From contig NZ_JADPQH010000002.1 of NCBI RefSeq assembly GCF_019173455.1, forward strand, positions 325,490 to 389,489: a stretch of DNA of 64,000 nucleotides. Direction: 5' to 3'. The notes below the pieces were generated by a model. The model saw only the letters and a list, made by a program, of their open reading frames with translations, made no database searches and had not been told where the DNA came from. This DNA comes from Nesterenkonia sp. Act20 (GTDB taxonomy: Bacteria; Actinomycetota; Actinomycetes; Actinomycetales; Micrococcaceae). Below, in pieces: positions 1-64,000 of this stretch. Every line of letters starts with the position of its first letter. Position 1 is the stretch's first letter. Position numbers and translations under genes: made by a program.

Positions 1-166
1 GGAGGAAGGGCTGGTAGGTCATGTACGGCATCGGATCGACGACGGTGACGACGCCGCCGGCGGCCTTCACCTTCTTCTGCAGCAGCTGGGCGGTGGTGAG
101 CCCGACGTAGCCGCCGCCGACGATGAGGACGCGGGGTTTCGCGGAAAGTGTCTGAGAGATAGCCAT
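1..166 (-). CDS. ndh: NAD(P)/FAD-dependent oxidoreductase, probably type II NADH dehydrogenase (partial, N-terminus only)
   Basis: Only the first 55 or so codons are in the window; the rest runs off the left edge. The visible protein begins MAISQTLSAKPRVLIVGGGY and carries the GGGYVG dinucleotide-binding loop about 15 residues in, then a beta strand ending VVDP and the stretch YMTYQPFL. That stretch resembles the NDH-2 family, which passes electrons from NADH to quinone without pumping protons. I prefer the ATG at 166 because an AGGA lies about 8 bases upstream; an in-frame ATG at 175 has no useful spacing. It is the last gene seen in the long minus-strand run. With so little sequence, another flavin disulfide-reductase-fold enzyme cannot be excluded. 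Confidence 0.72.
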   Translation of the reverse strand, partial: MAISQTLSAKPRVLIVGGGYVGLTTAQLLQKKVKAAGGVVTVVDPMPYMTYQPFL

Positions 167-241
167 ATCGTTCATCCTATACGTTGCTCAGTAGTGCGTG
201 ATCTGATCTCCCTGCGGTGCCGGGACGGCCGAGCGGTGGGC

Positions 242-1717
242 TCAGGGGTCCTGGCGACGCGCGAGGTTGTAGTGCACCGCAGCCATCGTGATCACAGCGA
301 CGACCAGCAGAGCGGCGGCGCTCAGCGCCACCGGTCCCGCCCAGTCCTGCGCGGTGCTGGCGCGGCTGGCCTCGGGCATCGCCCGAGGCTCCCCCTCGGG
401 GCCGGCCACTACGCCGGCGTCCTCGGGGATGTCTTCCTGCTCGGTCTCCTCTACCTGTCCGCGACGGTGCACGCGCACCCATTCGGCCAGGGTCGGATAT
501 GCGGAGGCCTCGAACGCCGGGGCTTCCCCGTTCACCGCCGCTGCGACGTTGAGCACGCCGTTGCCGTATTCGGGGTCCACACCGTCGGCACCCTCCGAAT
601 CAGCCGTAGAGAGCAGACGATGCTTGACCTCCGTGGCGCTGAGCTCGGGGTTCGCGGCCCAGACCAGCGCTGCCGCCCCGGAGACGATCGGAGCTGCGCC
701 GGAGGTTCCGTTCCACTCGGCGTAGCCGCCGCCGGGGACTGCGCCGACCAGCGGCTCGGAGGCGGCGGCGATGCCGATCGCGATGCCCTGCGAGGAGGAG
801 TCCTCGCTGATGCGGCGCTGCTCATCGACGCCCGCCACGGCGAGCACCCCGGGGATGGTCGCGGGGGCACCCACCGAAAGCTGCCCGGAGGCGCGGTTGC
901 CCGAGGCGGCCACTACCAGGACGTCGTTCTCCTCCGCATAGAGGAACGCCTCGTCCCAGGACTCCGGCCATTCCTGGAACCCTGAGCCCAGGGACATGTT
1001 GATGATGTCGGCTCCGTTGTCCACCGCCCAGGTCACGGCCTCGGCGATCTGTTCCTCGGTGCCTCCCCCATAGGGGTTGGGGTCCTCCAGCAGCAGCGAG
1101 ATGGAGAGCAGCGACGCTTCAGGGGCGACACCGACGACGCCGTCGTCGCCCGCCTCGTTCCTGGTCAGCTCACGGGGCGCGGTGCGGGTCTCTTCGAACT
1201 CCTCGAGGGCGTCCGCATCCACCTCGTCCTGCCACTGCTCACCGTAGATCTCCTCCAGGTCGGACTCGAAGTCCTCCCACCAGTCTTCCCACTCGTCGTC
1301 GTCGAGATCTTCGAAATCACCCTCGACGAGCTCAGCGACCTCCTCGGCCTCCTCGGAAGTGCCCCGACCGGCGAGCAGCGAGGACACCAGGGTCCCGTGC
1401 TCGGTGGCCACCTGGTCCACTGGTGCGCCGCCGTCGCCGGCTCCGGAGACGTCGGTGCCGCCGACCACTGCGCCGGAGAGTGTGGGGTGGGAGGAGTCGA
1501 CACCGGTGTCGATGACCGCGACGGTCATGCCCTCGCCTCGCGTGGTCTCCCAGGCCTCGGTGATCCCATAGTCCTCGAGCCAGTACTGCTGGTCCCGCCA
1601 TTCATCTGCGTGGGCGGCGGGTGCTGCGACCACGGCAGAGGTCAGCGCGAACCCGGCGACCAGGGCCGCGGAGAGGCTGCACCGGGTGGCGGTGTGTGCT
1701 GGTGAACCGGGCCTCAT
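242..1717 (-). CDS. S8 family serine peptidase, mycosin-like, with signal peptide and C-terminal membrane anchor
   Basis: Secreted, membrane-anchored subtilisin-type protease of 491 residues. A signal peptide ends near residue 37 (APAAHA|DEW). The catalytic residues are visible: Asp70 (VAVIDTGVD), His107 (EHGTLVSS), oxyanion Asn274 (AASGNRASG) and Ser339 (NGTSGAAP). One hydrophobic helix at about 462-484 is followed by a short Arg-containing tail, the topology of mycosins (MycP). A strongly acidic insertion at about 121-180, rich in Glu, Asp and Trp, splits the stretch after the catalytic His. Its ATG overlaps the upstream ppx/gppA stop by 4 bases, so they are co-transcribed. Mycosins normally sit in type VII secretion loci, but no ESX gene is visible here, so the substrate is unknown. 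Confidence 0.88.
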   Translation of the reverse strand: MRPGSPAHTATRCSLSAALVAGFALTSAVVAAPAAHADEWRDQQYWLEDYGITEAWETTRGEGMTVAVIDTGVDSSHPTLSGAVVGGTDVSGAGDGGAPVDQVATEHGTLVSSLLAGRGTSEEAEEVAELVEGDFEDLDDDEWEDWWEDFESDLEEIYGEQWQDEVDADALEEFEETRTAPRELTRNEAGDDGVVGVAPEASLLSISLLLEDPNPYGGGTEEQIAEAVTWAVDNGADIINMSLGSGFQEWPESWDEAFLYAEENDVLVVAASGNRASGQLSVGAPATIPGVLAVAGVDEQRRISEDSSSQGIAIGIAAASEPLVGAVPGGGYAEWNGTSGAAPIVSGAAALVWAANPELSATEVKHRLLSTADSEGADGVDPEYGNGVLNVAAAVNGEAPAFEASAYPTLAEWVRVHRRGQVEETEQEDIPEDAGVVAGPEGEPRAMPEASRASTAQDWAGPVALSAAALLVVAVITMAAVHYNLARRQDP

Positions 1718-2745
1718 GCAGACTTCTCCGCGCCGTGGGTCTCGGCGCCGGTGTGGGTCTTGGAGCCGGTGTGAGCCTCGGCCCCAGCAGGGCCGGCCCC
1801 GGACTGGGTGTGCGCCAGGGACATGGCGATGCCGTCCAAGATGTCGTGCTCCGAGGCGACCGCGGAGATGATCCGGCCCTCGGTGACCTTGTTCAGATAA
1901 TCCAGGATGGTCCCCCAGATCAGCGCGCCCGCGCCGATCACATCGACGCGGCCGGGATGCATGATCGGCATATGGGCGCGCACGTCGCGGGTGGCATGCA
2001 CGAGCTGGTCCACGGACTGGTGGATCCGGTCCAGGTCGATCTCCGCGCCGTGGATCAGATCCGGCTCGTAGTCCTCCAGCTTGAGCGCATGGGCTGCCAC
2101 TGTGGTCACGGTGCCTGCGACACCGATCACCACTTCGGTCTCGTGCAGCGGCATGACCTCGGAGACGTTCTCCAGGAAGGACAGCGTCTCGAAGGCGGTC
2201 ATGGACTGTTCGGTGTCGGTGGGCGGGTCGCTGCGCATATGGCGCTCGGTGAAGCGCACGCAGCCCATGTCGGTGGAGATGGCGTGTTCGACGCCGGCGG
2301 AGGTGCCCAGCACGAACTCGGTGGACCCGCCGCCGAGATCCACCACGAGGATCTTACGTTCGGCGTCCCAGTCCAGGACCGAGGCGGCGCCTGCGAAGGA
2401 GAGCCCGGCCTCTTCGCTGCCGCGGATCACCTCGGGCTCGACGCCGAGCCGGTGGTGCACCCCGGCGATGAACTCGTCCCGGTTCGCCACATCTCGGGAG
2501 GCAGAGGTCGCCACGAAGCGCACCGCCTCAACCTGATGCCGGCGGATCAGTGCCGCGTAGTTGTCCACGGCCGCGAAGGTGCGGTCCAGAGCGTCGGCCG
2601 AGAATTCCCCGGTCTCATCCACTCCCTCGCCGAGCCGGACCACAGTCATCTGCCGGACCACGTCGGTGACGCGTCCGGTGTCTTCGACGTCGGCGATGAG
2701 CAGGCGGATGGAGTTGGTCCCGCAGTCGATGGCAGCAACTCTCAT
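1714..2745 (-). CDS. Ppx/GppA family phosphatase (exopolyphosphatase / guanosine pentaphosphatase)
   Basis: Member of the ASKHA-fold Ppx/GppA family, which removes terminal phosphate from inorganic polyphosphate or converts pppGpp to ppGpp. The 343 residues contain the N-terminal phosphate-binding loop (IDCGTNSIRLL, 6-16), GSEEAGLSF (109-117) and the second loop DLGGGSTEF (136-144). The length fits the short actinobacterial form without the C-terminal HD domain. The last 25 or so residues are a His/Thr/Gly/Glu-rich repeat-like tail not seen in the core family. It is translationally coupled to the downstream subtilase by a 4-base overlap. Sequence alone does not separate polyphosphate from pppGpp as substrate. 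Confidence 0.92.
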   Translation of the reverse strand: MRVAAIDCGTNSIRLLIADVEDTGRVTDVVRQMTVVRLGEGVDETGEFSADALDRTFAAVDNYAALIRRHQVEAVRFVATSASRDVANRDEFIAGVHHRLGVEPEVIRGSEEAGLSFAGAASVLDWDAERKILVVDLGGGSTEFVLGTSAGVEHAISTDMGCVRFTERHMRSDPPTDTEQSMTAFETLSFLENVSEVMPLHETEVVIGVAGTVTTVAAHALKLEDYEPDLIHGAEIDLDRIHQSVDQLVHATRDVRAHMPIMHPGRVDVIGAGALIWGTILDYLNKVTEGRIISAVASEHDILDGIAMSLAHTQSGAGPAGAEAHTGSKTHTGAETHGAEKSA

Positions 2746-2820
2746 GGGGTGTCCTCTTCCTGGCGTACGGTCTTCGGGTTCGGCGGTCGGTCGCTCTGGC
2801 TTCGGAGGCTTGGCAGCACT

Positions 2821-3495
2821 CTATGCGGTTTCCGTGTCGCGCTGCGAGGCGGGCGCACCCTGGTGTGGGTCCTCCGCACGGGACGGGGGCTGCTGGCGAG
2901 CGAACCCCTGGTTCGCCCTGCGCACATGCCGGCTGAGGTCGCGCTGAGGGACCGGCGCCTCGTGGTCCCAGGAGGTGGCGCAGATGCAGGTCTCCGGGGT
3001 CCAGCTGCCGGAGATCAGCTCCAGCGTCTCATCTCCGAGCGGGTTGATGCCGGGGCCGACGGCGAGGGCGTGGCCTGCCAGCACGTGGAGGCATTTGACC
3101 CGTTCAGGCATGCCACCGGCGCTGACGCCCTCGATCTCCCAGACCGGATCCAGCCCGGCCTCCGAGCGGATCCGTTCGCGCTCGGTGAGGTAGTTCTCGT
3201 GAGCCTGGCGATAGGACTCGGCGAGCTGCTCGTCGGTGGTGAGTCGCTGGCTCATCTCCGCCATGACCCCCGCGGCCTCGAGCCTGGAGACGGCTGCGGT
3301 CGCCGCGGGGTGCGTGAGGTAGAACGTGGTGGGGAACGGGATCCCGTTGCTCAGCCGCGGGGCAGTGGCCGCGACCAGCGGGTTGCCGCACACACAGCGG
3401 GCGGGAATCTCGACGACGTCGCGCACTGGCCTGCTCAGCTGCAGGCTGATGGTGTCCAGATCGCTGGGGCGAGGAGTAGTCGAGTTCACGGGCAC
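2821..3495 (-). CDS. DUF501 domain-containing protein
   Basis: A 224-residue soluble protein recognisable as DUF501, a family nearly restricted to Actinobacteria and conserved next to eno, ftsB-like and ppx genes, as here. Visible marks are RCVCGNPLVA near residue 35, the following PTTFYLTHP stretch and a C-terminal pair of cysteines in ETCICATSWDHEAP. The last 30 residues are polar and probably disordered. It lies 48 bases downstream of the FtsB-like gene and 75 bases upstream of ppx/gppA, so it is most likely in the same operon. No biochemical function is established that I know of; the paired cysteines make metal binding possible but unproven. Confidence 0.88.
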   Translation of the reverse strand: MPVNSTTPRPSDLDTISLQLSRPVRDVVEIPARCVCGNPLVAATAPRLSNGIPFPTTFYLTHPAATAAVSRLEAAGVMAEMSQRLTTDEQLAESYRQAHENYLTERERIRSEAGLDPVWEIEGVSAGGMPERVKCLHVLAGHALAVGPGINPLGDETLELISGSWTPETCICATSWDHEAPVPQRDLSRHVRRANQGFARQQPPSRAEDPHQGAPASQRDTETA

Positions 3496-3543
3496 CCAGC
3501 CTACTTCACTGCCGGCGGCGCGAGACCGCTGCGGCGGAGCTGG

Positions 3544-4116
3544 TCACTCGGCGGCGGAGCGCACCAGGGAGTCCCAGAGCGCCTCCGCCCAGGGCAGGTC
3601 GCTGCGGACCTCGGTGGAGTCCAGCTCCTCGACCTCCTGCTCGCCGTCCTCGGCGCTACCCATGACCTGATAGCGGCGCTCCCCCGGCATGACCAGGTTG
3701 ATGCGTTCGCGGGCCTGCTGACGCACGAAGTCTGGATCCTCCCAGCGCAGCAGCTCGGACTGCAGCTCAGCCTGCTCCTGCTGTTCGGCGGCGATCTGCG
3801 CCTCGAGCTCCATCATCTCCGAGCGCTGCTGGAAGAAGCTGTTCACCGTGGGCACGAGGAAGGAGATGACCACCAGCACGACCAGGCTCAGCACGATCAT
3901 GCGGCCGGGAAAGGTGCGCTCGGGCACCGCGGTCGCGGCGCTGACCGGGGTCTTGGCAGATCCGGTGGTGCGGGGACCGTTGGAGCGAGCACCGCGGCGA
4001 GCGGTGATTCCGGCAGGTGTGCGGATCTCGCCGGAGACCTGATCGCGTTCGGCGAGCCGACGCGCCTGAGCCGCGCGGGCCTTGGTCTCGGAGGAAGATG
4101 CACGTCGGTTCGGCAC
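3544..4116 (-). CDS. Septum formation initiator family protein (FtsB/DivIC-like)
   Basis: Bitopic divisome protein of 190 residues. A long basic cytoplasmic N-terminus (1-70) precedes one transmembrane helix (about 73-90, IVLSLVVLVVISFLVP), then a heptad-rich coiled coil (95-124) and the conserved extracytoplasmic segment WEDPDFVRQQARERINLVMP (125-144). This is the layout of FtsB/DivIC, which pairs with FtsL and FtsQ to activate septal peptidoglycan synthesis. The cytoplasmic extension is longer than in E. coli FtsB, as is usual in actinobacteria. The order eno, ftsB-like, DUF501, ppx is a conserved actinobacterial block. A 24-bp hairpin separates it from eno. Confidence 0.9.
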   Translation of the reverse strand: MPNRRASSSETKARAAQARRLAERDQVSGEIRTPAGITARRGARSNGPRTTGSAKTPVSAATAVPERTFPGRMIVLSLVVLVVISFLVPTVNSFFQQRSEMMELEAQIAAEQQEQAELQSELLRWEDPDFVRQQARERINLVMPGERRYQVMGSAEDGEQEVEELDSTEVRSDLPWAEALWDSLVRSAAE

Positions 4117-4215
4117 GATAGGTCACCGCCTTGAGGGGGAAGAGGGGGAAGTAGGCGTGGACTTTCACGATATCTGCACCAGAGGAGCCGACCGGCTTCT
4201 GACACGCGAACAGAC

Positions 4216-4282
4216 GAGGACGGGGTGTGTTGGGGTGGAGTCCCGGTCGAGACCAGAATCCACCCCAACACACCCCGTCCTC
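4216..4282. repeat. Perfect 24-bp inverted repeat with 19-base loop (hairpin element)
   Basis: The arms at 4216-4239 and 4259-4282 are exact reverse complements over 24 bases (left arm starts GAGGACGGGGTGTG). The loop itself contains GGTC-GA-GACC. It lies 64 bases beyond the eno stop and 99 bases before the FtsB-like start, on the strand both genes use. There is no T-tract on either side, so it is not a classical intrinsic terminator. It could be a processing or stability hairpin, or a mobile palindromic element. Confidence 0.85.
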
Positions 4283-4346
4283 AGTGCGCTGCGCCTGCGA
4301 TCAGTCGTGCCTCAGCAGGCAGCTCGTGCCTCGACAGGCAGCAAGC

Positions 4347-5648
<1,302 letters not shown>

Positions 5649-5661
5649 TCATTCGGTGGGA

Positions 5662-5734
5662 AACTTCTCGGGTGTGCCGTGCGCGCCCTTGCGCCGGTGT
5701 CTTATCAGGTGAACTTCTCGGGTGAACTTCTCGG
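5662..5734. repeat. Three copies of AACTTCTCGG in the eno leader region
   Basis: The 10-mer occurs at 5662, 5712 and 5725. The last two form a 13-base tandem (GGTGAACTTCTCG repeated). They lie in the 130-base gap upstream of eno (minus strand), so they could be regulator half-sites or a chance local duplication. Read on the minus strand each contains GTTCAC, the core of the actinobacterial PHO box, but the 13-base period does not match the 11-base PHO-box repeat. Confidence 0.6.
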
Positions 5735-5757
5735 CGGATCGTCTCCGCTGCGGCGGC

Positions 5758-6516
5758 TCAGTCAGCCGGGGCGTCCGGGGCTGATGAGCTGAGTCGGGTC
5801 AAGTGGCTGCGCAGCGCCCGTTCCGGATCCTGCCCGTTGGCCCGTGCGGAGCGCACCACAGCAAAGAGTAGTTCACCGAGCTCCTCCTCGTCAGCCGCGG
5901 CCGGGATCTTTCCGATGTCGTTGGGCAGATGTTCACCGCGCTCGCGACCCAGCCGGTCGATGACCTTGGCCGCCTTGGCCAGGGCCGGCAGGTGCGCAGG
6001 CAGCGAGCCGACGACGCCGGCCAGGTGGGACTCGGAGGGCTCCGGCGCAGCAGTCTGCTCCGGCGCTAGGGCCTGGTCCGGCACCTGCTGGGCAGCCTTC
6101 TCCTCGGCCTTGATCCGCGTCCAGGCGGCCTCGACCTGCTCCACCGTGGCCTGGTGGTCCACGGCGAGCTGCCCGTCGGCGCTGAACACATGCGGGCTGC
6201 GGCGGATGAGCTTGGCTGTGATGGCCTCCGCGACGCCGTCGAGGTCGAAGCTGCCCCGCTCCTGGGCGAGCTGCGAGTGCAGCGCCACCTGAAAGAGCAG
6301 GTCACCCATCTCCTTGCGCAGACTCTCGTCCAGGCTGCCCGACTCGATCTCCTCGAGCACCTCGTAGGCCTCTTCGACCAGGTACTCGGTGAGATCGCCG
6401 TGGGTCAGCTGCGAGGTCCACGGGCAGTGCTCCCGGAGCGCAGCGATGACCCAGCGCAGGGTGGTGATCTGTTCTCCTGCCACGGAGGAGGGCTTCTTCT
6501 CGGCCGTCGTGGTCAC
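5758..6516 (-). CDS. mazG: MazG-type nucleoside triphosphate pyrophosphohydrolase
   Basis: House-cleaning enzyme that hydrolyses (d)NTPs, including damaged ones, to NMP and pyrophosphate. The 252-residue protein has the helical MazG core at about 20-120: LRWVIAALREHCPW, the metal-binding EEAYEVLEEIE and EMGDLLFQVALHSQLA, and the typical KLIRRSPHVF. The C-terminal half is a degenerate second domain with a DIGKIPAAADEEELGELLFAVV helix pair, as in two-domain MazGs. It starts with GTG at 6516, overlapping the add stop by 4 bases. The pair fits nucleotide quality control plus purine salvage. Confidence 0.93.
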   Translation of the reverse strand: MTTTAEKKPSSVAGEQITTLRWVIAALREHCPWTSQLTHGDLTEYLVEEAYEVLEEIESGSLDESLRKEMGDLLFQVALHSQLAQERGSFDLDGVAEAITAKLIRRSPHVFSADGQLAVDHQATVEQVEAAWTRIKAEEKAAQQVPDQALAPEQTAAPEPSESHLAGVVGSLPAHLPALAKAAKVIDRLGRERGEHLPNDIGKIPAAADEEELGELLFAVVRSARANGQDPERALRSHLTRLSSSAPDAPAD

Positions 6517-7664
6517 TGCCAGGCTTCGAGGATCATCGCGGCCAGGGCCTCGCGCTCCTCATAACCGAGGAAGGAGGACTCCAGGGCGTTGATCTGGAAG
6601 TCGGCGAGCTCGGCGAGGCCGTACTCGAAGGTGCCGGCGAGCAGGGCGAGTTCTCCGGAGAGGGTGACTCCGGAGACCAGACGGTTGTCGGTGTTGACAC
6701 CCACGTTGAAGCCGAGCTGGTAGAGCATGTCGAAGGGGTGGTCGCTGAGCTCGGGCTTGCCGCTCTCGGCGAACCCGGCGATGGCGCCGGTCTGCACATT
6801 GGAGGTGGGGCTGACCTCGAGGTGAATCTGCCGGTCGCGCACCCAGCGGGCGACCGGGCCGAGCTCCACCTGAAAGACCTCTTCCCCGGCGTCGGAGTCG
6901 GGCTCGCTCTCGATCACGGTGATGTCCTCGGCCACGCGTACACCGTGGCCCAGGCGCTGGGCACGGCCGGAGACCAGGGCGTCACGGACGGATTCGATGC
7001 CGTCGCCCTCGCCGGCGTGGACCGTGGCGGGAAGCATCTCGCTGGCCAGTCGGGTGAAGGCATCGGCGAAGCGGCTCGGCGGGAAGCCTGCCTCGGGTCC
7101 GGCGATGTCGAAGCCGACGACACCCTGCTCGCGGTGGCGCAGCGCGAGCTCCACGGCCTCATCGGCGCGATCAGACTGGCGCATGGCCGAGACGAGCTGG
7201 CCGACGACGATGACGCCGTCCTTCTCCGCCACGGCCTCCATGCCCTCGTTCAGTCCTGCCTGCACCGCTTCCACGGCCTCGTCGAGGCTCAGGCCCTGCT
7301 GCTGATGCTGCTCGGGGGCCCAGCGGACCTCGGAGTAGACGACGCCATCGGCGGCAAGGTCCTCCACGTATTCCTTTGCGACGCGACGAAGGTTCTCCGC
7401 GGTCTGCATCACCGCTGCGGTGTGCGCGAAGGCCTCGAGGTACTGCTCCAGGGAACCGGAGTTCGCGTTCTGGCGGAAGTGTTCGGCCAGCTCCTCGGGG
7501 TCCTGGGTGGGCAGCTCATGGCCGACCGCGGCTGAGAGCTCGATCAGCGTCTCCGGACGCAGCGATCCATCCAGGTGGTCGTGGAGGGAGACCTTGGGCA
7601 GATTGCGCAGCTGCTCTTCGAGCTGGGCGGCGGCGGTGCGGACATCGGAAGCAGTAGAAGTCAT
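6513..7664 (-). CDS. add: Adenosine deaminase
   Basis: Deaminates (deoxy)adenosine to (deoxy)inosine in purine salvage. The 383 residues carry the TIM-barrel zinc site: HDHLDGS near residue 29 (HxH), HAGEGDG (third His and catalytic Glu segment), GHGVRV, and NTDNR in place of the usual NTDDP. EVSPTSN replaces the common CPTSN, a modest substitution near the active-site loop. The length is slightly above the 340-350 norm, mostly from an acidic insertion (ESEPDSDAGEEVFQVE). It is translationally coupled to mazG downstream and belongs to the nucleoside-salvage cluster with deoA and cdd. Confidence 0.95.
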   Translation of the reverse strand: MTSTASDVRTAAAQLEEQLRNLPKVSLHDHLDGSLRPETLIELSAAVGHELPTQDPEELAEHFRQNANSGSLEQYLEAFAHTAAVMQTAENLRRVAKEYVEDLAADGVVYSEVRWAPEQHQQQGLSLDEAVEAVQAGLNEGMEAVAEKDGVIVVGQLVSAMRQSDRADEAVELALRHREQGVVGFDIAGPEAGFPPSRFADAFTRLASEMLPATVHAGEGDGIESVRDALVSGRAQRLGHGVRVAEDITVIESEPDSDAGEEVFQVELGPVARWVRDRQIHLEVSPTSNVQTGAIAGFAESGKPELSDHPFDMLYQLGFNVGVNTDNRLVSGVTLSGELALLAGTFEYGLAELADFQINALESSFLGYEEREALAAMILEAWQ

Positions 7665-7709
7665 AGGACCGAGTCTAACGAGGACGTCCGCGGAAGTCGC
7701 CTGAGGGTC

Positions 7710-8510
7710 TCAGCGGGTGGGGGCGTCGCCGTCGTCGTCGTGCCGGCGTCCCTGCCGGTCACGGTGGTGGCGCTGGTGCGGGTCTCCGGTGTGCCCACCG
7801 TGGTGGTCGCCGCGATCGCGGTGCAGCCGCAGCGGAGCCTCCACCGGGAGGGCGGCGGTGTCGAGGTAGCCCTCTGGGTCGATGTGCACGCCCTTGCGGT
7901 CCAGCCAGACGGCCACCAGCCGGAAGACTCGATCGAAGATCCAGCCCAGCACTGCGGCGGCTCCGATGGAGACTGCGAGCGCCACCAGCACCGAGTCGAA
8001 GATGTTCGCACTGATGGCGCCGATGCTCACCGAGTAGGAGGCCCAGACGAGCGAGGCGATCAGGTCGATGATCAGGAATCGGCGGATGGAGAATCCGGTG
8101 GTGCCCGCGACGAAGTTGATCGCCACGCGGGCACCGGGGATGAACCGCCCGACGAAGATCAGCAGGACTCCACGCTTGTCCAGCTCATGCCGGGCCCAGA
8201 CCAGCGTCCGCTGGGGTGCAGGCCGGCGCATCCAGGCGAACCGCATCGGGCCGATGGCGCGGCCGATCCGGTACGCGATGAAGTCCCCCAGCAGGGCCCC
8301 GCCAGCGGCGACCAGGACCACCCACAGCAGGAATGGGGTGCCGGGCTCGTCCGCGAGCGAGCCCAGTCCGATCACCAGGGAATCGGAGGGCACGACGGGG
8401 AAGAACCCGTCGATGACGCAGAGCAGGAACAGACCCACCAGCGTCCACCACCCGGAGGCGGCGTCAAGGACGACCCCATTGATGGCATCGAGGATCTCCC
8501 CAGGCCCCAT
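7710..8510 (-). CDS. DedA family membrane protein with His-rich cytoplasmic tail
   Basis: Polytopic protein of 266 residues in the DedA/VTT (SNARE-associated) family, whose members flip undecaprenyl phosphate or phospholipids and support envelope homeostasis. The family signature VGRFIPGARVAINFVAG is near residue 135, flanked by hydrophobic helices, with an early PSDSLVIGLG re-entrant segment. After about residue 222 comes a hydrophilic tail packed with His, Asp and Arg (HRDRGDHHGGHTGDPHQRHH). This is not part of the family core and could bind metal or be disordered. It starts 9 bases after deoA ends, so it is probably co-transcribed. Confidence 0.92.
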   Translation of the reverse strand: MGPGEILDAINGVVLDAASGWWTLVGLFLLCVIDGFFPVVPSDSLVIGLGSLADEPGTPFLLWVVLVAAGGALLGDFIAYRIGRAIGPMRFAWMRRPAPQRTLVWARHELDKRGVLLIFVGRFIPGARVAINFVAGTTGFSIRRFLIIDLIASLVWASYSVSIGAISANIFDSVLVALAVSIGAAAVLGWIFDRVFRLVAVWLDRKGVHIDPEGYLDTAALPVEAPLRLHRDRGDHHGGHTGDPHQRHHRDRQGRRHDDDGDAPTR

Positions 8511-8519
8511 CCGCTCGCC

Positions 8520-9869
8520 TCAGCCGGTCAGGTCTGCGGCGGTGATCCGGTCGAAGACCAGCTCTGGGGTCTCGTGCGGGCCGCCCTCGGCGTCGACGTC
8601 CACGGAACCCTCGAGCGCCTGCTCGGCGCGGGCGATCCGGTGCTCGTCGTCGGTGAGCAGGGTGAACAGCGGCTGACCGGCGGCGACGGCCTCACCTGGC
8701 TTGGCGTGCATGCGCACCCCTGCGCCGGCCTGCACCGAATCCTGCTTGCGCGCGCGACCGGCCCCGAGCCTCCAGGCGGCCAGGCCCACGGCCATGGCGT
8801 CCAGACGCGTCATCGTGCCGGAGACTCCCGCGAGGATGGTGTGGCTGTGCTTCGCCTGGGGCAGGGCCGCCTCCGGGTCTCCGCTCTGGGCGGAGATCAT
8901 GGCGCGCCAGGAGTCCATCGCCCGGCCGTTGCGCAGGTTCTCTGCGGGATCCACTCCGCTGATGCCCACCGCCTCGAGCATCTCCTTCGCCAGCGCCACA
9001 GTGAGCTCGACGACGTCGGCCGGGCCACCTCCGGAGAGCACCTCGACGGATTCCTCCACCTCGATGGCATTGCCGGCGGTGAGTCCCAGCGGGCTCTCCA
9101 TGTCGGTGAGCAGCGCGGAGGTCTTGACCCCGGCGTCGGTGCCCAGCGCCACCATGGTGCGGGCGAGCTCCCGTGCGTCGTCGCGGGACTTCATGAACGC
9201 CCCGGAGCCTGCCTTGACGTCGAGCACCAGCGCATCGGTGCCCTCGGCGATCTTCTTCGACATGATGGAGGAGGCGATCAGCGGAATGGCTTCCACGGTG
9301 CCGGTGACATCGCGCAGCGCATAGAGCTTCTTGTCCGCGGGGGCCAGGCCCGGTCCGGCGGCGCAGATCACGGCGTTGACCTCATCGAGCTGACGCAGCA
9401 GCTCGGAGTTGCTCAGATCGGCCTGCCAGCCGGGGATGGCCTCGAGCTTGTCCAGCGTGCCGCCGGTGTGACCCAGCCCGCGGCCGGAGAGCTGAGGAAC
9501 CGGGACCCCGTAGCTGGCCACCAAGGGAGCCAGCGGAAGCGTGATCTTGTCGCCCACGCCGCCGGTGGAGTGTTTGTCAGCGGTCAGCCGGCGTCCGCCG
9601 TCGGGGCCGCGCAGCGAGGAGAAGTCCATCCGCTCGCCGGAGGCGATCATCGCCGCGGTCCAGTGGCCGATCTCCTCGCGGTTCATCCCATTGAGCAGGA
9701 TCGCCATGGCGAGCGCGGACATCTGCTCATCGCCGACGTAGCCGTCGGTGTAGGCGGCGATCATCCATTCGATCTGCGCCTGGGAGAGGTGTCCGTGGTC
9801 TCGCTTGAGCCGGATCAGCTCCACGGCATCGTGGGCGGAGCGGTCATACCTCAGTCCGGTGGGGCTCAT
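8520..9869 (-). CDS. deoA: Thymidine phosphorylase
   Basis: Phosphorolyses thymidine or deoxyuridine to the base and deoxyribose-1-phosphate. I take the ATG at 9869 (MSPTGLRYDRSAHDAVELI), giving 449 residues; the frame stays open upstream, but that part is the antisense-like shadow of cdd. Conserved elements are the helical domain with IEWMIAAYTDGY, MNREEIGHWTAAMIASGERM, the phosphate-binding DKHSTGGVGDKITLPLAP and KKIAEGTDALVLDVKAGSGAF. The start overlaps the cdd stop by 4 bases, and the cdd-deoA pair is a common pyrimidine-salvage unit. Confidence 0.96.
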   Translation of the reverse strand: MSPTGLRYDRSAHDAVELIRLKRDHGHLSQAQIEWMIAAYTDGYVGDEQMSALAMAILLNGMNREEIGHWTAAMIASGERMDFSSLRGPDGGRRLTADKHSTGGVGDKITLPLAPLVASYGVPVPQLSGRGLGHTGGTLDKLEAIPGWQADLSNSELLRQLDEVNAVICAAGPGLAPADKKLYALRDVTGTVEAIPLIASSIMSKKIAEGTDALVLDVKAGSGAFMKSRDDARELARTMVALGTDAGVKTSALLTDMESPLGLTAGNAIEVEESVEVLSGGGPADVVELTVALAKEMLEAVGISGVDPAENLRNGRAMDSWRAMISAQSGDPEAALPQAKHSHTILAGVSGTMTRLDAMAVGLAAWRLGAGRARKQDSVQAGAGVRMHAKPGEAVAAGQPLFTLLTDDEHRIARAEQALEGSVDVDAEGGPHETPELVFDRITAADLTG

Positions 9870-10330
9870 GTCGCCTCCCGAGCGGTCGCTTCGAGGTCGC
9901 GCGGACCGAAGGATTCCGGCAGCAGGGCCTCCAGTGTGGTCGGGCCCTGGGCGGTGCGCACATGCATGGTGGGCGCGGAGAATTCGTGGAGCAGCTGCCG
10001 GCAGCGGCCGCAGGGGGTGATGTACTCGCCCTCGCGGTTCACGCAGGTGAAGGCGACGATCTTGCCGCCGCCGTTCATCTGCAGCGCACCGATCATGGTG
10101 CACTCCGCGCAGAGGCTCAGCCCGTAGGAGGCGTTCTCCACGTTGCATCCGGAGATGATGGAGCCATCCTCGAGCAGCGCGGCGGCCCCCACCGGGTAGT
10201 TCGAGTAGGGGGCGTAGGCATGCGTCATCGCGATCCTGGCCTGGGTGGTGAGCCGGTCCCAGTCGGCGTCGTGATCCGGGGCCGGGATCCGCGCGATGCG
10301 TCCGGTCAGAAAGTCATCGTCCTCAGTCAT
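9866..10330 (-). CDS. cdd: Cytidine deaminase
   Basis: Deaminates cytidine and deoxycytidine to uridine forms. The 154-residue chain is the short tetrameric type. The zinc site is CAEC (Cys plus catalytic Glu) in the middle and PCGRCRQLL about 35 residues later, that is three cysteines. YAPYSNYPVGAAAL and the substrate motif NVENASYGLSLCAE are also present. The second ATG (10330) has an AGGA at good spacing; the ATG at 10339 is an alternative. It is translationally coupled to deoA. Confidence 0.95.
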   Translation of the reverse strand: MTEDDDFLTGRIARIPAPDHDADWDRLTTQARIAMTHAYAPYSNYPVGAAALLEDGSIISGCNVENASYGLSLCAECTMIGALQMNGGGKIVAFTCVNREGEYITPCGRCRQLLHEFSAPTMHVRTAQGPTTLEALLPESFGPRDLEATAREAT

Positions 10331-10366
10331 AGGGGCCATCCTACGAGGCCAGCCCCGCTGCCGTGT

Positions 10367-11614
10367 TCAGGCGCGACGCAGCTCGCCGATCGCGCTCAGT
10401 GCGGTGGTGACCATGATCTTGGTGCCGTAGCCGATCGCGCGCTCGTCCGGGACATAGTCACCGCGGTGCAGGTCAAACTCGGGTCCGCCGGGGGTGTTCG
10501 TGCCCAGCCGGAACATCGCCCCGGGCAGCTCCTGGGTCATCCAGGCGAAGTCCTCCCCGCCCATGGACTGCGGCGCGAGCTCGAGGCCTTCGGAGCCGAG
10601 CACCTCGCGGCCGGCGTTCTCCAGCAGGGTCGTCTCCCGCTCGCTGTTGATCACCGGAGGCACGCCACGGATGTGCTCGAGCTCGACCTCGACCCCGTAG
10701 GGCGCGGCGACCTGTTCCACGATCTCGTCGAGCAGCTTGCCGGCGTCGCGCCAGGCGTCCGCGTCGAGGATCCGCATGGTGCCGACCAGTGTGCCGCTGG
10801 CGGGGATCGCGTTGTGCGCGCTGCCCGCCTCGATCTGCCCCCAGACCAGCGAGACCGCCGAACGGACGTCCACCCGGCGGGAGAGCACCGCAGGCACGGT
10901 GGAGGCGATATGCGCCAGCGCGGAGACCATGTCCTCGGTCAGGTGCGGGCGGGAGGTGTGGCCGCCTCGCCCGGTCACATTGATGCGCACGACGTCGGCG
11001 GCGGAGGTGATCGCGCCGATGCGGGTGCCGATCTTGCCCACCTCGATCCGCGGATCGCAGTGCAGGGCGAAGATCCGCGGCAGCGGGGCGAGGACGTCCT
11101 GACGGACCATCTCCAGGGCACCGCCGGGCATGGTCTCCTCGGCGGGTTGGAAGATGACCCGCACCTTCGCGCCGAGGCCGTCCGGGTCGCCGTCGTCGAT
11201 CCGGTCCTGGTGCAGCCGCTGCAGGCTCAGCGCGACGCCGAGCGCCACTGTGGTGTGGATGTCGTGTCCGCAGGCGTGGGTCACTCCTGTGTGTGTGGAG
11301 GCGAAGTCCAGCTCGGTGAGCTCCTCCACCGGCAAGGCGTCGATGTCCCCGCGGAATCCGGCGGCGAACTCACCGACGCCGATATCCACGTAGAGTCCGG
11401 TTGTCTCGGGCATGAGCTGCGGTTCCAACCCCACGGCTCGGAGACGCGCGGCCAGCTTCTCGGTGGTGCGCTCCTCCTTCCAGGAGAGCTCAGGGTGGGC
11501 GTGCAGGTCCCGGCGCACGGTGAGCAGCTCCGGCTCCAGAGCGTCGACGAGCTCTGCGGCGGAGGCATGCGCGGCCTTGAGCATGACGGTGCGGCGCGCT
11601 GGTTCAGAGGACAT
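10367..11614 (-). CDS. M20 family metallo-amidohydrolase (amino-acid amide / hippurate hydrolase type)
   Basis: Cytoplasmic di-metal hydrolase of about 415 residues, of the IAA-amino-acid/hippurate/N-acyl-amino-acid hydrolase subgroup. Visible metal-site segments are GFRGDIDALPVEE, HACGHDIHTTVALG and QPAEETMPGGALEMV, with the C-terminal PQSMGGEDFAWM. The dimerisation lid lies between about residues 190 and 310. I choose ATG 11614, which has GGAG six bases upstream; the next in-frame ATG (11626) lies further inside manC. The gene overlaps the 3' end of manC by 11 bases. The acyl substrate cannot be read from sequence. Confidence 0.92.
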   Translation of the reverse strand: MSSEPARRTVMLKAAHASAAELVDALEPELLTVRRDLHAHPELSWKEERTTEKLAARLRAVGLEPQLMPETTGLYVDIGVGEFAAGFRGDIDALPVEELTELDFASTHTGVTHACGHDIHTTVALGVALSLQRLHQDRIDDGDPDGLGAKVRVIFQPAEETMPGGALEMVRQDVLAPLPRIFALHCDPRIEVGKIGTRIGAITSAADVVRINVTGRGGHTSRPHLTEDMVSALAHIASTVPAVLSRRVDVRSAVSLVWGQIEAGSAHNAIPASGTLVGTMRILDADAWRDAGKLLDEIVEQVAAPYGVEVELEHIRGVPPVINSERETTLLENAGREVLGSEGLELAPQSMGGEDFAWMTQELPGAMFRLGTNTPGGPEFDLHRGDYVPDERAIGYGTKIMVTTALSAIGELRRA

Positions 11615-12734
11615 CGGATTCTCCATGCGCCTTGAGTGCCTCCACTGCCTGTTTCACCGATTGCGCGTGATCGGTGGTGGTGACCAGCAGCGCATCCGGG
11701 GTGTCGACCACGACGATGTTCTCCACACCGATCAGCGCGACCACCCGCTGAGTGTCGGAGACGACGACGCCGGAGGACTGGTCCGAGTAGACGCGAGCCT
11801 TCTCCCCGAGCACGGTCATCGATTCCTGCTCGCGGGCCGGGTTGAGCCGGGCGATCGCCGCGAAGTCTCCGACGTCGTCCCAGGTGAAGGTGCCGGGAAT
11901 CATGGCCACGTCTCCGGCGGCGGCGGCAGGCTCGGCGACTGCATAGTCGATGGCGATCTTGGGCAGCTGCGGCCAGACCCGGGCGGTGACCTCGGCCTGC
12001 GCCTCGGTGCCCCAGGCGGCGGCGATCTCGGTCAGTCCGGCGTGGAGCTCGGGCTCGGCCCGGGCGAGATGATCCAGCAGCAGGGCCACCGGAGCGACGA
12101 ACATCCCGGCGTTCCACAGGTAGTCCCCCGAGGCCACGTACTTCTCTGCCAGCTCCTGACCCGGCTTCTCCACGAACTCCACGACCTCGTGGGCGTGCGG
12201 CGCCTCCGGGATCGGCGCACCGTCGATCTGCAGGCCCGCCCCGCGGCGGATGTAGCCGAAGCCGGTGGAGGGATGAGTGGGGGTGATGCCGATGGTGACG
12301 ATCTTCCCGGTTGCAGCAGTGGCCACCGCCTCGCGCACCGCTTCCTGGAACACCTCCACGGGGGCGATCACCTGATCGGCGGCGAAGGAGCCCATGATGG
12401 TCTCCGGGTCGCGGCGGTGCAGGATCGCGGCGGCCAGGCCGATGGCCGCGCCGGAGTCCTTGGGCTCGGATTCGAGCACCAGGTCCTCGGTGTCCAGCTC
12501 GGGGATCTGCTCGCGCACAGCCTGTCGATGCGATTCGCCGGTGACCACCATCACGCGCTTGCCGGTGAGCGGCGCAAGCCGCTCATAGGTTCCACGGATC
12601 AGCGTGGTCCCGGCCCCGGTGAGGTCGTGGAGAAACTTGGGCGCACTCGCGCGGGAGAGCGGCCAGAGCCGGGTCCCCACACCTCCTGCGGGGATCACCG
12701 TATAAAACTTGTCCAAAGCTGCCTGAGAAGTCAC
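11604..12734 (-). CDS. manC: Mannose-1-phosphate guanylyltransferase
   Basis: Makes GDP-mannose from mannose-1-phosphate and GTP for mannosylated glycans and lipids. The nucleotidyltransferase signature IPAGGVGTRLWPLSRASAPK is at the very N-terminus, followed by GSFAADQVI, GFGYIRRG, FVEKPG and WNAGMFV. The 376-residue length assumes the GTG at 12734; the frame is open further upstream, but the core begins about 10 residues in. It is the first gene of a minus-strand run and faces sdhC across a 350-base gap. No separate isomerase domain is present. Confidence 0.93.
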   Translation of the reverse strand: MTSQAALDKFYTVIPAGGVGTRLWPLSRASAPKFLHDLTGAGTTLIRGTYERLAPLTGKRVMVVTGESHRQAVREQIPELDTEDLVLESEPKDSGAAIGLAAAILHRRDPETIMGSFAADQVIAPVEVFQEAVREAVATAATGKIVTIGITPTHPSTGFGYIRRGAGLQIDGAPIPEAPHAHEVVEFVEKPGQELAEKYVASGDYLWNAGMFVAPVALLLDHLARAEPELHAGLTEIAAAWGTEAQAEVTARVWPQLPKIAIDYAVAEPAAAAGDVAMIPGTFTWDDVGDFAAIARLNPAREQESMTVLGEKARVYSDQSSGVVVSDTQRVVALIGVENIVVVDTPDALLVTTTDHAQSVKQAVEALKAHGESDVL

Positions 12735-12830
12735 CTCACCAGGGTAGACCCATACGCTGACCGGCCCGGTCAGCCGCGCAGCAGGTCCCCGATCCCGGCG
12801 CACAGGAATTGCGTCACAACATTGCAGATT

Positions 12831-12847
12831 TTCTACATGCTGTAGAA
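12831..12847. promoter_or_regulatory. Palindrome TTCTACA-N3-TGTAGAA, candidate operator upstream of sdhC
   Basis: Perfect 7+7-base inverted repeat with a 3-base centre (TGC), located about 240 bases before sdhC and 97 bases before manC. The same TTCTAC-N5-GTAGAA layout recurs at 63871-63887 upstream of another gene, which supports a regulator-binding site rather than chance. The regulator is unknown. Confidence 0.6.
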
Positions 12848-12957
12848 CTCAAATCCTCGCGGCGTGATCTCGGCAGAACACGACTCAGGCACGCCTGAAC
12901 AACGGCGCAACAAAGCCTGCTCACAAGCGCGATGAGCCGCGTCGTCGGCCGCGGTGC

Positions 12958-12971
12958 TCTACTCTGGTAGA
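12958..12971. promoter_or_regulatory. Weaker palindrome TCTAC-N4-GTAGA upstream of sdhC
   Basis: Arms TCTAC (12958-12962) and GTAGA (12967-12971) flank a 4-base centre, one base shorter than in the 12831 and 63871 sites. It is closer to sdhC, about 114 bases upstream. It could be a second, degenerate operator for the same factor, or chance. Confidence 0.35.
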
Positions 12972-13084
12972 TGACATAGGACTCGCGCTGGCGTCACGGA
13001 TTCCGCACCGCCGCAGCGAAGAAAACATGCAGACAAAATGCGCCGCGCGGAATGCCATGCAAGGACGCAGGGAGGTAATGACAG

Positions 13085-13471
13085 GTGACGCAGACTAAAG
13101 GCACCCTTTATAAGGGGTCAGGGGGCATGTGGTCCTGGGTAGGACACCGGATCACCGGTGTAGGGATCTTCTTCTTCCTCCTGGTCCACGTGCTCGACAC
13201 CTCGCTGGTGAGGGTCTCGCCGGAGGCCTACGACGCGGTGATCGGCGCGTATAAGAACCCGATCATGATCATCGGCGAGATCGGCCTGGTCGGCGCGATC
13301 GTCTTCCATGCATTCAACGGCCTGCGGATCATCCTGGTGGATTTCTGGTCCAAGGGCACCCGCTACCACAAGCAGATGCTCTGGGCCGTGATGGGCCTCT
13401 GGGTGATCGTGATGATCGGTTTCACCGCGCGCCACGTGATGCTGTTCCTTGACGGCTGGGGAGGGTTCTGA
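13085..13471 (+). CDS. sdhC: Succinate dehydrogenase cytochrome b556 subunit
   Basis: Membrane anchor subunit of respiratory complex II (128 residues, three transmembrane helices). It begins with GTG at 13085 with GGAGG about 9 bases upstream. The family pattern SWVGHRITGVGIFFFLLVHV is near the N-terminus; His residues in the first and second helices (GHRITG, LVHVLD, FHAFNG) are candidate haem/quinone ligands. It leads the sdhCDAB operon, two bases before sdhD. Confidence 0.94.
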   Translation: MTQTKGTLYKGSGGMWSWVGHRITGVGIFFFLLVHVLDTSLVRVSPEAYDAVIGAYKNPIMIIGEIGLVGAIVFHAFNGLRIILVDFWSKGTRYHKQMLWAVMGLWVIVMIGFTARHVMLFLDGWGGF

Positions 13472-13473
13472 AC

Positions 13474-13977
13474 ATGACGACCACTGATTCCGTGGCACTG
13501 CCCACACAGGGCATCGAGGCTCCGCGCTCCAAGCGGATCGACCCCAAGTACCTGCGCCGCTCGTCGAGCTCCTCGAGCAGCTTCGAGATGGCCGGCTGGG
13601 TCTTCATGCGCGTCTCCGGCGCCGCTCTGGTGGTGCTGATCTTCGTGCACCTCTGGGTCAACCTGATGGTCGGCGAAGGGATCCACGGCGTGGACTTCGG
13701 CTTCGTCGCCGGCAAATGGGCGAATCCCGTCTGGCAGTTCTGGGACCTGACCATGCTCTGGCTGGCCATGCTCCACGGCGGCAATGGCATGCGCACGATC
13801 ATCAACGACTATGCGGAGAAGGACTCCACACGGGTGTGGCTCAAGTCCATCCTGACCCTCTCCGTGGTCGTCATCATCGTGCTGGGCACCATGGTGATCT
13901 TCACCTTCGAGCCCTGCATGGTCGACAACACCGGCCAGCTGCTCGATTCCGCACCCGCCTTCTGCCAGAACGTCTGA
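13474..13977 (+). CDS. sdhD: Succinate dehydrogenase hydrophobic membrane anchor subunit
   Basis: Second anchor subunit of complex II, 167 residues. A polar N-terminal 40 residues, with a Ser-rich stretch SSSSSSFEM, precedes three hydrophobic helices: VFMRVSGAALVVLIFVHLWV, FWDLTMLWLAMLHGGNGMRT and ILTLSVVVIIVLGTMVIFTF. RVSGAAL and HGGNGMR are the usual haem/quinone-side motifs. It sits between sdhC and sdhA; the 79-base gap to sdhA is the longest in the operon. Confidence 0.93.
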   Translation: MTTTDSVALPTQGIEAPRSKRIDPKYLRRSSSSSSSFEMAGWVFMRVSGAALVVLIFVHLWVNLMVGEGIHGVDFGFVAGKWANPVWQFWDLTMLWLAMLHGGNGMRTIINDYAEKDSTRVWLKSILTLSVVVIIVLGTMVIFTFEPCMVDNTGQLLDSAPAFCQNV

Positions 13978-14056
13978 TCTCCACCGGGGCAACCCCGGTG
14001 CGCACCTCTGCGCGTTCTCACGCTTCCGAACACCACGAAAAGAGAGCCACAAGCTG

Positions 14057-15844
14057 ATGCAGGTTCACAAGTACGACGTCGTCATCGTCGGCGCTGGCGG
14101 CGCAGGCATGCGCGCAGCCATCGAATCCGGCCAGCGCGCCCACACCGCGGTGCTGACCAAGCTCTACCCCACCCGTTCCCACACCGGTGCCGCCCAGGGC
14201 GGCATGTGCGCCGCACTGGCCAACGTCGAAGAGGACAACTGGGAGTGGCACACCTTTGACACGGTCAAGGGCGGTGACTACCTGGTGGACCAGGATGCCG
14301 CAGAGGTCATGGCCAAAGAAGCCATCGACGCTGTGCTGGACCTGGAGAAGATGGGTCTGCCCTTCAACCGCACCCCCGAGGGCAAGATCGACCAGCGCCG
14401 CTTCGGCGGGCACACCCGCGACCACGGCAAGGCCGCCGTGCGCCGCGCCTGCTACGCCGCTGACCGCACCGGTCACATGATCCTGCAGACGCTGTACCAG
14501 AACTGCGTGAAGCACAACGTCGAGTTCTACAACGAGTACTACGTGCTGGATCTGCTCACCGTGGAGGAGGAGGCCACCCGCGAGGACGGCTCCACCTACA
14601 TGCAGAAGAGGACGGCCGGCGTCGTCTCCTACGACCTGGCCAACGGCGAGATCCACGTCTTCCAGGCCAAGTCTGTGGTCTTCGCCACCGGCGGTCTGGG
14701 CAAGATCTTCAAGACCACCTCCAACGCACACACGCTGACCGCCGACGGCATGGCCCTGGCCTACCGTGCGGGCATCCCGCTGGAGGACATGGAGTTCGTG
14801 CAGTTCCACCCCACCGGTCTGGCCGGGCTGGGGATCCTGCTCTCCGAGGCCGCCCGCGGTGAGGGCGCGATCCTGCGCAACTCCGAGGGTGAGCGCTTCA
14901 TGGAACGCTACGCCCCCACGATCAAGGACCTCGCCCCACGTGACATCGTGGCGCGATCCATGGCGAACGAGGTGCGTGAGGGACGTGGCGCGGGTCCGAA
15001 CAAGGACTACGTGCTGCTGGACCTGACGCACCTGGAGCCCGCGCACATCGACGCGAAGCTTCCGGACATCACCGAGTTCGCGCGCACCTACCTCGGCGTC
15101 GAGCCCTATACCGAGCCGGTGCCGGTCTTCCCGACCTGCCACTACGCGATGGGCGGCGTGCCGACCAACGTGAAGTCCGAGGTCCTGCAGGACAACGACA
15201 CCGTGGTCCCTGGCCTCTTCGCCGCCGGTGAGGTCGCCTGCGTCTCGGTGCACGGCTCCAACCGCCTGGGCACCAACTCGCTGCTGGACATCAACGTGTT
15301 CGGCAAGCGCGCCGGCCTGGCCGCCGCCGAATATGCCGCCACCGCAGAGTTCGTGGACATCCCGGAGAACCCGACCGAGTTCACCGAGAACCAGCTCAAC
15401 GCGATGCGTGCGTCCACCGGCGGAGAGCGCACGGCGACGCTGCGCTCTGAGCTGCAGGAGACCATGGACGCGAACATGCAGGTGTTCCGCTCCGAGGAGA
15501 CCATCAAGGAAGCCCTGGCGGTCATCGCTGATCTGCGTAAGCGCTATAAGAACGTGCAGATCCAGGACAAGGGCAAGCGGTTCAACCTGGACCTGCTCGA
15601 GGCCGTGGAGCTCGGCTTCCTGCTGGACATGGCCGAGGTCATGACCGTGGCGGCCCTGCACCGCAAGGAGTCACGCGGCGGACACTACCGCGAGGACTTC
15701 CCGGAGCGTGATGACGAGAACTTCATGCTGCACTCGATGATGTACCTCGACCCCGAGTCCTCGACCGACGGCACCAACGGCATCCGTGCCGACACCAAAC
15801 CGGTCGTCTTCACCCGTTACGAGCCGATGGAGCGTAAGTACTGA
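14057..15844 (+). CDS. sdhA: Succinate dehydrogenase flavoprotein subunit
   Basis: Catalytic subunit oxidising succinate to fumarate with covalently bound FAD; 595 residues, full length. The FAD loop VIVGAGGAGMRAA is at residues 9-21, and the flavinylation site SHTGAAQGGM at about 44-53. Active-site pieces follow: QFHPTGL, the catalytic-arginine stretch ERYAPTIKDLAPRDIVARSM, HYAMGGVPTN and GSNRLGTNSLLD. The C-terminal helical domain has the ESRGGHYREDFPERDD signature. Its stop shares one base with the sdhB start (TGATG), indicating translational coupling. Confidence 0.98.
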   Translation: MQVHKYDVVIVGAGGAGMRAAIESGQRAHTAVLTKLYPTRSHTGAAQGGMCAALANVEEDNWEWHTFDTVKGGDYLVDQDAAEVMAKEAIDAVLDLEKMGLPFNRTPEGKIDQRRFGGHTRDHGKAAVRRACYAADRTGHMILQTLYQNCVKHNVEFYNEYYVLDLLTVEEEATREDGSTYMQKRTAGVVSYDLANGEIHVFQAKSVVFATGGLGKIFKTTSNAHTLTADGMALAYRAGIPLEDMEFVQFHPTGLAGLGILLSEAARGEGAILRNSEGERFMERYAPTIKDLAPRDIVARSMANEVREGRGAGPNKDYVLLDLTHLEPAHIDAKLPDITEFARTYLGVEPYTEPVPVFPTCHYAMGGVPTNVKSEVLQDNDTVVPGLFAAGEVACVSVHGSNRLGTNSLLDINVFGKRAGLAAAEYAATAEFVDIPENPTEFTENQLNAMRASTGGERTATLRSELQETMDANMQVFRSEETIKEALAVIADLRKRYKNVQIQDKGKRFNLDLLEAVELGFLLDMAEVMTVAALHRKESRGGHYREDFPERDDENFMLHSMMYLDPESSTDGTNGIRADTKPVVFTRYEPMERKY

Positions 15845-16632
15845 TGAGCACTCCCACCAAAGAAGCCGCCGAGCCCGCTTCCAAGATCGACATGAAGGAG
15901 AGCGGAGGCGGAGGCGAGGTCCCGAGCTTCGAGATCACTCTCCAGGTGCGCCGCTATGACCCGGAGTTCTCCGATGAGGCACGCTGGGACGAATGGCAGC
16001 TCACCATGTACGGCACCGACCGCGTGCTGGACGCCCTGCACAAGGTCAAGTGGAACATCGACGGTTCGCTGACGTTCCGCCGGTCCTGCGCCCACGGCGT
16101 CTGCGGCTCCGATGCCATGCGCATCAACGGTCGCAACCGCCTGGCCTGCAAGGTGCTGCTCAAGGACCTGGACACCTCCAAGCCGATCATGGTCGAGCCA
16201 ATCAAGGGTCTGCCCGTGGAGAAGGACCTGATCGTGGACATGGAGCCCTTCTTCCAGTCCTACCGCGAGATCATGCCCTTCATGGTCAACAACTCGCCGG
16301 CCCCGACCGCCGAGCGCCTGCAGTCCCCCGAGGACCGTGAGCGCTTCGACGACACCACCAAGTGCATCCTCTGCGCCGCCTGCACCTCCTCCTGCCCGGT
16401 CTTCTGGACCGACGGGCAGTACTTCGGCCCGGCGGCGATCGTCAACGCGCATCGGTTCATCTTCGATTCCCGCGACGACGCCGGCGACATGCGCCTGGAG
16501 GTCCTCAACGACAAAGAGGGCGTGTGGCGCTGCCGCACCACCTTCAACTGCACCGATGCCTGCCCGCGCGGCATCGAGGTCACCAAGGCCATCCAAGAGG
16601 TCAAGCGCGCGGTGCTGACCCGCAGCATGTAG
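15844..16632 (+). CDS. sdhB: Succinate dehydrogenase iron-sulfur subunit
   Basis: Electron-transfer subunit of complex II, 262 residues. All three clusters can be traced: [2Fe-2S] in RRSCAHGVCGSDAM with the later NRLACKVLL cysteine, [4Fe-4S] in CILCAACTSSCPVF, and [3Fe-4S] in CRTTFNCTDACPRGIE. The first 25 residues are polar and Gly-rich. It closes the operon and is followed 11 bases later by a 16-bp stem terminator. Confidence 0.98.
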   Translation: MSTPTKEAAEPASKIDMKESGGGGEVPSFEITLQVRRYDPEFSDEARWDEWQLTMYGTDRVLDALHKVKWNIDGSLTFRRSCAHGVCGSDAMRINGRNRLACKVLLKDLDTSKPIMVEPIKGLPVEKDLIVDMEPFFQSYREIMPFMVNNSPAPTAERLQSPEDRERFDDTTKCILCAACTSSCPVFWTDGQYFGPAAIVNAHRFIFDSRDDAGDMRLEVLNDKEGVWRCRTTFNCTDACPRGIEVTKAIQEVKRAVLTRSM

Positions 16633-16643
16633 TCCCGCGCCTC

Positions 16644-16684
16644 AGGAGGTCGGGTGGCGCGCTGCGCTCGCCACCCGACCTCCT
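16644..16684 (+). terminator. 16-bp stem-loop terminator after sdhB
   Basis: Arms 16644-16659 (AGGAGGTCGGGTGGCG) and 16669-16684 are perfect reverse complements around a 9-base loop. The downstream sequence is only weakly T-rich (ACGTGTTTGC). It sits just after the sdhB stop and insulates the ATP-grasp gene. Confidence 0.8.
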
Positions 16685-16690
16685 ACGTGT

Positions 16691-16718
16691 TTGCATTGGT
16701 TCGCTCCCTCGGTTAGGT
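16691..16718 (+). promoter_or_regulatory. Candidate promoter of the ATP-grasp gene
   Basis: TTGCAT (16691-16696) and TTAGGT (16713-16718) are separated by 16 bases, and the ATG follows 6 bases after the -10-like hexamer. No Shine-Dalgarno is visible, so the transcript would be leaderless, which is common in actinobacteria. Confidence 0.4.
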
Positions 16719-16724
16719 GACGTC

Positions 16725-17726
16725 ATGGACAGATACGATCAGGCCATTCGTCATCTGATCGATGTCGGAGTGGGCCGCACGAACTACACGAACATCGTGG
16801 TCGCGGCTGAAGCTTTGGACCGCGGCATCACGGTGCGAAAGTCGATCAACAGCGGCCGGATGGTGATGGAACACGGTGGGCGCATGCGCACGTGGAACGG
16901 CGGCGGCACCAACCACAACGGCGACCTCGTGAAAAAGATCGCTTCCTATAAAGACGTGGCGAGTCGACTCTTTCGGGACCTGAAGATCAGCGCACCCGAG
17001 AACGCCGTGTTCGGAGTGAATGAGTCTGCTCGAGCATGGGCCTGGGCAGCCCCGTTTGAACGAGCCGTGGTCAAGCCCCATAACGGTCGGCAGGGCAAGG
17101 ACGTGCACGCGGGGATCAAGACCGAGCAACACTTCCATGAAGCGTTCAGTCAGGTGGCAGCAAACAACGCCAGGATCCTGGTCGAGGAGTTCCGGACAGG
17201 TGTGGAGCATCGCTGTCTCGTCGTCGAGAACCGTCTTGTCGCCGCTACCCGGCGAAGGCCCGCCAGCGTGAGCGGCGATGGCAGGACGACCATCCGGGAC
17301 CTAATCGACGCCAAGAACAGAGACCGGGGCCCTATTCACAAGGCTCTGGTCCTGGATGCTGTCTCGCTCGACTACCTGCAGCGCCATGGTCACCGGCTGG
17401 ACTCCGTCCCAGAAGCCGGAGAACGCGTATATCTCCGCAGCACTTCGAATCTCCACACCGGTGGAGACGCAGTGGATGCTACCGACGAAATCACAGAGAA
17501 GGAGCGTGAGCTCGTCGAGCGCGCCGCACGGGCTCTGCCCGGATTGAGGATCGTCGGTTTCGACGTCCTGCTTCCCCGGAGCGAGGTCGACCACCACGAA
17601 CCCTCGGTACTCGAGATCAACGCGAGCCCTATGGTGTCCATGCACCACTTCCCCTGGTCCGGTCAGCCCCGGGACGCCGCGCGGCACGTCGTAGATTCGC
17701 TGTTCCCACGGACTGTCCGGGACTGA
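16725..17726 (+). CDS. ATP-grasp domain protein, GshF/cyanophycin-synthetase-like ligase domain, substrate unknown
   Basis: A 333-residue free-standing ATP-grasp ligase. Visible elements are AVVKPHNGRQGKDVHAGIKT (ATP-binding lysine and flexible loop, about 113-132), RILVEEFRTGVEHRCLVVEN, the central RRRPASVSGDGRTTIRDLI typical of CphA/GshF-type domains, and the metal-binding LPGLRIVGFDVL plus LEINASPMVSMHHFPWSG at the C-terminus. That end resembles the ATP-grasp half of bifunctional glutathione synthetases, but no Glu-Cys ligase is present and actinobacteria of this type use mycothiol. By eye it is less GC-rich than sdh, hinting at horizontal acquisition. It stands alone between two terminator/convergent boundaries. 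Product unknown. Confidence 0.75.
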   Translation: MDRYDQAIRHLIDVGVGRTNYTNIVVAAEALDRGITVRKSINSGRMVMEHGGRMRTWNGGGTNHNGDLVKKIASYKDVASRLFRDLKISAPENAVFGVNESARAWAWAAPFERAVVKPHNGRQGKDVHAGIKTEQHFHEAFSQVAANNARILVEEFRTGVEHRCLVVENRLVAATRRRPASVSGDGRTTIRDLIDAKNRDRGPIHKALVLDAVSLDYLQRHGHRLDSVPEAGERVYLRSTSNLHTGGDAVDATDEITEKERELVERAARALPGLRIVGFDVLLPRSEVDHHEPSVLEINASPMVSMHHFPWSGQPRDAARHVVDSLFPRTVRD

Positions 17727-17823
17727 ACGCCCAGCACCACCCGCGCACACGTCATGGATCTCGAGTTCGCCGTGGTATGTACGGGCTGCCGCGCCGAGTC
17801 AACCGACGTTGACGGGGCTGGGG

Positions 17824-18933
17824 TCAGTGCAGGAGGCCGGCGGGGCCTTCGCGGCGGACTCGATCGTCGGTGGCCAGGGCCGCCCAGGCTGCAGAGAGCA
17901 GGTAGACGAGGCTGAGCACAAAGAAGTAGATGAAGAAGCCCAGCACGGTGGCGAAGGAGGACACGATCAGGTTCCCCGCCGCCACCCCATTGAGCAGGTA
18001 CGTGGACAGGGCGCGCAGAAGCGAGGAGCCCACGGCGGCGATCAGAGCGGCTCGCCACAGCACCGAGACCGGCATCACCACCCGGGACGCCATCCGGAAG
18101 ACCAGCACCGCGACCAACAGATCCAGGATCAGCGGGACACCCACGGTGAGCAGCGTGCCGACCAGACCCTCCAACACACTGAGGTCCCAGCCGAGGATAT
18201 CGGCGCTGAAATTGAACAGCTCCGTGGAGAGCAGGCTGGTGGCCGTGGCCGCGAGCAGCATCGACCCCAACAGCACCATGACCATGAGATCGCGCGCCTT
18301 CACGAGCAGCACGTTCTCATCCATCAGGGGACGGTCGAAGATGCTGCGGATTCCCGCGCGCAGACCGTTGATCCAGCTCAGCGAGGCCACCGTCGCGACC
18401 AGCAGCGAGACCACCAGCGTGACGCCGAACCCGCTGGTGGAGAACAGGTCCTGCTGCGTGGCGAGTCCGTCTTCCCCGATCACACCGGGCAGGGCGTTAT
18501 TCGTGAGCTCCACGATGTCGTTCTGGAGACTCACATCCCCGCCGATCACGATGCCGGCCACGGAGAACCCCGCCACCAGCGCCGCGGAGACGGAGAAGAA
18601 CATCATGTACGCCGCCCCGGCGGCCATGACGGGCCCATAGTGGAAGAGGAACAGGTTCAACACCCGCATCGGGTGCGTGGTGTCCAGGCGGGTCAGGCCC
18701 CAGTAGAGGCTCGGCCCGATCAGCTGAACACCGCTGCGTCCCTCGCGGCGAGCATGACCCCAGGCCCGGCGCGCCTTCACCTCGCGGCGGCGCAGACCCT
18801 CCACGTCGAGCGGGTTGACCATCCCCGAGACCTCTTCGCGGTCGTTCATCGCCTTCGCGGCCGCGCGCGCGTGCCCGGCGATGACGCCGTGTCCGCCAGT
18901 TCGAGGCCGCAGCCGGGAGGGATCCTCGTTCAT
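17824..18933 (-). CDS. YihY/virulence factor BrkB family membrane protein
   Basis: Polytopic inner-membrane protein of about 369 residues in the YihY/BrkB (formerly 'RNase BN') family. A cytoplasmic N-terminus of about 90 residues leads into FLFHYGPVMAAGAAYMMFFSVSAALVAG, and five further hydrophobic segments follow, ending in FIYFFVLSLVYLLSAAWAAL. The chosen ATG (18933) lies 7 bases after the trpS stop; the frame is open further upstream into trpS, but that sequence is not family-like. Function is unsettled: transport and envelope roles have been proposed, and RNase activity has been retracted for E. coli YihY. Confidence 0.85.
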   Translation of the reverse strand: MNEDPSRLRPRTGGHGVIAGHARAAAKAMNDREEVSGMVNPLDVEGLRRREVKARRAWGHARREGRSGVQLIGPSLYWGLTRLDTTHPMRVLNLFLFHYGPVMAAGAAYMMFFSVSAALVAGFSVAGIVIGGDVSLQNDIVELTNNALPGVIGEDGLATQQDLFSTSGFGVTLVVSLLVATVASLSWINGLRAGIRSIFDRPLMDENVLLVKARDLMVMVLLGSMLLAATATSLLSTELFNFSADILGWDLSVLEGLVGTLLTVGVPLILDLLVAVLVFRMASRVVMPVSVLWRAALIAAVGSSLLRALSTYLLNGVAAGNLIVSSFATVLGFFIYFFVLSLVYLLSAAWAALATDDRVRREGPAGLLH

Positions 18934-18940
18934 CGCCTGA

Positions 18941-19945
18941 TCATCCCGAGGCCGGGAGGAATCCGATCTTCTCGTAGACCTCGGCGAGGGTCTCCCCGGC
19001 CACCGAGCGGGCCTTCGCGGCCCCTGTCGCCAGCAATGCGTCCAGCTGGGCGGGATCCTGTAGCAGCTCCTCGGCGCGATCACGGATGGGCCCGAGCCGC
19101 GCGACGACCACCTCGGCAAGGTCCACCTTGAGGTGGCCATACATCTTGCCCTGGTACTCGTCCACGATCTCCTGGATCGGGCGGTCGGTCACCGCCGAGT
19201 AGATGCTCAGCAGGTTCGAGACGCCGGGCTTCTCGGCGCGGTCGAAACGGATCTCGCCGCCGTCGTCGGTCACCGCCGACTTGATCTTCTTGGCGATCTG
19301 CTTATCGGTGTCCATTAGGTTCAGCAGACCGTTCGGGGACTGCGCGGACTTGGACATCTTCGCCGTGGGGTTCTGGAGGTCATAGATCCGCGCCCCGGAC
19401 TCCGGGATGAAGGGCTCAGGCACGCGGAAAGTCTCGCCGTAGCGGTGGTTGAAGCGCTGGGCCAGGTTACGGGAGAGCTCCACATGCTGCTTCTGGTCCT
19501 CGCCCACCGGCACGCCATGCGGCTGGTAGAGCAGGATGTCGGCGGCCTGCAGCATCGGGTAGGTGAAGAGTCCGACGCCGGCCGCATCGGCGCCCTGCTT
19601 GGCGGACTTGTCCTTGAACTGGGTCATCCGCGAGGCCTCGCCCATGCCGGTCAGGCAGGTCATGATCCAGCCCAGCTGGGCGTGCTCGGGCACGTGGGAC
19701 TGCACGAAGAGCGTGGAGCGTTCGACGTCGAGGCCCCCTGCGATGTACTGGGCGGCGGTCCTGCGCACTCGCATGCGCAGCTCAGCCGGGTTCTGCGCCA
19801 CGGTGATCGCATGCATGTCCGGGATGAAGAAGAAGGCGTCGTAGCGCTCCTGCATCTTCACCCAGTTGACCAGCGCTCCCAGGTAGTTGCCCAGGTGCAG
19901 GGAGTCAGCCGAGGGCTGCATCCCGGAGAGTACGCGCTCAGTCAC
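18941..19945 (-). CDS. trpS: Tryptophanyl-tRNA synthetase
   Basis: Class I aminoacyl-tRNA synthetase charging tRNA-Trp; 334 residues, normal bacterial length. The HIGH-like motif is in [19 protein letters not shown] (8-26) and KMSKS in [13 protein letters not shown] near residue 195. Trp-pocket elements DMHAIT and [15 protein letters not shown] are intact. It is in a probable operon: membrane protein, ExoIII, trpS, YihY-like. Confidence 0.97.
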
Positions 19946-20016
19946 GGCAGTTCCTTCGTGTCATCAGTCGAGTATGGATGGGCGGTCGCACCAGTGGATG
20001 AGCGCAATCGCGCCGC

Positions 20017-20982
20017 TCAGGGGAGTTTGTAGTCCACGACCAGCGGAGCGTGGTCGGACCAGCGCAGCGAGTAGTCCACCGCGCGGTCGACCTTGAGGTT
20101 GGAGGCGAGCTCCGCAAGGGCCGGAGTGGCCATGTGATAGTCGATCCGCCACCCGGTGTCGTTGTCGAAGGCCTTGCCGCGGTAGGACCACCAGGTATAG
20201 GGACCGTCGACCTCGCCGGCCAGACTGCGGGCCACGTCCACGTAGCCCAGCTCGCCGAAATAGCGGTCGAAGAAGGCGCGTTCCTCGGGCAGGAACCCAG
20301 AGTTCTTGACGTTGCCCTTCCAGTTCTTGATGTCGAGCTCGCGGTGGCCCACATTGAGGTCACCCATCACCAGCAGATGGTCGGTGCGGGCGGCAAGCTT
20401 TGGCAGGTAGTCGGCCATATCGGCCAGGAAGCGCATCTTGTGCTCCTGCTTGGTGGTACCCACTTCGCCCGAGTGGACGTAGACGCTGGCCACGGTCAAC
20501 GTGCTTCCGTCGCCGAGCGTGTAGTCCGCCTCGATCCACCGTCCGTCGTCCTCGGAGTGACCGGCCCCGATGCCGGTGCGGGTGGCCACCGGCGCGGTGC
20601 GGGAGATGATCGCGACACCGGCGCGTCCCTTGTCGGCGGCCTCGTGCTCATGGATGTGCCAGGTTTCACCCGTGGGCTCGGTCATCTCGGCGACCAGCTT
20701 GGTGAGGATCTCCTCGTTGGCGCGGACCTCCTGCAGGGCGAGGATGTCGACCTCGCGGTCCGCCAGCCATTCGCCCATGCCTTTGCGGTGCGCGGCGCGG
20801 ATCCCGTTGACGTTCACCGAGGCGATCCGTGTGTGGCCGGCGTCCTTGGCGTCCACGATGCGATGGGGGTGCTCGCCGAAGTCGGGGGCCGCCGTGGAGT
20901 TCGCTGCGACCGTGGAACTCGATGCGGCGGTGGAACTGGATGCGTCTGTGGAGCTGCCTGACTGGGTGGGGGTGTCCGTCAC
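20017..20982 (-). CDS. xth: Exodeoxyribonuclease III (AP endonuclease, EEP superfamily)
   Basis: Cleaves DNA at abasic sites and degrades 3' ends in base-excision repair. The catalytic core starts near residue 52: ASVNVNGIRAA, LALQEVRANEE (metal Glu), VYVHSGEVGTTKQEHKMRFL, LLVMGDLNVGHRELDIKNWK (Asp/Asn), DTGWRIDYHMATP and WSDHAPLVVDY (catalytic His). The 321-residue length is larger than the usual 260-270 because of a Ser/Thr/Ala-rich N-terminal extension (residues 8-33) encoded by imperfect 18-bp repeats. GTG start at 20982. It follows the membrane protein gene by 11 bases. Confidence 0.95.
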   Translation of the reverse strand: MTDTPTQSGSSTDASSSTAASSSTVAANSTAAPDFGEHPHRIVDAKDAGHTRIASVNVNGIRAAHRKGMGEWLADREVDILALQEVRANEEILTKLVAEMTEPTGETWHIHEHEAADKGRAGVAIISRTAPVATRTGIGAGHSEDDGRWIEADYTLGDGSTLTVASVYVHSGEVGTTKQEHKMRFLADMADYLPKLAARTDHLLVMGDLNVGHRELDIKNWKGNVKNSGFLPEERAFFDRYFGELGYVDVARSLAGEVDGPYTWWSYRGKAFDNDTGWRIDYHMATPALAELASNLKVDRAVDYSLRWSDHAPLVVDYKLP

Positions 20983-20993
20983 GTCTGGTCCTC

Positions 20994-21632
20994 TCAGTTG
21001 ACGATCTCGCCGGTGATCGGGCGGTCGTCGTCGTTGTTGCGGCCGGCTCTTGAGTCACGTCGCCGGTCCCGCCCGGAGTCCGCCCCCGAATCCTGCCCAG
21101 CGTCATGCTGCGAGGAGTGCCCGCGGCCCACGTGCTCGGAGAGCATGTCGCGGCCGTTGCCGGCGGTGGTCTCGATGGTGTCCAGGGCGCGGTCGACCAT
21201 CTCCAGGTCCGCCTCGGTTCCCTTGGCCAGCTCCTGGGTGATGACCCGCTTCTGCACCTGGACGATCTTGAAGGAGTGGTCCAGCTTGAGGTTCCGAGCG
21301 TGGGTGTCCTCATCGACCACCGCGGTGCCGCCGCTGGCGTCGGCGCGGCGGGAGGCGGCGTCGGCCCGTGCCGAGTCAAGGGTGTCACCGAACTTCTTGG
21401 CACCGGAGCGCACCGAGAAGACCAGCACCGTGGCCAGGAGCAGCCAGCCGCCGGCGACGACGGCGATGATCCAGCCGATGACGTCGTTCTGGTTCGCGGC
21501 GAAGACCAGCGCCACCAGGAGCACGGTGATCATCACCGCGAAGCTGATGCCGGAGGTGCGCCGACCGAAGTTCCTGACTGCATCAGGTGCACCGGCTGAG
21601 CTGCCTTGAGGCAATGACTGGGGAGAACTCAT
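20994..21632 (-). CDS. Membrane protein of unknown function with long charged C-terminal tail
   Basis: I do not recognise a named family. The 212-residue protein has a polar N-terminus, two adjacent hydrophobic helices (FAVMITVLLVALVFAA and GWIIAVVAGGWLLLATVLVF) and a hydrophilic C-terminal 130 residues that begin with an Ala/Arg/Asp helix and end in Gln/Asp/Arg-rich low complexity (HDAGQDSGADSGRDRRRDSR). ATG 21632 is preferred; a GTG at 21659 would add nine residues, and neither has a good Shine-Dalgarno. It is the first gene of the xth-trpS-yihY run. A scaffold or stress-related role is only a guess. Confidence 0.7.
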   Translation of the reverse strand: MSSPQSLPQGSSAGAPDAVRNFGRRTSGISFAVMITVLLVALVFAANQNDVIGWIIAVVAGGWLLLATVLVFSVRSGAKKFGDTLDSARADAASRRADASGGTAVVDEDTHARNLKLDHSFKIVQVQKRVITQELAKGTEADLEMVDRALDTIETTAGNGRDMLSEHVGRGHSSQHDAGQDSGADSGRDRRRDSRAGRNNDDDRPITGEIVN

Positions 21633-21723
21633 GGGCTGATTATCGCTGGCAACGCGCACCGAATGCCAATCGCCGCCGGCAGTTCACCCACGGGCGTGGG
21701 GCAAGCAGACAGTCAGGTCTCCT

Positions 21724-21729
21724 ATGATG
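21724..21729 (+). promoter_or_regulatory. Candidate -10 hexamer (TATGAT) for the small alpha/beta-barrel protein gene
   Basis: TATGAT lies 52 bases before the ATG at 21781. No clear -35 hexamer is seen at the expected spacing. Confidence 0.35.
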
Positions 21730-21780
21730 GCCTGGACCGAAGCACCAGAGCCACCGCAACGACCCTCAGGAGACCGCTCC

Positions 21781-22119
21781 ATGTCCGAACAGCCCGAGAC
21801 TCCGCACCTCGATGCCCCCGAGCGCACCACCTGGATGCGGCGCTACGCGCTGGACCCTGCGCTGGCCGACGAGTTCATCTCCTTCCTGACGAAGCAGGTC
21901 ATCCCCGCCCGCGAGGAGCGCGGATTCACCGTGGAGTCGATGTGGCTCTCGGACGGCAAGGACGAGCTCACCTGGTTCGTCAGCCGCTTCGGCAACCGTG
22001 AGGAGTTTCTGGAGGCCGAGCAGGCCTGGGATGAGTCCCCCGAGCGCGCTGCGATCTTCGCTGACGCGCCGGCCTATGTGACGGACAAGGACCTGCGACC
22101 GGTCACTCGGCTGCGCTGA
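21781..22119 (+). CDS. Small protein, dimeric alpha/beta-barrel (NIPSNAP/antibiotic monooxygenase-like) fold
   Basis: A 112-residue protein with AGGAG upstream of the ATG. Pattern RYALDPALADEFISFLTKQVIPAREERGFTVESMWLSDGKDELTWFV alternates a strand, a long helix, then strands, ending in REEFLEAEQAWDESPERAA. This looks like a NIPSNAP or ABM-type ferredoxin-like half-barrel. No catalytic residues can be assigned. Its last 17 bases overlap the 3' end of the convergent MFS gene. The fold call is by eye and moderately sure; function unknown. Confidence 0.65.
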   Translation: MSEQPETPHLDAPERTTWMRRYALDPALADEFISFLTKQVIPAREERGFTVESMWLSDGKDELTWFVSRFGNREEFLEAEQAWDESPERAAIFADAPAYVTDKDLRPVTRLR

Positions 22120-23608
22120 TCGCTGCCCGTTTCGCAGCGAAGATCGCTGCCGCCACCGAGCTGAGCATCAGTGCTGCGATGACCAGAGTGGCGATCACGA
22201 TCCCGCTCTGATGCCCTTGGTCGGCGGTGACCGAGAAGTATATGCCGGTCACCACGGCGATGCCGATCGCGGTGAAGACACGCTGCACGGTCTGAGCCAC
22301 TCCCCCGGCGGCTCCTGCCATCTGCTCGGGGACATCGTGCATGGACAGCGTCTGCGCGCTGGGAATGATCAGCGCCTGTGAGATTCCGACGACGCCCAGT
22401 GCCGCCGCCATGAGCCAGATCGATCCGTACGGGGTCGCCATCAGCGCCGCGGTCCCGGAGAGCAGCAGCATCGCGGCCACGGCGGTGATCGTGCCTGCCA
22501 CCAGGATCCGTGGGCCCTTGCTCTCCACGGCTTTGCCCACGCGGGAGGACAGCAGCATCACCATCACCGCGCTGGGCAGTGTCACCAGCCCCGCGATCAG
22601 CGCTCCGCGCCCCTGTCCCTGCTGGACGTAGACCGCGACCACCGCCCAGATTGCGGGCATGCCGGCGAAGTAGAGGCCCAGCACCATGGAGTTCAGCGTG
22701 TAGCTGGGAAGCGCGAAGAGTTTGAGGTTCACCATCGGCGCTGACTCATGGCGCCGGCCCAGCCGCCGCTCCCAGACCGCCCAGATCCCCAGCACCAGGA
22801 GTCCAGCAACCGCGAAGAGCCCACCGACCAGGCTGCGGAACTGGATGAAGGGAAGCATCAGCAGCAGCACGGCAAGGCTGAGCAGCACGACGCCGAGCGG
22901 GTCCAGCCGCTGCAGACCCTGCGGCTCCGTGCCCGTGTTGCCCGTGGACGCACCGTCGGGGGAGGTGGATTCACGCCCGGCGTCGGTGTCGGCGCCCACG
23001 GAGCTGGCCGCGGCGTCGTCGTCCTGGGGCTTCGGCAGCCAGAGCAGAATGCCGATCAGCGCCACCACGGTGACCGGGACGTTGATCAAGAAGGTCATCC
23101 GCCACCCCAGATCGGCAGCCGTGGTGTCGATGATGAGTCCACCCAGCGCCGGACCGGCGGCCACCGCGACACCGATCACCGTGCCCATCATCCCGTAGGC
23201 GCGGCCCCGTGCGGGGCCGCTGAAGAGCTGCTGAATCATCCCGATGACCTGCGGCGTCAGGATGCCGGCGGCGAATCCCATGAAGACGCGGGCGGTGTTG
23301 AGCACCAGCGGGCTCATCGCCAGCGCCGCGCCCAGGGAGGCCAGGCCGAAGACCACGACACCGATCAGGAAGAGGTTCCGGCGGCCCCAGATGTCACCAG
23401 CACGTCCGGCAGGGACCAGCGCCATGCCGAAGGCCAGCGCATAGCCCGAGAGCACCCACTGCAGATCTGCGGAACTGGCCTCGAGGCTCTCTTCGATGGC
23501 GGGAAGCGCGACGTTGACGATGCTGATGCTCAGCAGCGACGCGAAGAGCGGCAGGAACATCGCCGTCATCATCCGACGCGAGCTGCCGGTGGAAGTTGTC
23601 TGATGCAC
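22103..23608 (-). CDS. MFS transporter, DHA2 (EmrB/QacA-like) multidrug efflux family
   Basis: Proton-coupled exporter of 501 residues with about 14 hydrophobic helices. DHA2 signatures are the first helix ASLLSISIVNVALPAIEESL, the loop-2/3 motif LVPAGRAGDIWGRRNLFLIG (motif A) and helix-5 motif C VAVAAGPALGGLIID. A long acidic/Ser-rich cytoplasmic loop (about 210-245, AAASSVGADTDAGRESTSPD) separates the two halves. No adjacent TetR regulator is present. Substrate not predictable. Confidence 0.9.
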   Translation of the reverse strand: MHQTTSTGSSRRMMTAMFLPLFASLLSISIVNVALPAIEESLEASSADLQWVLSGYALAFGMALVPAGRAGDIWGRRNLFLIGVVVFGLASLGAALAMSPLVLNTARVFMGFAAGILTPQVIGMIQQLFSGPARGRAYGMMGTVIGVAVAAGPALGGLIIDTTAADLGWRMTFLINVPVTVVALIGILLWLPKPQDDDAAASSVGADTDAGRESTSPDGASTGNTGTEPQGLQRLDPLGVVLLSLAVLLLMLPFIQFRSLVGGLFAVAGLLVLGIWAVWERRLGRRHESAPMVNLKLFALPSYTLNSMVLGLYFAGMPAIWAVVAVYVQQGQGRGALIAGLVTLPSAVMVMLLSSRVGKAVESKGPRILVAGTITAVAAMLLLSGTAALMATPYGSIWLMAAALGVVGISQALIIPSAQTLSMHDVPEQMAGAAGGVAQTVQRVFTAIGIAVVTGIYFSVTADQGHQSGIVIATLVIAALMLSSVAAAIFAAKRAAISAAE

Positions 23609-23653
23609 TGACTTACCCTAACGCCACTCCAGCACAAGTCGTGCTGAGACAGC

Positions 23654-23685
23654 AGAAAGGGGCCCTACAAGAGGGCCCCCCTTCT
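23654..23685 (-). terminator. Stem-loop terminator downstream of the Gly/Pro-rich membrane protein gene
   Basis: Arms AGAAAGGGGCCC and GGGCCCCCCTTCT enclose a 7-base loop. On the minus strand the stem is followed by TTTCTGCT. It lies 18 bases past the stop at 23703 and just before the start of the MFS gene. Confidence 0.7.
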
Positions 23686-23702
23686 GAGAATGCAGTCGTC
23701 GA

Positions 23703-24356
23703 CTACCGGGTGAACTGCTTCAGGTAGGTCTTGACCTCGGTGCTGAAGGCCAGCACCAGCCAGTAGATCGCGACCGCCACATGGGCGAGTCCCAGCGCGA
23801 GGGTCAGCATATCGGCGCCGAAGAGCCCGAAGAGCGTGAAGACGATGCCGATGATGGCGAAGACGATGCCGAGCACGCGCGCCCAGTTCTTGTTCTTCTT
23901 CAGGCCGAAGAACACGAGCAGGTACAGCGCCACGCCGACGATCAATGTGACCCAGACGAATCCGGTGAACAGCCCGGCAAACAGGTCTGCGGCTTCGGCG
24001 GCCTCCTGCTCGGACATCCCCTGCTCCTCGATCGCAGAGATCATCTCCTGCCGTGCGTCGTCGCCGCTGACGAACAGGCCCGGAAGCGCGCTGAGCACGT
24101 AGATGGCCAGGGAGACCAGTGTGAAGGTCTTCAGCAGGCTGAACTTCTTCGGCTCCGCCATCGGACCGCCGTAGGTTCCCGGCGCATAGGGGTCAGTGCC
24201 GTACTTCGAGCTCGGCTGACCGCCCTGGTAGCCACCGGGCTGGCCGTCCGGGTATCCACCCGGCTGGCCGCCGGGGTATCCACCGGGTTGGTCGCCGGGG
24301 GATCCCCCGGGCTGGCCGCCGGGGTAGCCCTGTTCTCCATTGGGAGGGTTGCTCAT
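23703..24356 (-). CDS. Integral membrane protein with Gly/Pro/Gln-rich N-terminal repeats
   Basis: A 217-residue protein. Residues 1-65 are low complexity built on a GGQPGGYP-type octad repeat (about five copies), as in many actinobacterial membrane proteins of the DUF4064/DUF4190-like sort. Four hydrophobic helices follow (LLKTFTLVSLAIYVLSALPG, FTGFVWVTLIVGVALYLLVF, VLGIVFAIIGIVFTLFGLF, LTLALGLAHVAVAIYWLVLA). The first extracytoplasmic loop is acidic with a Gln/Glu-rich helix. The ATG at 24356 has GAAGGAG six bases upstream. No function can be assigned. Confidence 0.75.
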   Translation of the reverse strand: MSNPPNGEQGYPGGQPGGSPGDQPGGYPGGQPGGYPDGQPGGYQGGQPSSKYGTDPYAPGTYGGPMAEPKKFSLLKTFTLVSLAIYVLSALPGLFVSGDDARQEMISAIEEQGMSEQEAAEAADLFAGLFTGFVWVTLIVGVALYLLVFFGLKKNKNWARVLGIVFAIIGIVFTLFGLFGADMLTLALGLAHVAVAIYWLVLAFSTEVKTYLKQFTR

Positions 24357-24414
24357 ATCTGCTCCTTCATCGTCATGGGTGTTCACGATCCACACTAGGC
24401 CGGGCGGCCCGGTC

Positions 24415-25710
24415 CTATTCGTAGCGAAGCGCCTCGATCGGGTCCTTCTTGGCCGCGCGCGCGGCCGGAAGGGTGCCGGCGAGGAAGGCGATGCCGATGA
24501 TCAGCGCAGTGATGCCCAGCAGCGAGACGGGATCCACCGCGAAGAGCGTCAGTCCTGCCACTCCCCCGAGCGGCCCGCCTTCTCCGGTCAACCATCCGTT
24601 GCCGATGAGCCCTGCGCCGAGTCCCAGCACGACGCCGATCACCGAGCCCAGGATGCCGATGACCACGGCCTCCATGGAGAACAGTCCGAAGACCTTGCCG
24701 CTGGACATGCCCAGCGCCTTCATCAGACCGATCTCACGGGTGCGTTCCTGCACCGACATCAGCAGAGTGTTCACGATGCCGAAGCTGGCTGCGAGCAGCG
24801 CGATCAGGCCGAAGCCTGAGAGCACCCAGGACACGGCGTCGATGACGCCCTGGACCGCGCCGATCTGGTCCTCCACGGTCATGCCCAGCAGGCCTTCATC
24901 GGTCAGCGCACTCTTGACGCTGTCCTCGTTCGCGGCCAGGTCATCCACGTCGACCACGGCCATGCTGTAGGCCTGTTCGGCCTGACCTTCATAGCCCTCC
25001 ATCGAGAGGTCGCTGAGCTCCTGGTTCAACTCTCGCGAGGGCATCGGTGTTGCGCCGATGCCGGAGAGCGCCTCCTCGGTGACGCCGACGATCTCGGCCT
25101 CGACCGAGGTCTGTTCACCGGTCACATCGCTGATGCCGATCTGGACGGTCTCACCGATGACCGCCTCGGCGTCCTCGGTGTCGAAGATGGTCAGCCACTC
25201 GGTCGGAATGCTGAGGTCCATCCCGTCGTCACCGGGGGCCTCTCCTGCTTCGAGTTCGAGTCCCACAGCATTGGCGGGTGAATCCAGGGTGAGGTCGTAC
25301 TGGGCGCCGTCGGCGGTCTCGAGGTAGTCCGGGGAGACCATGACCACTGGATCCACGCCGGAGACATGGTCGATGTCCTCGATGGTCTCGATGTCTGACT
25401 CGGTGAGCAGTCCGCCCCCGGTGCCTGGACCAAACATGCCCCCGGAGTCCGTGGCGGCCTCCGGGTCATATTCAGCGGGGCCCTCGGTCGGCTCGGCGTC
25501 GCTGGCACCGGCGTTGAGCACGAAGAGCTGCGAGGAGTCACCGAATCCGGCGACCACGTTGTCCACGTACTTGTTCACCCCGGCGCCCAGGCCGGAGGTG
25601 AGCGTGAGGGTGAAGGCACCGATCACGATGGCCACCACGGTCAGCGCCGTGCGCAGCTTGGAGCGGAAGGTGTTGCCCAGCGCGGTGCGGGCGACGTCGA
25701 CTGACCTCAT
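24415..25710 (-). CDS. ABC transporter permease, MacB/FtsX type
   Basis: Permease of 431 residues. An N-terminal helix (LRTALTVVAIVIGAFTLTLT) is followed by a roughly 230-residue extracytoplasmic MacB periplasmic-core-like domain, which is very acidic and contains TEGPAEYDPEAATDSGGMFG. Three C-terminal helices form the FtsX domain (VLSGFGLIALLAASFGIVNTL, VVIGILGSVIGVVLGLGAGL, LLGITALIIGIAFLAGTLPA) with the conserved RTREIGLMKALGMSSGKVF and PAARAAKKDPIEALRYE tail. It is coupled by a 4-base overlap to its ATPase. Such pairs export peptides, lipoproteins or toxins, or transmit mechanical signals; the substrate is unknown. Confidence 0.9.
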   Translation of the reverse strand: MRSVDVARTALGNTFRSKLRTALTVVAIVIGAFTLTLTSGLGAGVNKYVDNVVAGFGDSSQLFVLNAGASDAEPTEGPAEYDPEAATDSGGMFGPGTGGGLLTESDIETIEDIDHVSGVDPVVMVSPDYLETADGAQYDLTLDSPANAVGLELEAGEAPGDDGMDLSIPTEWLTIFDTEDAEAVIGETVQIGISDVTGEQTSVEAEIVGVTEEALSGIGATPMPSRELNQELSDLSMEGYEGQAEQAYSMAVVDVDDLAANEDSVKSALTDEGLLGMTVEDQIGAVQGVIDAVSWVLSGFGLIALLAASFGIVNTLLMSVQERTREIGLMKALGMSSGKVFGLFSMEAVVIGILGSVIGVVLGLGAGLIGNGWLTGEGGPLGGVAGLTLFAVDPVSLLGITALIIGIAFLAGTLPAARAAKKDPIEALRYE

Positions 25711-26414
25711 GCCTGCACCTCCTTCACGCTATGCTCCTCGGTGACGATCTCGCCGTCCTGCATCATCAGTCGGCGCTGGCACTTGGCGGCCAGGTCCTCG
25801 TCGTGGGTGACGACCACCAGGGTGATGCCATAGTCGCGGTGCAGACCGAAGAGGATGTCCTCGACGATCTCCGAGGTCACCGTGTCCAGGTTGCCCGTGG
25901 GCTCATCGGCGAAGAGCACCGTGGGCTTGTTGACCAGGGCGCGCGCGATGCAGGCGCGCTGCTTCTGTCCGCCGGAGAGGTTGGTCGCTTTGTTCTTGGC
26001 CTTATCGGCCATGTCCAGCTGCTCGAGAACCTCCATGCCGCGGCGGTTGCGCTCCGACTTGCCCATGCCGGCGATCTTCAGCGGCAGCGTGATGTTCTCC
26101 AGCACGGTCTGGTTCGGGTTCAGGAAGAACTGCTGGAACACGAAGCCGAAGGTGTCGTTGCGCAGCTGGGAGATCTTCTTGGGCTTGAGCTTGTTCACCG
26201 GCTCACCCTCAAGTGCGACGACGCCGGCGGTCGGCTCATCAAGCAGCGCCAACAGGTGCATGAGGGTGGACTTGCCGGAACCTGATTTGCCCACGATGGC
26301 GACGGATTCGCCTTCGTGGATCTCGAAGGTCAGGCCTTTGAGCGCGTCGAATCGAGTCGCGCCCTTGCCGTAGACCTTGACCAGGTTCTCGGTCTCGAGA
26401 ACTGGAATGGACAT
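25707..26414 (-). CDS. ABC transporter ATP-binding protein, MacB/LolD type
   Basis: Partner ATPase of the FtsX-type permease, 235 residues from the ATG at 26414 (AAGG upstream). Walker A GKSGSGKST, Q-loop FVFQQFFLNPNQTV, signature NLSGGQKQRACIARAL, Walker B TVLFADEPTGNLD and the H-loop VVVTHDEDLA are all intact. The frame is open upstream, but that part overlaps the opposite-strand promoter region. It faces the DrrA-like exporter across 130 bases. Confidence 0.93.
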   Translation of the reverse strand: MSIPVLETENLVKVYGKGATRFDALKGLTFEIHEGESVAIVGKSGSGKSTLMHLLALLDEPTAGVVALEGEPVNKLKPKKISQLRNDTFGFVFQQFFLNPNQTVLENITLPLKIAGMGKSERNRRGMEVLEQLDMADKAKNKATNLSGGQKQRACIARALVNKPTVLFADEPTGNLDTVTSEIVEDILFGLHRDYGITLVVVTHDEDLAAKCQRRLMMQDGEIVTEEHSVKEVQA

Positions 26415-26531
26415 TGATGACCTTTCATCGGGGTCGAATGTGAACTTGTCCTTCATTCTCCCGGATGACACGGGCGCGAACATCGCCCCAAAGGATGAAC
26501 CTCTGCCGCAGATCAGGGCACTGGCGCCGAG

Positions 26532-26537
26532 TACACT
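26532..26537 (+). promoter_or_regulatory. Candidate -10 hexamer (TACACT) of a leaderless promoter
   Basis: TACACT ends 7 bases before the ATG at 26545 and no Shine-Dalgarno is present, as expected if transcription starts at the A of the start codon. Confidence 0.45.
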
Positions 26538-26544
26538 GCACCTC

Positions 26545-27507
26545 ATGCCCGTCGAACACGCGATCCGCGCCACCGGTCTGACCAAGCGCTATGGAGATTT
26601 CACCGCCGTGGACGGCATCGATTTCACCGTGAACCGCGGGGAGTCCTTCGGGCTGCTGGGCCCCAACGGGGCAGGCAAGTCCACCACGATGCGGATGATC
26701 GCGGCGGTGGCGGCCCGCAGCGGGGGCACCATGGAGGTGGCCGGCCTGGATCCGGAGCAGAACGGACCCGAGGTGCGCGCCCGGCTCGGGGTGATCCCGC
26801 AGCAGGACAATCTCGACGAAGAGCTCAGCGTCCGCGAGAACATCATCATGTACGGCCGCTACTTCGGTCTGCCGCGCCGCTGGCTGAACACCAAGACGGA
26901 GGAGCTGCTGGAGTTCGCCCAGCTGACCCACAAGGCGACCTCCCGGGTGGAGGACCTCTCCGGGGGAATGAAGCGACGGCTGACCATCGCCCGCGCCCTG
27001 GTCAATGAACCCGAGATCCTGCTGCTGGATGAACCCACCACGGGCCTGGACCCGCAGGCCCGCCATATCCTCTGGGATCGACTCTTCCGGCTGCGCGAAG
27101 CGGGCACCACACTGGTGCTGACGACTCACCACATGGATGAGGCCGAGCAGCTCTGCGAGCGCCTGATCGTGGTCGACCAGGGTCGGATCATGGCGGAGGG
27201 CTCGCCTGCGGCGCTCATCCGCGAACACTCCACGCGTGAGGTGCTCGAGCTGCGCTTCGGGCTGGACCGCAACCAGGAGCAGGCCGAGCAGCTGAGCAGC
27301 CTGCTGGGTGCCGGAGATGCTCCGGGCGGCATCGGCTTCAGCCACGTCGAGGTCCTCCCGGACCGGCTGCTGGTCTACGCCGCCTCCGCCGAATCGGCGC
27401 TGGAACGGATCCATGCCGCCGGGCTGCGCCCGATCACCTCGCTGGTACGCCGCTCCTCGCTGGAGGACGTCTTCCTGCGACTGACCGGCAGGAGCCTCGT
27501 TGACTGA
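26545..27507 (+). CDS. ABC transporter ATP-binding protein, DrrA/NodI-like exporter ATPase
   Basis: ATPase of an ABC-2-type exporter, 320 residues. Walker A GPNGAGKST, Q-loop PQQDNLDEEL, signature DLSGGMKRRLTIARAL, Walker B ILLLDEPTTGLDPQARH and switch TTHHMDEAEQ are present. The C-terminal 90 residues are the extra DrrA-type regulatory domain. I pick ATG 26545; upstream ATGs lie in sequence without coding character. It overlaps the TTG start of the permease by 8 bases. NodI-type ATPases of this form serve lipooligosaccharide, daunorubicin-like or polyether export. Confidence 0.92.
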   Translation: MPVEHAIRATGLTKRYGDFTAVDGIDFTVNRGESFGLLGPNGAGKSTTMRMIAAVAARSGGTMEVAGLDPEQNGPEVRARLGVIPQQDNLDEELSVRENIIMYGRYFGLPRRWLNTKTEELLEFAQLTHKATSRVEDLSGGMKRRLTIARALVNEPEILLLDEPTTGLDPQARHILWDRLFRLREAGTTLVLTTHHMDEAEQLCERLIVVDQGRIMAEGSPAALIREHSTREVLELRFGLDRNQEQAEQLSSLLGAGDAPGGIGFSHVEVLPDRLLVYAASAESALERIHAAGLRPITSLVRRSSLEDVFLRLTGRSLVD

Positions 27508-29386
27508 TCAGCTCAACGCCAGCCCAGGGATCGAGACCTCCACAAGCCCCGCGGCTGATAAGCAGGCGCTCGCGGGCCGGGTTCGGCGATTCGGCGCGCT
27601 GCACCAGGCAGAACGCACGCTGCGCAGCATGCGCGCCTACGGTGCAGTCATCCTCTTCTCCTCGGTGAGCCAGCCGATCATGTACATCCTCGCGATGGGG
27701 CTTGGTCTGGGCGTGCTCGTCGGGGACGGCGGTGACTTCGCGCAGTACGGCGCGAGCAGCTACCTGATGTACATCGGTCCCGCGATTCTGGCCTCCACGG
27801 TGGCGATGTCGGCGGGCATCGAGTTCACCTTCCCCGTGATGGAGGGCTTCAAGTGGCGGCGGCTCTACTACGGGGCGCAGGCCGCACCGCTGAGTCCGGG
27901 CCAGATCGCTTCCGGGCATATCCTCGCGGTCAGCGTGCGCTTCGCCGTGCACGCCGCGATCTTCACCGTGGTGCTGGCCTTGTTCGGGGCCATCTCCTCC
28001 CCCTGGGCGGCGCTGCAGATCGGCAGCGCTCTGATGGGCGGGCTCGCGATCGGGCTGCCGATCATGGCCTATGTCTCCACGCTGCGTGACGAGAAGGGGC
28101 AGATGTCGCTGATCCAGCGATTCGTCATCATGCCCCTCTTCCTCTTCTCGGGCACCTTCTATCCGCTGACCAACCTGCCGGGGTTCCTGCAGGTCATCGG
28201 CTGGTTCTCCCCCATCTGGCATGCCAACGAGCTGGGCCGCGTGCTGGCCTTCTCCCAGCCGACTCCCGCCTGGATGATCCTGGTCCACGTCCTCTACCTG
28301 CTCGGCATCACCGCAGGCGGATGGCTGATCACCGTCCGGGTCTTCTCACGACGCCTGGGACTCGAGGAGTGGCGCGGCCGCACTCCGGGCGCCAAGGCCG
28401 ATGCGCGTCGGCAGACGCGCATCGCAGTCAGGGATGGGGCTGAGGTCGAACGCTCGGCCGCAGGCCGCAGAGGCGCAGACCAGAGCGGTGCAGACCGGAG
28501 TGCTTCAGACCGGAGTGCTTCAGACCAAGGTGAGCGGCCGACGTCCGACGCGGCAGCGACTCTCCCGCGCATCGCCTTTCGCCGGGGGTTCGCCGCGAAC
28601 TACTACTCGGGCAACATCCGCGCCGTCTTCGGCCGCGGCCTGACCGCCATCCGCAACAACCGCGGAGTCATCTTCCTCTCCGGGCTGCTGGAGCCGGTGC
28701 TGTTCCTGACCTCCTTCGGGCTGGGCATCTCGCCGATGATCGCCAACGTGGATGCCGAGCAGGTCGGGCTCAGCGGCGGCGGGACCATCAGCTACGCCGC
28801 CTTCATCGCTCCGGCGCTGCTGGCGGTCTCCGCGATGAACGGTGCGATCTTCGACTCCACCTGGAACGTGTTCTTCAAGCTCAAGATCACCAAGCTCTAC
28901 CGCACGATGATGTCCACCTCGCTGGGCCCGGTAGATGTGGCGGTCGGCGAGATCTGCCTGGCGCTGTTCCGCGGCGGGATCTACGCGCTGGGCTTCCTCG
29001 GGGTGTTGATGATCGGCGGGCTGGTCGACCCGCTCGCGGCCCTGGTGCTCTGGTTCGCGGCGCTGTTCATCGCGCTGGGCTTCGCCTCGGTGGGCATGGC
29101 GGTGACGTCCTTCCTGAGCCGGTTCCAGCAGATGGACTGGATGATGATGGTGCTCATCCCGATGTTCCTGTTCTCCGCCACGCTGTTCCCGATCAGCGTG
29201 TACCCCGCCGGCGTGCAGGTCGTGATTCAGGCGCTGCCGCTCTGGCACGGCGTGGAGCTCATGCGTGACATCGCCTTCTGGGACTTCGGTGCGCTCACCC
29301 TGGTCCACATCGGCTACTACCTGGTGTTGACGGTCCTCGGCCTCGCCGTGACCACCTACCGGATGAAGAAGCTCTTCCTCCGCTGA
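27500..29386 (+). CDS. Fused tandem ABC-2 type permease (two permease domains in one polypeptide)
   Basis: A 628-residue protein containing two complete ABC-2/NodJ-like permeases. Domain 1 spans about 35-290 (begins GALHQAERTLRSMRAYGAVI, ends before RRLGLEEWRGR) and domain 2 about 355-628 (NYYSGNIRAVFGRGLTAIRN onward). They are joined by a hydrophilic linker with a 5-residue repeat (GADQS, GADRS, ASDRS, ASDQG). Related actinobacterial operons usually encode two separate permeases that overlap, so this is a gene fusion forming the whole transmembrane half. The TTG start at 27500 is supported by AGGAG and the 8-base overlap with the ATPase. Exported substrate unknown. Confidence 0.9.
   Translation: MTDQLNASPGIETSTSPAADKQALAGRVRRFGALHQAERTLRSMRAYGAVILFSSVSQPIMYILAMGLGLGVLVGDGGDFAQYGASSYLMYIGPAILASTVAMSAGIEFTFPVMEGFKWRRLYYGAQAAPLSPGQIASGHILAVSVRFAVHAAIFTVVLALFGAISSPWAALQIGSALMGGLAIGLPIMAYVSTLRDEKGQMSLIQRFVIMPLFLFSGTFYPLTNLPGFLQVIGWFSPIWHANELGRVLAFSQPTPAWMILVHVLYLLGITAGGWLITVRVFSRRLGLEEWRGRTPGAKADARRQTRIAVRDGAEVERSAAGRRGADQSGADRSASDRSASDQGERPTSDAAATLPRIAFRRGFAANYYSGNIRAVFGRGLTAIRNNRGVIFLSGLLEPVLFLTSFGLGISPMIANVDAEQVGLSGGGTISYAAFIAPALLAVSAMNGAIFDSTWNVFFKLKITKLYRTMMSTSLGPVDVAVGEICLALFRGGIYALGFLGVLMIGGLVDPLAALVLWFAALFIALGFASVGMAVTSFLSRFQQMDWMMMVLIPMFLFSATLFPISVYPAGVQVVIQALPLWHGVELMRDIAFWDFGALTLVHIGYYLVLTVLGLAVTTYRMKKLFLR
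28476..28530 (+). repeat. 15-bp tandem repeat inside the fused permease linker
   Basis: Units start at 28476, 28491, 28506 and 28521 (partial). The middle two are identical (CAGACCGGAGTGCTT) and the outer ones diverge. The period is a multiple of 3, so copy-number change would lengthen the linker in frame. Confidence 0.85.
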
Positions 29387-29398
29387 GGGTCCGTCCTG

Positions 29399-29472
29399 CG
29401 TTGAGCGGCGGAGATACCGGTCAGTACATGGGCCAAGCGGCCTCAACTGCTCGGAGAATCCGCCGCTCAACG
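29399..29472. repeat. 74-bp palindromic element, copy 1
   Basis: Terminal arms CGTTGAGCGGCGGA (29399-29412) and its exact complement (29459-29472) begin 12 bases after the fused-permease stop. The interior shares CATGGGCC and CTCGGAGAATCCGCC with a second 74-bp copy at 41359-41432. The inner part of the left arm has diverged, so only 14 bp pair perfectly. Confidence 0.88.
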
Positions 29473-29484
29473 GGGATACCTTTG

Positions 29485-29507
29485 AATATCTCAATCATTG
29501 AAATATT
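29485..29507. promoter_or_regulatory. MarR-type candidate operator overlapping the importer-operon -35 box
   Basis: Imperfect 23-bp palindrome: arms AATATCTCAAT and ATTGAAATATT around a single C, one mismatch. The last two bases overlap TTGAAC. Shared 9-mer AATCATTGA and octamer AATATTGA recur in the MarR/SDR intergenic region (33064-33085), so the island's own MarR protein is the likely binder. Confidence 0.6.
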
Positions 29508-29534
29508 GAACTGTAGGCGGGAGGGGCCTATGCT
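29506..29534 (+). promoter_or_regulatory. Promoter of the ABC importer operon
   Basis: TTGAAC (29506-29511) and TATGCT (29529-29534) are spaced by exactly 17 bases, giving an expected start near 29541. A candidate operator overlaps the -35 box and a second palindrome covers the start site. Confidence 0.65.
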
Positions 29535-29535
29535 G

Positions 29536-29560
29536 ACTGTGATGTGTTCTGCATCACAGT
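29536..29560. promoter_or_regulatory. Palindrome ACTGTGATG-N7-CATCACAGT at the importer transcription start
   Basis: Perfect 9+9-base inverted repeat. An extra half-site CTGTGATG lies at 29574-29581, and ATCACAGT recurs at 33100-33107 in the MarR/SDR promoter region. The 7-base centre is not the N6 spacing of a CRP/GlxR site, so the binder is unclear. Confidence 0.55.
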
Positions 29561-29612
29561 GAGTTCGCGCTCCCTGTGATGCGAGGAACGACCTTGCACA
29601 AGGGAGTCATAG

Positions 29613-30662
29613 ATGACCGATGAGCGCGCACGCCCGGGACGAAGGTCCCGCGGCAAGGCACCACTAGACCGTGATGCGGAGATCCACCGGCTGCATCGGT
29701 GGGAGTCCTCCGCCGCCACGGACCGTCGAGGCGGCGACATCCGGCGGCACACCGATGTCTCCACCTCGGCCGCACTGGACATCCCCACCCGGCCAGACCC
29801 CGCAGCCCCGCTGTCCTCGGTCGCGCAGAGCGGCGCCACCGGGCGAGCCACCACCTCAGGCCCCGGCCGAGCCCGACGACGACGACGGCGCGGCCTCGGC
29901 ACCAAGGCCCTCGGGGCGGCCGGCGTCGTCGGCATGCTGCTGACCTGGGAACTCCTGCCTCTCACCGGATTGGTCAACGCACGCTTCCTGCCCCCGGCCC
30001 ACGAGGCCATCGGCGGGCTGATCACCAACTTCGGCCTGACAGACTTCTGGGTCGCCGTCGGTGACACCATGCAGGCCTGGGCGGTCGGCATGATCATCGC
30101 CGTGGTGCTGGCCACCGTACTGGGCTTCATCATCGGCTCCTCCACCTTCCTGCGCCGGTTCACGAACTCCACGATCGAGTTCCTGCGGCCCGTCCCCTCG
30201 GTGGCACTGATCCCGCTGGCGGTGCTGCTCTTCGGCGTGGGGATCGAATCCTCGCTGATGCTGATCGTCTACGCCTGCTTCTGGCAGGTGCTGATCCAGG
30301 TGCTCTACGGGGTCGCCGATGTGGACGCGGTGGCGATGAACACCGCCCGCTCCTACGGCCTCGGCCCCTTCGCGCGGATGCGGTACGTCACCTTCCCCAC
30401 GGCGCTGCCGTATGTGATGACCGGCATTCGCCTCGCGGCGGCGGTGGCGCTGATCCTGGCGATCACCGCCCAGCTGATCATCGGCACACCCGGACTGGGA
30501 GCCGAGATCGCCAGCGCCCAGTCCGGAGGCAACTACATCTCCATGTACGCCCTGGTGCTGGCGACCGGCCTGCTCGGGGTTCTGATCAACCTGGCCATGC
30601 GGATCATCGAACGCAAGATCCTTTCCTGGCACTCTTCGGTCCGCACGGAGGTGGCGGCATGA
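29613..30662 (+). CDS. ABC transporter permease, NitT/TauT (SsuC-like) family, with long cytoplasmic N-terminus
   Basis: Inner-membrane subunit of a nitrate/sulfonate/taurine-type importer, 349 residues. Residues 1-95 are hydrophilic and Arg/Ser/Pro-rich, a longer leader than the roughly 250-260-residue family norm. The permease core follows with the BPD_transp_1 pattern GDTMQAWAVGMIIAVVLATV, EFLRPVPSVALIPLAVLLFG and the EAA-like loop MNTARSYGLGPFARMRYVTF. Start with AAGGGAG upstream. Its stop overlaps the second permease start by 4 bases. In context it probably imports the carboxylate degraded by the neighbouring enzymes. Confidence 0.9.
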   Translation: MTDERARPGRRSRGKAPLDRDAEIHRLHRWESSAATDRRGGDIRRHTDVSTSAALDIPTRPDPAAPLSSVAQSGATGRATTSGPGRARRRRRRGLGTKALGAAGVVGMLLTWELLPLTGLVNARFLPPAHEAIGGLITNFGLTDFWVAVGDTMQAWAVGMIIAVVLATVLGFIIGSSTFLRRFTNSTIEFLRPVPSVALIPLAVLLFGVGIESSLMLIVYACFWQVLIQVLYGVADVDAVAMNTARSYGLGPFARMRYVTFPTALPYVMTGIRLAAAVALILAITAQLIIGTPGLGAEIASAQSGGNYISMYALVLATGLLGVLINLAMRIIERKILSWHSSVRTEVAA

Positions 30663-31432
30663 CATATATCCGTACGTTCCTGAACATCATCGCCCTGCCG
30701 CTGATCCTGCTCGCCATCTGGTTCGTCTCCACCCTGGGCGAGACGAGCTTCTTCGTCCCGACTCCGCAGGCGTTGGTGGAGACCTTCTTCGAGACCTGGA
30801 CCAGCGAGCGATTCGTCAGCGACGTCTTCCCTTCTCTGGGAAGGCTGATGATCGGCATCGTCCTCTCGATCCTGATCGGCATCGGCGCCGGACTGCTGAT
30901 CGGCTCCTTCCGATGGCTGCGCGCACTGCTGGAGCCCACCCTCGAGTTCTTCCGGGCCATCCCGCCACCGGTGCTCATTCCGGTGATCATGCTGCTGATC
31001 GGGATCGGCGACGAGATGAAGGTCTCGGTGATCGTTCTGGGCGCCGTCTGGCCGATCCTGCTGAACACCATCGAAGGCGTGCGCTCCATGGACGAGGTGC
31101 TCGCCGACACCAGCCGCACCTACGGCATGAACAAGATCAACAGCGTCCGTTACCTGATCCTGCCCTCGGCCATGCCGCAGATCATGGCGGGCATCAGGCA
31201 GTCACTCTCCATCGCCCTGATCCTCATGGTGATCTCGGAGATGTTCGCCTCGACTGAGGGGCTCGGCTTCGCCATCGTGCAGTTCCAGCGCTCCTTCGCG
31301 ATCCCCGAGATGTGGTCCGGCATCGTCCTGCTGGGGCTGATCGGCGTCATCCTCTCGTTCATCTTCCAGCTCGCCGAACGCTGGATCCTGGGCTGGTACC
31401 ACGGGTTGCGTGAGATCGAGCAGGCCGCCTGA
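30659..31432 (+). CDS. ABC transporter permease, NitT/TauT family
   Basis: Second, non-identical permease of the importer, 257 residues, the usual length. Helix 1 is TFLNIIALPLILLAIWFVST; the core has EFFRAIPPPVLIPVIMLLIG and the ATPase-contact loop DTSRTYGMNKINSVRYLILP, then MAGIRQSLSIALILMVISEM. It is translationally coupled to the first permease, implying a heterodimeric channel. Confidence 0.92.
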   Translation: MTYIRTFLNIIALPLILLAIWFVSTLGETSFFVPTPQALVETFFETWTSERFVSDVFPSLGRLMIGIVLSILIGIGAGLLIGSFRWLRALLEPTLEFFRAIPPPVLIPVIMLLIGIGDEMKVSVIVLGAVWPILLNTIEGVRSMDEVLADTSRTYGMNKINSVRYLILPSAMPQIMAGIRQSLSIALILMVISEMFASTEGLGFAIVQFQRSFAIPEMWSGIVLLGLIGVILSFIFQLAERWILGWYHGLREIEQAA

Positions 31433-31515
31433 GCACCACCCATCGCAAGCTACTTCTTGCCGGACACATTCACCCGGCTCCGTTGACGAGATGTACCAAG
31501 AGAAGGGACCCGGAG

Positions 31516-32430
31516 ATGACCTCCGAGCACTCACAGCCCACAAATCCCGTGATCAGCCAGTCCGGCGTTCAGGACACCCCCGATGGCCGGATCCCCGTGG
31601 GAAAGACCATGCCCGGGGAGGAGCCGATGCTCTCGGTGCAGAATCTGAAGAAGGTCTACCACACCGACGGCGGCGACATCGAGGCCGTCCGGAACCTCAC
31701 GTTCGACCTGCCGAAGGGCCAGCTGGCCTGTCTGGTCGGGCCCTCCGGCTCCGGAAAGACGACGCTGCTCAAATGCATCTCCGGCCTGATGGCTCCCACC
31801 GAGGGGGAGGTGACCCTGCATGGAGAGAAGGTCACCGGACCGCCCAAGTCCATGGCCGTGGTGTTCCAGGAATACGGGCGCTCACTGTTCCCCTGGCTGC
31901 GCGTGGCCGAGAACGTAGAGCTTCCGCTGAAGAACCAGGGCATGGACAAGACCGCACGCCGCGAGGTGGTGGCCGAGGCACTGGAAGCCGTGGGGCTCTC
32001 CCACGTGCCGAAGTCCTACCCCTGGCAGCTCTCCGGCGGCATGCAGCAGCGCGTGGCGATCGCCCGAGCGGTGGCGTACAAGCCAGAGGTGCTGCTGATG
32101 GACGAGCCCTTCGCAGCCGTGGATGCCCAGACGCGTGCCGATCTGGAGGACCTGGTGCGTGGGATCTGGAAGAAGCTCGGCGTCTCGGTGCTCTTCGTGA
32201 CCCATGACATCGACGAGTCGGTCTACCTGGGTGAGCGGGTCATCATCCTGTCCTCCTCCCCCACCGTCATCCAGGAGGACGTCCTGGTGGACCTGCCGGC
32301 CGAGCGAGATCAGCTCGAGACTCGCTCCTCTCAGCGCTTCGCCGAGCTGCGCCACCACGTCTATGAGCAGATCCAGCTGGCGAAGAAGGGCTTCCGTCCG
32401 GAGGACGCGGTCGCGAACGCCAACGCCTGA
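31516..32430 (+). CDS. ABC transporter ATP-binding protein, NitT/TauT (SsuB/TauB-like) family
   Basis: ATPase energising the two permeases, 304 residues from ATG 31516. An approximately 38-residue polar leader precedes the domain. Walker A GPSGSGKTT, Q-loop VFQEYGRSLFPW, signature QLSGGMQQRVAIARAV, Walker B VLLMDEPFAAVDAQTR and H-loop FVTHDIDESVYLGERVIIL match SsuB/TauB. It ends the importer operon; no binding protein is encoded directly after it. The two binding lipoproteins lie about 4.5 kb away at 36949 and 38089. Confidence 0.93.
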   Translation: MTSEHSQPTNPVISQSGVQDTPDGRIPVGKTMPGEEPMLSVQNLKKVYHTDGGDIEAVRNLTFDLPKGQLACLVGPSGSGKTTLLKCISGLMAPTEGEVTLHGEKVTGPPKSMAVVFQEYGRSLFPWLRVAENVELPLKNQGMDKTARREVVAEALEAVGLSHVPKSYPWQLSGGMQQRVAIARAVAYKPEVLLMDEPFAAVDAQTRADLEDLVRGIWKKLGVSVLFVTHDIDESVYLGERVIILSSSPTVIQEDVLVDLPAERDQLETRSSQRFAELRHHVYEQIQLAKKGFRPEDAVANANA

Positions 32431-32453
32431 GGCGGAGCTGCGGGGCCGCTCCC

Positions 32454-32507
32454 CAGCCGTGCCGGCCGGGTCAGCCGTGCCGGCCGGGTCAGCCGTGCCG
32501 GACGGGT
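32454..32507. repeat. Three 18-bp tandem repeats between convergent genes
   Basis: Units of CAGCCGTGCCGGCCGGGT start at 32454, 32472 and 32490 (the third has one substitution), followed by a partial fourth. They fill most of the 84-base gap between the ATPase stop and the MarR stop. There is no spacer sequence, so this is not a CRISPR array. Confidence 0.85.
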
Positions 32508-32514
32508 CAGCGGA

Positions 32515-33012
32515 TCAGTAGACGATCTTGATCAGCAGCTCGCGCAGCTGATTGCGCTCCGTCGGCGTCAGACCCCGCAGGGTCTGCTCCTCAGCCTGGT
32601 GGGTCCGTTCTGCAGCCTGGGCGTGGAGCTTGCGCCCCGCGGCGGTGGCGGTGAGGATCTTGGAGCGACGGTCCCGCGGATCAGGTTCCCGCTGAAGGAG
32701 GCCCCGCTGCTCCAGCCGATCCACCAGCGCAACCACCTGACTGGGATCCAGATCCAGAAAGTCGCCCAGTTCGCGCTGTGAGGGGTTGGTCCCGGAACAG
32801 GCCATGGCGAGCACGGCGAAGGGCCGCACCTTCAGGTCCAGGTCGCTGAGCAGCTCATTCGCCAGCGCATTGCCCCGGACTCTGGCGCGGGCCGTGAGGA
32901 AGGCGACCTCTTGAGCGAGCGGGGTCTGCTGAAAGCGAGCCATGCCATCCTCGACTCGGTCCTGCGCCGAGGCGGGAGCAGCAGCGGCGGTGGTGGAGCT
33001 CGAGGGGGGCAT
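32515..33012 (-). CDS. MarR family transcriptional regulator
   Basis: Winged-helix regulator of 165 residues from ATG 33012, which has AGGAG six bases upstream. After a Ser/Ala-rich N-terminus come the dimerisation helix, the HTH region NPSQRELGDFLDLDPSQVVALVDRLEQRGLLQR and the wing DPRDRRSKILTATAAGRKL. It is divergent from the SDR operon and convergent with the importer operon. MarR repressors next to CoA-dependent aromatic-acid genes (CouR, PhdR, BadR) typically respond to the acyl-CoA intermediate; I infer the same here. Half-sites shared by both island promoters are the candidate operators. Confidence 0.9.
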   Translation of the reverse strand: MPPSSSTTAAAAPASAQDRVEDGMARFQQTPLAQEVAFLTARARVRGNALANELLSDLDLKVRPFAVLAMACSGTNPSQRELGDFLDLDPSQVVALVDRLEQRGLLQREPDPRDRRSKILTATAAGRKLHAQAAERTHQAEEQTLRGLTPTERNQLRELLIKIVY

Positions 33013-33063
33013 GGGTTCTCCTAGCAGGGCCCTCGGGTGAGGGATTGGACGGATGAGAAGGCA

Positions 33064-33085
33064 AATCATTGACTTTCTCAATATT
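33064..33085. promoter_or_regulatory. MarR-type candidate operator in the MarR/SDR divergent promoter
   Basis: AATCATTGA (33064-33072) and TCAATATT (33078-33085) form an inverted pair ATTGA-N5-TCAAT. TTGACT (33069-33074) would be the -35 box for the SDR operon. The 9-mer is identical to one in the importer promoter at 29493-29501. Confidence 0.55.
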
Positions 33086-33089
33086 ATCA

Positions 33090-33105
33090 AGTGAGATGTA
33101 TCACA
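33090..33105. promoter_or_regulatory. CRP/GlxR-like site AGTGA-N6-TCACA
   Basis: Matches the TGTGA-N6-TCACA consensus of actinobacterial CRP/GlxR regulators with one arm mismatch. It lies between the MarR-type operator and the SDR start, where a cAMP-responsive factor could link the pathway to carbon status. Confidence 0.45.
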
Positions 33106-33155
33106 GTAAGCGTAGGCCGACTGGCCATACAGCTGGCCATACAAGAGGAGAGACT

Positions 33156-34079
33156 ATGTCGTTACAGGGCAAGGTAGCCATCGTGACCGGTTCCGGGGCA
33201 GGCCTGGGCCTGGCATACGCCCAGGAGCTCGCCGCTCAGGGAGCCAGCGTGGTCATCAACGATGTGGATCAGACCACCGCCGACGCCGCCGTGGCATCCA
33301 TCGAAGCCGCAGGCGGTAAGGCAGTGGCAGTCGTCGCGCCGGTCGGCTCCACCGAGACCGCGGAGAAGCTTGTGGAGACCGCGGTGGACAGCTTCGGCGG
33401 CCTGGACATCCTGGTCACCAATGCCGGGATCCTGCGCGACAAGTCGCTGCTGAAGATGTCCGACGAGGACTTCGACGCCGTCATCAACGTCCACCTTAAG
33501 GGCACCTTCACCTGTGTCCGGGCGGCGTATCAGCACTTCAAGACCGAGGGCGTGGCGGGCCGGATCGTCTGCATCGGCTCCCCCACCGGCCAGCGCGGCA
33601 ATTTCGGGCAGACCAACTACGCGGCCGCCAAGGCCGGGATCATCGGGATGGTGCGCACCTGGGCGCTGGAGATGAAGCGTGCGGGTGTGAGCGTCAACGC
33701 CGTCATCCCGGTCGCGGCCACGGCAATGACCAAGACTGTGCCCTACTTCCAGAAGGCTGTCGAGGCCGATGAGCAGGGCGAGCCCATGCCTGACTTCTTC
33801 CGCAAGGGCCTGGGCTTCGGCACCGCGAAGGATGCGGCCGGCGTCGTCGCCTTCCTCTCCTCCGATGCCGTGGACGGGATCACCGGTCAGGTCATCGGCG
33901 CCGGCGGTGACAGGCTCCAGATCTGGAGCCATCCTGAGTCGGTGGTCTCTGAGTACCACGACGGCGGCTGGGACTACGAGACCCTGCAGAGCCAGGGCGG
34001 TGAGCTGCTGCGCGCGAATCTGCAATCAGTGGGCGAGTCCATGCCGGAGCTCCCGCCCGAGCTGGAGCCCACCAGCTAG
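33156..34079 (+). CDS. SDR family oxidoreductase, (3R)-hydroxyacyl-CoA dehydrogenase-like
   Basis: NAD(P)-dependent dehydrogenase of 307 residues; ATG 33156 has AGGAG. The cofactor loop TGSGAGLGLAYA is at about 11-22. NAGILRDKSLLKMSDEDFDA and VHLKGTF resemble the dehydrogenase part of MFE-2 multifunctional enzymes. The catalytic Tyr/Lys lie in NFGQTNYAAAKAGIIG, with Ser in GSPTGQRG. The C-terminus (about 250-307) is longer than in FabG. I infer that it oxidises a 3-hydroxyacyl-CoA made by the MaoC hydratase. It is the first gene of the SDR, amidohydrolase, acyl-CoA dehydrogenase set. Confidence 0.88.
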   Translation: MSLQGKVAIVTGSGAGLGLAYAQELAAQGASVVINDVDQTTADAAVASIEAAGGKAVAVVAPVGSTETAEKLVETAVDSFGGLDILVTNAGILRDKSLLKMSDEDFDAVINVHLKGTFTCVRAAYQHFKTEGVAGRIVCIGSPTGQRGNFGQTNYAAAKAGIIGMVRTWALEMKRAGVSVNAVIPVAATAMTKTVPYFQKAVEADEQGEPMPDFFRKGLGFGTAKDAAGVVAFLSSDAVDGITGQVIGAGGDRLQIWSHPESVVSEYHDGGWDYETLQSQGGELLRANLQSVGESMPELPPELEPTS

Positions 34080-34138
34080 CCAGCCCACCCAGCCGACCGA
34101 GCCTGAGGACCCGTCGAGATCAGGAGAGGAGCCCTGCG

Positions 34139-35038
34139 ATGCGTTATCAATCAGCCATTGATCTGAGCACCATCGAGGCCGTGGACACCCATGTCCATCT
34201 GGAGATGGATTCCAGCGGGCATCGGGCGCTGCCCGAGGTGTTCTTCGAGGCCTCCGCGAAGTACTTCAAGACCGCCGAGCGCACACCGAGCATCGATCGG
34301 ATCGCGGAGGTCTACCGTGACCACCGGATGGCCGCCGTGGTCTTCACTGTGGATGCTCGCACGCAGCTGAAGCACGCTCCCAACTCCATCGATGACCTGG
34401 TCGCAGGGTGCCTGCGCAATAATGACGTCCTGCTGCCCTTCGGATCGGTGGACCCATGGCTGGGCGCCGAAGCCATCGCCGAGGCCCGGCGTCAGGCCGA
34501 GGAGCTCGGCGTACGCGGGTTCAAGTTTCACCCCACCGTGCAGGGCTTCGACCCCTCGGACCCGCAGCACTACCCGCTGTGGGAGGCCCTGGAAGAGATC
34601 GGGCTTCCGCTGATCTTCCACACCGGGCAGAACGGAATGGGCGCAGGCACTCCCGGTGGTGGTGGGCTGAAGCTGAAGTACTCCAACCCGTTGCTGCTCG
34701 ACGACGTCGCAGCGGACTTCCCGCAGCTGCCCATCATCATGGCGCACCCCTCGGTGCCCTGGCAGGACGAGGCGATCTCGATCGCAACACATAAGTCCAA
34801 CGTCTACATCGACCTCTCCGGCTGGTCACCGAAGTACTTCCCACAGGCTCTGGTGCGCAGTGCGAACAACATCCTCTCGGCCAAGCTGCTCTTCGGCACG
34901 GACTATCCGCTGATCACCCCAGAGAAGTGGCTCACCGCCTTCGCCGAGCTGCCGATCAAGGACGAGGTGCGCCCACGGATCCTCAAGCACAACGCCGTGG
35001 CGCTGCTGGGGCTCGACGCCGGAGCCGACGATGCGTGA
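34139..35038 (+). CDS. Amidohydrolase_2 family protein, candidate beta-ketoacyl-CoA hydrolase
   Basis: TIM-barrel metal hydrolase of 299 residues (PF04909-type). Metal ligands are visible: HxH in VDTHVHLEMD (about 15-24), FHTGQ, MAHPSVPW and the late Asp in FGTDYPL; RGFKFHPTVQGF contributes an active-site lysine/His. Related enzymes decarboxylate aromatic acids or, in phenylpropanoid side-chain degradation (CouO/PhdC-type as I recall), hydrolyse 4-hydroxyphenyl-beta-ketoacyl-CoA to a benzoate and acetyl-CoA. That fits the absence of a thiolase here. It overlaps the acyl-CoA dehydrogenase start by 8 bases. Family sure; reaction inferred from context. Confidence 0.82.
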   Translation: MRYQSAIDLSTIEAVDTHVHLEMDSSGHRALPEVFFEASAKYFKTAERTPSIDRIAEVYRDHRMAAVVFTVDARTQLKHAPNSIDDLVAGCLRNNDVLLPFGSVDPWLGAEAIAEARRQAEELGVRGFKFHPTVQGFDPSDPQHYPLWEALEEIGLPLIFHTGQNGMGAGTPGGGGLKLKYSNPLLLDDVAADFPQLPIIMAHPSVPWQDEAISIATHKSNVYIDLSGWSPKYFPQALVRSANNILSAKLLFGTDYPLITPEKWLTAFAELPIKDEVRPRILKHNAVALLGLDAGADDA

Positions 35039-36227
35039 ACCAGTGCGCGGCAGCGTCATCCCCTCAGACCTCTACGGCTTCGCCGAACGGCTGAGCACCG
35101 CAGAGCGCACAGTGATCACCGAGCTGCGCCGGGTGCTCACCGAGGAGGTCCACCCGCACCTGAATGCGGCATGGGACGAAGCACGTTTCCCCGAGGAGAT
35201 CATCGCCCCACTGCAGGGACAGCAACTCATGGATCCGCCGGCGCTGCGCGCGGCGGGTGAACCCATCCGGGACATCTTCCTCGGTTTCCGCAACTTCGAG
35301 CTCTCCCGCTGTGACATCAACGTCGCCACCTACTACAACGCGGCCGCAAGCCTGTTCCGCACGGTCTGTGCCCTGGGCGGCTCTCCCGAGCAGGCTCGCG
35401 AACTCGACGCGAAGATCATCACGCACGAGCTGACCGGTGTCTTCGCGCTGACCGAGCCCGACCACGGCTCCGATGTGGCAGGCGGCCTCGCCACTGAGGC
35501 CACCCAGGATCCAGGAACCGGAGACTGGATCATCAACGGCGCCAAACGCTGGATCGGGGGTGCGGGCGCCGCCGACGTCGTCGCGACCTTTGCTCGAGAC
35601 ACCGCCGACTCCCAGGTGAAGTGTTTCCTGGTCCCGACCTCCGCGCCGGGCCTGAGCATGACCACCATCGAACACAAGGCCTCGCTGCGCATCATGCAGA
35701 ACGCCGACATCAGCTATCGCGAGGTGAGGGTCCCGGAGAGCGCTCGGCTGCAACGGATCAACAGCTTCACCGACGTCGCCGGCTGTCTGCGACGCATGCG
35801 TTCGGATGTGGCATGGATGGCCACCGGGGCGATGGCGGGTGCCTACGAGGCGGCACTGGACTACGTGGCGCGCCGCGAGCAGTTTGGCCGGCCCATCGCC
35901 GGCTTCCAGCTGGTCCAGGAGAAGCTCGCGATGATGCTGGGGAATCTCACCGCCTCCCTGGGCATGGTCGTTCAGCTGAGCGAGCAGCAGGCCGCCGGGA
36001 CCTACCGGGATGAGAATTCCGCGCTCGCAAAGATGTACACCTCGCTTCGACTGCGCGAGACCGTGGCGCTGGCACGCGAGGTCTGCGGAGGCAACGGGAT
36101 CACCCTGGACACCGATGTGGCGCGCTTCCACGCCGACGCGGAGGCCATCTACTCCTATGAGGGCACTCACGAGATCAATGCGCTGATCGTCGGGCGGGCG
36201 GTGACAGGAGTGGGCGCCTTCACCTAG
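35031..36227 (+). CDS. Acyl-CoA dehydrogenase, glutaryl-CoA dehydrogenase-like subgroup
   Basis: FAD-dependent desaturase of 398 residues. Landmarks are FALTEPDHGSDVAGG (FAD/substrate loop near 140), WIINGAKRWIGGAGAADVV, the FAD-binding AARREQFGRPIAGFQL-type helix (YVARREQFGRPI) and the C-terminal AIYSYEGTHEINALIVGRAV, whose Glu is the likely catalytic base, as in the glutaryl-CoA dehydrogenase group. In the proposed pathway it would introduce the alpha,beta double bond in an aryl-propionyl-CoA. No electron-transfer flavoprotein is encoded nearby. Coupled to the amidohydrolase. Confidence 0.92.
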   Translation: MREPVRGSVIPSDLYGFAERLSTAERTVITELRRVLTEEVHPHLNAAWDEARFPEEIIAPLQGQQLMDPPALRAAGEPIRDIFLGFRNFELSRCDINVATYYNAAASLFRTVCALGGSPEQARELDAKIITHELTGVFALTEPDHGSDVAGGLATEATQDPGTGDWIINGAKRWIGGAGAADVVATFARDTADSQVKCFLVPTSAPGLSMTTIEHKASLRIMQNADISYREVRVPESARLQRINSFTDVAGCLRRMRSDVAWMATGAMAGAYEAALDYVARREQFGRPIAGFQLVQEKLAMMLGNLTASLGMVVQLSEQQAAGTYRDENSALAKMYTSLRLRETVALAREVCGGNGITLDTDVARFHADAEAIYSYEGTHEINALIVGRAVTGVGAFT

Positions 36228-36366
36228 GACCTCACAGTGCCTCCGGGCACCTGGTCGGGGATCACGAGAAAACGACACCAAATCCAAATCAATAATTCGC
36301 CTGGGCATACGCCTATCCAGAATAAAATGTGACCTAGAACACACCCACCTTGAGTCGAGGAGCAGA

Positions 36367-36840
36367 ATGACTGACACCAATGCAGCCCGGACCGTCGTAT
36401 CTTTCGAAGACGCACGATCGATGGCCGGCACCGACCTGGGGCAGACCGCCTGGCGCGAGATCACTCAGGACATGATCAACACCTTCGCCGATGCCACCGA
36501 CGATCAACAGTGGATCCACGTCGATCCTGAACGCGCCAAGGACGGACCCTTCGGCGCACCGATCGCCCACGGCTTCCTGACGCTCTCCCTGATCATCCCC
36601 TTCTGGGGCGAACTCTTCGACGTCACCGATGTCAGCACGAAGCTCAACTACGGCCTGGACAAGGTGCGCTTCACCGCACCGGTGCCGGTCGGTTCGCGAG
36701 TTCGCATGCACGGCACCATCCGCGACGTCGAAGAGGTCAAGGGAGGCGGCCTCCACCTGGTCGTCGACGCGACCTTCGAGGTCGAAGGTCAGGAACGCCC
36801 CGCTGTCGTGGCGACCTTCCTGGCGCGCTTCTACCCGTGA
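36367..36840 (+). CDS. MaoC family dehydratase (R-specific enoyl-CoA hydratase type)
   Basis: Hot-dog-fold hydratase of 157 residues, single domain. The catalytic Asp/His pair is in FADATDDQQWIHVDPERA and the following PFGAPIAHGFLTLSLI; FTAPVPVGSRVRM is the typical strand. Members hydrate trans-2-enoyl-CoA to (3R)-hydroxyacyl-CoA, stereochemically matching the MFE-2-like SDR upstream. A 139-base gap with a TAAAAT hexamer (36323-36328) and a half-site TCAATAATT (36289-36297) suggests its own promoter. Confidence 0.92.
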   Translation: MTDTNAARTVVSFEDARSMAGTDLGQTAWREITQDMINTFADATDDQQWIHVDPERAKDGPFGAPIAHGFLTLSLIIPFWGELFDVTDVSTKLNYGLDKVRFTAPVPVGSRVRMHGTIRDVEEVKGGGLHLVVDATFEVEGQERPAVVATFLARFYP

Positions 36841-36948
36841 GCCGACGCCCCTCATGACCAAACACACCCGAGCATCCGCCATCACCGCACTGACTCTCTA
36901 CCCCACCGTGGGCCGCCCTTCCGCGACCCCACACCTCAAGGAGCAATC

Positions 36949-37953
36949 ATGAAGAAGAATGTCGCATCCATCACCGGCATCGCAGCGATCAGCATCCTCG
37001 CGCTGAGCGCCTGCGGGTCCGGCTCCGCGTCCGGCGGCGATGACGCCGAGGCCGAGGGCGAGACCAGCAGCGAAGGCGGTGAGCTGACCCCGATCACCGT
37101 GGGCGTGCTGCCGATCGCCCCCTCCGTGGGGATCTATTACGGCATCGAGAACGGCATCTTCGAGGAGCACGGGCTCGACGTCGAGCTCTCCACCTCGAAC
37201 GCCGGCGCCGCCATGCTGCCCGCGGTGAACGCCCAGCAGCTGCAGTTCGGAATCGGAAACCCGAACTCCGTGCTCAACGCCAATGACCGCGGACTCGATA
37301 TGCGGATCGTCACCGGCTACTCGAACTCGCTGGCCGAAGGCGATGACATCGCCGGCGTCGTCTCCACGGTGGAGAGCGGGATCGAGGACTGGGAAGACCT
37401 TGAGGGCAACACCGTCTCGGTGAACGCGCTGAAGACCCAGGGCGACCTCACCATCATGGAATCGGTGGAGCAGGCCGGAGGTGACCCTTCCGCGGTGGAA
37501 TTCTCCGAGATGCCCTTCCCTGACATGCCGGCCCAGCTTGAGCAGGGCAACACGGACGCCATCTGGGTCCCCGAGCCCTTTCTGAGCAGCGCGCTCGCCG
37601 ATGAGGCGAATCAGCTGGTCGGGTACTCCTTCCAGGACGCGATCCCCGGGATGCCCACCATGGTGAGCTTCAGCTCCGGGGAGTACGTGGAGGAGAATCC
37701 CGAGGTCGCCCAGGCCTTCTCTGACGCCATGACGGAGTCGCTGCAGATGGCCGAGGAGGACGAGGAGGGCACCAGGGCCCTGCTGCCGGAATTCATCGAC
37801 CTGCCGGAGGAGGCTGCCGAGAACCTCCGCATGGAAGAACTCAACGCTGAGATCCCGACCGATGAGATCGAGCAGGCAGGCGCGCTGATGGTGAAGTTCG
37901 ACTTCATCGATTCGGAGCCCGACACCTCCACCCTGTACTTCGAAGGTGAATAA
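36949..37953 (+). CDS. ABC transporter substrate-binding lipoprotein, NMT1/TauA-like (copy 1)
   Basis: Extracytoplasmic binding protein of 334 residues anchored by a lipobox (LALSACGSG, Cys near 23). After a Gly/Ser/Glu-rich linker, ITVGVLPIAPSVGIYYGIENGIFEEHGLDVEL opens the NitT/TauT-type periplasmic fold, with INVAL-type hinge segments and EDWEDLEGNTVSVNALKTQG. It is very acidic. It belongs with the importer at 29613-32430 but is transcribed with the catabolic genes. A paralogue follows. Confidence 0.9.
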   Translation: MKKNVASITGIAAISILALSACGSGSASGGDDAEAEGETSSEGGELTPITVGVLPIAPSVGIYYGIENGIFEEHGLDVELSTSNAGAAMLPAVNAQQLQFGIGNPNSVLNANDRGLDMRIVTGYSNSLAEGDDIAGVVSTVESGIEDWEDLEGNTVSVNALKTQGDLTIMESVEQAGGDPSAVEFSEMPFPDMPAQLEQGNTDAIWVPEPFLSSALADEANQLVGYSFQDAIPGMPTMVSFSSGEYVEENPEVAQAFSDAMTESLQMAEEDEEGTRALLPEFIDLPEEAAENLRMEELNAEIPTDEIEQAGALMVKFDFIDSEPDTSTLYFEGE

Positions 37954-37968
37954 CTGATCAGCCACTGA

Positions 37969-38007
37969 TGGCGGGCAACGAGGAGCCACGTCCCAAGTTG
38001 CCCGCCA
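37969..38007 (+). terminator. 11-bp hairpin between the two binding-protein genes
   Basis: TGGCGGGCAAC (37969-37979) and GTTGCCCGCCA (37997-38007) pair perfectly around a 17-base loop. No T-run follows, so it may attenuate transcription or stabilise the upstream mRNA, giving unequal expression of the two lipoproteins. Confidence 0.65.
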
Positions 38008-38088
38008 GAGGTGTCAGACGCTGTCGCAGGACCCATGGACGCCCAACACACCCTTGGACTTCGCACCTCCAGAGACCGGAGAACTGAC

Positions 38089-39096
38089 ATGAAAAACCTA
38101 TCCAGCGGGGCGTTCGCCCTGTCCGCCGTGCTCGCCTTGACCGCCTGCGGAAGCGGGTCTCCGGCTGGAGATGCCGACGGCGAACCAGCCGGGGACGAGG
38201 GAGCGGACTCATCGAATGGGGAGCTGACCGAGGTCGAGGTCGGGCTGATCCCAATCGTTGACGTTGCTCCCATCTATCTCGGCCAGCAGGAGGGCATCTT
38301 CGAAGAGCATGGCCTCGACCTGACGCTGACCCTGGCACAGGGCGGTGCCGCCATCATCCCCGCGGTCTCCTCCGGGGACCTGGACTTTGGTTTCTCCAAC
38401 GTGACCTCCCTGCTCATCGCCGCCGACAATGGACTGCCGCTGCAGACCGTGGCCGCGGGGCCGCAGACCACCGGGGATTCCGAGAATGACTTCGGCGCAG
38501 TCCTGGTCAAGCCAGAATCCGGCATCGAATCCGCACAGGACCTCGAGGGCCAGCGGGTGGCGGTGAACACGCTCAACAACATCTCCGACTCGATGATCTC
38601 CCAAGGCGTGGAGGACGCTGGAGGGGACCCAGCCAACGTTGACTTCGTAGAGGTCGGCTTCCCGGACATGCTCGCCCAACTGGAAGCTGACAATGTCGAC
38701 GCGATCTTCGCCGTCGACCCCTTCGCGAGCATGGCTGACGACCAAGGATACGACCGCATCTTCGCCCCCTACGCTGACGTGGTGGACGAATTGGGCGTCG
38801 GCACCTACTTCGCCTCCCAGCAGCTGGTCGATGAAGACCCCGAGCTGATTGAGAGCTTCCACACGGCGGTTCGGGAGTCTCAGGCCTATGCCGAAGAGAA
38901 CCCTGAGGCGGTGCGCGAAGTCCTGCTGGAGTACACGTCCATCGAAGAATCCATGCTGGAGGAGATCACGATCCCCGCCTTCCCAGAGGACGTCAATCTT
39001 GATTCGCTCAACGAGGTCGCCGAGATCTCTGAACGGCACGGACTCATCGGCGAGGTCCCCAACACCGACGACCTGGTCTGGGAGGGCGCCCGATGA
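38089..39096 (+). CDS. ABC transporter substrate-binding lipoprotein, NMT1/TauA-like (copy 2)
   Basis: Paralogue of the preceding lipoprotein, 335 residues from ATG 38089 (GGAG eight bases upstream). Lipobox LALTACGSG; shared architecture VEVGLIPIVDVAPIYLGQQEGIFEEHGLDLTL, SGIESAQDLEGQRVAVNTLNN, VDFVEVGFPDMLAQLEADNVDAIFAVDPF. The ligand-facing segments differ from copy 1, so the two may serve related but different acids through the same permeases. The stop overlaps an upstream in-frame ATG of the CoA ligase by 4 bases. Confidence 0.9.
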   Translation: MKNLSSGAFALSAVLALTACGSGSPAGDADGEPAGDEGADSSNGELTEVEVGLIPIVDVAPIYLGQQEGIFEEHGLDLTLTLAQGGAAIIPAVSSGDLDFGFSNVTSLLIAADNGLPLQTVAAGPQTTGDSENDFGAVLVKPESGIESAQDLEGQRVAVNTLNNISDSMISQGVEDAGGDPANVDFVEVGFPDMLAQLEADNVDAIFAVDPFASMADDQGYDRIFAPYADVVDELGVGTYFASQQLVDEDPELIESFHTAVRESQAYAEENPEAVREVLLEYTSIEESMLEEITIPAFPEDVNLDSLNEVAEISERHGLIGEVPNTDDLVWEGAR

Positions 39097-39125
39097 CCCC
39101 TCCGACACACACAGGAGCGCGGACG

Positions 39126-40679
39126 ATGAAGAATCATGGCATCGGAGATTGGATCCACCGACGGCGCGTGCGGTCCCAGGGTCAGAAGGCACTGACCAGC
39201 GCTGCTGGCGAACTGACCTATGATCAGCTCGCCGAGCGGATCGATCGGCTCGCCAATGCACTGGCGGACCGGGGCGTCAGGCCAGGTGACCGGGTGGCCT
39301 ACCTGGGCGAGAACTCTCCCGCTTTTCTGGAGACACTCTTCGCCGCCGGAAGCCTGGGAGCGGTCTTCGTCCCGCTGAACACCCGTCTCGCTCCGCCGGA
39401 GATCCAGTTCGCGCTGAAGGATTCGGGGGCCACGCTGCTGGTCGCCTCCACCACACTGGAGCCGTTGGCTGCCTCGGGATCCCGGGACACGGCGGTCGAA
39501 CGCCTGCTGATCGTCGAGGACGGCAAACGGCCGCGCCCCGAGCAGGAGTTTGCGGTGGTCGCCGAGGCGTTCGAGGATGCCCTGCGGTCAGGCTCCACGG
39601 TCCGCCCCGATGTCGCGGTGACACTGGAGGACCTCGCTGTCATCCTCTACACCTCCGGGACCACGGGCAATCCCAAGGGCGCGATGCTCACCCATGGGAA
39701 CCTCACCTGGAACGCGATCAATGTGCTCACCGACTTCGACCTCTCCAGCAAGGATGTCGCGTTGATGATCGCTCCGCTGTTCCATGTCGCAGCACTGGGC
39801 CAGGGCGCCCTCCCGGTGCTGCTCAAGGGTGGGAGCATCATCCTGGAACAGAAGTTCGAACCCGGCCGTGTGCTCGCGCTGATCGAAGCCCACCGGGTCA
39901 CGAACATCTCCGGAGTGCCTACGACGTTTCAGCTGCTCTGTGAACATCCGAACTGGGAGTCCACCGACATTTCCTCGCTGCGAAACCTCACCTGCGGTGG
40001 TTCCGCGGTGCCGCTGCGGGTCCTCGACGCCTACGAGAGCCGCGGGCTGGCGTTCACGATGGGTTACGGCATGACCGAAACCTCGCCTGGTGCCACGACT
40101 CTGCCGCCGGCATATTCCCGATCCAAACAAGGGTCCGGCGGACTGGCGCATTTCCACACCGATGTCCGTGTGGTGGACCCGGAGGATCAGCCCTGCCCGG
40201 TGGGCGAGGTTGGTGAGATCCAGGTCCACGGGCCCAATGTCATTGCGGAGTATTGGAACCGGCCCGAAGCCACCGCCAGCTCCTTCGTCCATGAGACGCA
40301 CGGCACGTGGCTCAAGACCGGAGACATGGGCTACTTGGACGAGGACGGGTTCCTCTTCATCTCCGACCGGCTCAAAGACATGATCATCTCCGGTGGAGAG
40401 AACATCTACCCGGCGCAGGTCGAACAACAGATCGCCTCGATGGAAGAGGTCGCCGCCGTCGCCGTCATCGGGGTTGAGGACGCGCGGTGGGGCGAGGTCC
40501 CGCGTGCGGTGATCGTCGTCCGGGAGGGTTACGAGCTCACCGAGGAGCAGGTGCTCGGGTATCTGGACGGCAAGCTGGCCCGCTACAAGATTCCCAAATC
40601 GGTGGTCTTCGTGGAATCCATGCCGCGCACCGCCTCGGGCAAGATCCGCAAGCCAGACCTGCGGAAACAGTACGCCTAG
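39126..40679 (+). CDS. Acyl-CoA synthetase (class I adenylate-forming, aryl/fatty acid-CoA ligase)
   Basis: Activates a carboxylic acid to its CoA thioester via an acyl-adenylate; 517 residues from ATG 39126 (AGGAG eight bases upstream). An ATG at 39093 overlapping the lipoprotein stop is the alternative and would add 11 residues. Motifs: A3 YTSGTTGNPKGAMLTHGN, A5 GYGMTETSPGATTLP, A7 WLKTGDMGYLDEDGFLFISD, and the A10 lysine in TASGKIRKPDLR. Substrate is not readable, but the context favours an aryl-propanoid or related acid. Its stop codon is shared, through CTAG, with the convergent PadR gene. Confidence 0.92.
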   Translation: MKNHGIGDWIHRRRVRSQGQKALTSAAGELTYDQLAERIDRLANALADRGVRPGDRVAYLGENSPAFLETLFAAGSLGAVFVPLNTRLAPPEIQFALKDSGATLLVASTTLEPLAASGSRDTAVERLLIVEDGKRPRPEQEFAVVAEAFEDALRSGSTVRPDVAVTLEDLAVILYTSGTTGNPKGAMLTHGNLTWNAINVLTDFDLSSKDVALMIAPLFHVAALGQGALPVLLKGGSIILEQKFEPGRVLALIEAHRVTNISGVPTTFQLLCEHPNWESTDISSLRNLTCGGSAVPLRVLDAYESRGLAFTMGYGMTETSPGATTLPPAYSRSKQGSGGLAHFHTDVRVVDPEDQPCPVGEVGEIQVHGPNVIAEYWNRPEATASSFVHETHGTWLKTGDMGYLDEDGFLFISDRLKDMIISGGENIYPAQVEQQIASMEEVAAVAVIGVEDARWGEVPRAVIVVREGYELTEEQVLGYLDGKLARYKIPKSVVFVESMPRTASGKIRKPDLRKQYA

Positions 40680-41269
40680 GGCGTGTGATCTGCTTCGAGT
40701 TCCGCCAGCAGAATCAGTCCGCGGTTCGCCCAGTCCACCTCGGCCTGGGCGAGCCGAATCAATCCGTCATAGGCAAACGACTTGAACGCCACGATCCGCT
40801 CATGCTGCTCCGCTGGATACCGCTGCAGCCGCGCCGCGATCATCGGGTGCTCGTGGGACTCGATGTCCCGGACCTGCTGACTCCACTGGTCGATCTGCTC
40901 CTGGTAGTGCTGCGCGTGCTGCTGCAGGTGCATGCGCACGCTGTCCGGATCGGTCCACTCGAAGTAGGCCGCCTGCATATGCGCCACGTCTCGCCAGGGC
41001 GCGTACTTCAACGGGGTGGACATCCAGCTTCGAAAGGCGGCCTCACCCTCCGAGGTGATGTAGTACCGAGTCTTGAGCCGGTTCGGCCCCCAGCGTTCCT
41101 CGCGACCTTCGATGAGCGCCTCCGCCTCCATCCGACGCAGCTCGGGGTAGATCTGTGAATCGGGGGCATGCCAGACGTGACCCACCGAGCCTTCGAACCG
41201 CTTCGCCGTCTCATAGCCGGTCAAGGGTGCCGCGGTAAGAATCGCCAGAATGGCGTAGCGCAGGCTCAA
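40676..41269 (-). CDS. PadR family transcriptional regulator
   Basis: Winged-helix regulator of 197 residues. MSLRYAILAILTAAPLTGYE is the classic PadR N-terminus, followed by PDSQIYPELRRMEAEALIEG (recognition helix) and the wing RYYITSEGEAAF, then a C-terminal dimerisation domain of the virulence-activator type. PadR proteins often control phenolic-acid genes, so its position at the end of this island is suggestive. It overlaps the CoA-ligase gene tail-to-tail by 4 bases. Confidence 0.92.
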   Translation of the reverse strand: MSLRYAILAILTAAPLTGYETAKRFEGSVGHVWHAPDSQIYPELRRMEAEALIEGREERWGPNRLKTRYYITSEGEAAFRSWMSTPLKYAPWRDVAHMQAAYFEWTDPDSVRMHLQQHAQHYQEQIDQWSQQVRDIESHEHPMIAARLQRYPAEQHERIVAFKSFAYDGLIRLAQAEVDWANRGLILLAELEADHTP

Positions 41270-41358
41270 AGCGTGGAGACCTTTCGACGGTGAGTGTCTT
41301 GATCTCCACTATATCCAGAGCTATTGCCTCGAGCGGGTGGGCATCGAGGCCCCATACC

Positions 41359-41432
41359 CGTTGAGCGGCGGATTCTCCGAGCATTCCATGGGCCGAAAGA
41401 CCCCAACTACTCGGAGAATCCGCCCGTCAACG
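41359..41432. repeat. 74-bp palindromic element, copy 2
   Basis: Arms 41359-41381 (CGTTGAGCGGCGGATTCTCC..) and 41410-41432 pair at 21 of 23 positions around a 28-base loop containing CATGGGCC. It ends 10 bases from the LLM oxidoreductase stop and shares length, arms and loop core with the element at 29399-29472. Confidence 0.9.
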
Positions 41433-41442
41433 CAAACGCAGC

Positions 41443-42465
41443 CTATTTCCAGCCCAGGGGCTTGGCCACGTGCTCGGCCAGGGATTCCAGGATGTGCGCG
41501 TTGTAGTCCACGCCGAGCTGGTTGGGCACGGTCACCAGCACAGTGTCCGCGGCCTGAACCGCTTCGTCCTTAGCGAGTTCCTCCACGAGCACGTCGGGCT
41601 CGGCGGTGAAGCTCCGACCGAAGATCGCCCGGGTCTTCTCGTCGATCATGCCGATCTGGTCCTGGGAGTCACGCTGTCCCAGGAAGTAGGCACGGTCCTG
41701 ATCCGAGACGATGGGCAGGATGGAACGCGAGACGGAGACGCGCGGCTCAAAGCCGTGATCATGCTTGGCCCATTCCTCGCGGAAGGCCTGGATCTGCTTG
41801 GCCTGCTGGATGTGGAACGGCTCCCCGGTCTCGTCGTCCTTCAGCGTGGAGCTCATCAGGTTCATCCCCCGCGACGCGGCCCACCGGGCAGTCGCGTCGG
41901 ATCCCGCGCCCCACCAGATGCGCTGGCGCAGACCCTCGGAATGCGGCTCGAGCCGCAGCAGCCCGGGAGGGTTGGGGAACATCGGACGGGGGCTGGGCTC
42001 GGCGAAGCCCTGCCCGGAGAGCACCTGGAGGGCGACCTCGGTGTGGCGGCGTCCCATATCGGCGTCGGACTCGCCCTCGGCGGGCTGGTAGCCGAAGTGG
42101 CGCCACCCCTCCACTGCCTGCTCTGGTGAGCCGCGGGAGATGCCGAGCTGCAGCCTGCCCTCGGCGATGAGATCGGCCGCGCCTGCGTCCTCGGCGAAGT
42201 ACAGCGGGTTCTCGTAGCGCATGTCGATCACGCCGGTGCCGATCTCGATCTTTGAGGTCTTGGCTCCGACGGCGGCGAGCAGCGGGAACGGAGACGCCAG
42301 CTGCCGGGCGTAGTGGTGCACCCGGTAGTAGGCACCGTCGATCCCGAGCTCCTCGGCGGCGACTGCAAGGTCGATGGACTGCAGCAGCACATCTGAGGCA
42401 GATCGAGTCTGCGAATGCGGCGAGGGCGTCCAGTGTCCGAAAGAGAGAAATCCTAAGTTCTTCAC
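41443..42465 (-). CDS. LLM class flavin-dependent oxidoreductase (luciferase-like monooxygenase)
   Basis: Bacterial-luciferase-fold FMN or F420 enzyme of 340 residues. It starts VKNLGFLSFGHWTPSPHSQT with GTG 42465; the frame continues upstream into folD but loses similarity. Typical elements are YRVHHYARQLASPFPLLAAVGAKT, IEIGTGVIDMRYENPLYFAE and LQLGISRGSPEQAVEGW. Such proteins occur widely in Micrococcaceae without assigned substrate. It lies 28 bases after folD, so it is probably the last gene of a glyA-folD-LLM operon, followed by the palindromic element. Confidence 0.87.
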   Translation of the reverse strand: MKNLGFLSFGHWTPSPHSQTRSASDVLLQSIDLAVAAEELGIDGAYYRVHHYARQLASPFPLLAAVGAKTSKIEIGTGVIDMRYENPLYFAEDAGAADLIAEGRLQLGISRGSPEQAVEGWRHFGYQPAEGESDADMGRRHTEVALQVLSGQGFAEPSPRPMFPNPPGLLRLEPHSEGLRQRIWWGAGSDATARWAASRGMNLMSSTLKDDETGEPFHIQQAKQIQAFREEWAKHDHGFEPRVSVSRSILPIVSDQDRAYFLGQRDSQDQIGMIDEKTRAIFGRSFTAEPDVLVEELAKDEAVQAADTVLVTVPNQLGVDYNAHILESLAEHVAKPLGWK

Positions 42466-42493
42466 ATTTGAAAGAACATCCCGGACGCGGTGG

Positions 42494-43441
42494 CTATTCC
42501 TGGGCCTGCTGCTCCGCGGCGAGGACCACATTGGCGAGCAGCTCCGCGCGGGTCATCGGCCCGACTCCGCCGGGATTCGGCGAGTACCAGGAAGCAACGG
42601 AGTCGATCCCCGGTGCGATGTCACCGTAGATCTTTGCCTTGCCGGTCTCGGGATTGACCTCACGGGTCACGCCCACGTCCAGGGCGATGACACCGGCCTT
42701 CAGCTGAGCCGGGTCGATCATGTGCTTGACCCCCGCAGCAGCGACGACGACGTCGGCCTGGGCCAGATGCGCGGCGAGATCCTGGGTGCCGGTGTGGCAC
42801 AGGGTCACGGTGGCATTGACGTCGCGGCGGGTGAGCAGCAACCCGATAGGCCGACCGATCGTGACACCGCGCCCGACGACGACCACGTGCTTGCCCTTGA
42901 GGTCCAACCCGTAGTGGTCCAGCAGGTCGACACAGCCCTTCGGCGTGCAGGGAAGCGGCGAGCTGATCGGCTCATTGACGTTGGCGACGAGTCGCCCGAG
43001 GTTCATCGGGTGCAGACCGTCGGCGTCCTTCTCAGGGGAGATCGCTTCGAGCACCTTCTGGGTGTCCAGGTGCTTGGGCAGCGGGAGCTGGACGATGTAG
43101 CCGGTACAGGCGGGATCGTTGTTCAGCTTCTCGATCTCGGCTAGCAGCTCCTCCTGGGTGGTCTCCTCCCCCAGCTGCACCTCAATGGAGTTGATCCCCA
43201 CCTCCGCGCAGTCGCGGTGCTTGCCGGCCACGTAGGACTGGCTTCCGGGGTCGGCTCCGACGAGCACGGTTCCGAGACCCGGGGTCACCCCGCGGGCCTT
43301 CAGCGCGGAGACGCGTTCCGCGAGATCGGCCTTCAGCGCCTTGGCCGTGGCGCGGCCGTCGAGGACCTGGGCGGTCTGGGTCGAGGCCGTGGGCGCCGAG
43401 CCGGCGTCGTCGTGCTGGTGGGCGTTCGAATTCTCCGTCAT
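42494..43441 (-). CDS. folD: Bifunctional methylenetetrahydrofolate dehydrogenase / methenyltetrahydrofolate cyclohydrolase
   Basis: Interconverts 5,10-methylene- and 10-formyl-tetrahydrofolate using NADP. Family motifs are [20 protein letters not shown] (catalytic Lys), [40 protein letters not shown] and the NADP loop [16 protein letters not shown], ending in [19 protein letters not shown]. Length 315 from ATG 43441; a polar N-terminal extension of about 28 residues is unusual. A GTG at 43456 overlapping glyA is an alternative start. It lies directly after glyA, joining the two steps of one-carbon supply. Confidence 0.96.
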
Positions 43442-43449
43442 AGCTGGGT

Positions 43450-44727
43450 TCACCACTCCTCGAGGCCTTCGTAGAGCGGGAAGCCCTTGGTCAGGGCTGC
43501 CACGCGGGACTTCAGGCCGTGCAGGTCCGCGTCGGGCTTGAGCGACTCGGCGATGATGTCGGCGACCTCGCGGAACTCGGTCTCACCGAAGCCGCGGGTG
43601 GCCAGCGCCGGAGTGCCGATGCGCAGCCCGGAGGTGGTCATCGGCGGACGGGGATCATTGGGCACGGCGTTGCGGTTGACCGTGATGCCGACCTCGTGGA
43701 GCCGGTCCTCGGCCTGCTTGCCGTCCAGCTCGGAGTTGCGCAGGTCCACGAGCACCAGGTGGACGTCGGTGCCGCCGGTGAGCACCGAGACGCCGTGCTC
43801 GGTCACATCCGGCGCCACGAGCCGCTTCGCCAGGATCTGGGCACCCTCGATGGTGCGCTTCTGCCGCTCGGCGAACTCTTCGCTGCCGGCGATCTTGAAG
43901 GCGATGGCCTTGGCCGCGATGGCGTGCATCAGCGGGCCACCCTGCTGACCGGGGAAGACCGCGGAGTTGATCTTCTTCTTGTGCTCCTCCTTGGTCAGGA
44001 TGATTCCCGAGCGGGGCCCTGCCAGGGTCTTGTGCACGGTGGTGGTGACGACGTCGGCGTAGGGCACCGGGTTGGGGTGCAGGCCTGCGGCCACGAGACC
44101 GGCGAAGTGCGCCATGTCCACCCAGAGGATCGCGCCGACCTCATCGGCGATCTCGCGGAAGCGGGCGAAGTCCAGCTGACGAGGATAGGCGGACCAGCCG
44201 GCGACGATCATGTCAGGCTGCTCGGCGATGGCCTGCTCGCGGACCTTGTCCATGTCGATGACACCGGTCTCGGCGTCGACCTCATAGGCGGCGATCTCGT
44301 AGAACTTGCCGGAGAAGTTCAGCTTCATGCCGTGGGTGAGGTGGCCGCCGTGCGCCAGTGAGAGACCCATGAGCTTGTCGCCGGGCTTCAGGAACGCCGT
44401 CATGACGGCCACGTTGGCCTGCGCGCCGGCGTGTGGCTGGACGTTGGCGTGCTCGGCTCCGAAGAGGGCCTTGGCACGGTCGATGGCGAGGTTCTCGGCG
44501 ATGTCGACGAACTCGCAGCCGCCGTAGTAACGCCGACCCGGATACCCTTCCGCATATTTGTTCGTCAGCACCGACCCCTGCGCCTCAAGCACGGCGCGGG
44601 GCACGAAGTTCTCGCTCGCGATCATCTCGAGGGTGTCGCGCTGACGGCCGAGCTCATCGGAGATCGCTTGGGCGATCTCGGGATCAACCTCGGACAGGGG
44701 GGCATTGTTGATATCCGGTGTGCTCAT
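43450..44727 (-). CDS. glyA: Serine hydroxymethyltransferase
   Basis: PLP enzyme converting serine plus THF to glycine and methylene-THF; 425 residues from ATG 44727 (GGAGAG upstream). Conserved: [77 protein letters not shown] and the PLP-lysine segment [14 protein letters not shown]. It leads the folD operon and is divergent from fur. Confidence 0.98.
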
Positions 44728-44855
44728 GGACGAAGGCTCTCCTTGCGGATGAAAACGGGGCGGCGTGAGCCAGTCTAGCGGCCCCCTGGCGCACGGCACG
44801 TGACACCTGCCCCATTTTATTGTGAATGACTCATATGTGCGGCAGACTGGAGGCC

Positions 44856-45311
44856 ATGACTTCCCCCGACTGGTCGGCTCGACTGCGCGAGCGCGGACTC
44901 CGCGTCACCCGCCAGCGGCTTGCCGTCTTGGAAGCCGTGGCTGCGGACCCGCACCGCCCTGCTGAGGCGATCCACGCCGCGGTTCGCGCGCACCTGCCAG
45001 AGATCACCGTGCAGTCCGTCTACACCGTGCTGCATGACCTCACCGCACGGGAGCTGCTGCGCCGGTTCGATCCCCCGGGATCCCCTGCCTGCTACGAGAC
45101 CCGCACCCATGACAATCACCATCACGCGATCTGTACGCTCTGCGGACGGATCGAGGACGTGGAGTGCGTGCACGGCGAGGCGCCCTGCCTGCAGGCCCCC
45201 GCAAGCCTCGGGATGCAGATCCAGGTCGCCGACGTCGTCTTCCGCGGCGTCTGCAAGAGCTGCTCCGAGGGCGCGGAAGAGCTCACCGCGGCTGGCGCCG
45301 AGCACAGCTGA
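44856..45311 (+). CDS. fur: Fur family transcriptional regulator
   Basis: Metal- or peroxide-sensing repressor of 151 residues (ATG 44856; in-frame ATGs at 44826 and 44835 are possible). [29 protein letters not shown] and [19 protein letters not shown]; metal site [20 protein letters not shown] and the C-terminal CKSCSEG give two CxxC pairs for structural zinc. The pattern is of the FurA/PerR side of the family. The upstream region 44810-44840 is unusually AT-rich and contains the palindrome ATGACTCAT (44826-44834), a candidate autoregulatory site. No catalase is adjacent, so iron versus peroxide sensing is undecided. Confidence 0.9.
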
Positions 45312-45344
45312 GCGGCACGCCGCCTCCCACTCAGTCACAGAAAA

Positions 45345-45402
45345 GATCCCCCACGGGGACCGAGGCCCACCGCAGGGGATCAGATCACTGAAGACCGTGA
45401 TC
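45345..45402. terminator. Weak convergent terminator region between fur and the acidic lipoprotein gene
   Basis: GATCCCC (45345-45351) pairs with GGGGATC (45375-45381), and GATCAC (45383-45388) with GTGATC (45397-45402). Both stems are short and lack T-runs. Confidence 0.3.
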
Positions 45403-45688
45403 ACATGTCTTCTTCCTCATCCATCGATTCCTCGTCCATGGAGTCTTCATCCATCGACTCTTCATCCATGGGCGACTCCTCCGTCATGGACTCTTCGTCC
45501 ATGGGCTCTTCCTCCATGGGGGACTCCTCGGTCATGTCCCCGCCCTCGTCTTCCATCTCGCCGTTCTCGACGGGATCCTCGGTCTCAGTGCCCGAGTCGT
45601 CGCAGGCGGTGGCGCCGAAGAGGGCGAGCGAACCGACGCCGATCACGCCGGCGATCGTGCGAAGCTTGCTGGTCTCGGTGGTAGCCAT
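45401..45688 (-). CDS. Small acidic lipoprotein with Met-Asp-Glu-Glu-Ser repeats
   Basis: A 95-residue putative lipoprotein. ATG 45688 follows GGAGG. A signal peptide (TIAGVIGVGSLALFGATAC) ends in a lipobox Cys near 33. The mature part is almost entirely Glu, Asp, Met, Ser and Pro, with about eight imperfect 5-residue units of the form MDEES/MTEESP. The net charge is extremely negative. It resembles no enzyme; a periplasmic or surface cation-binding role is only a suggestion, made slightly more attractive by the neighbouring Fur regulator. The underlying 15-bp repeat should allow copy-number variation. Confidence 0.72.
   Translation of the reverse strand: MATTETSKLRTIAGVIGVGSLALFGATACDDSGTETEDPVENGEMEDEGGDMTEESPMEEEPMDEESMTEESPMDEESMDEDSMDEESMDEEEDM
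45405..45535 (-). repeat. Imperfect 15-bp coding repeats of the acidic lipoprotein
   Basis: Short units based on TCATCCATGGACTCT and variants recur about eight times in phase with the reading frame, encoding the M-x-E-E/D-S pentads. Confidence 0.75.
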
Positions 45689-45912
45689 GATGTTTACCTC
45701 CGTGGTTCGCATCGGTGATGCTGCGCGGTCTTTCCGCGATGTGTCATCCCCCGCACCGCAACACATCTGCGGTCTGCGGCGATGACCTGACTTCAGTGTG
45801 CCTGGTCGGGCGGTGCTGAGTGAAGCGAGTTGGCGCCCCTGAGCCGGATTCTGTGTGAGTTCGTACGGCCCGTTCAGCGCGTGTTGGAGCAAGGTCTCGA
45901 GCCTGAATAGAT

Positions 45913-45939
45913 GCTGAACCGAGGTGTTGTTGGTTCAGC
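45913..45939 (-). terminator. 8-bp hairpin at the end of the lipoprotein pair
   Basis: GCTGAACC (45913-45920) and GGTTCAGC (45932-45939) pair around an 11-base loop; the stem includes the stop codon of the lipoprotein gene. The remaining gap (45689-45912) shows no supported gene. Confidence 0.45.
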
Positions 45940-46906
45940 CCTGGTCCGCGCTCGCGACGAACCCGCTGAGGATCTCCTGAAGCAGCTGGTCGGTGATGAC
46001 AGTGCCCTCTTCGGGTGGGACGGGAATCTCGGCCTCGTTCCATTGATCAAAGTCCACCTCCAGCGGCGCCTCTCCCTGCACGGTGAGCCCCATCAGCAGC
46101 GGCGATTCCGCATTGGCGAGGACAGTGAGCTCGATCTGGTCGTTGGAGTAGACCCAGAGGTCCTGCTCACCCTCGGTCTCGACAGCAGGTTCGAGCCCTG
46201 AGTCGGCAAGAGAGTTCCCGTCGAGAGTCTCATCCAGGTGGTTTCTGAGCGTCTCCAGGAGCTCTCCTGGGGTCCGCGGCACCTCCAGCTCACCGATGCT
46301 CACATCGACCCATTCGCCCTCTGCCAGAAGCGCCGACTCCAGTTCCGCGCCACCGACCTCGGGTTCGACCTCGGCGGGGATCTGCGCCTCGTAGTCAAAG
46401 ATGAAGCCAGCCACGGTCTGATAGGTCGTGTCACCGACCTGGAGCACCCGGTAGTCGGGGGCGTAGTTCAGCTCCGTGGCGGAATCTCCCTCAATCTGGC
46501 CGACGACGCTCAGCTCGAAGAGCTCGTCTTCGCCGGTCCCAGCATCTTCGCTGGTCCCAGCATCTTCGTCACCCTCAAAAGTCTCAGGGCTGTAGCCGAA
46601 AAGCTGCTGGCCCTGCTCCAGCGGCCCCGAGACGCTCGCACTGACGCTTGTCTGCGCCATGGATGCATCCCAGATGTCCTCCTCGATGTCCTCCAAGGCA
46701 GGTGCTTCCCCATCCGTGGCGTTGCCTGTCGGCGCTTCGGCCGGATCTTCCTGGCTCACCGGTTCGGAGGGGTCGACGGTCTGCGCAGGAGCTTCGTCCT
46801 CGGCCTGGCCGCAGCCCGCGAGCACGAGGGCAGCGAGTCCGAGTGCCGAGGTGCCTGCAAACAGCCGGGCTCGCAGGGTGGGTCCTCGTCCAGCAGAAAT
46901 GCTCAT
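45935..46906 (-). CDS. Acidic lipoprotein, LppX/LprG-like (tandem paralogue 1)
   Basis: Secreted lipoprotein of 323 residues; ATG 46906, lipobox ALVLAGCGQ near 30. After an acidic linker the body has alternating strands (SVSASVSGPL, ELFELSVVGQIEGDSATELNYAPDYRVLQVGDTTYQTV) and ends DLWVYSNDQIELTVLANAE..FDQWNEAEIPVPPEEGTV. This is the strand-helix pattern of LolA/LppX-type lipid-binding lipoproteins, and the D-x-W-N-E-A segment is shared with the adjacent paralogue. A role in lipid or glycolipid handling is inferred only from fold resemblance. Both copies are exceptionally acidic. Confidence 0.68.
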   Translation of the reverse strand: MSISAGRGPTLRARLFAGTSALGLAALVLAGCGQAEDEAPAQTVDPSEPVSQEDPAEAPTGNATDGEAPALEDIEEDIWDASMAQTSVSASVSGPLEQGQQLFGYSPETFEGDEDAGTSEDAGTGEDELFELSVVGQIEGDSATELNYAPDYRVLQVGDTTYQTVAGFIFDYEAQIPAEVEPEVGGAELESALLAEGEWVDVSIGELEVPRTPGELLETLRNHLDETLDGNSLADSGLEPAVETEGEQDLWVYSNDQIELTVLANAESPLLMGLTVQGEAPLEVDFDQWNEAEIPVPPEEGTVITDQLLQEILSGFVASADQG

Positions 46907-46928
46907 GGTCTTCCCTTCACCGGTCTGC

Positions 46929-47882
46929 TCAGGAACCCTCGGCCTCCGCGTCGGAGTTCTGCTGCGCGTCGTCGTCAGTACCGCCTTCAGCGTCAGTACC
47001 GTCGTCAGTCTCAGCGTTCTCGTCAGTGTCACTGCCGTTGCCGGAGTCGCCACTGTCCTCAGCGTCAGTATCGTCCTGGTTGAGGTCCTCGTCGAGATCC
47101 TCGGTGGACCAGCCGTTGTCCTGCGCTATGGCCACAAAGATCTCCTCCACGGTGATGACGTTCTCGGGCTGTTCCGGCCGCTGCGCCTCGTTCCACTCGC
47201 TGAAGCGGTAATGGGACTCGTCGTCGCGCATCTCAAGCAGGTAGGGCGCGCCGTCGGCGGCCACGACGAACTCGGTGGATCCGTCCTCAGTGGCGTAGAC
47301 GTAGACGGGAACTCCGTCGCGGGTCTCTTCCGTCCCAGGCAGGGCGCCGACTCCGTCATCCTCGAGCTCGCGCTGCCAGGTGGTGATGAAGTCCTCTGCG
47401 GAGAAGACCGCGCCGCCGTCGTCGGTGCTGAACTGGACCCACTGATCGGCCACCACGGAGTCGATGAACTCTGCCTCGACAAGGTCCGCGAAGTCTCCGT
47501 CGAGCTCGCTCATCAGCAGCATGGCGAAGTCCTCCCCGCGGAAGTACTCGGCGCCGTCGATCGCTCGTTGGGTGAAGCTGACTTCGCCGGCGTTGAAGGT
47601 CATCTCGGAGGCGCTTCCGTCCACGGAGCCGGTGATGGTCAGGTCCCCGGTGGCGTCCTCGTCGATCTCCTCGAAGATCTCGTCCACATCGGCCTCCGAG
47701 GCCTCCACCTCGCCGTCGATGCTGACGGTCTCTGCGGTCAGCATCGCGTCCCACATGCGGTCCTGGATCTGGCTGAAGCTCGGGACGGCCGGTTCCTGCT
47801 CCTCGGCTTCGAAGGGGTTGCCACAGCCAGCGAGCACGACGACGGCGGCCAGAGCACTGCCTGCCATGGTCTTGCGCTTCAT
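46929..47882 (-). CDS. Acidic lipoprotein, LppX/LprG-like (tandem paralogue 2)
   Basis: Lipoprotein of 317 residues; ATG 47882 has AGGAGG five bases upstream, lipobox VVVLAGCGN near 22. Layout parallels the downstream gene: MWDAMLTAETVSIDGEVEAS versus IWDASMAQTSVSASVSG, central EYFRGEDFAMLL / VADQWVQFS, and YRFSEWNEAQRPEQPENVITV versus DFDQWNEAEIPVPPEEGTVI. The last 50 residues are a nearly pure Asp/Ser/Gly/Glu tail. The 22-base spacing and paralogy indicate a tandem duplication in one operon. Confidence 0.7.
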   Translation of the reverse strand: MKRKTMAGSALAAVVVLAGCGNPFEAEEQEPAVPSFSQIQDRMWDAMLTAETVSIDGEVEASEADVDEIFEEIDEDATGDLTITGSVDGSASEMTFNAGEVSFTQRAIDGAEYFRGEDFAMLLMSELDGDFADLVEAEFIDSVVADQWVQFSTDDGGAVFSAEDFITTWQRELEDDGVGALPGTEETRDGVPVYVYATEDGSTEFVVAADGAPYLLEMRDDESHYRFSEWNEAQRPEQPENVITVEEIFVAIAQDNGWSTEDLDEDLNQDDTDAEDSGDSGNGSDTDENAETDDGTDAEGGTDDDAQQNSDAEAEGS

Positions 47883-47958
47883 GCGGCCTCCTAGGGGACG
47901 CTCGCGAGGGTAAACGTCGAGTCTGGATGCGGGCTCTGCGCCCGGGTGGCTCTTCAGA

Positions 47959-48495
47959 CTAGCCGCTCGTCCGTGCTGACGGCTGCGCTGAGAGGTGGGC
48001 ATCCTTGTGTCCGAGGTAGACCTCGGCGTTCTCGCGCAGGGACTCGATCTCCTCAGCGGTGAGTTCGCGGCGGACCTTGGCCGGGACTCCGGCGACGAGG
48101 GAACGCGGCGGAATCTTCGTACCCTCCAGCACGACGGCCCCGGCCGCGATCAGGCTCTGCTCGCCGATCACGGCGCCGTTCATGATGGTGGCGCTCATGC
48201 CGATGAGCGAGCCGGCACCCACGCTGCATCCATGGACCACGGCCGAGTGTCCCACCGAGACGCCGGCACCGATCGTGCAGGGATGCCCGGGGTCCGCGTG
48301 CAGCACCGCGTTGTCCTGCAGGTTGGTGCGCTCCCCCACGGTGATCGCCGCGGAGTCCCCACGGACCGAGACGCCATAGAAGGCCGAGGAGTCGACCCCC
48401 ATGCTGACTTCCCCGGTGATGGCCGCGGTGGGGGCGAGGAAGACGCCTTCGGCAATCTCGGGGGTGTGGCCTCGCACGGTGAGAACGTGTGCCAT
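47959..48495 (-). CDS. Gamma carbonic anhydrase family protein (left-handed beta-helix)
   Basis: Hexapeptide-repeat protein of 178 residues; ATG 48495 is 8 bases from GAAGGAG. The repeats run from GVFLAPTAAITGEV to about residue 150, with the metal histidines in NAVLHADPGHP, VGHSAVVHGC and nearby. SVRGDSAAITVGERTNLQDN is the family hallmark. Some members are active zinc/iron carbonic anhydrases and others bind CoA-type ligands; activity is not certain. It lies downstream of the icd and 2-hydroxyacid dehydrogenase pair. Confidence 0.88.
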   Translation of the reverse strand: MAHVLTVRGHTPEIAEGVFLAPTAAITGEVSMGVDSSAFYGVSVRGDSAAITVGERTNLQDNAVLHADPGHPCTIGAGVSVGHSAVVHGCSVGAGSLIGMSATIMNGAVIGEQSLIAAGAVVLEGTKIPPRSLVAGVPAKVRRELTAEEIESLRENAEVYLGHKDAHLSAQPSARTSG

Positions 48496-48548
48496 GTCCA
48501 TGACTCCTTCGCTGTTGCGCGAGCCCAGCGGGGGCCGGGCCGGGGTTC

Positions 48549-49463
48549 TCAGTATCCCTGAGCGGGGTCCACCAGGCCCAGCATCGGCTCGCCCGCGCTG
48601 AACCGGCGGTGATTGGCCAGGACCCGTTCCCGCAGCAGCGGCACGACCATCTCGGTGGTGTCCGCGGTGTGCGGGGTGATCAGGCAGTTCTCCAGACCCC
48701 ACAGCGGGTCGGAGTCCGGAAGCGGCTCCGGTTCGGTGACATCCAGCCCTGCTCCGCGCAAGGTGCCCTGCTTCAGCGCCGCGGCCAGTGCTGACTGGTC
48801 CAGCAGGCTTCCCCGGCCGACGTTGACCACGACGGCACCTTCCGCGAGCAGCGTGAGCCGTTCGGCGTTGAGCAGGTGTCGGGTCTCCGGGGTCGCGGCA
48901 GCGGCCAGCGCCACCACGTCGGCGCCCTCCAGCGCGTCATCGAGACCCTCGAAGGCGACGGTGGTGTCCGCGTGCACCACCGGATCCGGGGTGCGCCGCA
49001 CCACGGTCACATGGGTGTCGAGAGCCTTGTACAGCCGCACGATCTCGGCGGCCACTCCCCCGCCACCAACGACGACGCAGCGCAGCCCGTTCAGCGAGAT
49101 GCCGCCCTCGGTGCCCCAGCTGGTGGCCAGGGCCCGGGCCTTGAGCCCGCGCAGCGCCGCCAGAGTCAGCGCGAACGCGTGTTCCCCCACCGGCTTGGCG
49201 TACGAGCCCTTCGCGGAGGTCCAGGTCAGGTCCGGGAACTTTCCGAGGACCTCCGCGTAGAGCTCGATTCCGGCGCTGGGCAGCTGGACCCACTTCACCT
49301 GCGGGTTGGCCTCGAGGACCTGCGCCAGGTTCAACGTCTTGAACATCCCGGCGAGGATCAGCGCCTCGGGCTGCTCCTCCTCGCCGACCAGGACTGCGCC
49401 CTGTTCCTGGAGACCTGCGATGAGCTGCGGGTCGCCCTCGCCCATGATGTGGATCCGCGTCAT
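48549..49463 (-). CDS. D-isomer-specific 2-hydroxyacid dehydrogenase
   Basis: NAD(P)-dependent 2-hydroxyacid dehydrogenase of 304 residues. Catalytic Arg in VVNVGRGSLLDQ, Glu in GAGLDVTEPEPLPD and His in NCLITPHTADTTE are intact. The Rossmann loop reads VVGGGGVAAEI, slightly unlike the usual GxGxxG. The substrate-domain motif is WVQLPSAGIELY. It starts one base after the icd stop, so it is translationally linked to isocitrate dehydrogenase. Substrate unassigned. Confidence 0.9.
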   Translation of the reverse strand: MTRIHIMGEGDPQLIAGLQEQGAVLVGEEEQPEALILAGMFKTLNLAQVLEANPQVKWVQLPSAGIELYAEVLGKFPDLTWTSAKGSYAKPVGEHAFALTLAALRGLKARALATSWGTEGGISLNGLRCVVVGGGGVAAEIVRLYKALDTHVTVVRRTPDPVVHADTTVAFEGLDDALEGADVVALAAAATPETRHLLNAERLTLLAEGAVVVNVGRGSLLDQSALAAALKQGTLRGAGLDVTEPEPLPDSDPLWGLENCLITPHTADTTEMVVPLLRERVLANHRRFSAGEPMLGLVDPAQGY

Positions 49464-49464
49464 A

Positions 49465-51699
<2,235 letters not shown>

Positions 51700-51756
51700 T
51701 CAGGTTCGGTTCAGTGTTGTCTCGTTGCTCACAAATCTACCTCAGATGCATTCTCC

Positions 51757-51771
51757 GCTCAGGGGCTGAGC
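51757..51771 (-). terminator. Short hairpin in the mgtE-icd gap
   Basis: GCTCAG and CTGAGC pair around GGG, 30 bases after the mgtE stop. There is no T-run and the stem is only 6 bp. Confidence 0.3.
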
Positions 51772-51800
51772 CGCCCGAGGCGGTGGACGTGCTGGGCGCG

Positions 51801-53135
51801 CTAGATCCCGAGCACGACGCGGGCGATCATGAAGTACACGATCAGTCCGGTGGCATCCACGAAGGTGGAGATGAACGGGTTGGCGAAGACTGCAGGGTCG
51901 GCGCCGAGCTTCTTGCCCAGCAGCGGCATCAGTCCGCCGACGGAGGCCGCGAGCGTACAGATGGACAGCAGCGTCAGGCCGATCACCGTGCCGATGTCCC
52001 AGCCGTAGAACAGTCCGGCGACCAGGAAGCCCAGCACGCCCAGGGTGGCGCCGAGGGTGATCCCGACCCGCACCTCGCGCCAGAGCACCTTGAAGACGTC
52101 CCGGGTGCCGACGTCGCCCAGTGCGAGGGCGCGGGTCACCGTGGTGGCCGCCTGGTTGCCCGAGTTGCCACCGGTGCCGATGAGCAGCGGCACGAACAGG
52201 CTCAGCACCACCATTGATTCGATGGTGCCCTCGAAGACATCGAGCACCTGCACGGTCAGCGCCGCGCCCAGCGCCAGCACCAGCAGCCAGACCACACGGG
52301 AACGCATGATGGTCAGCACCGGGGTGGAGAGGTAGGGCCGGTGCAGCGGCTCGGCGCCGCCGTGGCGGGCCGCGTCCTCGGACTCGGCGCGCTCCAGGAT
52401 GTCAAGCGCGTCATCCACGGTGAAGATCCCGACCACCCGGTGCTCGGAGTCGGTGACCGGGACCGCCAGGTGCTTGCGATCGGCGCACATGCGGGCCGCG
52501 TCCTCGGCGTCGTGATCCACGTCCACCGAGTCGGCCTCCTTCATCAGGTCCACCACGAGGGTCTCGCCCTCGGTGGTGACCAGGTCGCGCAGAGAGACGA
52601 CGCCGCGGAGCAGCCGGGCGGGGTCGACCACAGGAAGGGTGTAGAGCGTCTCGGCATCCTCGCCAGCTCGGCTGACCTTCTCCATGGCCTGGGCGACCGT
52701 CCAGTGCTCGGGGATCGCGACGAACTCCGGGCTCATCTGCCGCCCGATCGTCCCCGAGGGGTAGCCGAGCACGATGTTGGTCAGGCTCCGCTCGCGCGGA
52801 TCCAGGTGGCGCATCATCCTGCGCGCGATCGAAGCCGGCATCTCATCCATGAGCCGGACCCGATCATCGGGGTCCAGGGACTCGAAGAACAGCGCGACGT
52901 CCTGGTCCTTGAGGCCCTCGATGATCTCGTGCTGCAGCGACTGATCGAGCATGTCGAAGGCTTCCACGGCGACGCCCTTGGGCAGCAGCCGGAAGGTCAC
53001 CGCGCGGTCCTTGACGCCGAGACGCTCCAGGAAGTCCACCGTGTCACCGACGTTGAAGTCATCCAGCGCACGCCGAAGCTCGGTGAGGCGTTCCTCGCGG
53101 ATCAGGTCTTCCAGATCTTCAAGCTTTTCGTTCAC
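51801..53135 (-). CDS. mgtE: Magnesium transporter MgtE
   Basis: Mg2+ channel/transporter of about 444 residues. The cytoplasmic N-domain (superhelix, about 15-115) has FESLDPDDRVRLMDEMP. Tandem CBS domains (about 120-245) include LYTLPVVDPARLLRGVVSLR and LAVPVTDSEHRVVGIFTVDD. Five C-terminal helices hold the pore signature PLLIGTGGNSGNQAATTVTR and the late FVDATGLIVYF. Start assigned to GTG 53135; a GTG at 53144 and a TTG at 53153 are alternatives. Confidence 0.95.
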   Translation of the reverse strand: MNEKLEDLEDLIREERLTELRRALDDFNVGDTVDFLERLGVKDRAVTFRLLPKGVAVEAFDMLDQSLQHEIIEGLKDQDVALFFESLDPDDRVRLMDEMPASIARRMMRHLDPRERSLTNIVLGYPSGTIGRQMSPEFVAIPEHWTVAQAMEKVSRAGEDAETLYTLPVVDPARLLRGVVSLRDLVTTEGETLVVDLMKEADSVDVDHDAEDAARMCADRKHLAVPVTDSEHRVVGIFTVDDALDILERAESEDAARHGGAEPLHRPYLSTPVLTIMRSRVVWLLVLALGAALTVQVLDVFEGTIESMVVLSLFVPLLIGTGGNSGNQAATTVTRALALGDVGTRDVFKVLWREVRVGITLGATLGVLGFLVAGLFYGWDIGTVIGLTLLSICTLAASVGGLMPLLGKKLGADPAVFANPFISTFVDATGLIVYFMIARVVLGI

Positions 53136-53196
53136 TGGTCTCACCCCTTTCAAGGGTGCCGGACTGGCCTATGGGGGTGGATCTTCCGGGAGTCGC

Positions 53197-54882
53197 TCAG
53201 TGGAAGAAGTGCCGGGTCCCGGTGAGGTACATCGTCAGTCCCGCCTCGCGGGCCGCGGAGATGACTTCCTCGTCGCGCTGCGAGCCTCCGGGCTGCACGA
53301 CTGCCCGCACACCCGCGGTGATCAGGCTCTGCAGGCCGTCGGCGAAGGGGAAGAACGCATCGGAGGCCGCGACGGCGCCGCGTGCCCGGTCCACGCCGTC
53401 GCCCGCCAGCGTATTGGCGCGCTGGACGGCGAGCCGGCAGGAGTCCAGCCGGTTGACCTGTCCCATACCGATGCCCACGGTGGCCTGGTCCCTGGCCAGC
53501 AGAATGGCGTTGGACTTGACCGAGCGGATGGCCCGCCAGGCGAACTGCAGATCGGCCAGCGTCTTCTCATCGGCGGCCTCCCCGGAGACCAGCTTCCAGG
53601 AGGAGGGGGCGTCGCCTTCGGCGTCCACGGCATCGGAGGCCTGCAGCAGCATGCCTCCGGAGATCTGCTTGTACTCGATCCGGTCACGGCTGTGCCCCGC
53701 CGGCAGGCGCAGCACCCGGATGTTCTTCTTGCGGGTCAGGATCTTCAGCGCCTCATCCTCGAAGGCCGGGGCCACGACGACCTCGGTGAAGATCTCCGCC
53801 ACGTTGCTGGCCATCTCTGCGGTGACCGTGCGGTTGGCCGCGATGACCCCGCCGAAGGCGGAGAGCGGGTCGCAGGCGTGGGCGGCGAGGTGGGCCTGAG
53901 CCACGGTCTCCCCGACCGCCGCGCCGCAGGGGTTGGCGTGCTTGATGATCGCCACGGCCGGCTCGGAGAAATCGAAGGCGGTGCGCACGGCGGCGTCGGC
54001 GTCGACATAGTTGTTGTAGCTCATCGCCTTGCCGTGCAGCGTCTCCGCCTGTGCCAGACCGGGCCGGGCGCTCGAGTCGGCGTAGAGCGCCGCCGGCTGG
54101 TGGGAGTTCTCGCCGTAGCGCAGGGTGTCCAGGCGCTGCAGCGCGAGACCGGCGTAGGGCGGGAAGCTCGGCTTCTTCTCGTCGCTGGCCAGCGGAGAGG
54201 CGGGCACCGAGCTGGGGTCGAAGTCGTCGTCGAACTGCTGGGAGGTCCAGCGCGCCACGGCGGTGTCATAGGCCGCGGTGTGCGCGAAGGCCAAAGCCGC
54301 CAGCCGGCGTCGCGCGGTGAGGCTGAAGCCGCCGGTCGAGGCTGCGGCGACGACGTCGTGATAGCGCAGCGGATCCACGACGATCGCCACCGAGGCGTGG
54401 TTCTTGGCGGCCGCGCGGACCATCGACGGGCCGCCGATGTCGATCTGCTCCACGACCTGGTCCTCGGTAGCACCCGAGGCGACGGTCGCGGCGAACGGGT
54501 AGAGATTGACCACCACGAGGTCGAAGGGCTCGATCTCGAGCTCCTCGAGCTGGGCGCGGTGGTCCTCGCGGCGACGGTCGGCCAGAATCCCGGCGTGGAC
54601 CCGCGGGTGCAGGGTCTTGACCCGGCCGTCCAGGCATTCGGCGAAGCCGGTGACCTCGGAGACCTCGGTGACCGGGACCCCGGACGCGGCGATGCGCTTG
54701 GCAGTGGAACCGGTGGAGACGATCTCGACGCCTGCGGCGTTCAGGCCCGCGGCGAGGTCCTCGAGGCCGGTCTTGTCATAGACGGAGATCAGCGCGCGCC
54801 GGATGGGCTGTCGGTCCTCGGAGGTGCTGCCTTGAGCAGGTGCGGTGGTGTTCTGCGCGGCGGAATCACTGACAGTGCTCAT
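53197..54882 (-). CDS. purH: Bifunctional AICAR formyltransferase / IMP cyclohydrolase
   Basis: Last two steps of de novo purine synthesis. IMPCH domain (about 25-210): [36 protein letters not shown]-like segment ([20 protein letters not shown]), [37 protein letters not shown] domain (about 215-561): [46 protein letters not shown] and [11 protein letters not shown] with the C-terminal [11 protein letters not shown]. Length 561 including a polar 25-residue N-terminal extension. It draws on the 10-formyl-THF made by FolD. Confidence 0.98.
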
Positions 54883-54941
54883 GCACGCTCCTCTGAAGGG
54901 GGTCGACGCTGAAGGGGCCTGGACCAGTCTACCGACCCCGA

Positions 54942-55622
54942 TCAGGACTCAAACTTATAACCCAGCCCGCGCACGGTGATGAGGAACTCAGGCCGGGAAG
55001 GGTCGGGCTCGATCTTCGCGCGGAGGCGTTTGACGTGCACGTCGAGGGTCTTGGTGTCACCGACGTAGTCGGATCCCCAGACCCGGTCGATGAGCTGGCC
55101 GCGGGTGAGCACCCGACCGGCATTGCGCAGCAGCATCTCGAGGAGCTCGAACTCCTTCAGGGGCAGGCTCAGCGACACACCCTGGACCTCCACGGTGTGG
55201 CGCTCGATGTCCATGCTGACCGGCCCGGCGGTGACCATGGAACCGTCATCGACCTCCGTCTCCACCCGTCGGCGCAGCACGGCGCGGACCCGGGCGAGCA
55301 GCTCCCGCGAGGAGTAGGGCTTGGTGACGTAGTCGTCGGCGCCGAGCTCCAGGCCCACCACCTTGTCGATCTCGGAGTCCTTGGCGGTGAGCATGATGAC
55401 CGGAACATTGGACTTCAGCCGGATCTGCCGGCACACCTCGGTCCCGGACTGGCCGGGAAGCATGAGGTCCAGCAGCACGAGGTCTGCGCCCTCACGTTCG
55501 AAGATGTCGACGGCGTCGATCCCGTCCTCCGCGACGACGACGTCGTAGCCCTCCTTCTCGAGGGTGTAGGACAGCGCCTCGGAGAACGAGGGCTCATCTT
55601 CGACGAGCAGAATTCTGGTCAC
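54942..55622 (-). CDS. regX3: Response regulator RegX3 (OmpR/PhoB family)
   Basis: Phosphate-responsive transcription factor of 226 residues. Receiver: [14 protein letters not shown], phospho-acceptor Asp52 in LLDLMLPG, Thr79 and Lys101 in [10 protein letters not shown]. The C-terminal winged helix (about 130-226) has [20 protein letters not shown] and [13 protein letters not shown]-type recognition region, ending RGLGYKFES. It overlaps the kinase gene by 4 bases. It is the likely binder of the PHO box at 56982. Confidence 0.95.
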
Positions 55623-56920
55623 GCGTTTCCTCCTTCGCCGGCCCGGGTGGGAGCCGGATTCTCTGCACTGTGACGCGATGCAGGACGGGTTGCTGCGGGG
55701 TGTCCGCCTGATTTCTCAGCTGGATCTTCAAGGGGTTCTTCGGCAGCGTCACCCAGCTGGCCCAGGCCGCGGCCCAGGCCTTCGAGGGTGTCGAGGCTCT
55801 CGTCCAGCTCGGGCAGGCGCACGGTGAAGGTGGAGCCCTTTCCCTGCTGGGACCACAGGGCGACTTCGCCGCCGTGGTTGGTGACGACATGTTTGACGAT
55901 GCTCAGGCCCAGGCCGGTGCCACCGGTCTGGCGGGAGCGGGCGGCGTCGACCCGGTAGAAGCGCTCGAAGATCCGCTCCTGGTCCTCCTTGGCGATGCCG
56001 ATCCCCTGATCGGTGACGGTCACCTGAGCGATCCCGTCGCGGCTGGAGAGCCCGATGCCGACCCGGGTGGACTCCGGGGAGTAGCGCACGGCGTTGTCGA
56101 TCAGGTTTCTGAAGGCCATGGCCAGCTGATCGGCGTCCCCGTGCACGCGGTGCGGCAGCGCGCCCCCGATCTTGAGCTCGATGTTCTTGGATTCGGCGGG
56201 CAGCCGGGAGCGGTCCGCGGCGTCGGCGATGACATCTTCGAGATCCACCGGGCGTCCGGCGTGGACCACGTTCTTTCCCTGCACGCGGGAGAGCTCGATG
56301 ATGTCCTGGACCAGCGCGGCCAGCCGCCGGGACTCCTTGTGCAGGCGTTGCGTGAATCGGCGGACGGCGACGTCGTCGTCGGCCGCGTCCTCGATCGTCT
56401 CGGCCAGCAGCGAGATCGCTCCGACCGGGGTCTTCAGCTCATGGGAGACGTTGGCGACGAAGTCATTGCGCACGGCCTCGATGCGGGAGAACTCGGTGCG
56501 GTCATCGGCGAGGACCAGGATGTATTCATCACCCAGCGGAGCCACCCGCAGGTGCACCACCAGCGAGGTCTCCCCCTGCAGCCCGCGCGCCAGCTCATGC
56601 TCCTGATCGATGATCACGCCGTCGCCGCGGACGCGAGCGGTCAGCTTCAGCAGCTGCTGGTGGACCACCGTGTGCCCACGGACCAGGCCGAAGGCATAGG
56701 CGGCCGGGTTCGCGCGCACCACGCCGTCGACCGTGTCCACCACGATATAAGCCAGACCCAGCGAGGCGAGCACCTCGGTGGCGCCGGCGGGCATGGAGGG
56801 TTCATCCACGTCGATGCCCGAGGCACGCTGTTTCTCGCTGACGCGGAAGGCGTACATGCCGACCACGCCGAGGGCCAGGCCGACGACGCCGGCGAGTGCG
56901 GCGATGAGCAGGGGATCCAC
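55619..56920 (-). CDS. senX3: Sensor histidine kinase SenX3
   Basis: Membrane histidine kinase of 433 residues sensing phosphate status through PhoU/Pst. One clear N-terminal helix (LLIAALAGVVGLALGVVGMYAF) is followed by a PAS-like domain (about 45-140), HisKA with the phospho-acceptor His160 in FVANVSHELKTPVGAISLLA, and the HATPase domain: FRNLIDNAVRYSPEST, VTDQGIGIAKEDQERIFERF, GTGLGLSIVKHVV. A polar, Glu/Pro-rich tail of about 45 residues is extra. It is divergent from phoU. Confidence 0.95.
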   Translation of the reverse strand: MDPLLIAALAGVVGLALGVVGMYAFRVSEKQRASGIDVDEPSMPAGATEVLASLGLAYIVVDTVDGVVRANPAAYAFGLVRGHTVVHQQLLKLTARVRGDGVIIDQEHELARGLQGETSLVVHLRVAPLGDEYILVLADDRTEFSRIEAVRNDFVANVSHELKTPVGAISLLAETIEDAADDDVAVRRFTQRLHKESRRLAALVQDIIELSRVQGKNVVHAGRPVDLEDVIADAADRSRLPAESKNIELKIGGALPHRVHGDADQLAMAFRNLIDNAVRYSPESTRVGIGLSSRDGIAQVTVTDQGIGIAKEDQERIFERFYRVDAARSRQTGGTGLGLSIVKHVVTNHGGEVALWSQQGKGSTFTVRLPELDESLDTLEGLGRGLGQLGDAAEEPLEDPAEKSGGHPAATRPASRHSAENPAPTRAGEGGNA

Positions 56921-56981
56921 GCCCTACAGCTTAGGCCCGCCCCACCGCGCATCCCGCCATTTGCCGGAACCGGCCCTCAGG

Positions 56982-57003
56982 GTTCAACCAGCGTTCACCT
57001 TCG
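56982..57003. promoter_or_regulatory. PHO box between senX3 and phoU
   Basis: Two adjacent 11-base direct repeats, GTTCAACCAGC and GTTCACCTTCG, match the actinobacterial PHO-box pattern (GTTCACC repeated every 11 bases). A third GTTCAC follows at 57012. The position, 87 bases before phoU and 61 before senX3, fits control of either or both divergent promoters by phosphorylated RegX3. Confidence 0.8.
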
Positions 57004-57089
57004 CGTCGACTGTTCACTTTGGTCGCGTCATCTGTCCCAGCGAGGATTCAATGTCGGGATACTCCACGGCGCGAAAGGAATGCAAACAC

Positions 57090-57743
57090 GTGCGAAAGCT
57101 CTTTCAGGCGGACCTCATCAACCTTGGTGAGCAGCTGATTCAGATCACCACCCTGGTCCATGCGGCAATGGAGAAGGCGTACACCGCCTTCGACACCACC
57201 GATCTGCAGCTGGCAGAGGAAGTCATCGCCGACGACGCGCAGATCGACCGGCTCCAGGTGGAGCTCGACGAGAAGGCCATCGAGCTGCTGGCGCTGCAGG
57301 GGCCCGTGGCCTCTGACCTGCGGATGATCGTCGGCGCCCTGCGCATGAGCACCTCGCTTGAGCGGATGGGCGATCTTGCGCGGCACATCGCTCAGCTGGC
57401 GCGCATGCGCTACCCGGACCGGGTCGCCCCGGATGCGCTGCACCCCGTCTTCGACAAGATGGCGAAGCTCTCCACGGAGATCTCCTCCCGGCTGATCACG
57501 CTGCTGGAGACCCGCGAACTGCACCTGGTGGCGGAGATCCATGCGCTCAACGAGCAGCTCAACGATCTGCATGCCTCGGTGTTCACCATCGTCGCCGCCG
57601 AGGACTGGCAACAGAGCGCGGCGACCAGCGTGGACTCCTCCCTGGTCAGCCGCTTCTTCGAGCGCTACGGCGATCACGGGGTCTCCGTGGCGAACAAGGT
57701 CGACTACCTGGTGACCGGCGCCTGGGATTCGCGCGAGCACTGA
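57090..57743 (+). CDS. phoU: Phosphate signalling complex protein PhoU
   Basis: Negative modulator linking the Pst transporter to SenX3; cytoplasmic, two three-helix bundles, 217 residues. Start GTG 57090 with AAAGGA upstream (VRKLFQADLINLGEQLIQIT). The metal-binding helices carry the ExxxD-type patterns, for example LQGPVASDLRMIVGALRMST followed by LERMGDLARHIAQLARMR in repeat one and SVFTIVAAEDWQQ / RFFERYGDHGVSVANKVDYL in repeat two. No pst genes are adjacent. Confidence 0.95.
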   Translation: MRKLFQADLINLGEQLIQITTLVHAAMEKAYTAFDTTDLQLAEEVIADDAQIDRLQVELDEKAIELLALQGPVASDLRMIVGALRMSTSLERMGDLARHIAQLARMRYPDRVAPDALHPVFDKMAKLSTEISSRLITLLETRELHLVAEIHALNEQLNDLHASVFTIVAAEDWQQSAATSVDSSLVSRFFERYGDHGVSVANKVDYLVTGAWDSREH

Positions 57744-57773
57744 CCCTCTCGGTCCACGCGCACCCCTCCTCCT

Positions 57774-57847
57774 CATCTATTGGGCAGAAAATGTCGCTCT
57801 GGGCACTGTCCACCGCGCCTATTCCGACGATTCTCGCCCAATAGATG
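57774..57847. repeat. 74-bp palindromic hairpin element (unrelated in sequence to the 29399/41359 pair)
   Basis: CATCTATTGGGC (57774-57785) and its exact complement (57836-57847) bound a 74-bp element; pairing continues inward with bulges (GAAAAT-GTCG against the complement of CGACGATTCTC). It lies 30 bases after the phoU stop and 28 bases before the bidirectional terminator. Confidence 0.8.
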
Positions 57848-57875
57848 CACGAGGCGCCCGCCCGCGGGATGCAAG

Positions 57876-57913
57876 AAGCCCCCTCAGCCGTCATGTGATG
57901 GCTGAGGGGGCTT
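57876..57913. terminator. Bidirectional intrinsic terminator between phoU and gpmA
   Basis: AAGCCCCCTCAGCC (57876-57889) and GGCTGAGGGGGCTT (57900-57913) pair perfectly over 14 bp around a 10-base loop. On the minus strand it sits 13 bases after the gpmA stop and ends in TTCTTG; the plus side has a short TT. Confidence 0.85.
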
Positions 57914-57926
57914 CGTGGTGTGAAAG

Positions 57927-58673
57927 CTACTTCTTGCCCTGGTTCGCGACCGCGTGGATCGCGTCCTTGGCGGCCTCCGGGTCCAGGTAGGTGCCGCCCG
58001 GGTTCAGCGGCTTCAGATCCTCATCCAACTGGTAGTGCAGCGGGATGCCGGTGGGGATGTTCAGTCCGGCGATGTCCTCGTCGGAGATGCCGTCGAGGTA
58101 CTTCACCATGGCACGCAGCGAGTTGCCGTGCGCTGCCAGCAGCACCGTCTTGTTCTCGCGGAGGTCCGGAACCACCGAGGACTCCCAATAGGGCAGCATC
58201 CGGTCCACGACGTCCTTGAGGCATTCGGTGCGCGGCGCGGCGTCGCCCAGATCGGCGTAGCGCGGATCCCCCACCTGGGAGAACTCGTCATCGGCAGCGA
58301 TCTCCGGCGGCGGAGTGTCATAGGAGCGGCGCCAGGTCATGAACTGATCCTCGCCGTACTGCTCCAGCGTCTCGGCCTTGTTCTTGCCCTGCAGCGCGCC
58401 GTAGTGGCGCTCGTTCAGACGCCAGTCCCGCTTGACCGGGATCCAGAGCCGATCGGCGGCCTCCAGCGCGAGGTGTGAGGTGGTGATCGCGCGCTGCAGC
58501 AGCGAGGTGTGCACCACGTCCGGGAGCAGCTTGTGCTCCGCGAGCAGCTCACCGCCGCGCGCGGCCTCTTCACGTCCGAGGTCGGTCAGCTGGACATCCA
58601 CCCATCCGGTGAAGAGGTTCTTCTCGTTCCAGTCGCTCTGCCCGTGGCGGAGCAGGATCAGGTCATAGGCCAT
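57927..58673 (-). CDS. gpmA: 2,3-bisphosphoglycerate-dependent phosphoglycerate mutase
   Basis: Interconverts 3- and 2-phosphoglycerate, the step before enolase; 248 residues, normal length. The phospho-His motif is [20 protein letters not shown] (6-25), with [23 protein letters not shown] and the second His in [19 protein letters not shown]. In mycobacteria gpm1 also lies next to senX3-regX3; the association is kept here across a convergent terminator. Confidence 0.97.
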
Positions 58674-58747
58674 AGGAGTATGTCTCCCTTTCGAAGTCGG
58701 GGTGGCGATGGTCGGGGGCGGCCCGCGCGGAGCGCTCGAGCCTCAGC

Positions 58748-59056
58748 TCACTCGGAGACGGCGGGGTTGACGTCGGTCAGGTAGACCATCGCCATGCACG
58801 CGGCGGCCACCGGGAAGATCAGCCCGAAGGGGGTGCTGCCGAGGGCGCCGAGCAGTGCCAGGACGACGGCGCCGCCCGTCATCCCCAGCCAGAAGCCTTT
58901 GGTGCGCTTGAACGCGATGTCGAAGCGCTGCGCGTTCTTGGGCACACATTTGATGAACGCAACCACGGCCACGATCAGGCATGCGAAGGCGAACGCGAAC
59001 TGGATCCAGAACTCGGCGCGGAGGACGAACAGCCAGATGCTGGAGAAGGTATCCAT
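58748..59056 (-). CDS. DUF2516 family membrane protein
   Basis: A 102-residue protein with three or four hydrophobic helices (FWIQFAFAFACLIVAVVAFI, WLGMTGGAVVLALLGAL, FGLIFPVAAACMAMVYLTDV). The sequence matches the actinobacterial DUF2516 pattern, including FIKCVPKNAQRFDIAFKRTKGFW and YLTDVNPAV. It starts 9 bases after the PLP-enzyme stop and is in the same direction as gpmA. Function unknown. Confidence 0.85.
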   Translation of the reverse strand: MDTFSSIWLFVLRAEFWIQFAFAFACLIVAVVAFIKCVPKNAQRFDIAFKRTKGFWLGMTGGAVVLALLGALGSTPFGLIFPVAAACMAMVYLTDVNPAVSE

Positions 59057-59065
59057 GCCTCGATG

Positions 59066-60394
59066 CTATCGGATGGGGTCCGCATCTGACGGGTCTGCGA
59101 CCGCGGCAGTCCGCAGCGCGTTGAGCAGGTCGGCGAAAAGATCTTCGACGTCTTCGATGCCCACCGAGAGCCGGATGAGTCCATCGGGCACCGAGGCAGG
59201 TTCCCCAGGATGACGACGACGACGCTCCGCGAGCGACTCCACGCCGCCAAGACTCGTGGCGGGGGTCCAGAGCTCGAGGGCGCTGAGCACGGCGTCGGCG
59301 ACCTCGGCCTCGGTCCGGGCCCCTGCGCTGCCGGGCTGCCCAGAAGAGCCAGAAGTGCCCGCGGCACCGGGCTGATCGGCCTCAACCTCGATCGTCAGAA
59401 TGGCGCCGAATCCTCCGAGCTGCGCCGCGGCACGCTCATGCTGCGGGTGGGCGGCAAGACCCGGGTAGTTGACCTTGCGCAGCGGAAGCCCGGCCTCGCG
59501 GCTGAGCTCGTCCAGGCGTCGAGCCAGCACCCCCGCGTTGGATTCGGAGGCGTCGAGGCGCACCGCGAGGGTGCGCACGCCGCGCAGCGCCAGGTAGACC
59601 TCCATCGGTCCGGGGATGGCTCCGTGCAGGGTGCGGTGCGTGTGCAGCCGCTGGTGAATCTCTGGGTCCCCGGTGATCGCGGCCCCCATGATGAGGTCGG
59701 AGTGTCCGGAGAGGAACTTGGTCACCGAGTGCACCACCACGTCGGCGCCGTGCTTGAGCGGGCGCTGGCGCAGCGGAGTGGCGAACGTGTTGTCCACGGC
59801 GGTGAGCACCCCGCGCTTCCTGGCGGCGGCGAGCAGCGCCGGGAGGTCGGCGACCTCAAGCATCGGGTTGGTCGGGGATTCGATCCAGAGCATCACCTGC
59901 GCGTCCTGAGCGCTGGCCAGCGTGGAGACGTCATGCAGAGTGGTGGTGACCTGTTCGGTATCGGCGATGTCCACCCGGTGCAGGGTGAGCAGCCCCTGGT
60001 CTGCCATCTGCTGGGCGAGCGCGGAGAAGCCCATGTAGCTGTGCCGCGGCATCACCAGGTGACTGCCGGGGGCGAGCAGATGCACGACCGCAGAGATGGC
60101 GGCCATCCCCGAGGAGAACAGCAGCCCCGGCAGCACCTGGGCGGGGTGTTCCTCCGCGGTGGTGACGAAGCCCTGCGCGCGGTAGCTGGACCGGGTTCCG
60201 GCTTCGAGCTGCGCGAGGAGCTCCTCCAGCGGCTCCCAGGAGGGCATGCCCTCCCGGGCATAGTCCATCGCCGCGGGCACGCCTGGCCGGTAGGAGTACG
60301 TGGAGGTGAAGTCCACGGGCATGTTGACAGGCTGGTTGGGGGCGTGGGCGCCACGGCCCGCGCTGACCACGAAGGTGCGTTCGCGCTGGTTCAC
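59066..60394 (-). CDS. Cystathionine gamma-synthase/lyase-family PLP enzyme
   Basis: Trans-sulfuration-type PLP enzyme of 442 residues. Family signatures: FSSGMAAISAVVHLLAPGSH, MLWIESPTNPMLEVADLPAL, AVDNTFATPLRQRPLKHGAD, and the Schiff-base lysine in VVHSVTKFLSGHSDLIMGA. The C-terminal domain carries a Gly/Ser/Ala-rich insertion of about 25 residues (PGAAGTSGSSGQPGSAGART) and TSLGGVESLAERRRRHPGEP, then RLSVGIEDVEDLFADL. Synthase versus lyase cannot be decided by eye. The length is about 50 residues above the norm because of the insertion and C-terminal tail. Confidence 0.9.
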   Translation of the reverse strand: MNQRERTFVVSAGRGAHAPNQPVNMPVDFTSTYSYRPGVPAAMDYAREGMPSWEPLEELLAQLEAGTRSSYRAQGFVTTAEEHPAQVLPGLLFSSGMAAISAVVHLLAPGSHLVMPRHSYMGFSALAQQMADQGLLTLHRVDIADTEQVTTTLHDVSTLASAQDAQVMLWIESPTNPMLEVADLPALLAAARKRGVLTAVDNTFATPLRQRPLKHGADVVVHSVTKFLSGHSDLIMGAAITGDPEIHQRLHTHRTLHGAIPGPMEVYLALRGVRTLAVRLDASESNAGVLARRLDELSREAGLPLRKVNYPGLAAHPQHERAAAQLGGFGAILTIEVEADQPGAAGTSGSSGQPGSAGARTEAEVADAVLSALELWTPATSLGGVESLAERRRRHPGEPASVPDGLIRLSVGIEDVEDLFADLLNALRTAAVADPSDADPIR

Positions 60395-60463
60395 ACGGCT
60401 ACGCTACCCCAGCGCAGTTCTCCGCCACGGTGTTCTGCGCGGTCGGGTGTCTGTGCCGCTAGG

Positions 60464-60469
60464 TAGGCT
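60464..60469 (+). promoter_or_regulatory. Candidate -10 hexamer (TAGGCT) for the tmk operon
   Basis: TAGGCT ends 6 bases before the GTG at 60476, so a leaderless or nearly leaderless transcript is expected. The intervening GGGAGG could instead serve as a Shine-Dalgarno only if transcription began further upstream. Confidence 0.5.
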
Positions 60470-60475
60470 GGGAGG

Positions 60476-61114
60476 GTGAACCAGATCAGACGCGGTGGAT
60501 TCATCGCCTTCGAAGGCGGCGACGGCGCCGGAAAGACCACCCAGCTCGCTCTCCTGGAGTCCTGGTTCCACGAACGCTCCCTCCCCTATGAGCGGACCCG
60601 CGAACCCGGAGGCACTCCCATCGGGGAGCGCATCCGTTCACTGGTGCTCGAACACGGCCAGGGCGAGGTGGATCCCCGCACGGAAGCACTGCTCTTCGCC
60701 GCCTCCCGGGCGGCTCATGTGGTCCAGCGCATCGAGCCCGCCCTCGAGGCTGGCCGATTCGTGCTGTGTGACCGCTATGTGGACTCCTCCGTGGCGTATC
60801 AGGGTGTGGGACGCCAGCTCGGCACAGAGGCGGTGGCTGAGGTGAACGCCTTCGCGACTGGAGGCCTGCAGCCCGATCTGACCGTGGTGCTGGACATCGA
60901 GCCTGCCGCGGCCCGCGCGCGGCGTGAGGGCAGAGACGGGGATTCGGATCGCATCGAATCTGCTGAGGACGAGTTCCACGAGCGTCTGCGCGCCGCATTC
61001 CTTGCCCGCGCTGAGGCGGACCCGCAGAGGTATCTGGTGCTGCAGGCAGCAGACTCTCCGGAGAGTCTGCAGACCCGGATCCGCGACCGAGTCGAGGAGC
61101 TGCTCAGCCCATGA
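60476..61114 (+). CDS. tmk: Thymidylate kinase (dTMP kinase)
   Basis: Phosphorylates dTMP to dTDP; 212 residues. P-loop FEGGDGAGKTTQ (about 13-24), the DR(Y/E) motif TREPGGTPIGERIRSLVLE, LCDRYVDSSVAYQGVGR and the lid ARRREGRDGDSDRIE region. GTG start at 60476. The 3' end overlaps holB by 4 bases, a pairing conserved in many bacteria. Confidence 0.97.
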   Translation: MNQIRRGGFIAFEGGDGAGKTTQLALLESWFHERSLPYERTREPGGTPIGERIRSLVLEHGQGEVDPRTEALLFAASRAAHVVQRIEPALEAGRFVLCDRYVDSSVAYQGVGRQLGTEAVAEVNAFATGGLQPDLTVVLDIEPAAARARREGRDGDSDRIESAEDEFHERLRAAFLARAEADPQRYLVLQAADSPESLQTRIRDRVEELLSP

Positions 61115-62268
61115 GTGTCTACACCGAACTGGTCGGGCAGGACGCCGTCGTCGAACAGCTCCGCCAGGCTGCCGGCTCCGGAACCCCCTCCCATGCCTGG
61201 CTGTTCACCGGCCCTCCCGGATCCGGGAGGTCCAACGCCGCGCGCGCCTTCGCCGCGGCGCTGAACTGTGACCAGGAAGAGCCCGCCGCCCGGGGCTGTG
61301 GAGAGTGCCGGTCCTGTCGCCTCGTCGCCGCGCAGAGTCACCCGTCCGTGAAGCTGGTCTCCACCGAGAACGTCACCTACAAGATCGAAGATGTCCGCCA
61401 GCTCGTCACCACCGCACAGGAGAAGCCCCAAGGGGCGAGATGGCGGGTGATCGTGGTGGAGGATGCCGATCGCATGACCGAGCGCGCCACGAATGTGCTG
61501 CTCAAGGCCATCGAGGAGCCTCCCCCGCACACCGTCTGGGTGCTCTGCGCCCCGAGCCCTGCCGATGTGCTGGTGACCATCCGCTCGCGCTGCCGGCTGG
61601 TGAGCCTGCGCATCCCGCCCACCGAGGCTGTGGCGCAGCTGCTGACGACCCGCGACGGCCTGAACGAGCAGCAGGCGCAGTTCGCCGCTCGCGTCTCGCA
61701 GAACCACATCGGTGTGGCGCGCCGCCTTGCCCGAGATCCCGAGGCGCGCAGCCGACGCGAGCAGGTCGCCACGCTGCCGCTGCGGCTGACCTCCTCCTCC
61801 GCCGCGATCAAGGCCGCCGGAAGCCTGGTGGAGATGACCCAGGCCGACGCAGCGAGCACCGCGGAGGCCCGACTCAGCGCGGAGCAGGCCTCGCTGCGCC
61901 GATCACTGGGGTTGGAGCCGGAGGAGAAGATCCCGCCCAAGCTGCGCAGCCAGTTCAAGAAGCTCGAGGAGGAGAACACGCGGCGGGCCAAGCGCGCCGT
62001 CGCCGACTCTCTGGACCGCGCGCTGATCGACCTGACCGCTGTCTTCCGCGACGTGCTGAGTCTGAAGCTGGGCACGGGCGCGGAGCTGATCAATGAGCAT
62101 CTTCGCGAGGAGCTGACCCGCTACGCGGAGTCTCTCAGTGCGGAGCGGACGCTCGCGGGACTGGATGCGATCAACGCGGCCAGAACCCGCATCACGCAGA
62201 ATGTTCCACCACTTCTGGCCATGGAGGCCCTCATGATGCAGTTCCTTCCCGGGAGGCCCCGTGCCTGA
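61111..62268 (+). CDS. holB: DNA polymerase III subunit delta'
   Basis: Clamp-loader subunit of the replicative polymerase; 385 residues. AAA+ domain with a degenerate P-loop GPPGSGRS (the lysine is replaced by Arg, as expected for a non-hydrolysing delta'), a zinc module CGECRSC preceded by Cys, WRVIVVEDADRMTERATNVLLKAIEEPP and the SRC sensor-1 region TIRSRCRLVSL. The C-terminal collar helices run from about 220. It lies between tmk and the hydrolase gene, with overlaps on both sides. Confidence 0.95.
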   Translation: MSVYTELVGQDAVVEQLRQAAGSGTPSHAWLFTGPPGSGRSNAARAFAAALNCDQEEPAARGCGECRSCRLVAAQSHPSVKLVSTENVTYKIEDVRQLVTTAQEKPQGARWRVIVVEDADRMTERATNVLLKAIEEPPPHTVWVLCAPSPADVLVTIRSRCRLVSLRIPPTEAVAQLLTTRDGLNEQQAQFAARVSQNHIGVARRLARDPEARSRREQVATLPLRLTSSSAAIKAAGSLVEMTQADAASTAEARLSAEQASLRRSLGLEPEEKIPPKLRSQFKKLEEENTRRAKRAVADSLDRALIDLTAVFRDVLSLKLGTGAELINEHLREELTRYAESLSAERTLAGLDAINAARTRITQNVPPLLAMEALMMQFLPGRPRA

Positions 62269-63853
62269 GCACTCTCTCCGCCCACACACGCTGCGTCTGG
62301 TGAGCCTCGCCGCGGTCTCCGCGCTGCTGTTCTCCGGGTGTGCTGACCCCTCCGGTGAGGCAGATTCCTCCGACGACGGCGCGGCGGCCCAGTCCTCGGC
62401 TGAACCGATGGCCGCCACCTCGGTACCCACGGATGCGCTGCCCGGCGAGGCGGAGGACTACACCGAGTACTACGAGCAGGAGCTGGAGTGGACCTCCTGC
62501 GAGAACACGATGATGTGCGCCGAGGTCACGGTGCCCCTGGACTATGCGGAACCCGAGGCCGGTGAGGATCTCGAGATCAGCATCATCAGCTCCGAGACCG
62601 GCGGCGATGAGGAGTATCTGCTGACCAACCCGGGCGGCCCCGGGTCCTCCGGCTACGACACCGTGGCGCAGACGCTGACCTCAGCGTTCAGCGAGGAGCT
62701 CATCGAGGCATACAACATCGTCGGGTTCGATCCGCGCGGTGTGCATCGCTCCTCCCCCGTGACCTGCCTGGACGACGCGGAGATGGACGCCTACCGCCAG
62801 GAGGTCTCCGATGAGCAGCTGGAGACCGAGGCTGCCTATACCGAGGCCCGCGAATCCGCTGCGGAGCTGGCCGCCCAGTGCGAGGCTGAGAGCGGCGAGC
62901 TCCTGGGGCATGTGGACACTCTCTCCGCCGCGCGGGACATGGACGTGATCCGTGCCGCGCTGGACCAGGAGGAACTGGATTACCTCGGCTTCTCCTATGG
63001 CACGAAGCTCGGCCTGACCTACGCCGAGCAGTATGGGCAGCGTGTGGGACGGTTCGTGCTCGACGGCATGTTCGACGTCTCCATCAGCGCTCATGAGCTG
63101 AACAAGCAGCAGGCCCTCGGGTTCGAAGATGCGTTGGAGAACTACGCCCAGTGGTGCACCGAGCAGGAGAACTGCGCCGCTGGGGACACCCCGGAGGAGG
63201 TGGTTCAGAGCACGCAGGACCTCTTCGCCGAAGTCGACGAGACTCCGGTGCAGGGCGCCGACGGACGCACGATCAACGTCTCCACCCTGGTGAGCGGCTT
63301 CATCACCCCGATGTACAACAGACAGAGCTGGCCGGTGCTCTCCGAGGCGCTCACTCTGGCCCTGGAGCAGGACGACTTCTCCGCGTTCCAGTACTTCGCC
63401 GATCTTCAGGCTGGACGAGAAGCCGATGGAAGCTACGACTGGATCAACACCTTCGCCTTCACCGCCGTGATGTGCCTGGACTACCCCATGCCTGGGGACT
63501 CCGAGCAGATCGAAGCCGAGTTCGAAGAGGTCTCTGAGGAGGCACCCACCTTCGGCCCGTATCTGGGTCACCGCGGCGTGGTCTGCCAAGAGTGGCCCGC
63601 GGAGAACGTGGCAGAGCCCTGGGAGCCGAGCCTGAGCGAGACCGAGGAGGTTCTGTTCATCGGCACCACCGGTGACCCCGCCACTCCGGTGGAATGGGCG
63701 GAGCACATGCATGAGATGGTGCCGCAGTCCTCCCTCATAGTTCGCGAGGGTGAAGGCCATCTGGGCTACCGCGCGGGGAACAGCTGCGTGGACGAGGCCG
63801 TCGACAGCTACCTGCTCGACGGCGAGCTTCAAGAGGGCCGATCCCAGTGCTGA
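62261..63853 (+). CDS. Alpha/beta-hydrolase lipoprotein, TAP-like (tripeptidyl aminopeptidase family)
   Basis: Exported lipoprotein hydrolase of 530 residues. GTG 62261 overlaps holB by 8 bases and has GAGG upstream. The signal peptide ends in lipobox LLFSGCADP (Cys near 27). The fold shows TNPGGPGSSGYDTV (oxyanion region), VGFDPRGVHRSSPV, the nucleophile elbow LGFSYGTKLGLTYAE, and the C-terminal FIGTTGDPATPVEWAEHM (Asp) and REGEGHLGY (His). It belongs to the SlpD/SlpE/CaeA group that cleaves peptides or esters. Very acidic, like the other exported proteins here. Confidence 0.92.
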   Translation: MPEHSLRPHTLRLVSLAAVSALLFSGCADPSGEADSSDDGAAAQSSAEPMAATSVPTDALPGEAEDYTEYYEQELEWTSCENTMMCAEVTVPLDYAEPEAGEDLEISIISSETGGDEEYLLTNPGGPGSSGYDTVAQTLTSAFSEELIEAYNIVGFDPRGVHRSSPVTCLDDAEMDAYRQEVSDEQLETEAAYTEARESAAELAAQCEAESGELLGHVDTLSAARDMDVIRAALDQEELDYLGFSYGTKLGLTYAEQYGQRVGRFVLDGMFDVSISAHELNKQQALGFEDALENYAQWCTEQENCAAGDTPEEVVQSTQDLFAEVDETPVQGADGRTINVSTLVSGFITPMYNRQSWPVLSEALTLALEQDDFSAFQYFADLQAGREADGSYDWINTFAFTAVMCLDYPMPGDSEQIEAEFEEVSEEAPTFGPYLGHRGVVCQEWPAENVAEPWEPSLSETEEVLFIGTTGDPATPVEWAEHMHEMVPQSSLIVREGEGHLGYRAGNSCVDEAVDSYLLDGELQEGRSQC

Positions 63854-63870
63854 ACCGGACTGAAAAGTCT

Positions 63871-63887
63871 TTCTACCGCTTGTAGAA
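63871..63887. promoter_or_regulatory. Palindrome TTCTAC-N5-GTAGAA upstream of the last gene
   Basis: TTCTAC and GTAGAA flank CGCTT; one extra T/A pair extends the arms. It lies 94-110 bases before the ATG at 63981 and repeats the layout of the 12831 site upstream of sdhC. Confidence 0.6.
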
Positions 63888-63980
63888 AACCGAGCGTAGA
63901 CTCGAATCACCGGTGACGCAGATGTCGCCCACAGTGTCTGATCACCGGCCCTATCCGCTGATCTGCGTAAGGACGACGCC

Positions 63981-64000
63981 ATGAACACTGAGGTTCCTGT
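63981..64000 (+). CDS. Start of an unidentified gene (truncated by window end)
   Basis: ATG at 63981 with AAGGA about 8 bases upstream; the six visible complete codons read MNTEVP. Family cannot be judged. It is assigned as a gene because of the good ribosome-binding site and the operator-like palindrome in its upstream region. Confidence 0.45.

Follow-up and report, generated by a model that had tools for sequence, protein, structure and literature searches.

The gene island at positions 29613-40679 of the 64-kb window (the whole stretch of DNA analysed) raises the question of which acid it serves, and of why enzymes for aryl side-chain degradation stand beside an importer of the NitT/TauT type. 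Our analysis suggests, with a probability of roughly 0.77, that its genes form a catabolic regulon of the phd/cou type which serves p-hydroxycinnamic acids and brings along an ABC importer of its own; the substrate would be p-coumarate, perhaps also caffeate, ferulate and the dihydro forms of these acids.

Gene content of the island

All eleven island genes are open at the coordinates given below and exceed their Pfam cut-offs (BPD_transp_1 twice, ABC_tran, MarR, adh_short, Amidohydro_2, the acyl-CoA dehydrogenase domains, MaoC_dehydratas, NMT1 twice, and AMP-binding). The gene calls were corrected for the MarR gene, which lies on the minus strand with a likely start at 33012 chosen by eye, and for the ATPase, which starts at 31516; the start of SBP2 is most likely 38089. 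The features are as follows.

29481..29495, no strand: CouR-type box TTTGAATATCTCAAT, one mismatch, 117 bp upstream of the first importer gene
29613..30662, plus: NitT/TauT-type ABC permease A (PF00528)
30659..31432, plus: NitT/TauT-type ABC permease B (PF00528)
31516..32430, plus: ABC importer ATPase (PF00005)
32515..33012, minus: CouR/PhdR-like MarR regulator (PF12802/PF01047), start codon by eye
33068..33082, no strand: exact CouR-type box ATTGACTTTCTCAAT in the MarR/SDR divergent promoter, aligned in relatives
33090..33105, no strand: possible CRP/GlxR-like site AGTGA-N6-TCACA, kept in 10 genus rows of the alignment
33156..34079, plus: SDR, predicted 3-hydroxyacyl-CoA dehydrogenase, PhdB-like (PF00106)
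34139..35038, plus: amidohydrolase, predicted aryl beta-ketoacyl-CoA hydrolase, PhdC/CouO-like (PF04909)
35031..36227, plus: acyl-CoA dehydrogenase, PhdD-like by position (PF00441/PF02770)
36367..36840, plus: predicted MaoC-type enoyl-CoA hydratase, PhdE-like by position (PF01575)
36949..37953, plus: NMT1-type binding lipoprotein SBP1 (PF09084)
38089..39096, plus: NMT1-type binding lipoprotein SBP2 (PF09084)
39093..40679, plus: predicted aryl-acid CoA ligase, CouL/PhdA-like (PF00501), start overlapping the SBP2 stop
40676..41269, minus: PadR-family regulator, conserved neighbour (PF03551)

The reading frames and profiles confirm the content listed in an earlier sequence-only reading (MarR, SDR, amidohydrolase, acyl-CoA dehydrogenase, MaoC, ligase, permeases, ATPase and lipoproteins), including its remark on thiolases, none of which was found among the eleven genes by family profile searches. 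Both binding proteins carry lipobox-like motifs (LSAC/LTAC, by eye). The PadR gene adjoins the ligase in 9 of 20 relatives, and it is uncertain whether this regulator is part of the island's system.

The enzyme core resembles phd and cou clusters

The same reading had proposed a phd-type pathway in which an amidohydrolase takes the place of the thiolase, and sequence identity, gene order, ligase matches and CouR relatives support it. The core is 72-75% identical over four enzymes to a phd-type cluster (L179) with the same content and order, and 57-64% identical over three enzymes to a cou-type cluster (L162). The SDR is 72% identical to its phd-type and 64% to its cou-type counterpart, MaoC 74% and 57%, respectively, and the acyl-CoA dehydrogenase 75% to the phd-type gene. 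For the amidohydrolase, whose comparison with CouO/PhdC had been proposed, the counterpart in the phd-type cluster shares 73.6% identity over 299 aa, and the protein encoded beside CouR shares 58.6% over 292 aa.

Two reference genomes served for the ligase: an RHA1-like one (G678), with 100% identity to CouR over 135 aa, and a Corynebacterium-like one (G754), whose likeness to C. glutamicum rests on gene order, including what we take to be a GlxR-like gene near its phd-type cluster. The proposed comparison with CouL/PhdA gave the cou or phd ligase as the top match in each, well ahead of any other (432.7 bits versus 328.6 for the next match in the former genome, and 391.8 versus 213.5 in the latter). 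By these comparisons the amidohydrolase is an orthologue of CouO/PhdC standing where a thiolase would be expected, adjoined by SDR and MaoC partners as in the phd/cou-type pathway, and the ligase is an orthologue of CouL/PhdA.

In the literature on cou, phd and importer systems (PMC4737184, PMC5948850, PMC7593625, PMC5479773, PMC13188901, PMC10973024, PMC6904314, PMC3223731, PMC3610893), phdBCDE of C. glutamicum corresponds to cg0344-47, and PhdA is described as the ligase, PhdE as the hydratase, PhdB as the dehydrogenase and PhdC as the ketohydrolase; these functions and the phdBCDE order fit the island gene order and thus support the phd-type reading. As in the C. glutamicum phd cluster (phdT, phdA, phdR, phdBCDE), the MarR gene is divergent from SDR-amidohydrolase-acyl-CoA dehydrogenase-MaoC in identical order, and the phd and island ligases are each other's first match in the Corynebacterium-like genome. 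That ligase, however, lies elsewhere in the phd cluster and is only 41-42% identical to the island's; the phd cluster also has no PadR match, and an MFS carrier where the island has a NitT/TauT ABC importer with two binding proteins. The R. jostii RHA1 cou cluster (CouR, CouO, CouL, CouT and partners) shares the amidohydrolase route under CouR and the operator motif, but has an MFS carrier in place of the ABC importer. Its amidohydrolase and MaoC genes also have no acyl-CoA dehydrogenase gene between them, and a 30% match to that gene lies about 9 kb away. PipUVWX of Rhodococcus ruber comprises enzymes similar to those of hydroxycinnamate metabolism and cleaves an aryl side chain in a beta-oxidation-like manner to a free acid and acetyl-CoA (PMC12753220); its studied substrate is piperic acid, and it is likened to the island by description.

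A CouR-like regulator and its operator-like sites

The best PDB matches of the MarR protein, 3fm5 and 5cyv (E about 2e-22), are both CouR, and alignment to these structures places Lys/Arg opposite CouR Arg36/Arg38. The published CouR operator, searched with at most one mismatch, occurs at two sites in the 64 kb, in the MarR/SDR gap and upstream of the importer; at least two matches were obtained in 4 of 100 shuffles of the window. Of ten same-genus loci that share the island's layout, nine retain both boxes. More widely, a box with at most one mismatch lies within 400 bp upstream of the first importer gene in 14 of 32 loci, nine of which belong to one genus, and upstream of permease A in two of ten further importer loci; four of these ten are from the window's genus, all without the box there. 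These matches point to a CouR/PhdR-type MarR regulator with its operator. The sequence at 33090..33105 may represent a CRP/GlxR-like site.

The importer and its association with the core

The importer's components (NMT1 binding protein, BPD permease, Tau/Ssu/Nrt-group ATPase) assign it by sequence to the NitT/TauT type, with scores that fall short of the equivalog cut-offs of the taurine, sulfonate and nitrate models. Among 20 relatives, chosen as close amidohydrolase matches, MarR-SDR-amidohydrolase-acyl-CoA dehydrogenase-MaoC is kept in all 20 and the whole order in eight; L045 and L047 have the whole order plus an extra SBP2-like gene, and L039 is complete except for SBP2 and PadR matches. 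Since the order is kept across relatives, the gene content of the island is not due to chance. In 16 of 80 named loci the core has this importer as a neighbour, the arrangement varying and several families being represented; the 80 are the best of at least 575 confirmed matches, and the proportions are not a census. At 50% identity or more, 98 genomes contain 29 permease B matches, 21 of them within 15 kb of an amidohydrolase match, three near pca genes and one of the other five near vanillate genes; these neighbour counts (29/21/3/5) were made by eye, with a paralogue in G020 taken as an amidohydrolase match.

A chance neighbourhood was checked by conservation, operator sites and occurrence elsewhere. 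The pairing of importer and core is real and conserved, and is not unique to this strain but recurs in other genera and families, which refines the sequence-only suggestion of a new pairing. What would be new is the link of a TauT-type importer to hydroxycinnamates, together with the CouR-type box. Among the titles and abstract openings listed from the open-access literature, none mentions a NitT/TauT-type importer of hydroxycinnamates. For aromatic acids in general there is a precedent in OphFGH, a TauT-family ABC importer whose substrate is phthalate, not a hydroxycinnamate. The RHA1-like genome likewise has an NMT1 importer beside Rieske dioxygenases (L208), which we take to be probably PatDABC; the permeases of these two systems are 23-27% identical to island permease B. 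CouPSTU of Rhodopseudomonas palustris belongs to another ABC family than NitT/TauT. It resembles the proposed system as a p-coumarate ABC importer said to share CouR regulation with the catabolic genes, but a hydratase/lyase enzyme adjoins it.

No CouT/PhdT-type MFS gene was found in the 21 kb examined around the island, where the ABC importer stands instead. Among 88 loci (those of 115 with an SDR at 50% or more, the amidohydrolase and MaoC), 30 have the importer, 24 a CouT/PhdT-like MFS, one both and 35 neither, within stretches of about 20 kb beyond which transporters go unseen (in G032 the importer lies 14.5 kb from the amidohydrolase). A plain Fisher test of exclusion gave 1.3e-4, a value that ignores relatedness and counts at least two genomes twice (L044/L053, L040/L051); a phylogeny-aware test, with four independent pairs, gave no significance. 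In the locus tree, the family of the window's genome also includes Micrococcus, Arthrobacter and Kocuria rows.

Downstream ring pathway

The window's genome encodes PcaH and PcaG above curated cut-offs and a PobA-like enzyme above the subfamily cut-off, below the stricter equivalog cut-off TIGR02360 (passed by no match in 58 genomes), and a profile search found no PF00848 dioxygenase in it. For these reasons p-hydroxy substrates fit best, and the aromatic product is more likely 4-hydroxybenzoate than benzoate. Cinnamate or 3-phenylpropionate as main substrate is possible and less likely, given the missing PF00848 dioxygenase, which is also absent from 7 of 17 amidohydrolase-bearing genomes.

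These 17 are from the 58 genomes, a set compiled by hand and scored with thresholds of our choosing (a full-length amidohydrolase of at least 53%; at least 136 bits for PF00775, reached by 29 genomes where the family cut-off is passed by 34; at least 300 bits for PobA-like matches, reached by 27). All 17 also score strongly for an intradiol dioxygenase and for a PobA-like protein, as do 12 and 10, respectively, of the 41 genomes scored as lacking the amidohydrolase, among them G020 (a 46% paralogue) and G017 (gene in pieces). The pca cluster of the window's genome lies about 0.44 Mb from the island and has its own MFS, nearest to the aromatic acid/H+ symport model and below its cut-off.

Alternative explanations

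The enzymes might be phd-type and the importer an ordinary sulfonate, taurine or nitrate system that is their neighbour by chance. The best models for the binding proteins, SsuA-family and taurine, both below cut-offs, would agree with this, as would the nearest solved structures of SBP1 by Foldseek (AF2 pLDDT 87.1), which are HMP-/pyrimidine-precursor-, thiamin-, sulfonate- and taurine-binding proteins, and the missing box upstream of the importer in most loci outside the island's layout. We nevertheless consider it unlikely, in view of the box, which the island shares with nine of ten loci of its layout, of the importer clade, which recurs next to the core in other families and arrangements, and of the neighbours of permease B, mostly amidohydrolase matches. 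Those neighbours also bear on a tentative proposal, compatible with the enzyme reading, that the importer carries ring acids or other lignin monomers (4-hydroxybenzoate, protocatechuate, vanillate) instead of or besides hydroxycinnamates: in G029, G033 and G017, relatives of the importer adjoin pca genes where the core is missing, and in G049 the neighbours are LigM and oxalomesaconate tautomerase. The presence of two binding proteins hints at two ligands, possibly a different acid for each, but the MFS of the pca cluster and the CouR-type box at the island importer argue against this proposal.

It is rather doubtful, if compatible with our main reading, that the acid used in nature has a saturated side chain, for example 3-(4-hydroxyphenyl)propanoate, or is an alicyclic analogue of such an acid, so that oxidation would begin with the acyl-CoA dehydrogenase. 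The core operon contains that gene, as does the phd-type cluster, and several related clusters have none there; however, it may serve a side branch, and CouR and PhdR respond to unsaturated hydroxycinnamoyl-CoA thioesters. The grouping of the amidohydrolase with decarboxylases had been named as evidence against the pathway, and the top Foldseek matches of its model (AF2 pLDDT 92.9) do include some at below 20% identity, such as 2,6-dihydroxybenzoate decarboxylase 2dvt (18%). Fold matches alone would allow an ACMSD-type aromatic decarboxylase, but sequence and gene order rule against it and favour CouO/PhdC: the CouO/PhdC-type proteins, whose genes stand in the same order, are 58.6-73.6% identical to it, and a protein deposited as 4-hydroxyphenyl-beta-ketoacyl-CoA hydrolase is 50% identical, which makes a decarboxylase highly improbable.

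Proposed mechanism and implications

Computation shows the gene content, orthology, gene order, operator-like sites, downstream genes and conservation; for the p-hydroxycinnamate regulon that we favour, we infer the importer ligand, transport, catalytic steps and regulation as follows. SBP1 or SBP2 would capture the acid, which the two permeases and the ATPase would import and the ligase convert to its CoA thioester. With a saturated substrate, the resulting arylpropanoyl-CoA would first be desaturated by the acyl-CoA dehydrogenase; MaoC would hydrate and the SDR then oxidise, and the amidohydrolase, replacing a thiolase, would cleave the beta-ketoacyl-CoA to hydroxybenzoate and acetyl-CoA. 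4-Hydroxybenzoate would pass through PobA to the protocatechuate pathway, whose genes lie in another part of the genome. Acting through the CouR-type boxes, MarR would keep the enzyme and importer promoters repressed until an aryl-CoA releases it.

On a broader scale, we lean slightly towards a NitT/TauT-type importer clade in Micrococcales, Micromonospora and some other actinobacteria that is dedicated to plant aromatic acids (hydroxycinnamates, hydroxybenzoates and methoxybenzoates) and has repeatedly replaced the MFS carrier CouT/PhdT in the CouR regulon; its genes are likely annotated at present as sulfonate, nitrate or taurine importers. If true, this would assign a class of substrates to importers which family models put only loosely near those systems, and would offer a cheap way of naming importers, from the regulator's box together with the exclusion of the known carrier. 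It would also provide uptake parts for lignin-monomer conversion, and would mean that a CouR-type regulon can hold a binding-protein importer instead of an MFS carrier, an arrangement that would suit a scarce substrate.

Island layout and gene families

The island and the features beside it are arranged as follows.

29613-40679, the island, from the start of permease A to the stop of the CoA ligase gene
Inside the island, minus strand, MarR gene
40676-41269, minus strand, PadR regulator gene, after the ligase gene
29481-29495, CouR-type box before permease A, one mismatch to the published box
33068-33082, CouR-type box between the MarR and SDR genes, exact match to the published box

Pfam agrees, above the curated cut-offs, with the family that the sequence-only reading had assigned to every gene. 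No NCBIfam family was found for the amidohydrolase at an E value of 0.001, and the transporter genes came closest to its Sao, taurine, sulfonate, and nitrate groups without reaching the cut-offs of those groups. Overlapping ends of permeases A and B, of the amidohydrolase and acyl-CoA dehydrogenase (ACAD) genes, and of the genes for the second binding lipoprotein (SBP2) and the ligase suggest operon-like expression. PadR regulators also occur near related importers or clusters at four other loci (L047, L070, L181, L198).

Comparison of the enzymatic core with the phd and cou clusters

Apart from the transporter, all sequence features tested place the pathway in the phd/cou kind. In the cou reference genome, G678, one protein matches the solved CouR at 100% identity along 135 residues; here CouR is divergent from SDR-amidohydrolase-MaoC, and the ligase lies about 5 kb past CouR, adjoined by the MFS. 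The phd reference genome, G754, which looks like Corynebacterium glutamicum going by gene order, has MFS, ligase, and MarR, followed by SDR-amidohydrolase-ACAD-MaoC. Published numbering and functions agree with this order, phdBCDE being given as cg0344-47 (PMC5948850) and PhdA, PhdE, PhdB, and PhdC as ligase, hydratase, dehydrogenase, and 3-oxoacyl-CoA ketohydrolase, respectively (PMC5479773); by elimination, PhdD is the ACAD. Identities between the window and the phd-type cluster are 72% (SDR), 74% (amidohydrolase), 75% (ACAD), 74% (MaoC), 50% (MarR), and 41% (ligase), versus 64% (SDR), 59% (amidohydrolase), 57% (MaoC), 39% (MarR), and 44% (ligase) for the cou-type cluster.

The proposed relation of the ligase to CouL and PhdA was borne out: its top match is the cou ligase in G678 (158 matches) and the phd ligase in G754 (14 matches). 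So was that of the amidohydrolase to CouO/PhdC, with pairwise identities of 58.6% in G678 and 73.6% in G754. The amidohydrolase also shares 50.0% identity with a protein from Rhizobium whose deposited name is 4-hydroxyphenyl-beta-ketoacyl-CoA hydrolase and whose cluster includes a feruloyl-CoA synthase. Residues D16, H18, H20, K129, H131, H161, H203, and D255, presumably metal and catalytic residues as in the superfamily at large, are invariant in 26 of 26 aligned rows. Top Foldseek hits of the confident structure model (pLDDT 92.9) were chains of 2,6-dihydroxybenzoate decarboxylase together with BB4693, which is uncharacterised; by fold the model belongs to the ACMSD-like branch, and fold alone does not separate hydrolase from decarboxylase.

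L200 (genome G020), L079, L099, and L108 contain an amidohydrolase cluster of a second type, less identical (46-61%) and differently ordered; L200 has no CouR-type box at up to one mismatch. The Corynebacterium-type phd amidohydrolase (L179, from G754) nests among Micrococcaceae in the tree rather than with the Rhodococcus-type cou proteins, and a tree forcing it together with the latter was rejected (p-AU 0.0023, for a group named after the tree was seen), a sign that the phd cluster may have moved horizontally.

The MarR regulator and CouR-type boxes

The best solved relatives of the MarR protein are 3fm5 and 5cyv, both CouR (E ~2e-22). Opposite CouR Arg36/Arg38 it carries Lys/Arg, and the CouR paper mentions Lys at the Arg36 position in C. 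glutamicum and Arthrobacter. The published box, cATTGA-N5-TCAATg (PMC4737184), occurs at up to one mismatch at two sites in the 64 kb window; shuffled windows averaged 0.32 sites, with two or more in 4 of 100. Both sites are kept in nine of the ten genus loci with this layout (the window and L031-L039), and in the upstream alignment the block at the importer box stands out against a diverged background.

In 14 of the 32 loci that carry both permeases, a box lies no more than 400 bp ahead of the first importer gene (nine same-layout genus loci plus L047, L056, L077, L086, and L093), where about one such locus in 32 would be expected from the 46 sites in 624 kb overall; the other 18 lack a box there. 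Among ten further importer loci (L192-L201), a box precedes permease A in two, at 102 and 111 bp: L192, with the importer on a contig with pobA, pca, and core genes, and L198, with the importer adjoining LigM. No CouR-type box was found before the importer in L193, L199, L200, and L201, which belong to the window's genus and have other layouts.

Imperfect palindromes (CTGACTGTGATG/CATCACAGTGAG and GCATCACAGTGAG/CTCCCTGTGATGC) at 29533-29582, after the CouR-type box and ahead of permease A, are partly conserved in the genus and may bind a second regulator. A CRP/GlxR-like AGTGA-N6-TCACA at 33090-33105 adjoins the exact CouR box and is kept in 10 genus rows, making carbon-source control through this site possible.

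Distribution of the importer

Both permeases were found in 15 of 20 loci from close relatives and in 16 of the 80 named loci, the best 80 of at least 575 matches. These 16 come from Microbacterium, Leucobacter, Cryobacterium, Arthrobacter, Zafaria, Micromonospora, Geodermatophilus, and an unclassified actinomycete, with the importer upstream, downstream, or inverted. Counted over the 88 loci that combine SDR, amidohydrolase, and MaoC, both permeases occur in 30, a CouT/PhdT-like MFS in 24, and both kinds in one, where the MFS is only 30% identical; 35 have neither within the stretch examined. A tree-based test of importer versus MFS pairing, resting on too few independent pairs, gave no significant exclusion. 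A quick tree, which came with long-branch warnings, groups permeases A and B of these loci as two clades (30 and 32 rows); the permease of the other NMT1-linked importer in the window's genome (25%) falls outside them, as does an L079 permease (26%).

Downstream pathway genes

On the island's own contig, at about 0.80-0.81 Mb, PcaH and PcaG exceed their cut-offs, and a PobA-like gene exceeds the subfamily cut-off and falls under the equivalog one; nearby are PcaB-, PcaD-, and PcaR-like genes and an aromatic-acid-type MFS, all below cut-offs, and an aldehyde dehydrogenase gene. No PF00848 ring-hydroxylating dioxygenase was found in this genome. Without correction for relatedness, and with match thresholds set for this comparison, strong intradiol dioxygenase and PobA-like matches each occur in 17 of the 17 genomes with the amidohydrolase, among 58 examined, versus 12 and 10 of the 41 without; within the window's genus the figures are 12 of 12 for each versus 8 and 7 of 18. 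PF00848 showed no association (10/17 versus 15/41, likewise uncorrected).

Importer ligand and relation to known systems

By family, the importer is TauT-type. Its group probably handles aromatic acids, for which the genomic neighbours of permease B matches are the best evidence. Of 29 matches of at least 50% identity in 98 genomes, read by eye, 21 have an amidohydrolase match no more than 15 kb away, three (G017, G029, G033) are near pca genes, and five are near neither. In G032, importer, pobA-like gene, pca genes, and core all fall within about 20 kb. Of the five, the G049 importer adjoins LigM (822.8 bits, cut-off 580) and 4-oxalomesaconate tautomerase (448.9, cut-off 440), a second copy in G010 adjoins a P450 and a 2Fe-2S reductase, and that of G050 an FAA-hydrolase, a flavin hydroxylase, and a CoA ligase; neighbours in G085 and G073 gave no substrate hint. 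That the ligand is ring acids rather than, or besides, hydroxycinnamates seems to us rather unlikely, and is retained because importer relatives adjoin pca, LigM, and other aromatic-type genes. The nearest structures to the SBP1 model (pLDDT 87.1), namely pyrimidine-precursor, thiamin, alkanesulfonate, and taurine binding proteins, do not allow the ligand of this lipoprotein to be read.

Importer relatives also stand beside P450 and 2Fe-2S reductase pairs in L196 (4872-12199) and L198 (5245-17608), the latter with LigM and oxalomesaconate tautomerase; O-demethylation of methoxylated aromatic acids by these clusters is possible.

The pairing of pathway and importer had been proposed as new. The pathway is not new, nor is TauT-type aromatic import, of which the phthalate importer OphFGH is a published case. 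Next to Rieske dioxygenases, the RHA1-like genome also encodes an NMT1 importer, presumably PatDABC. R. palustris is described as taking up p-coumarate by CouPSTU, an ABC system other than the window's importer. What stands of the novelty is their union under a CouR-type operator, which is absent from the titles and abstract openings of the open-access matches listed and is conserved over several genera. The island as a variant of the known phd/cou pathway with a TauT-type importer is well supported in silico, and the importer's ligand is its deciding question.
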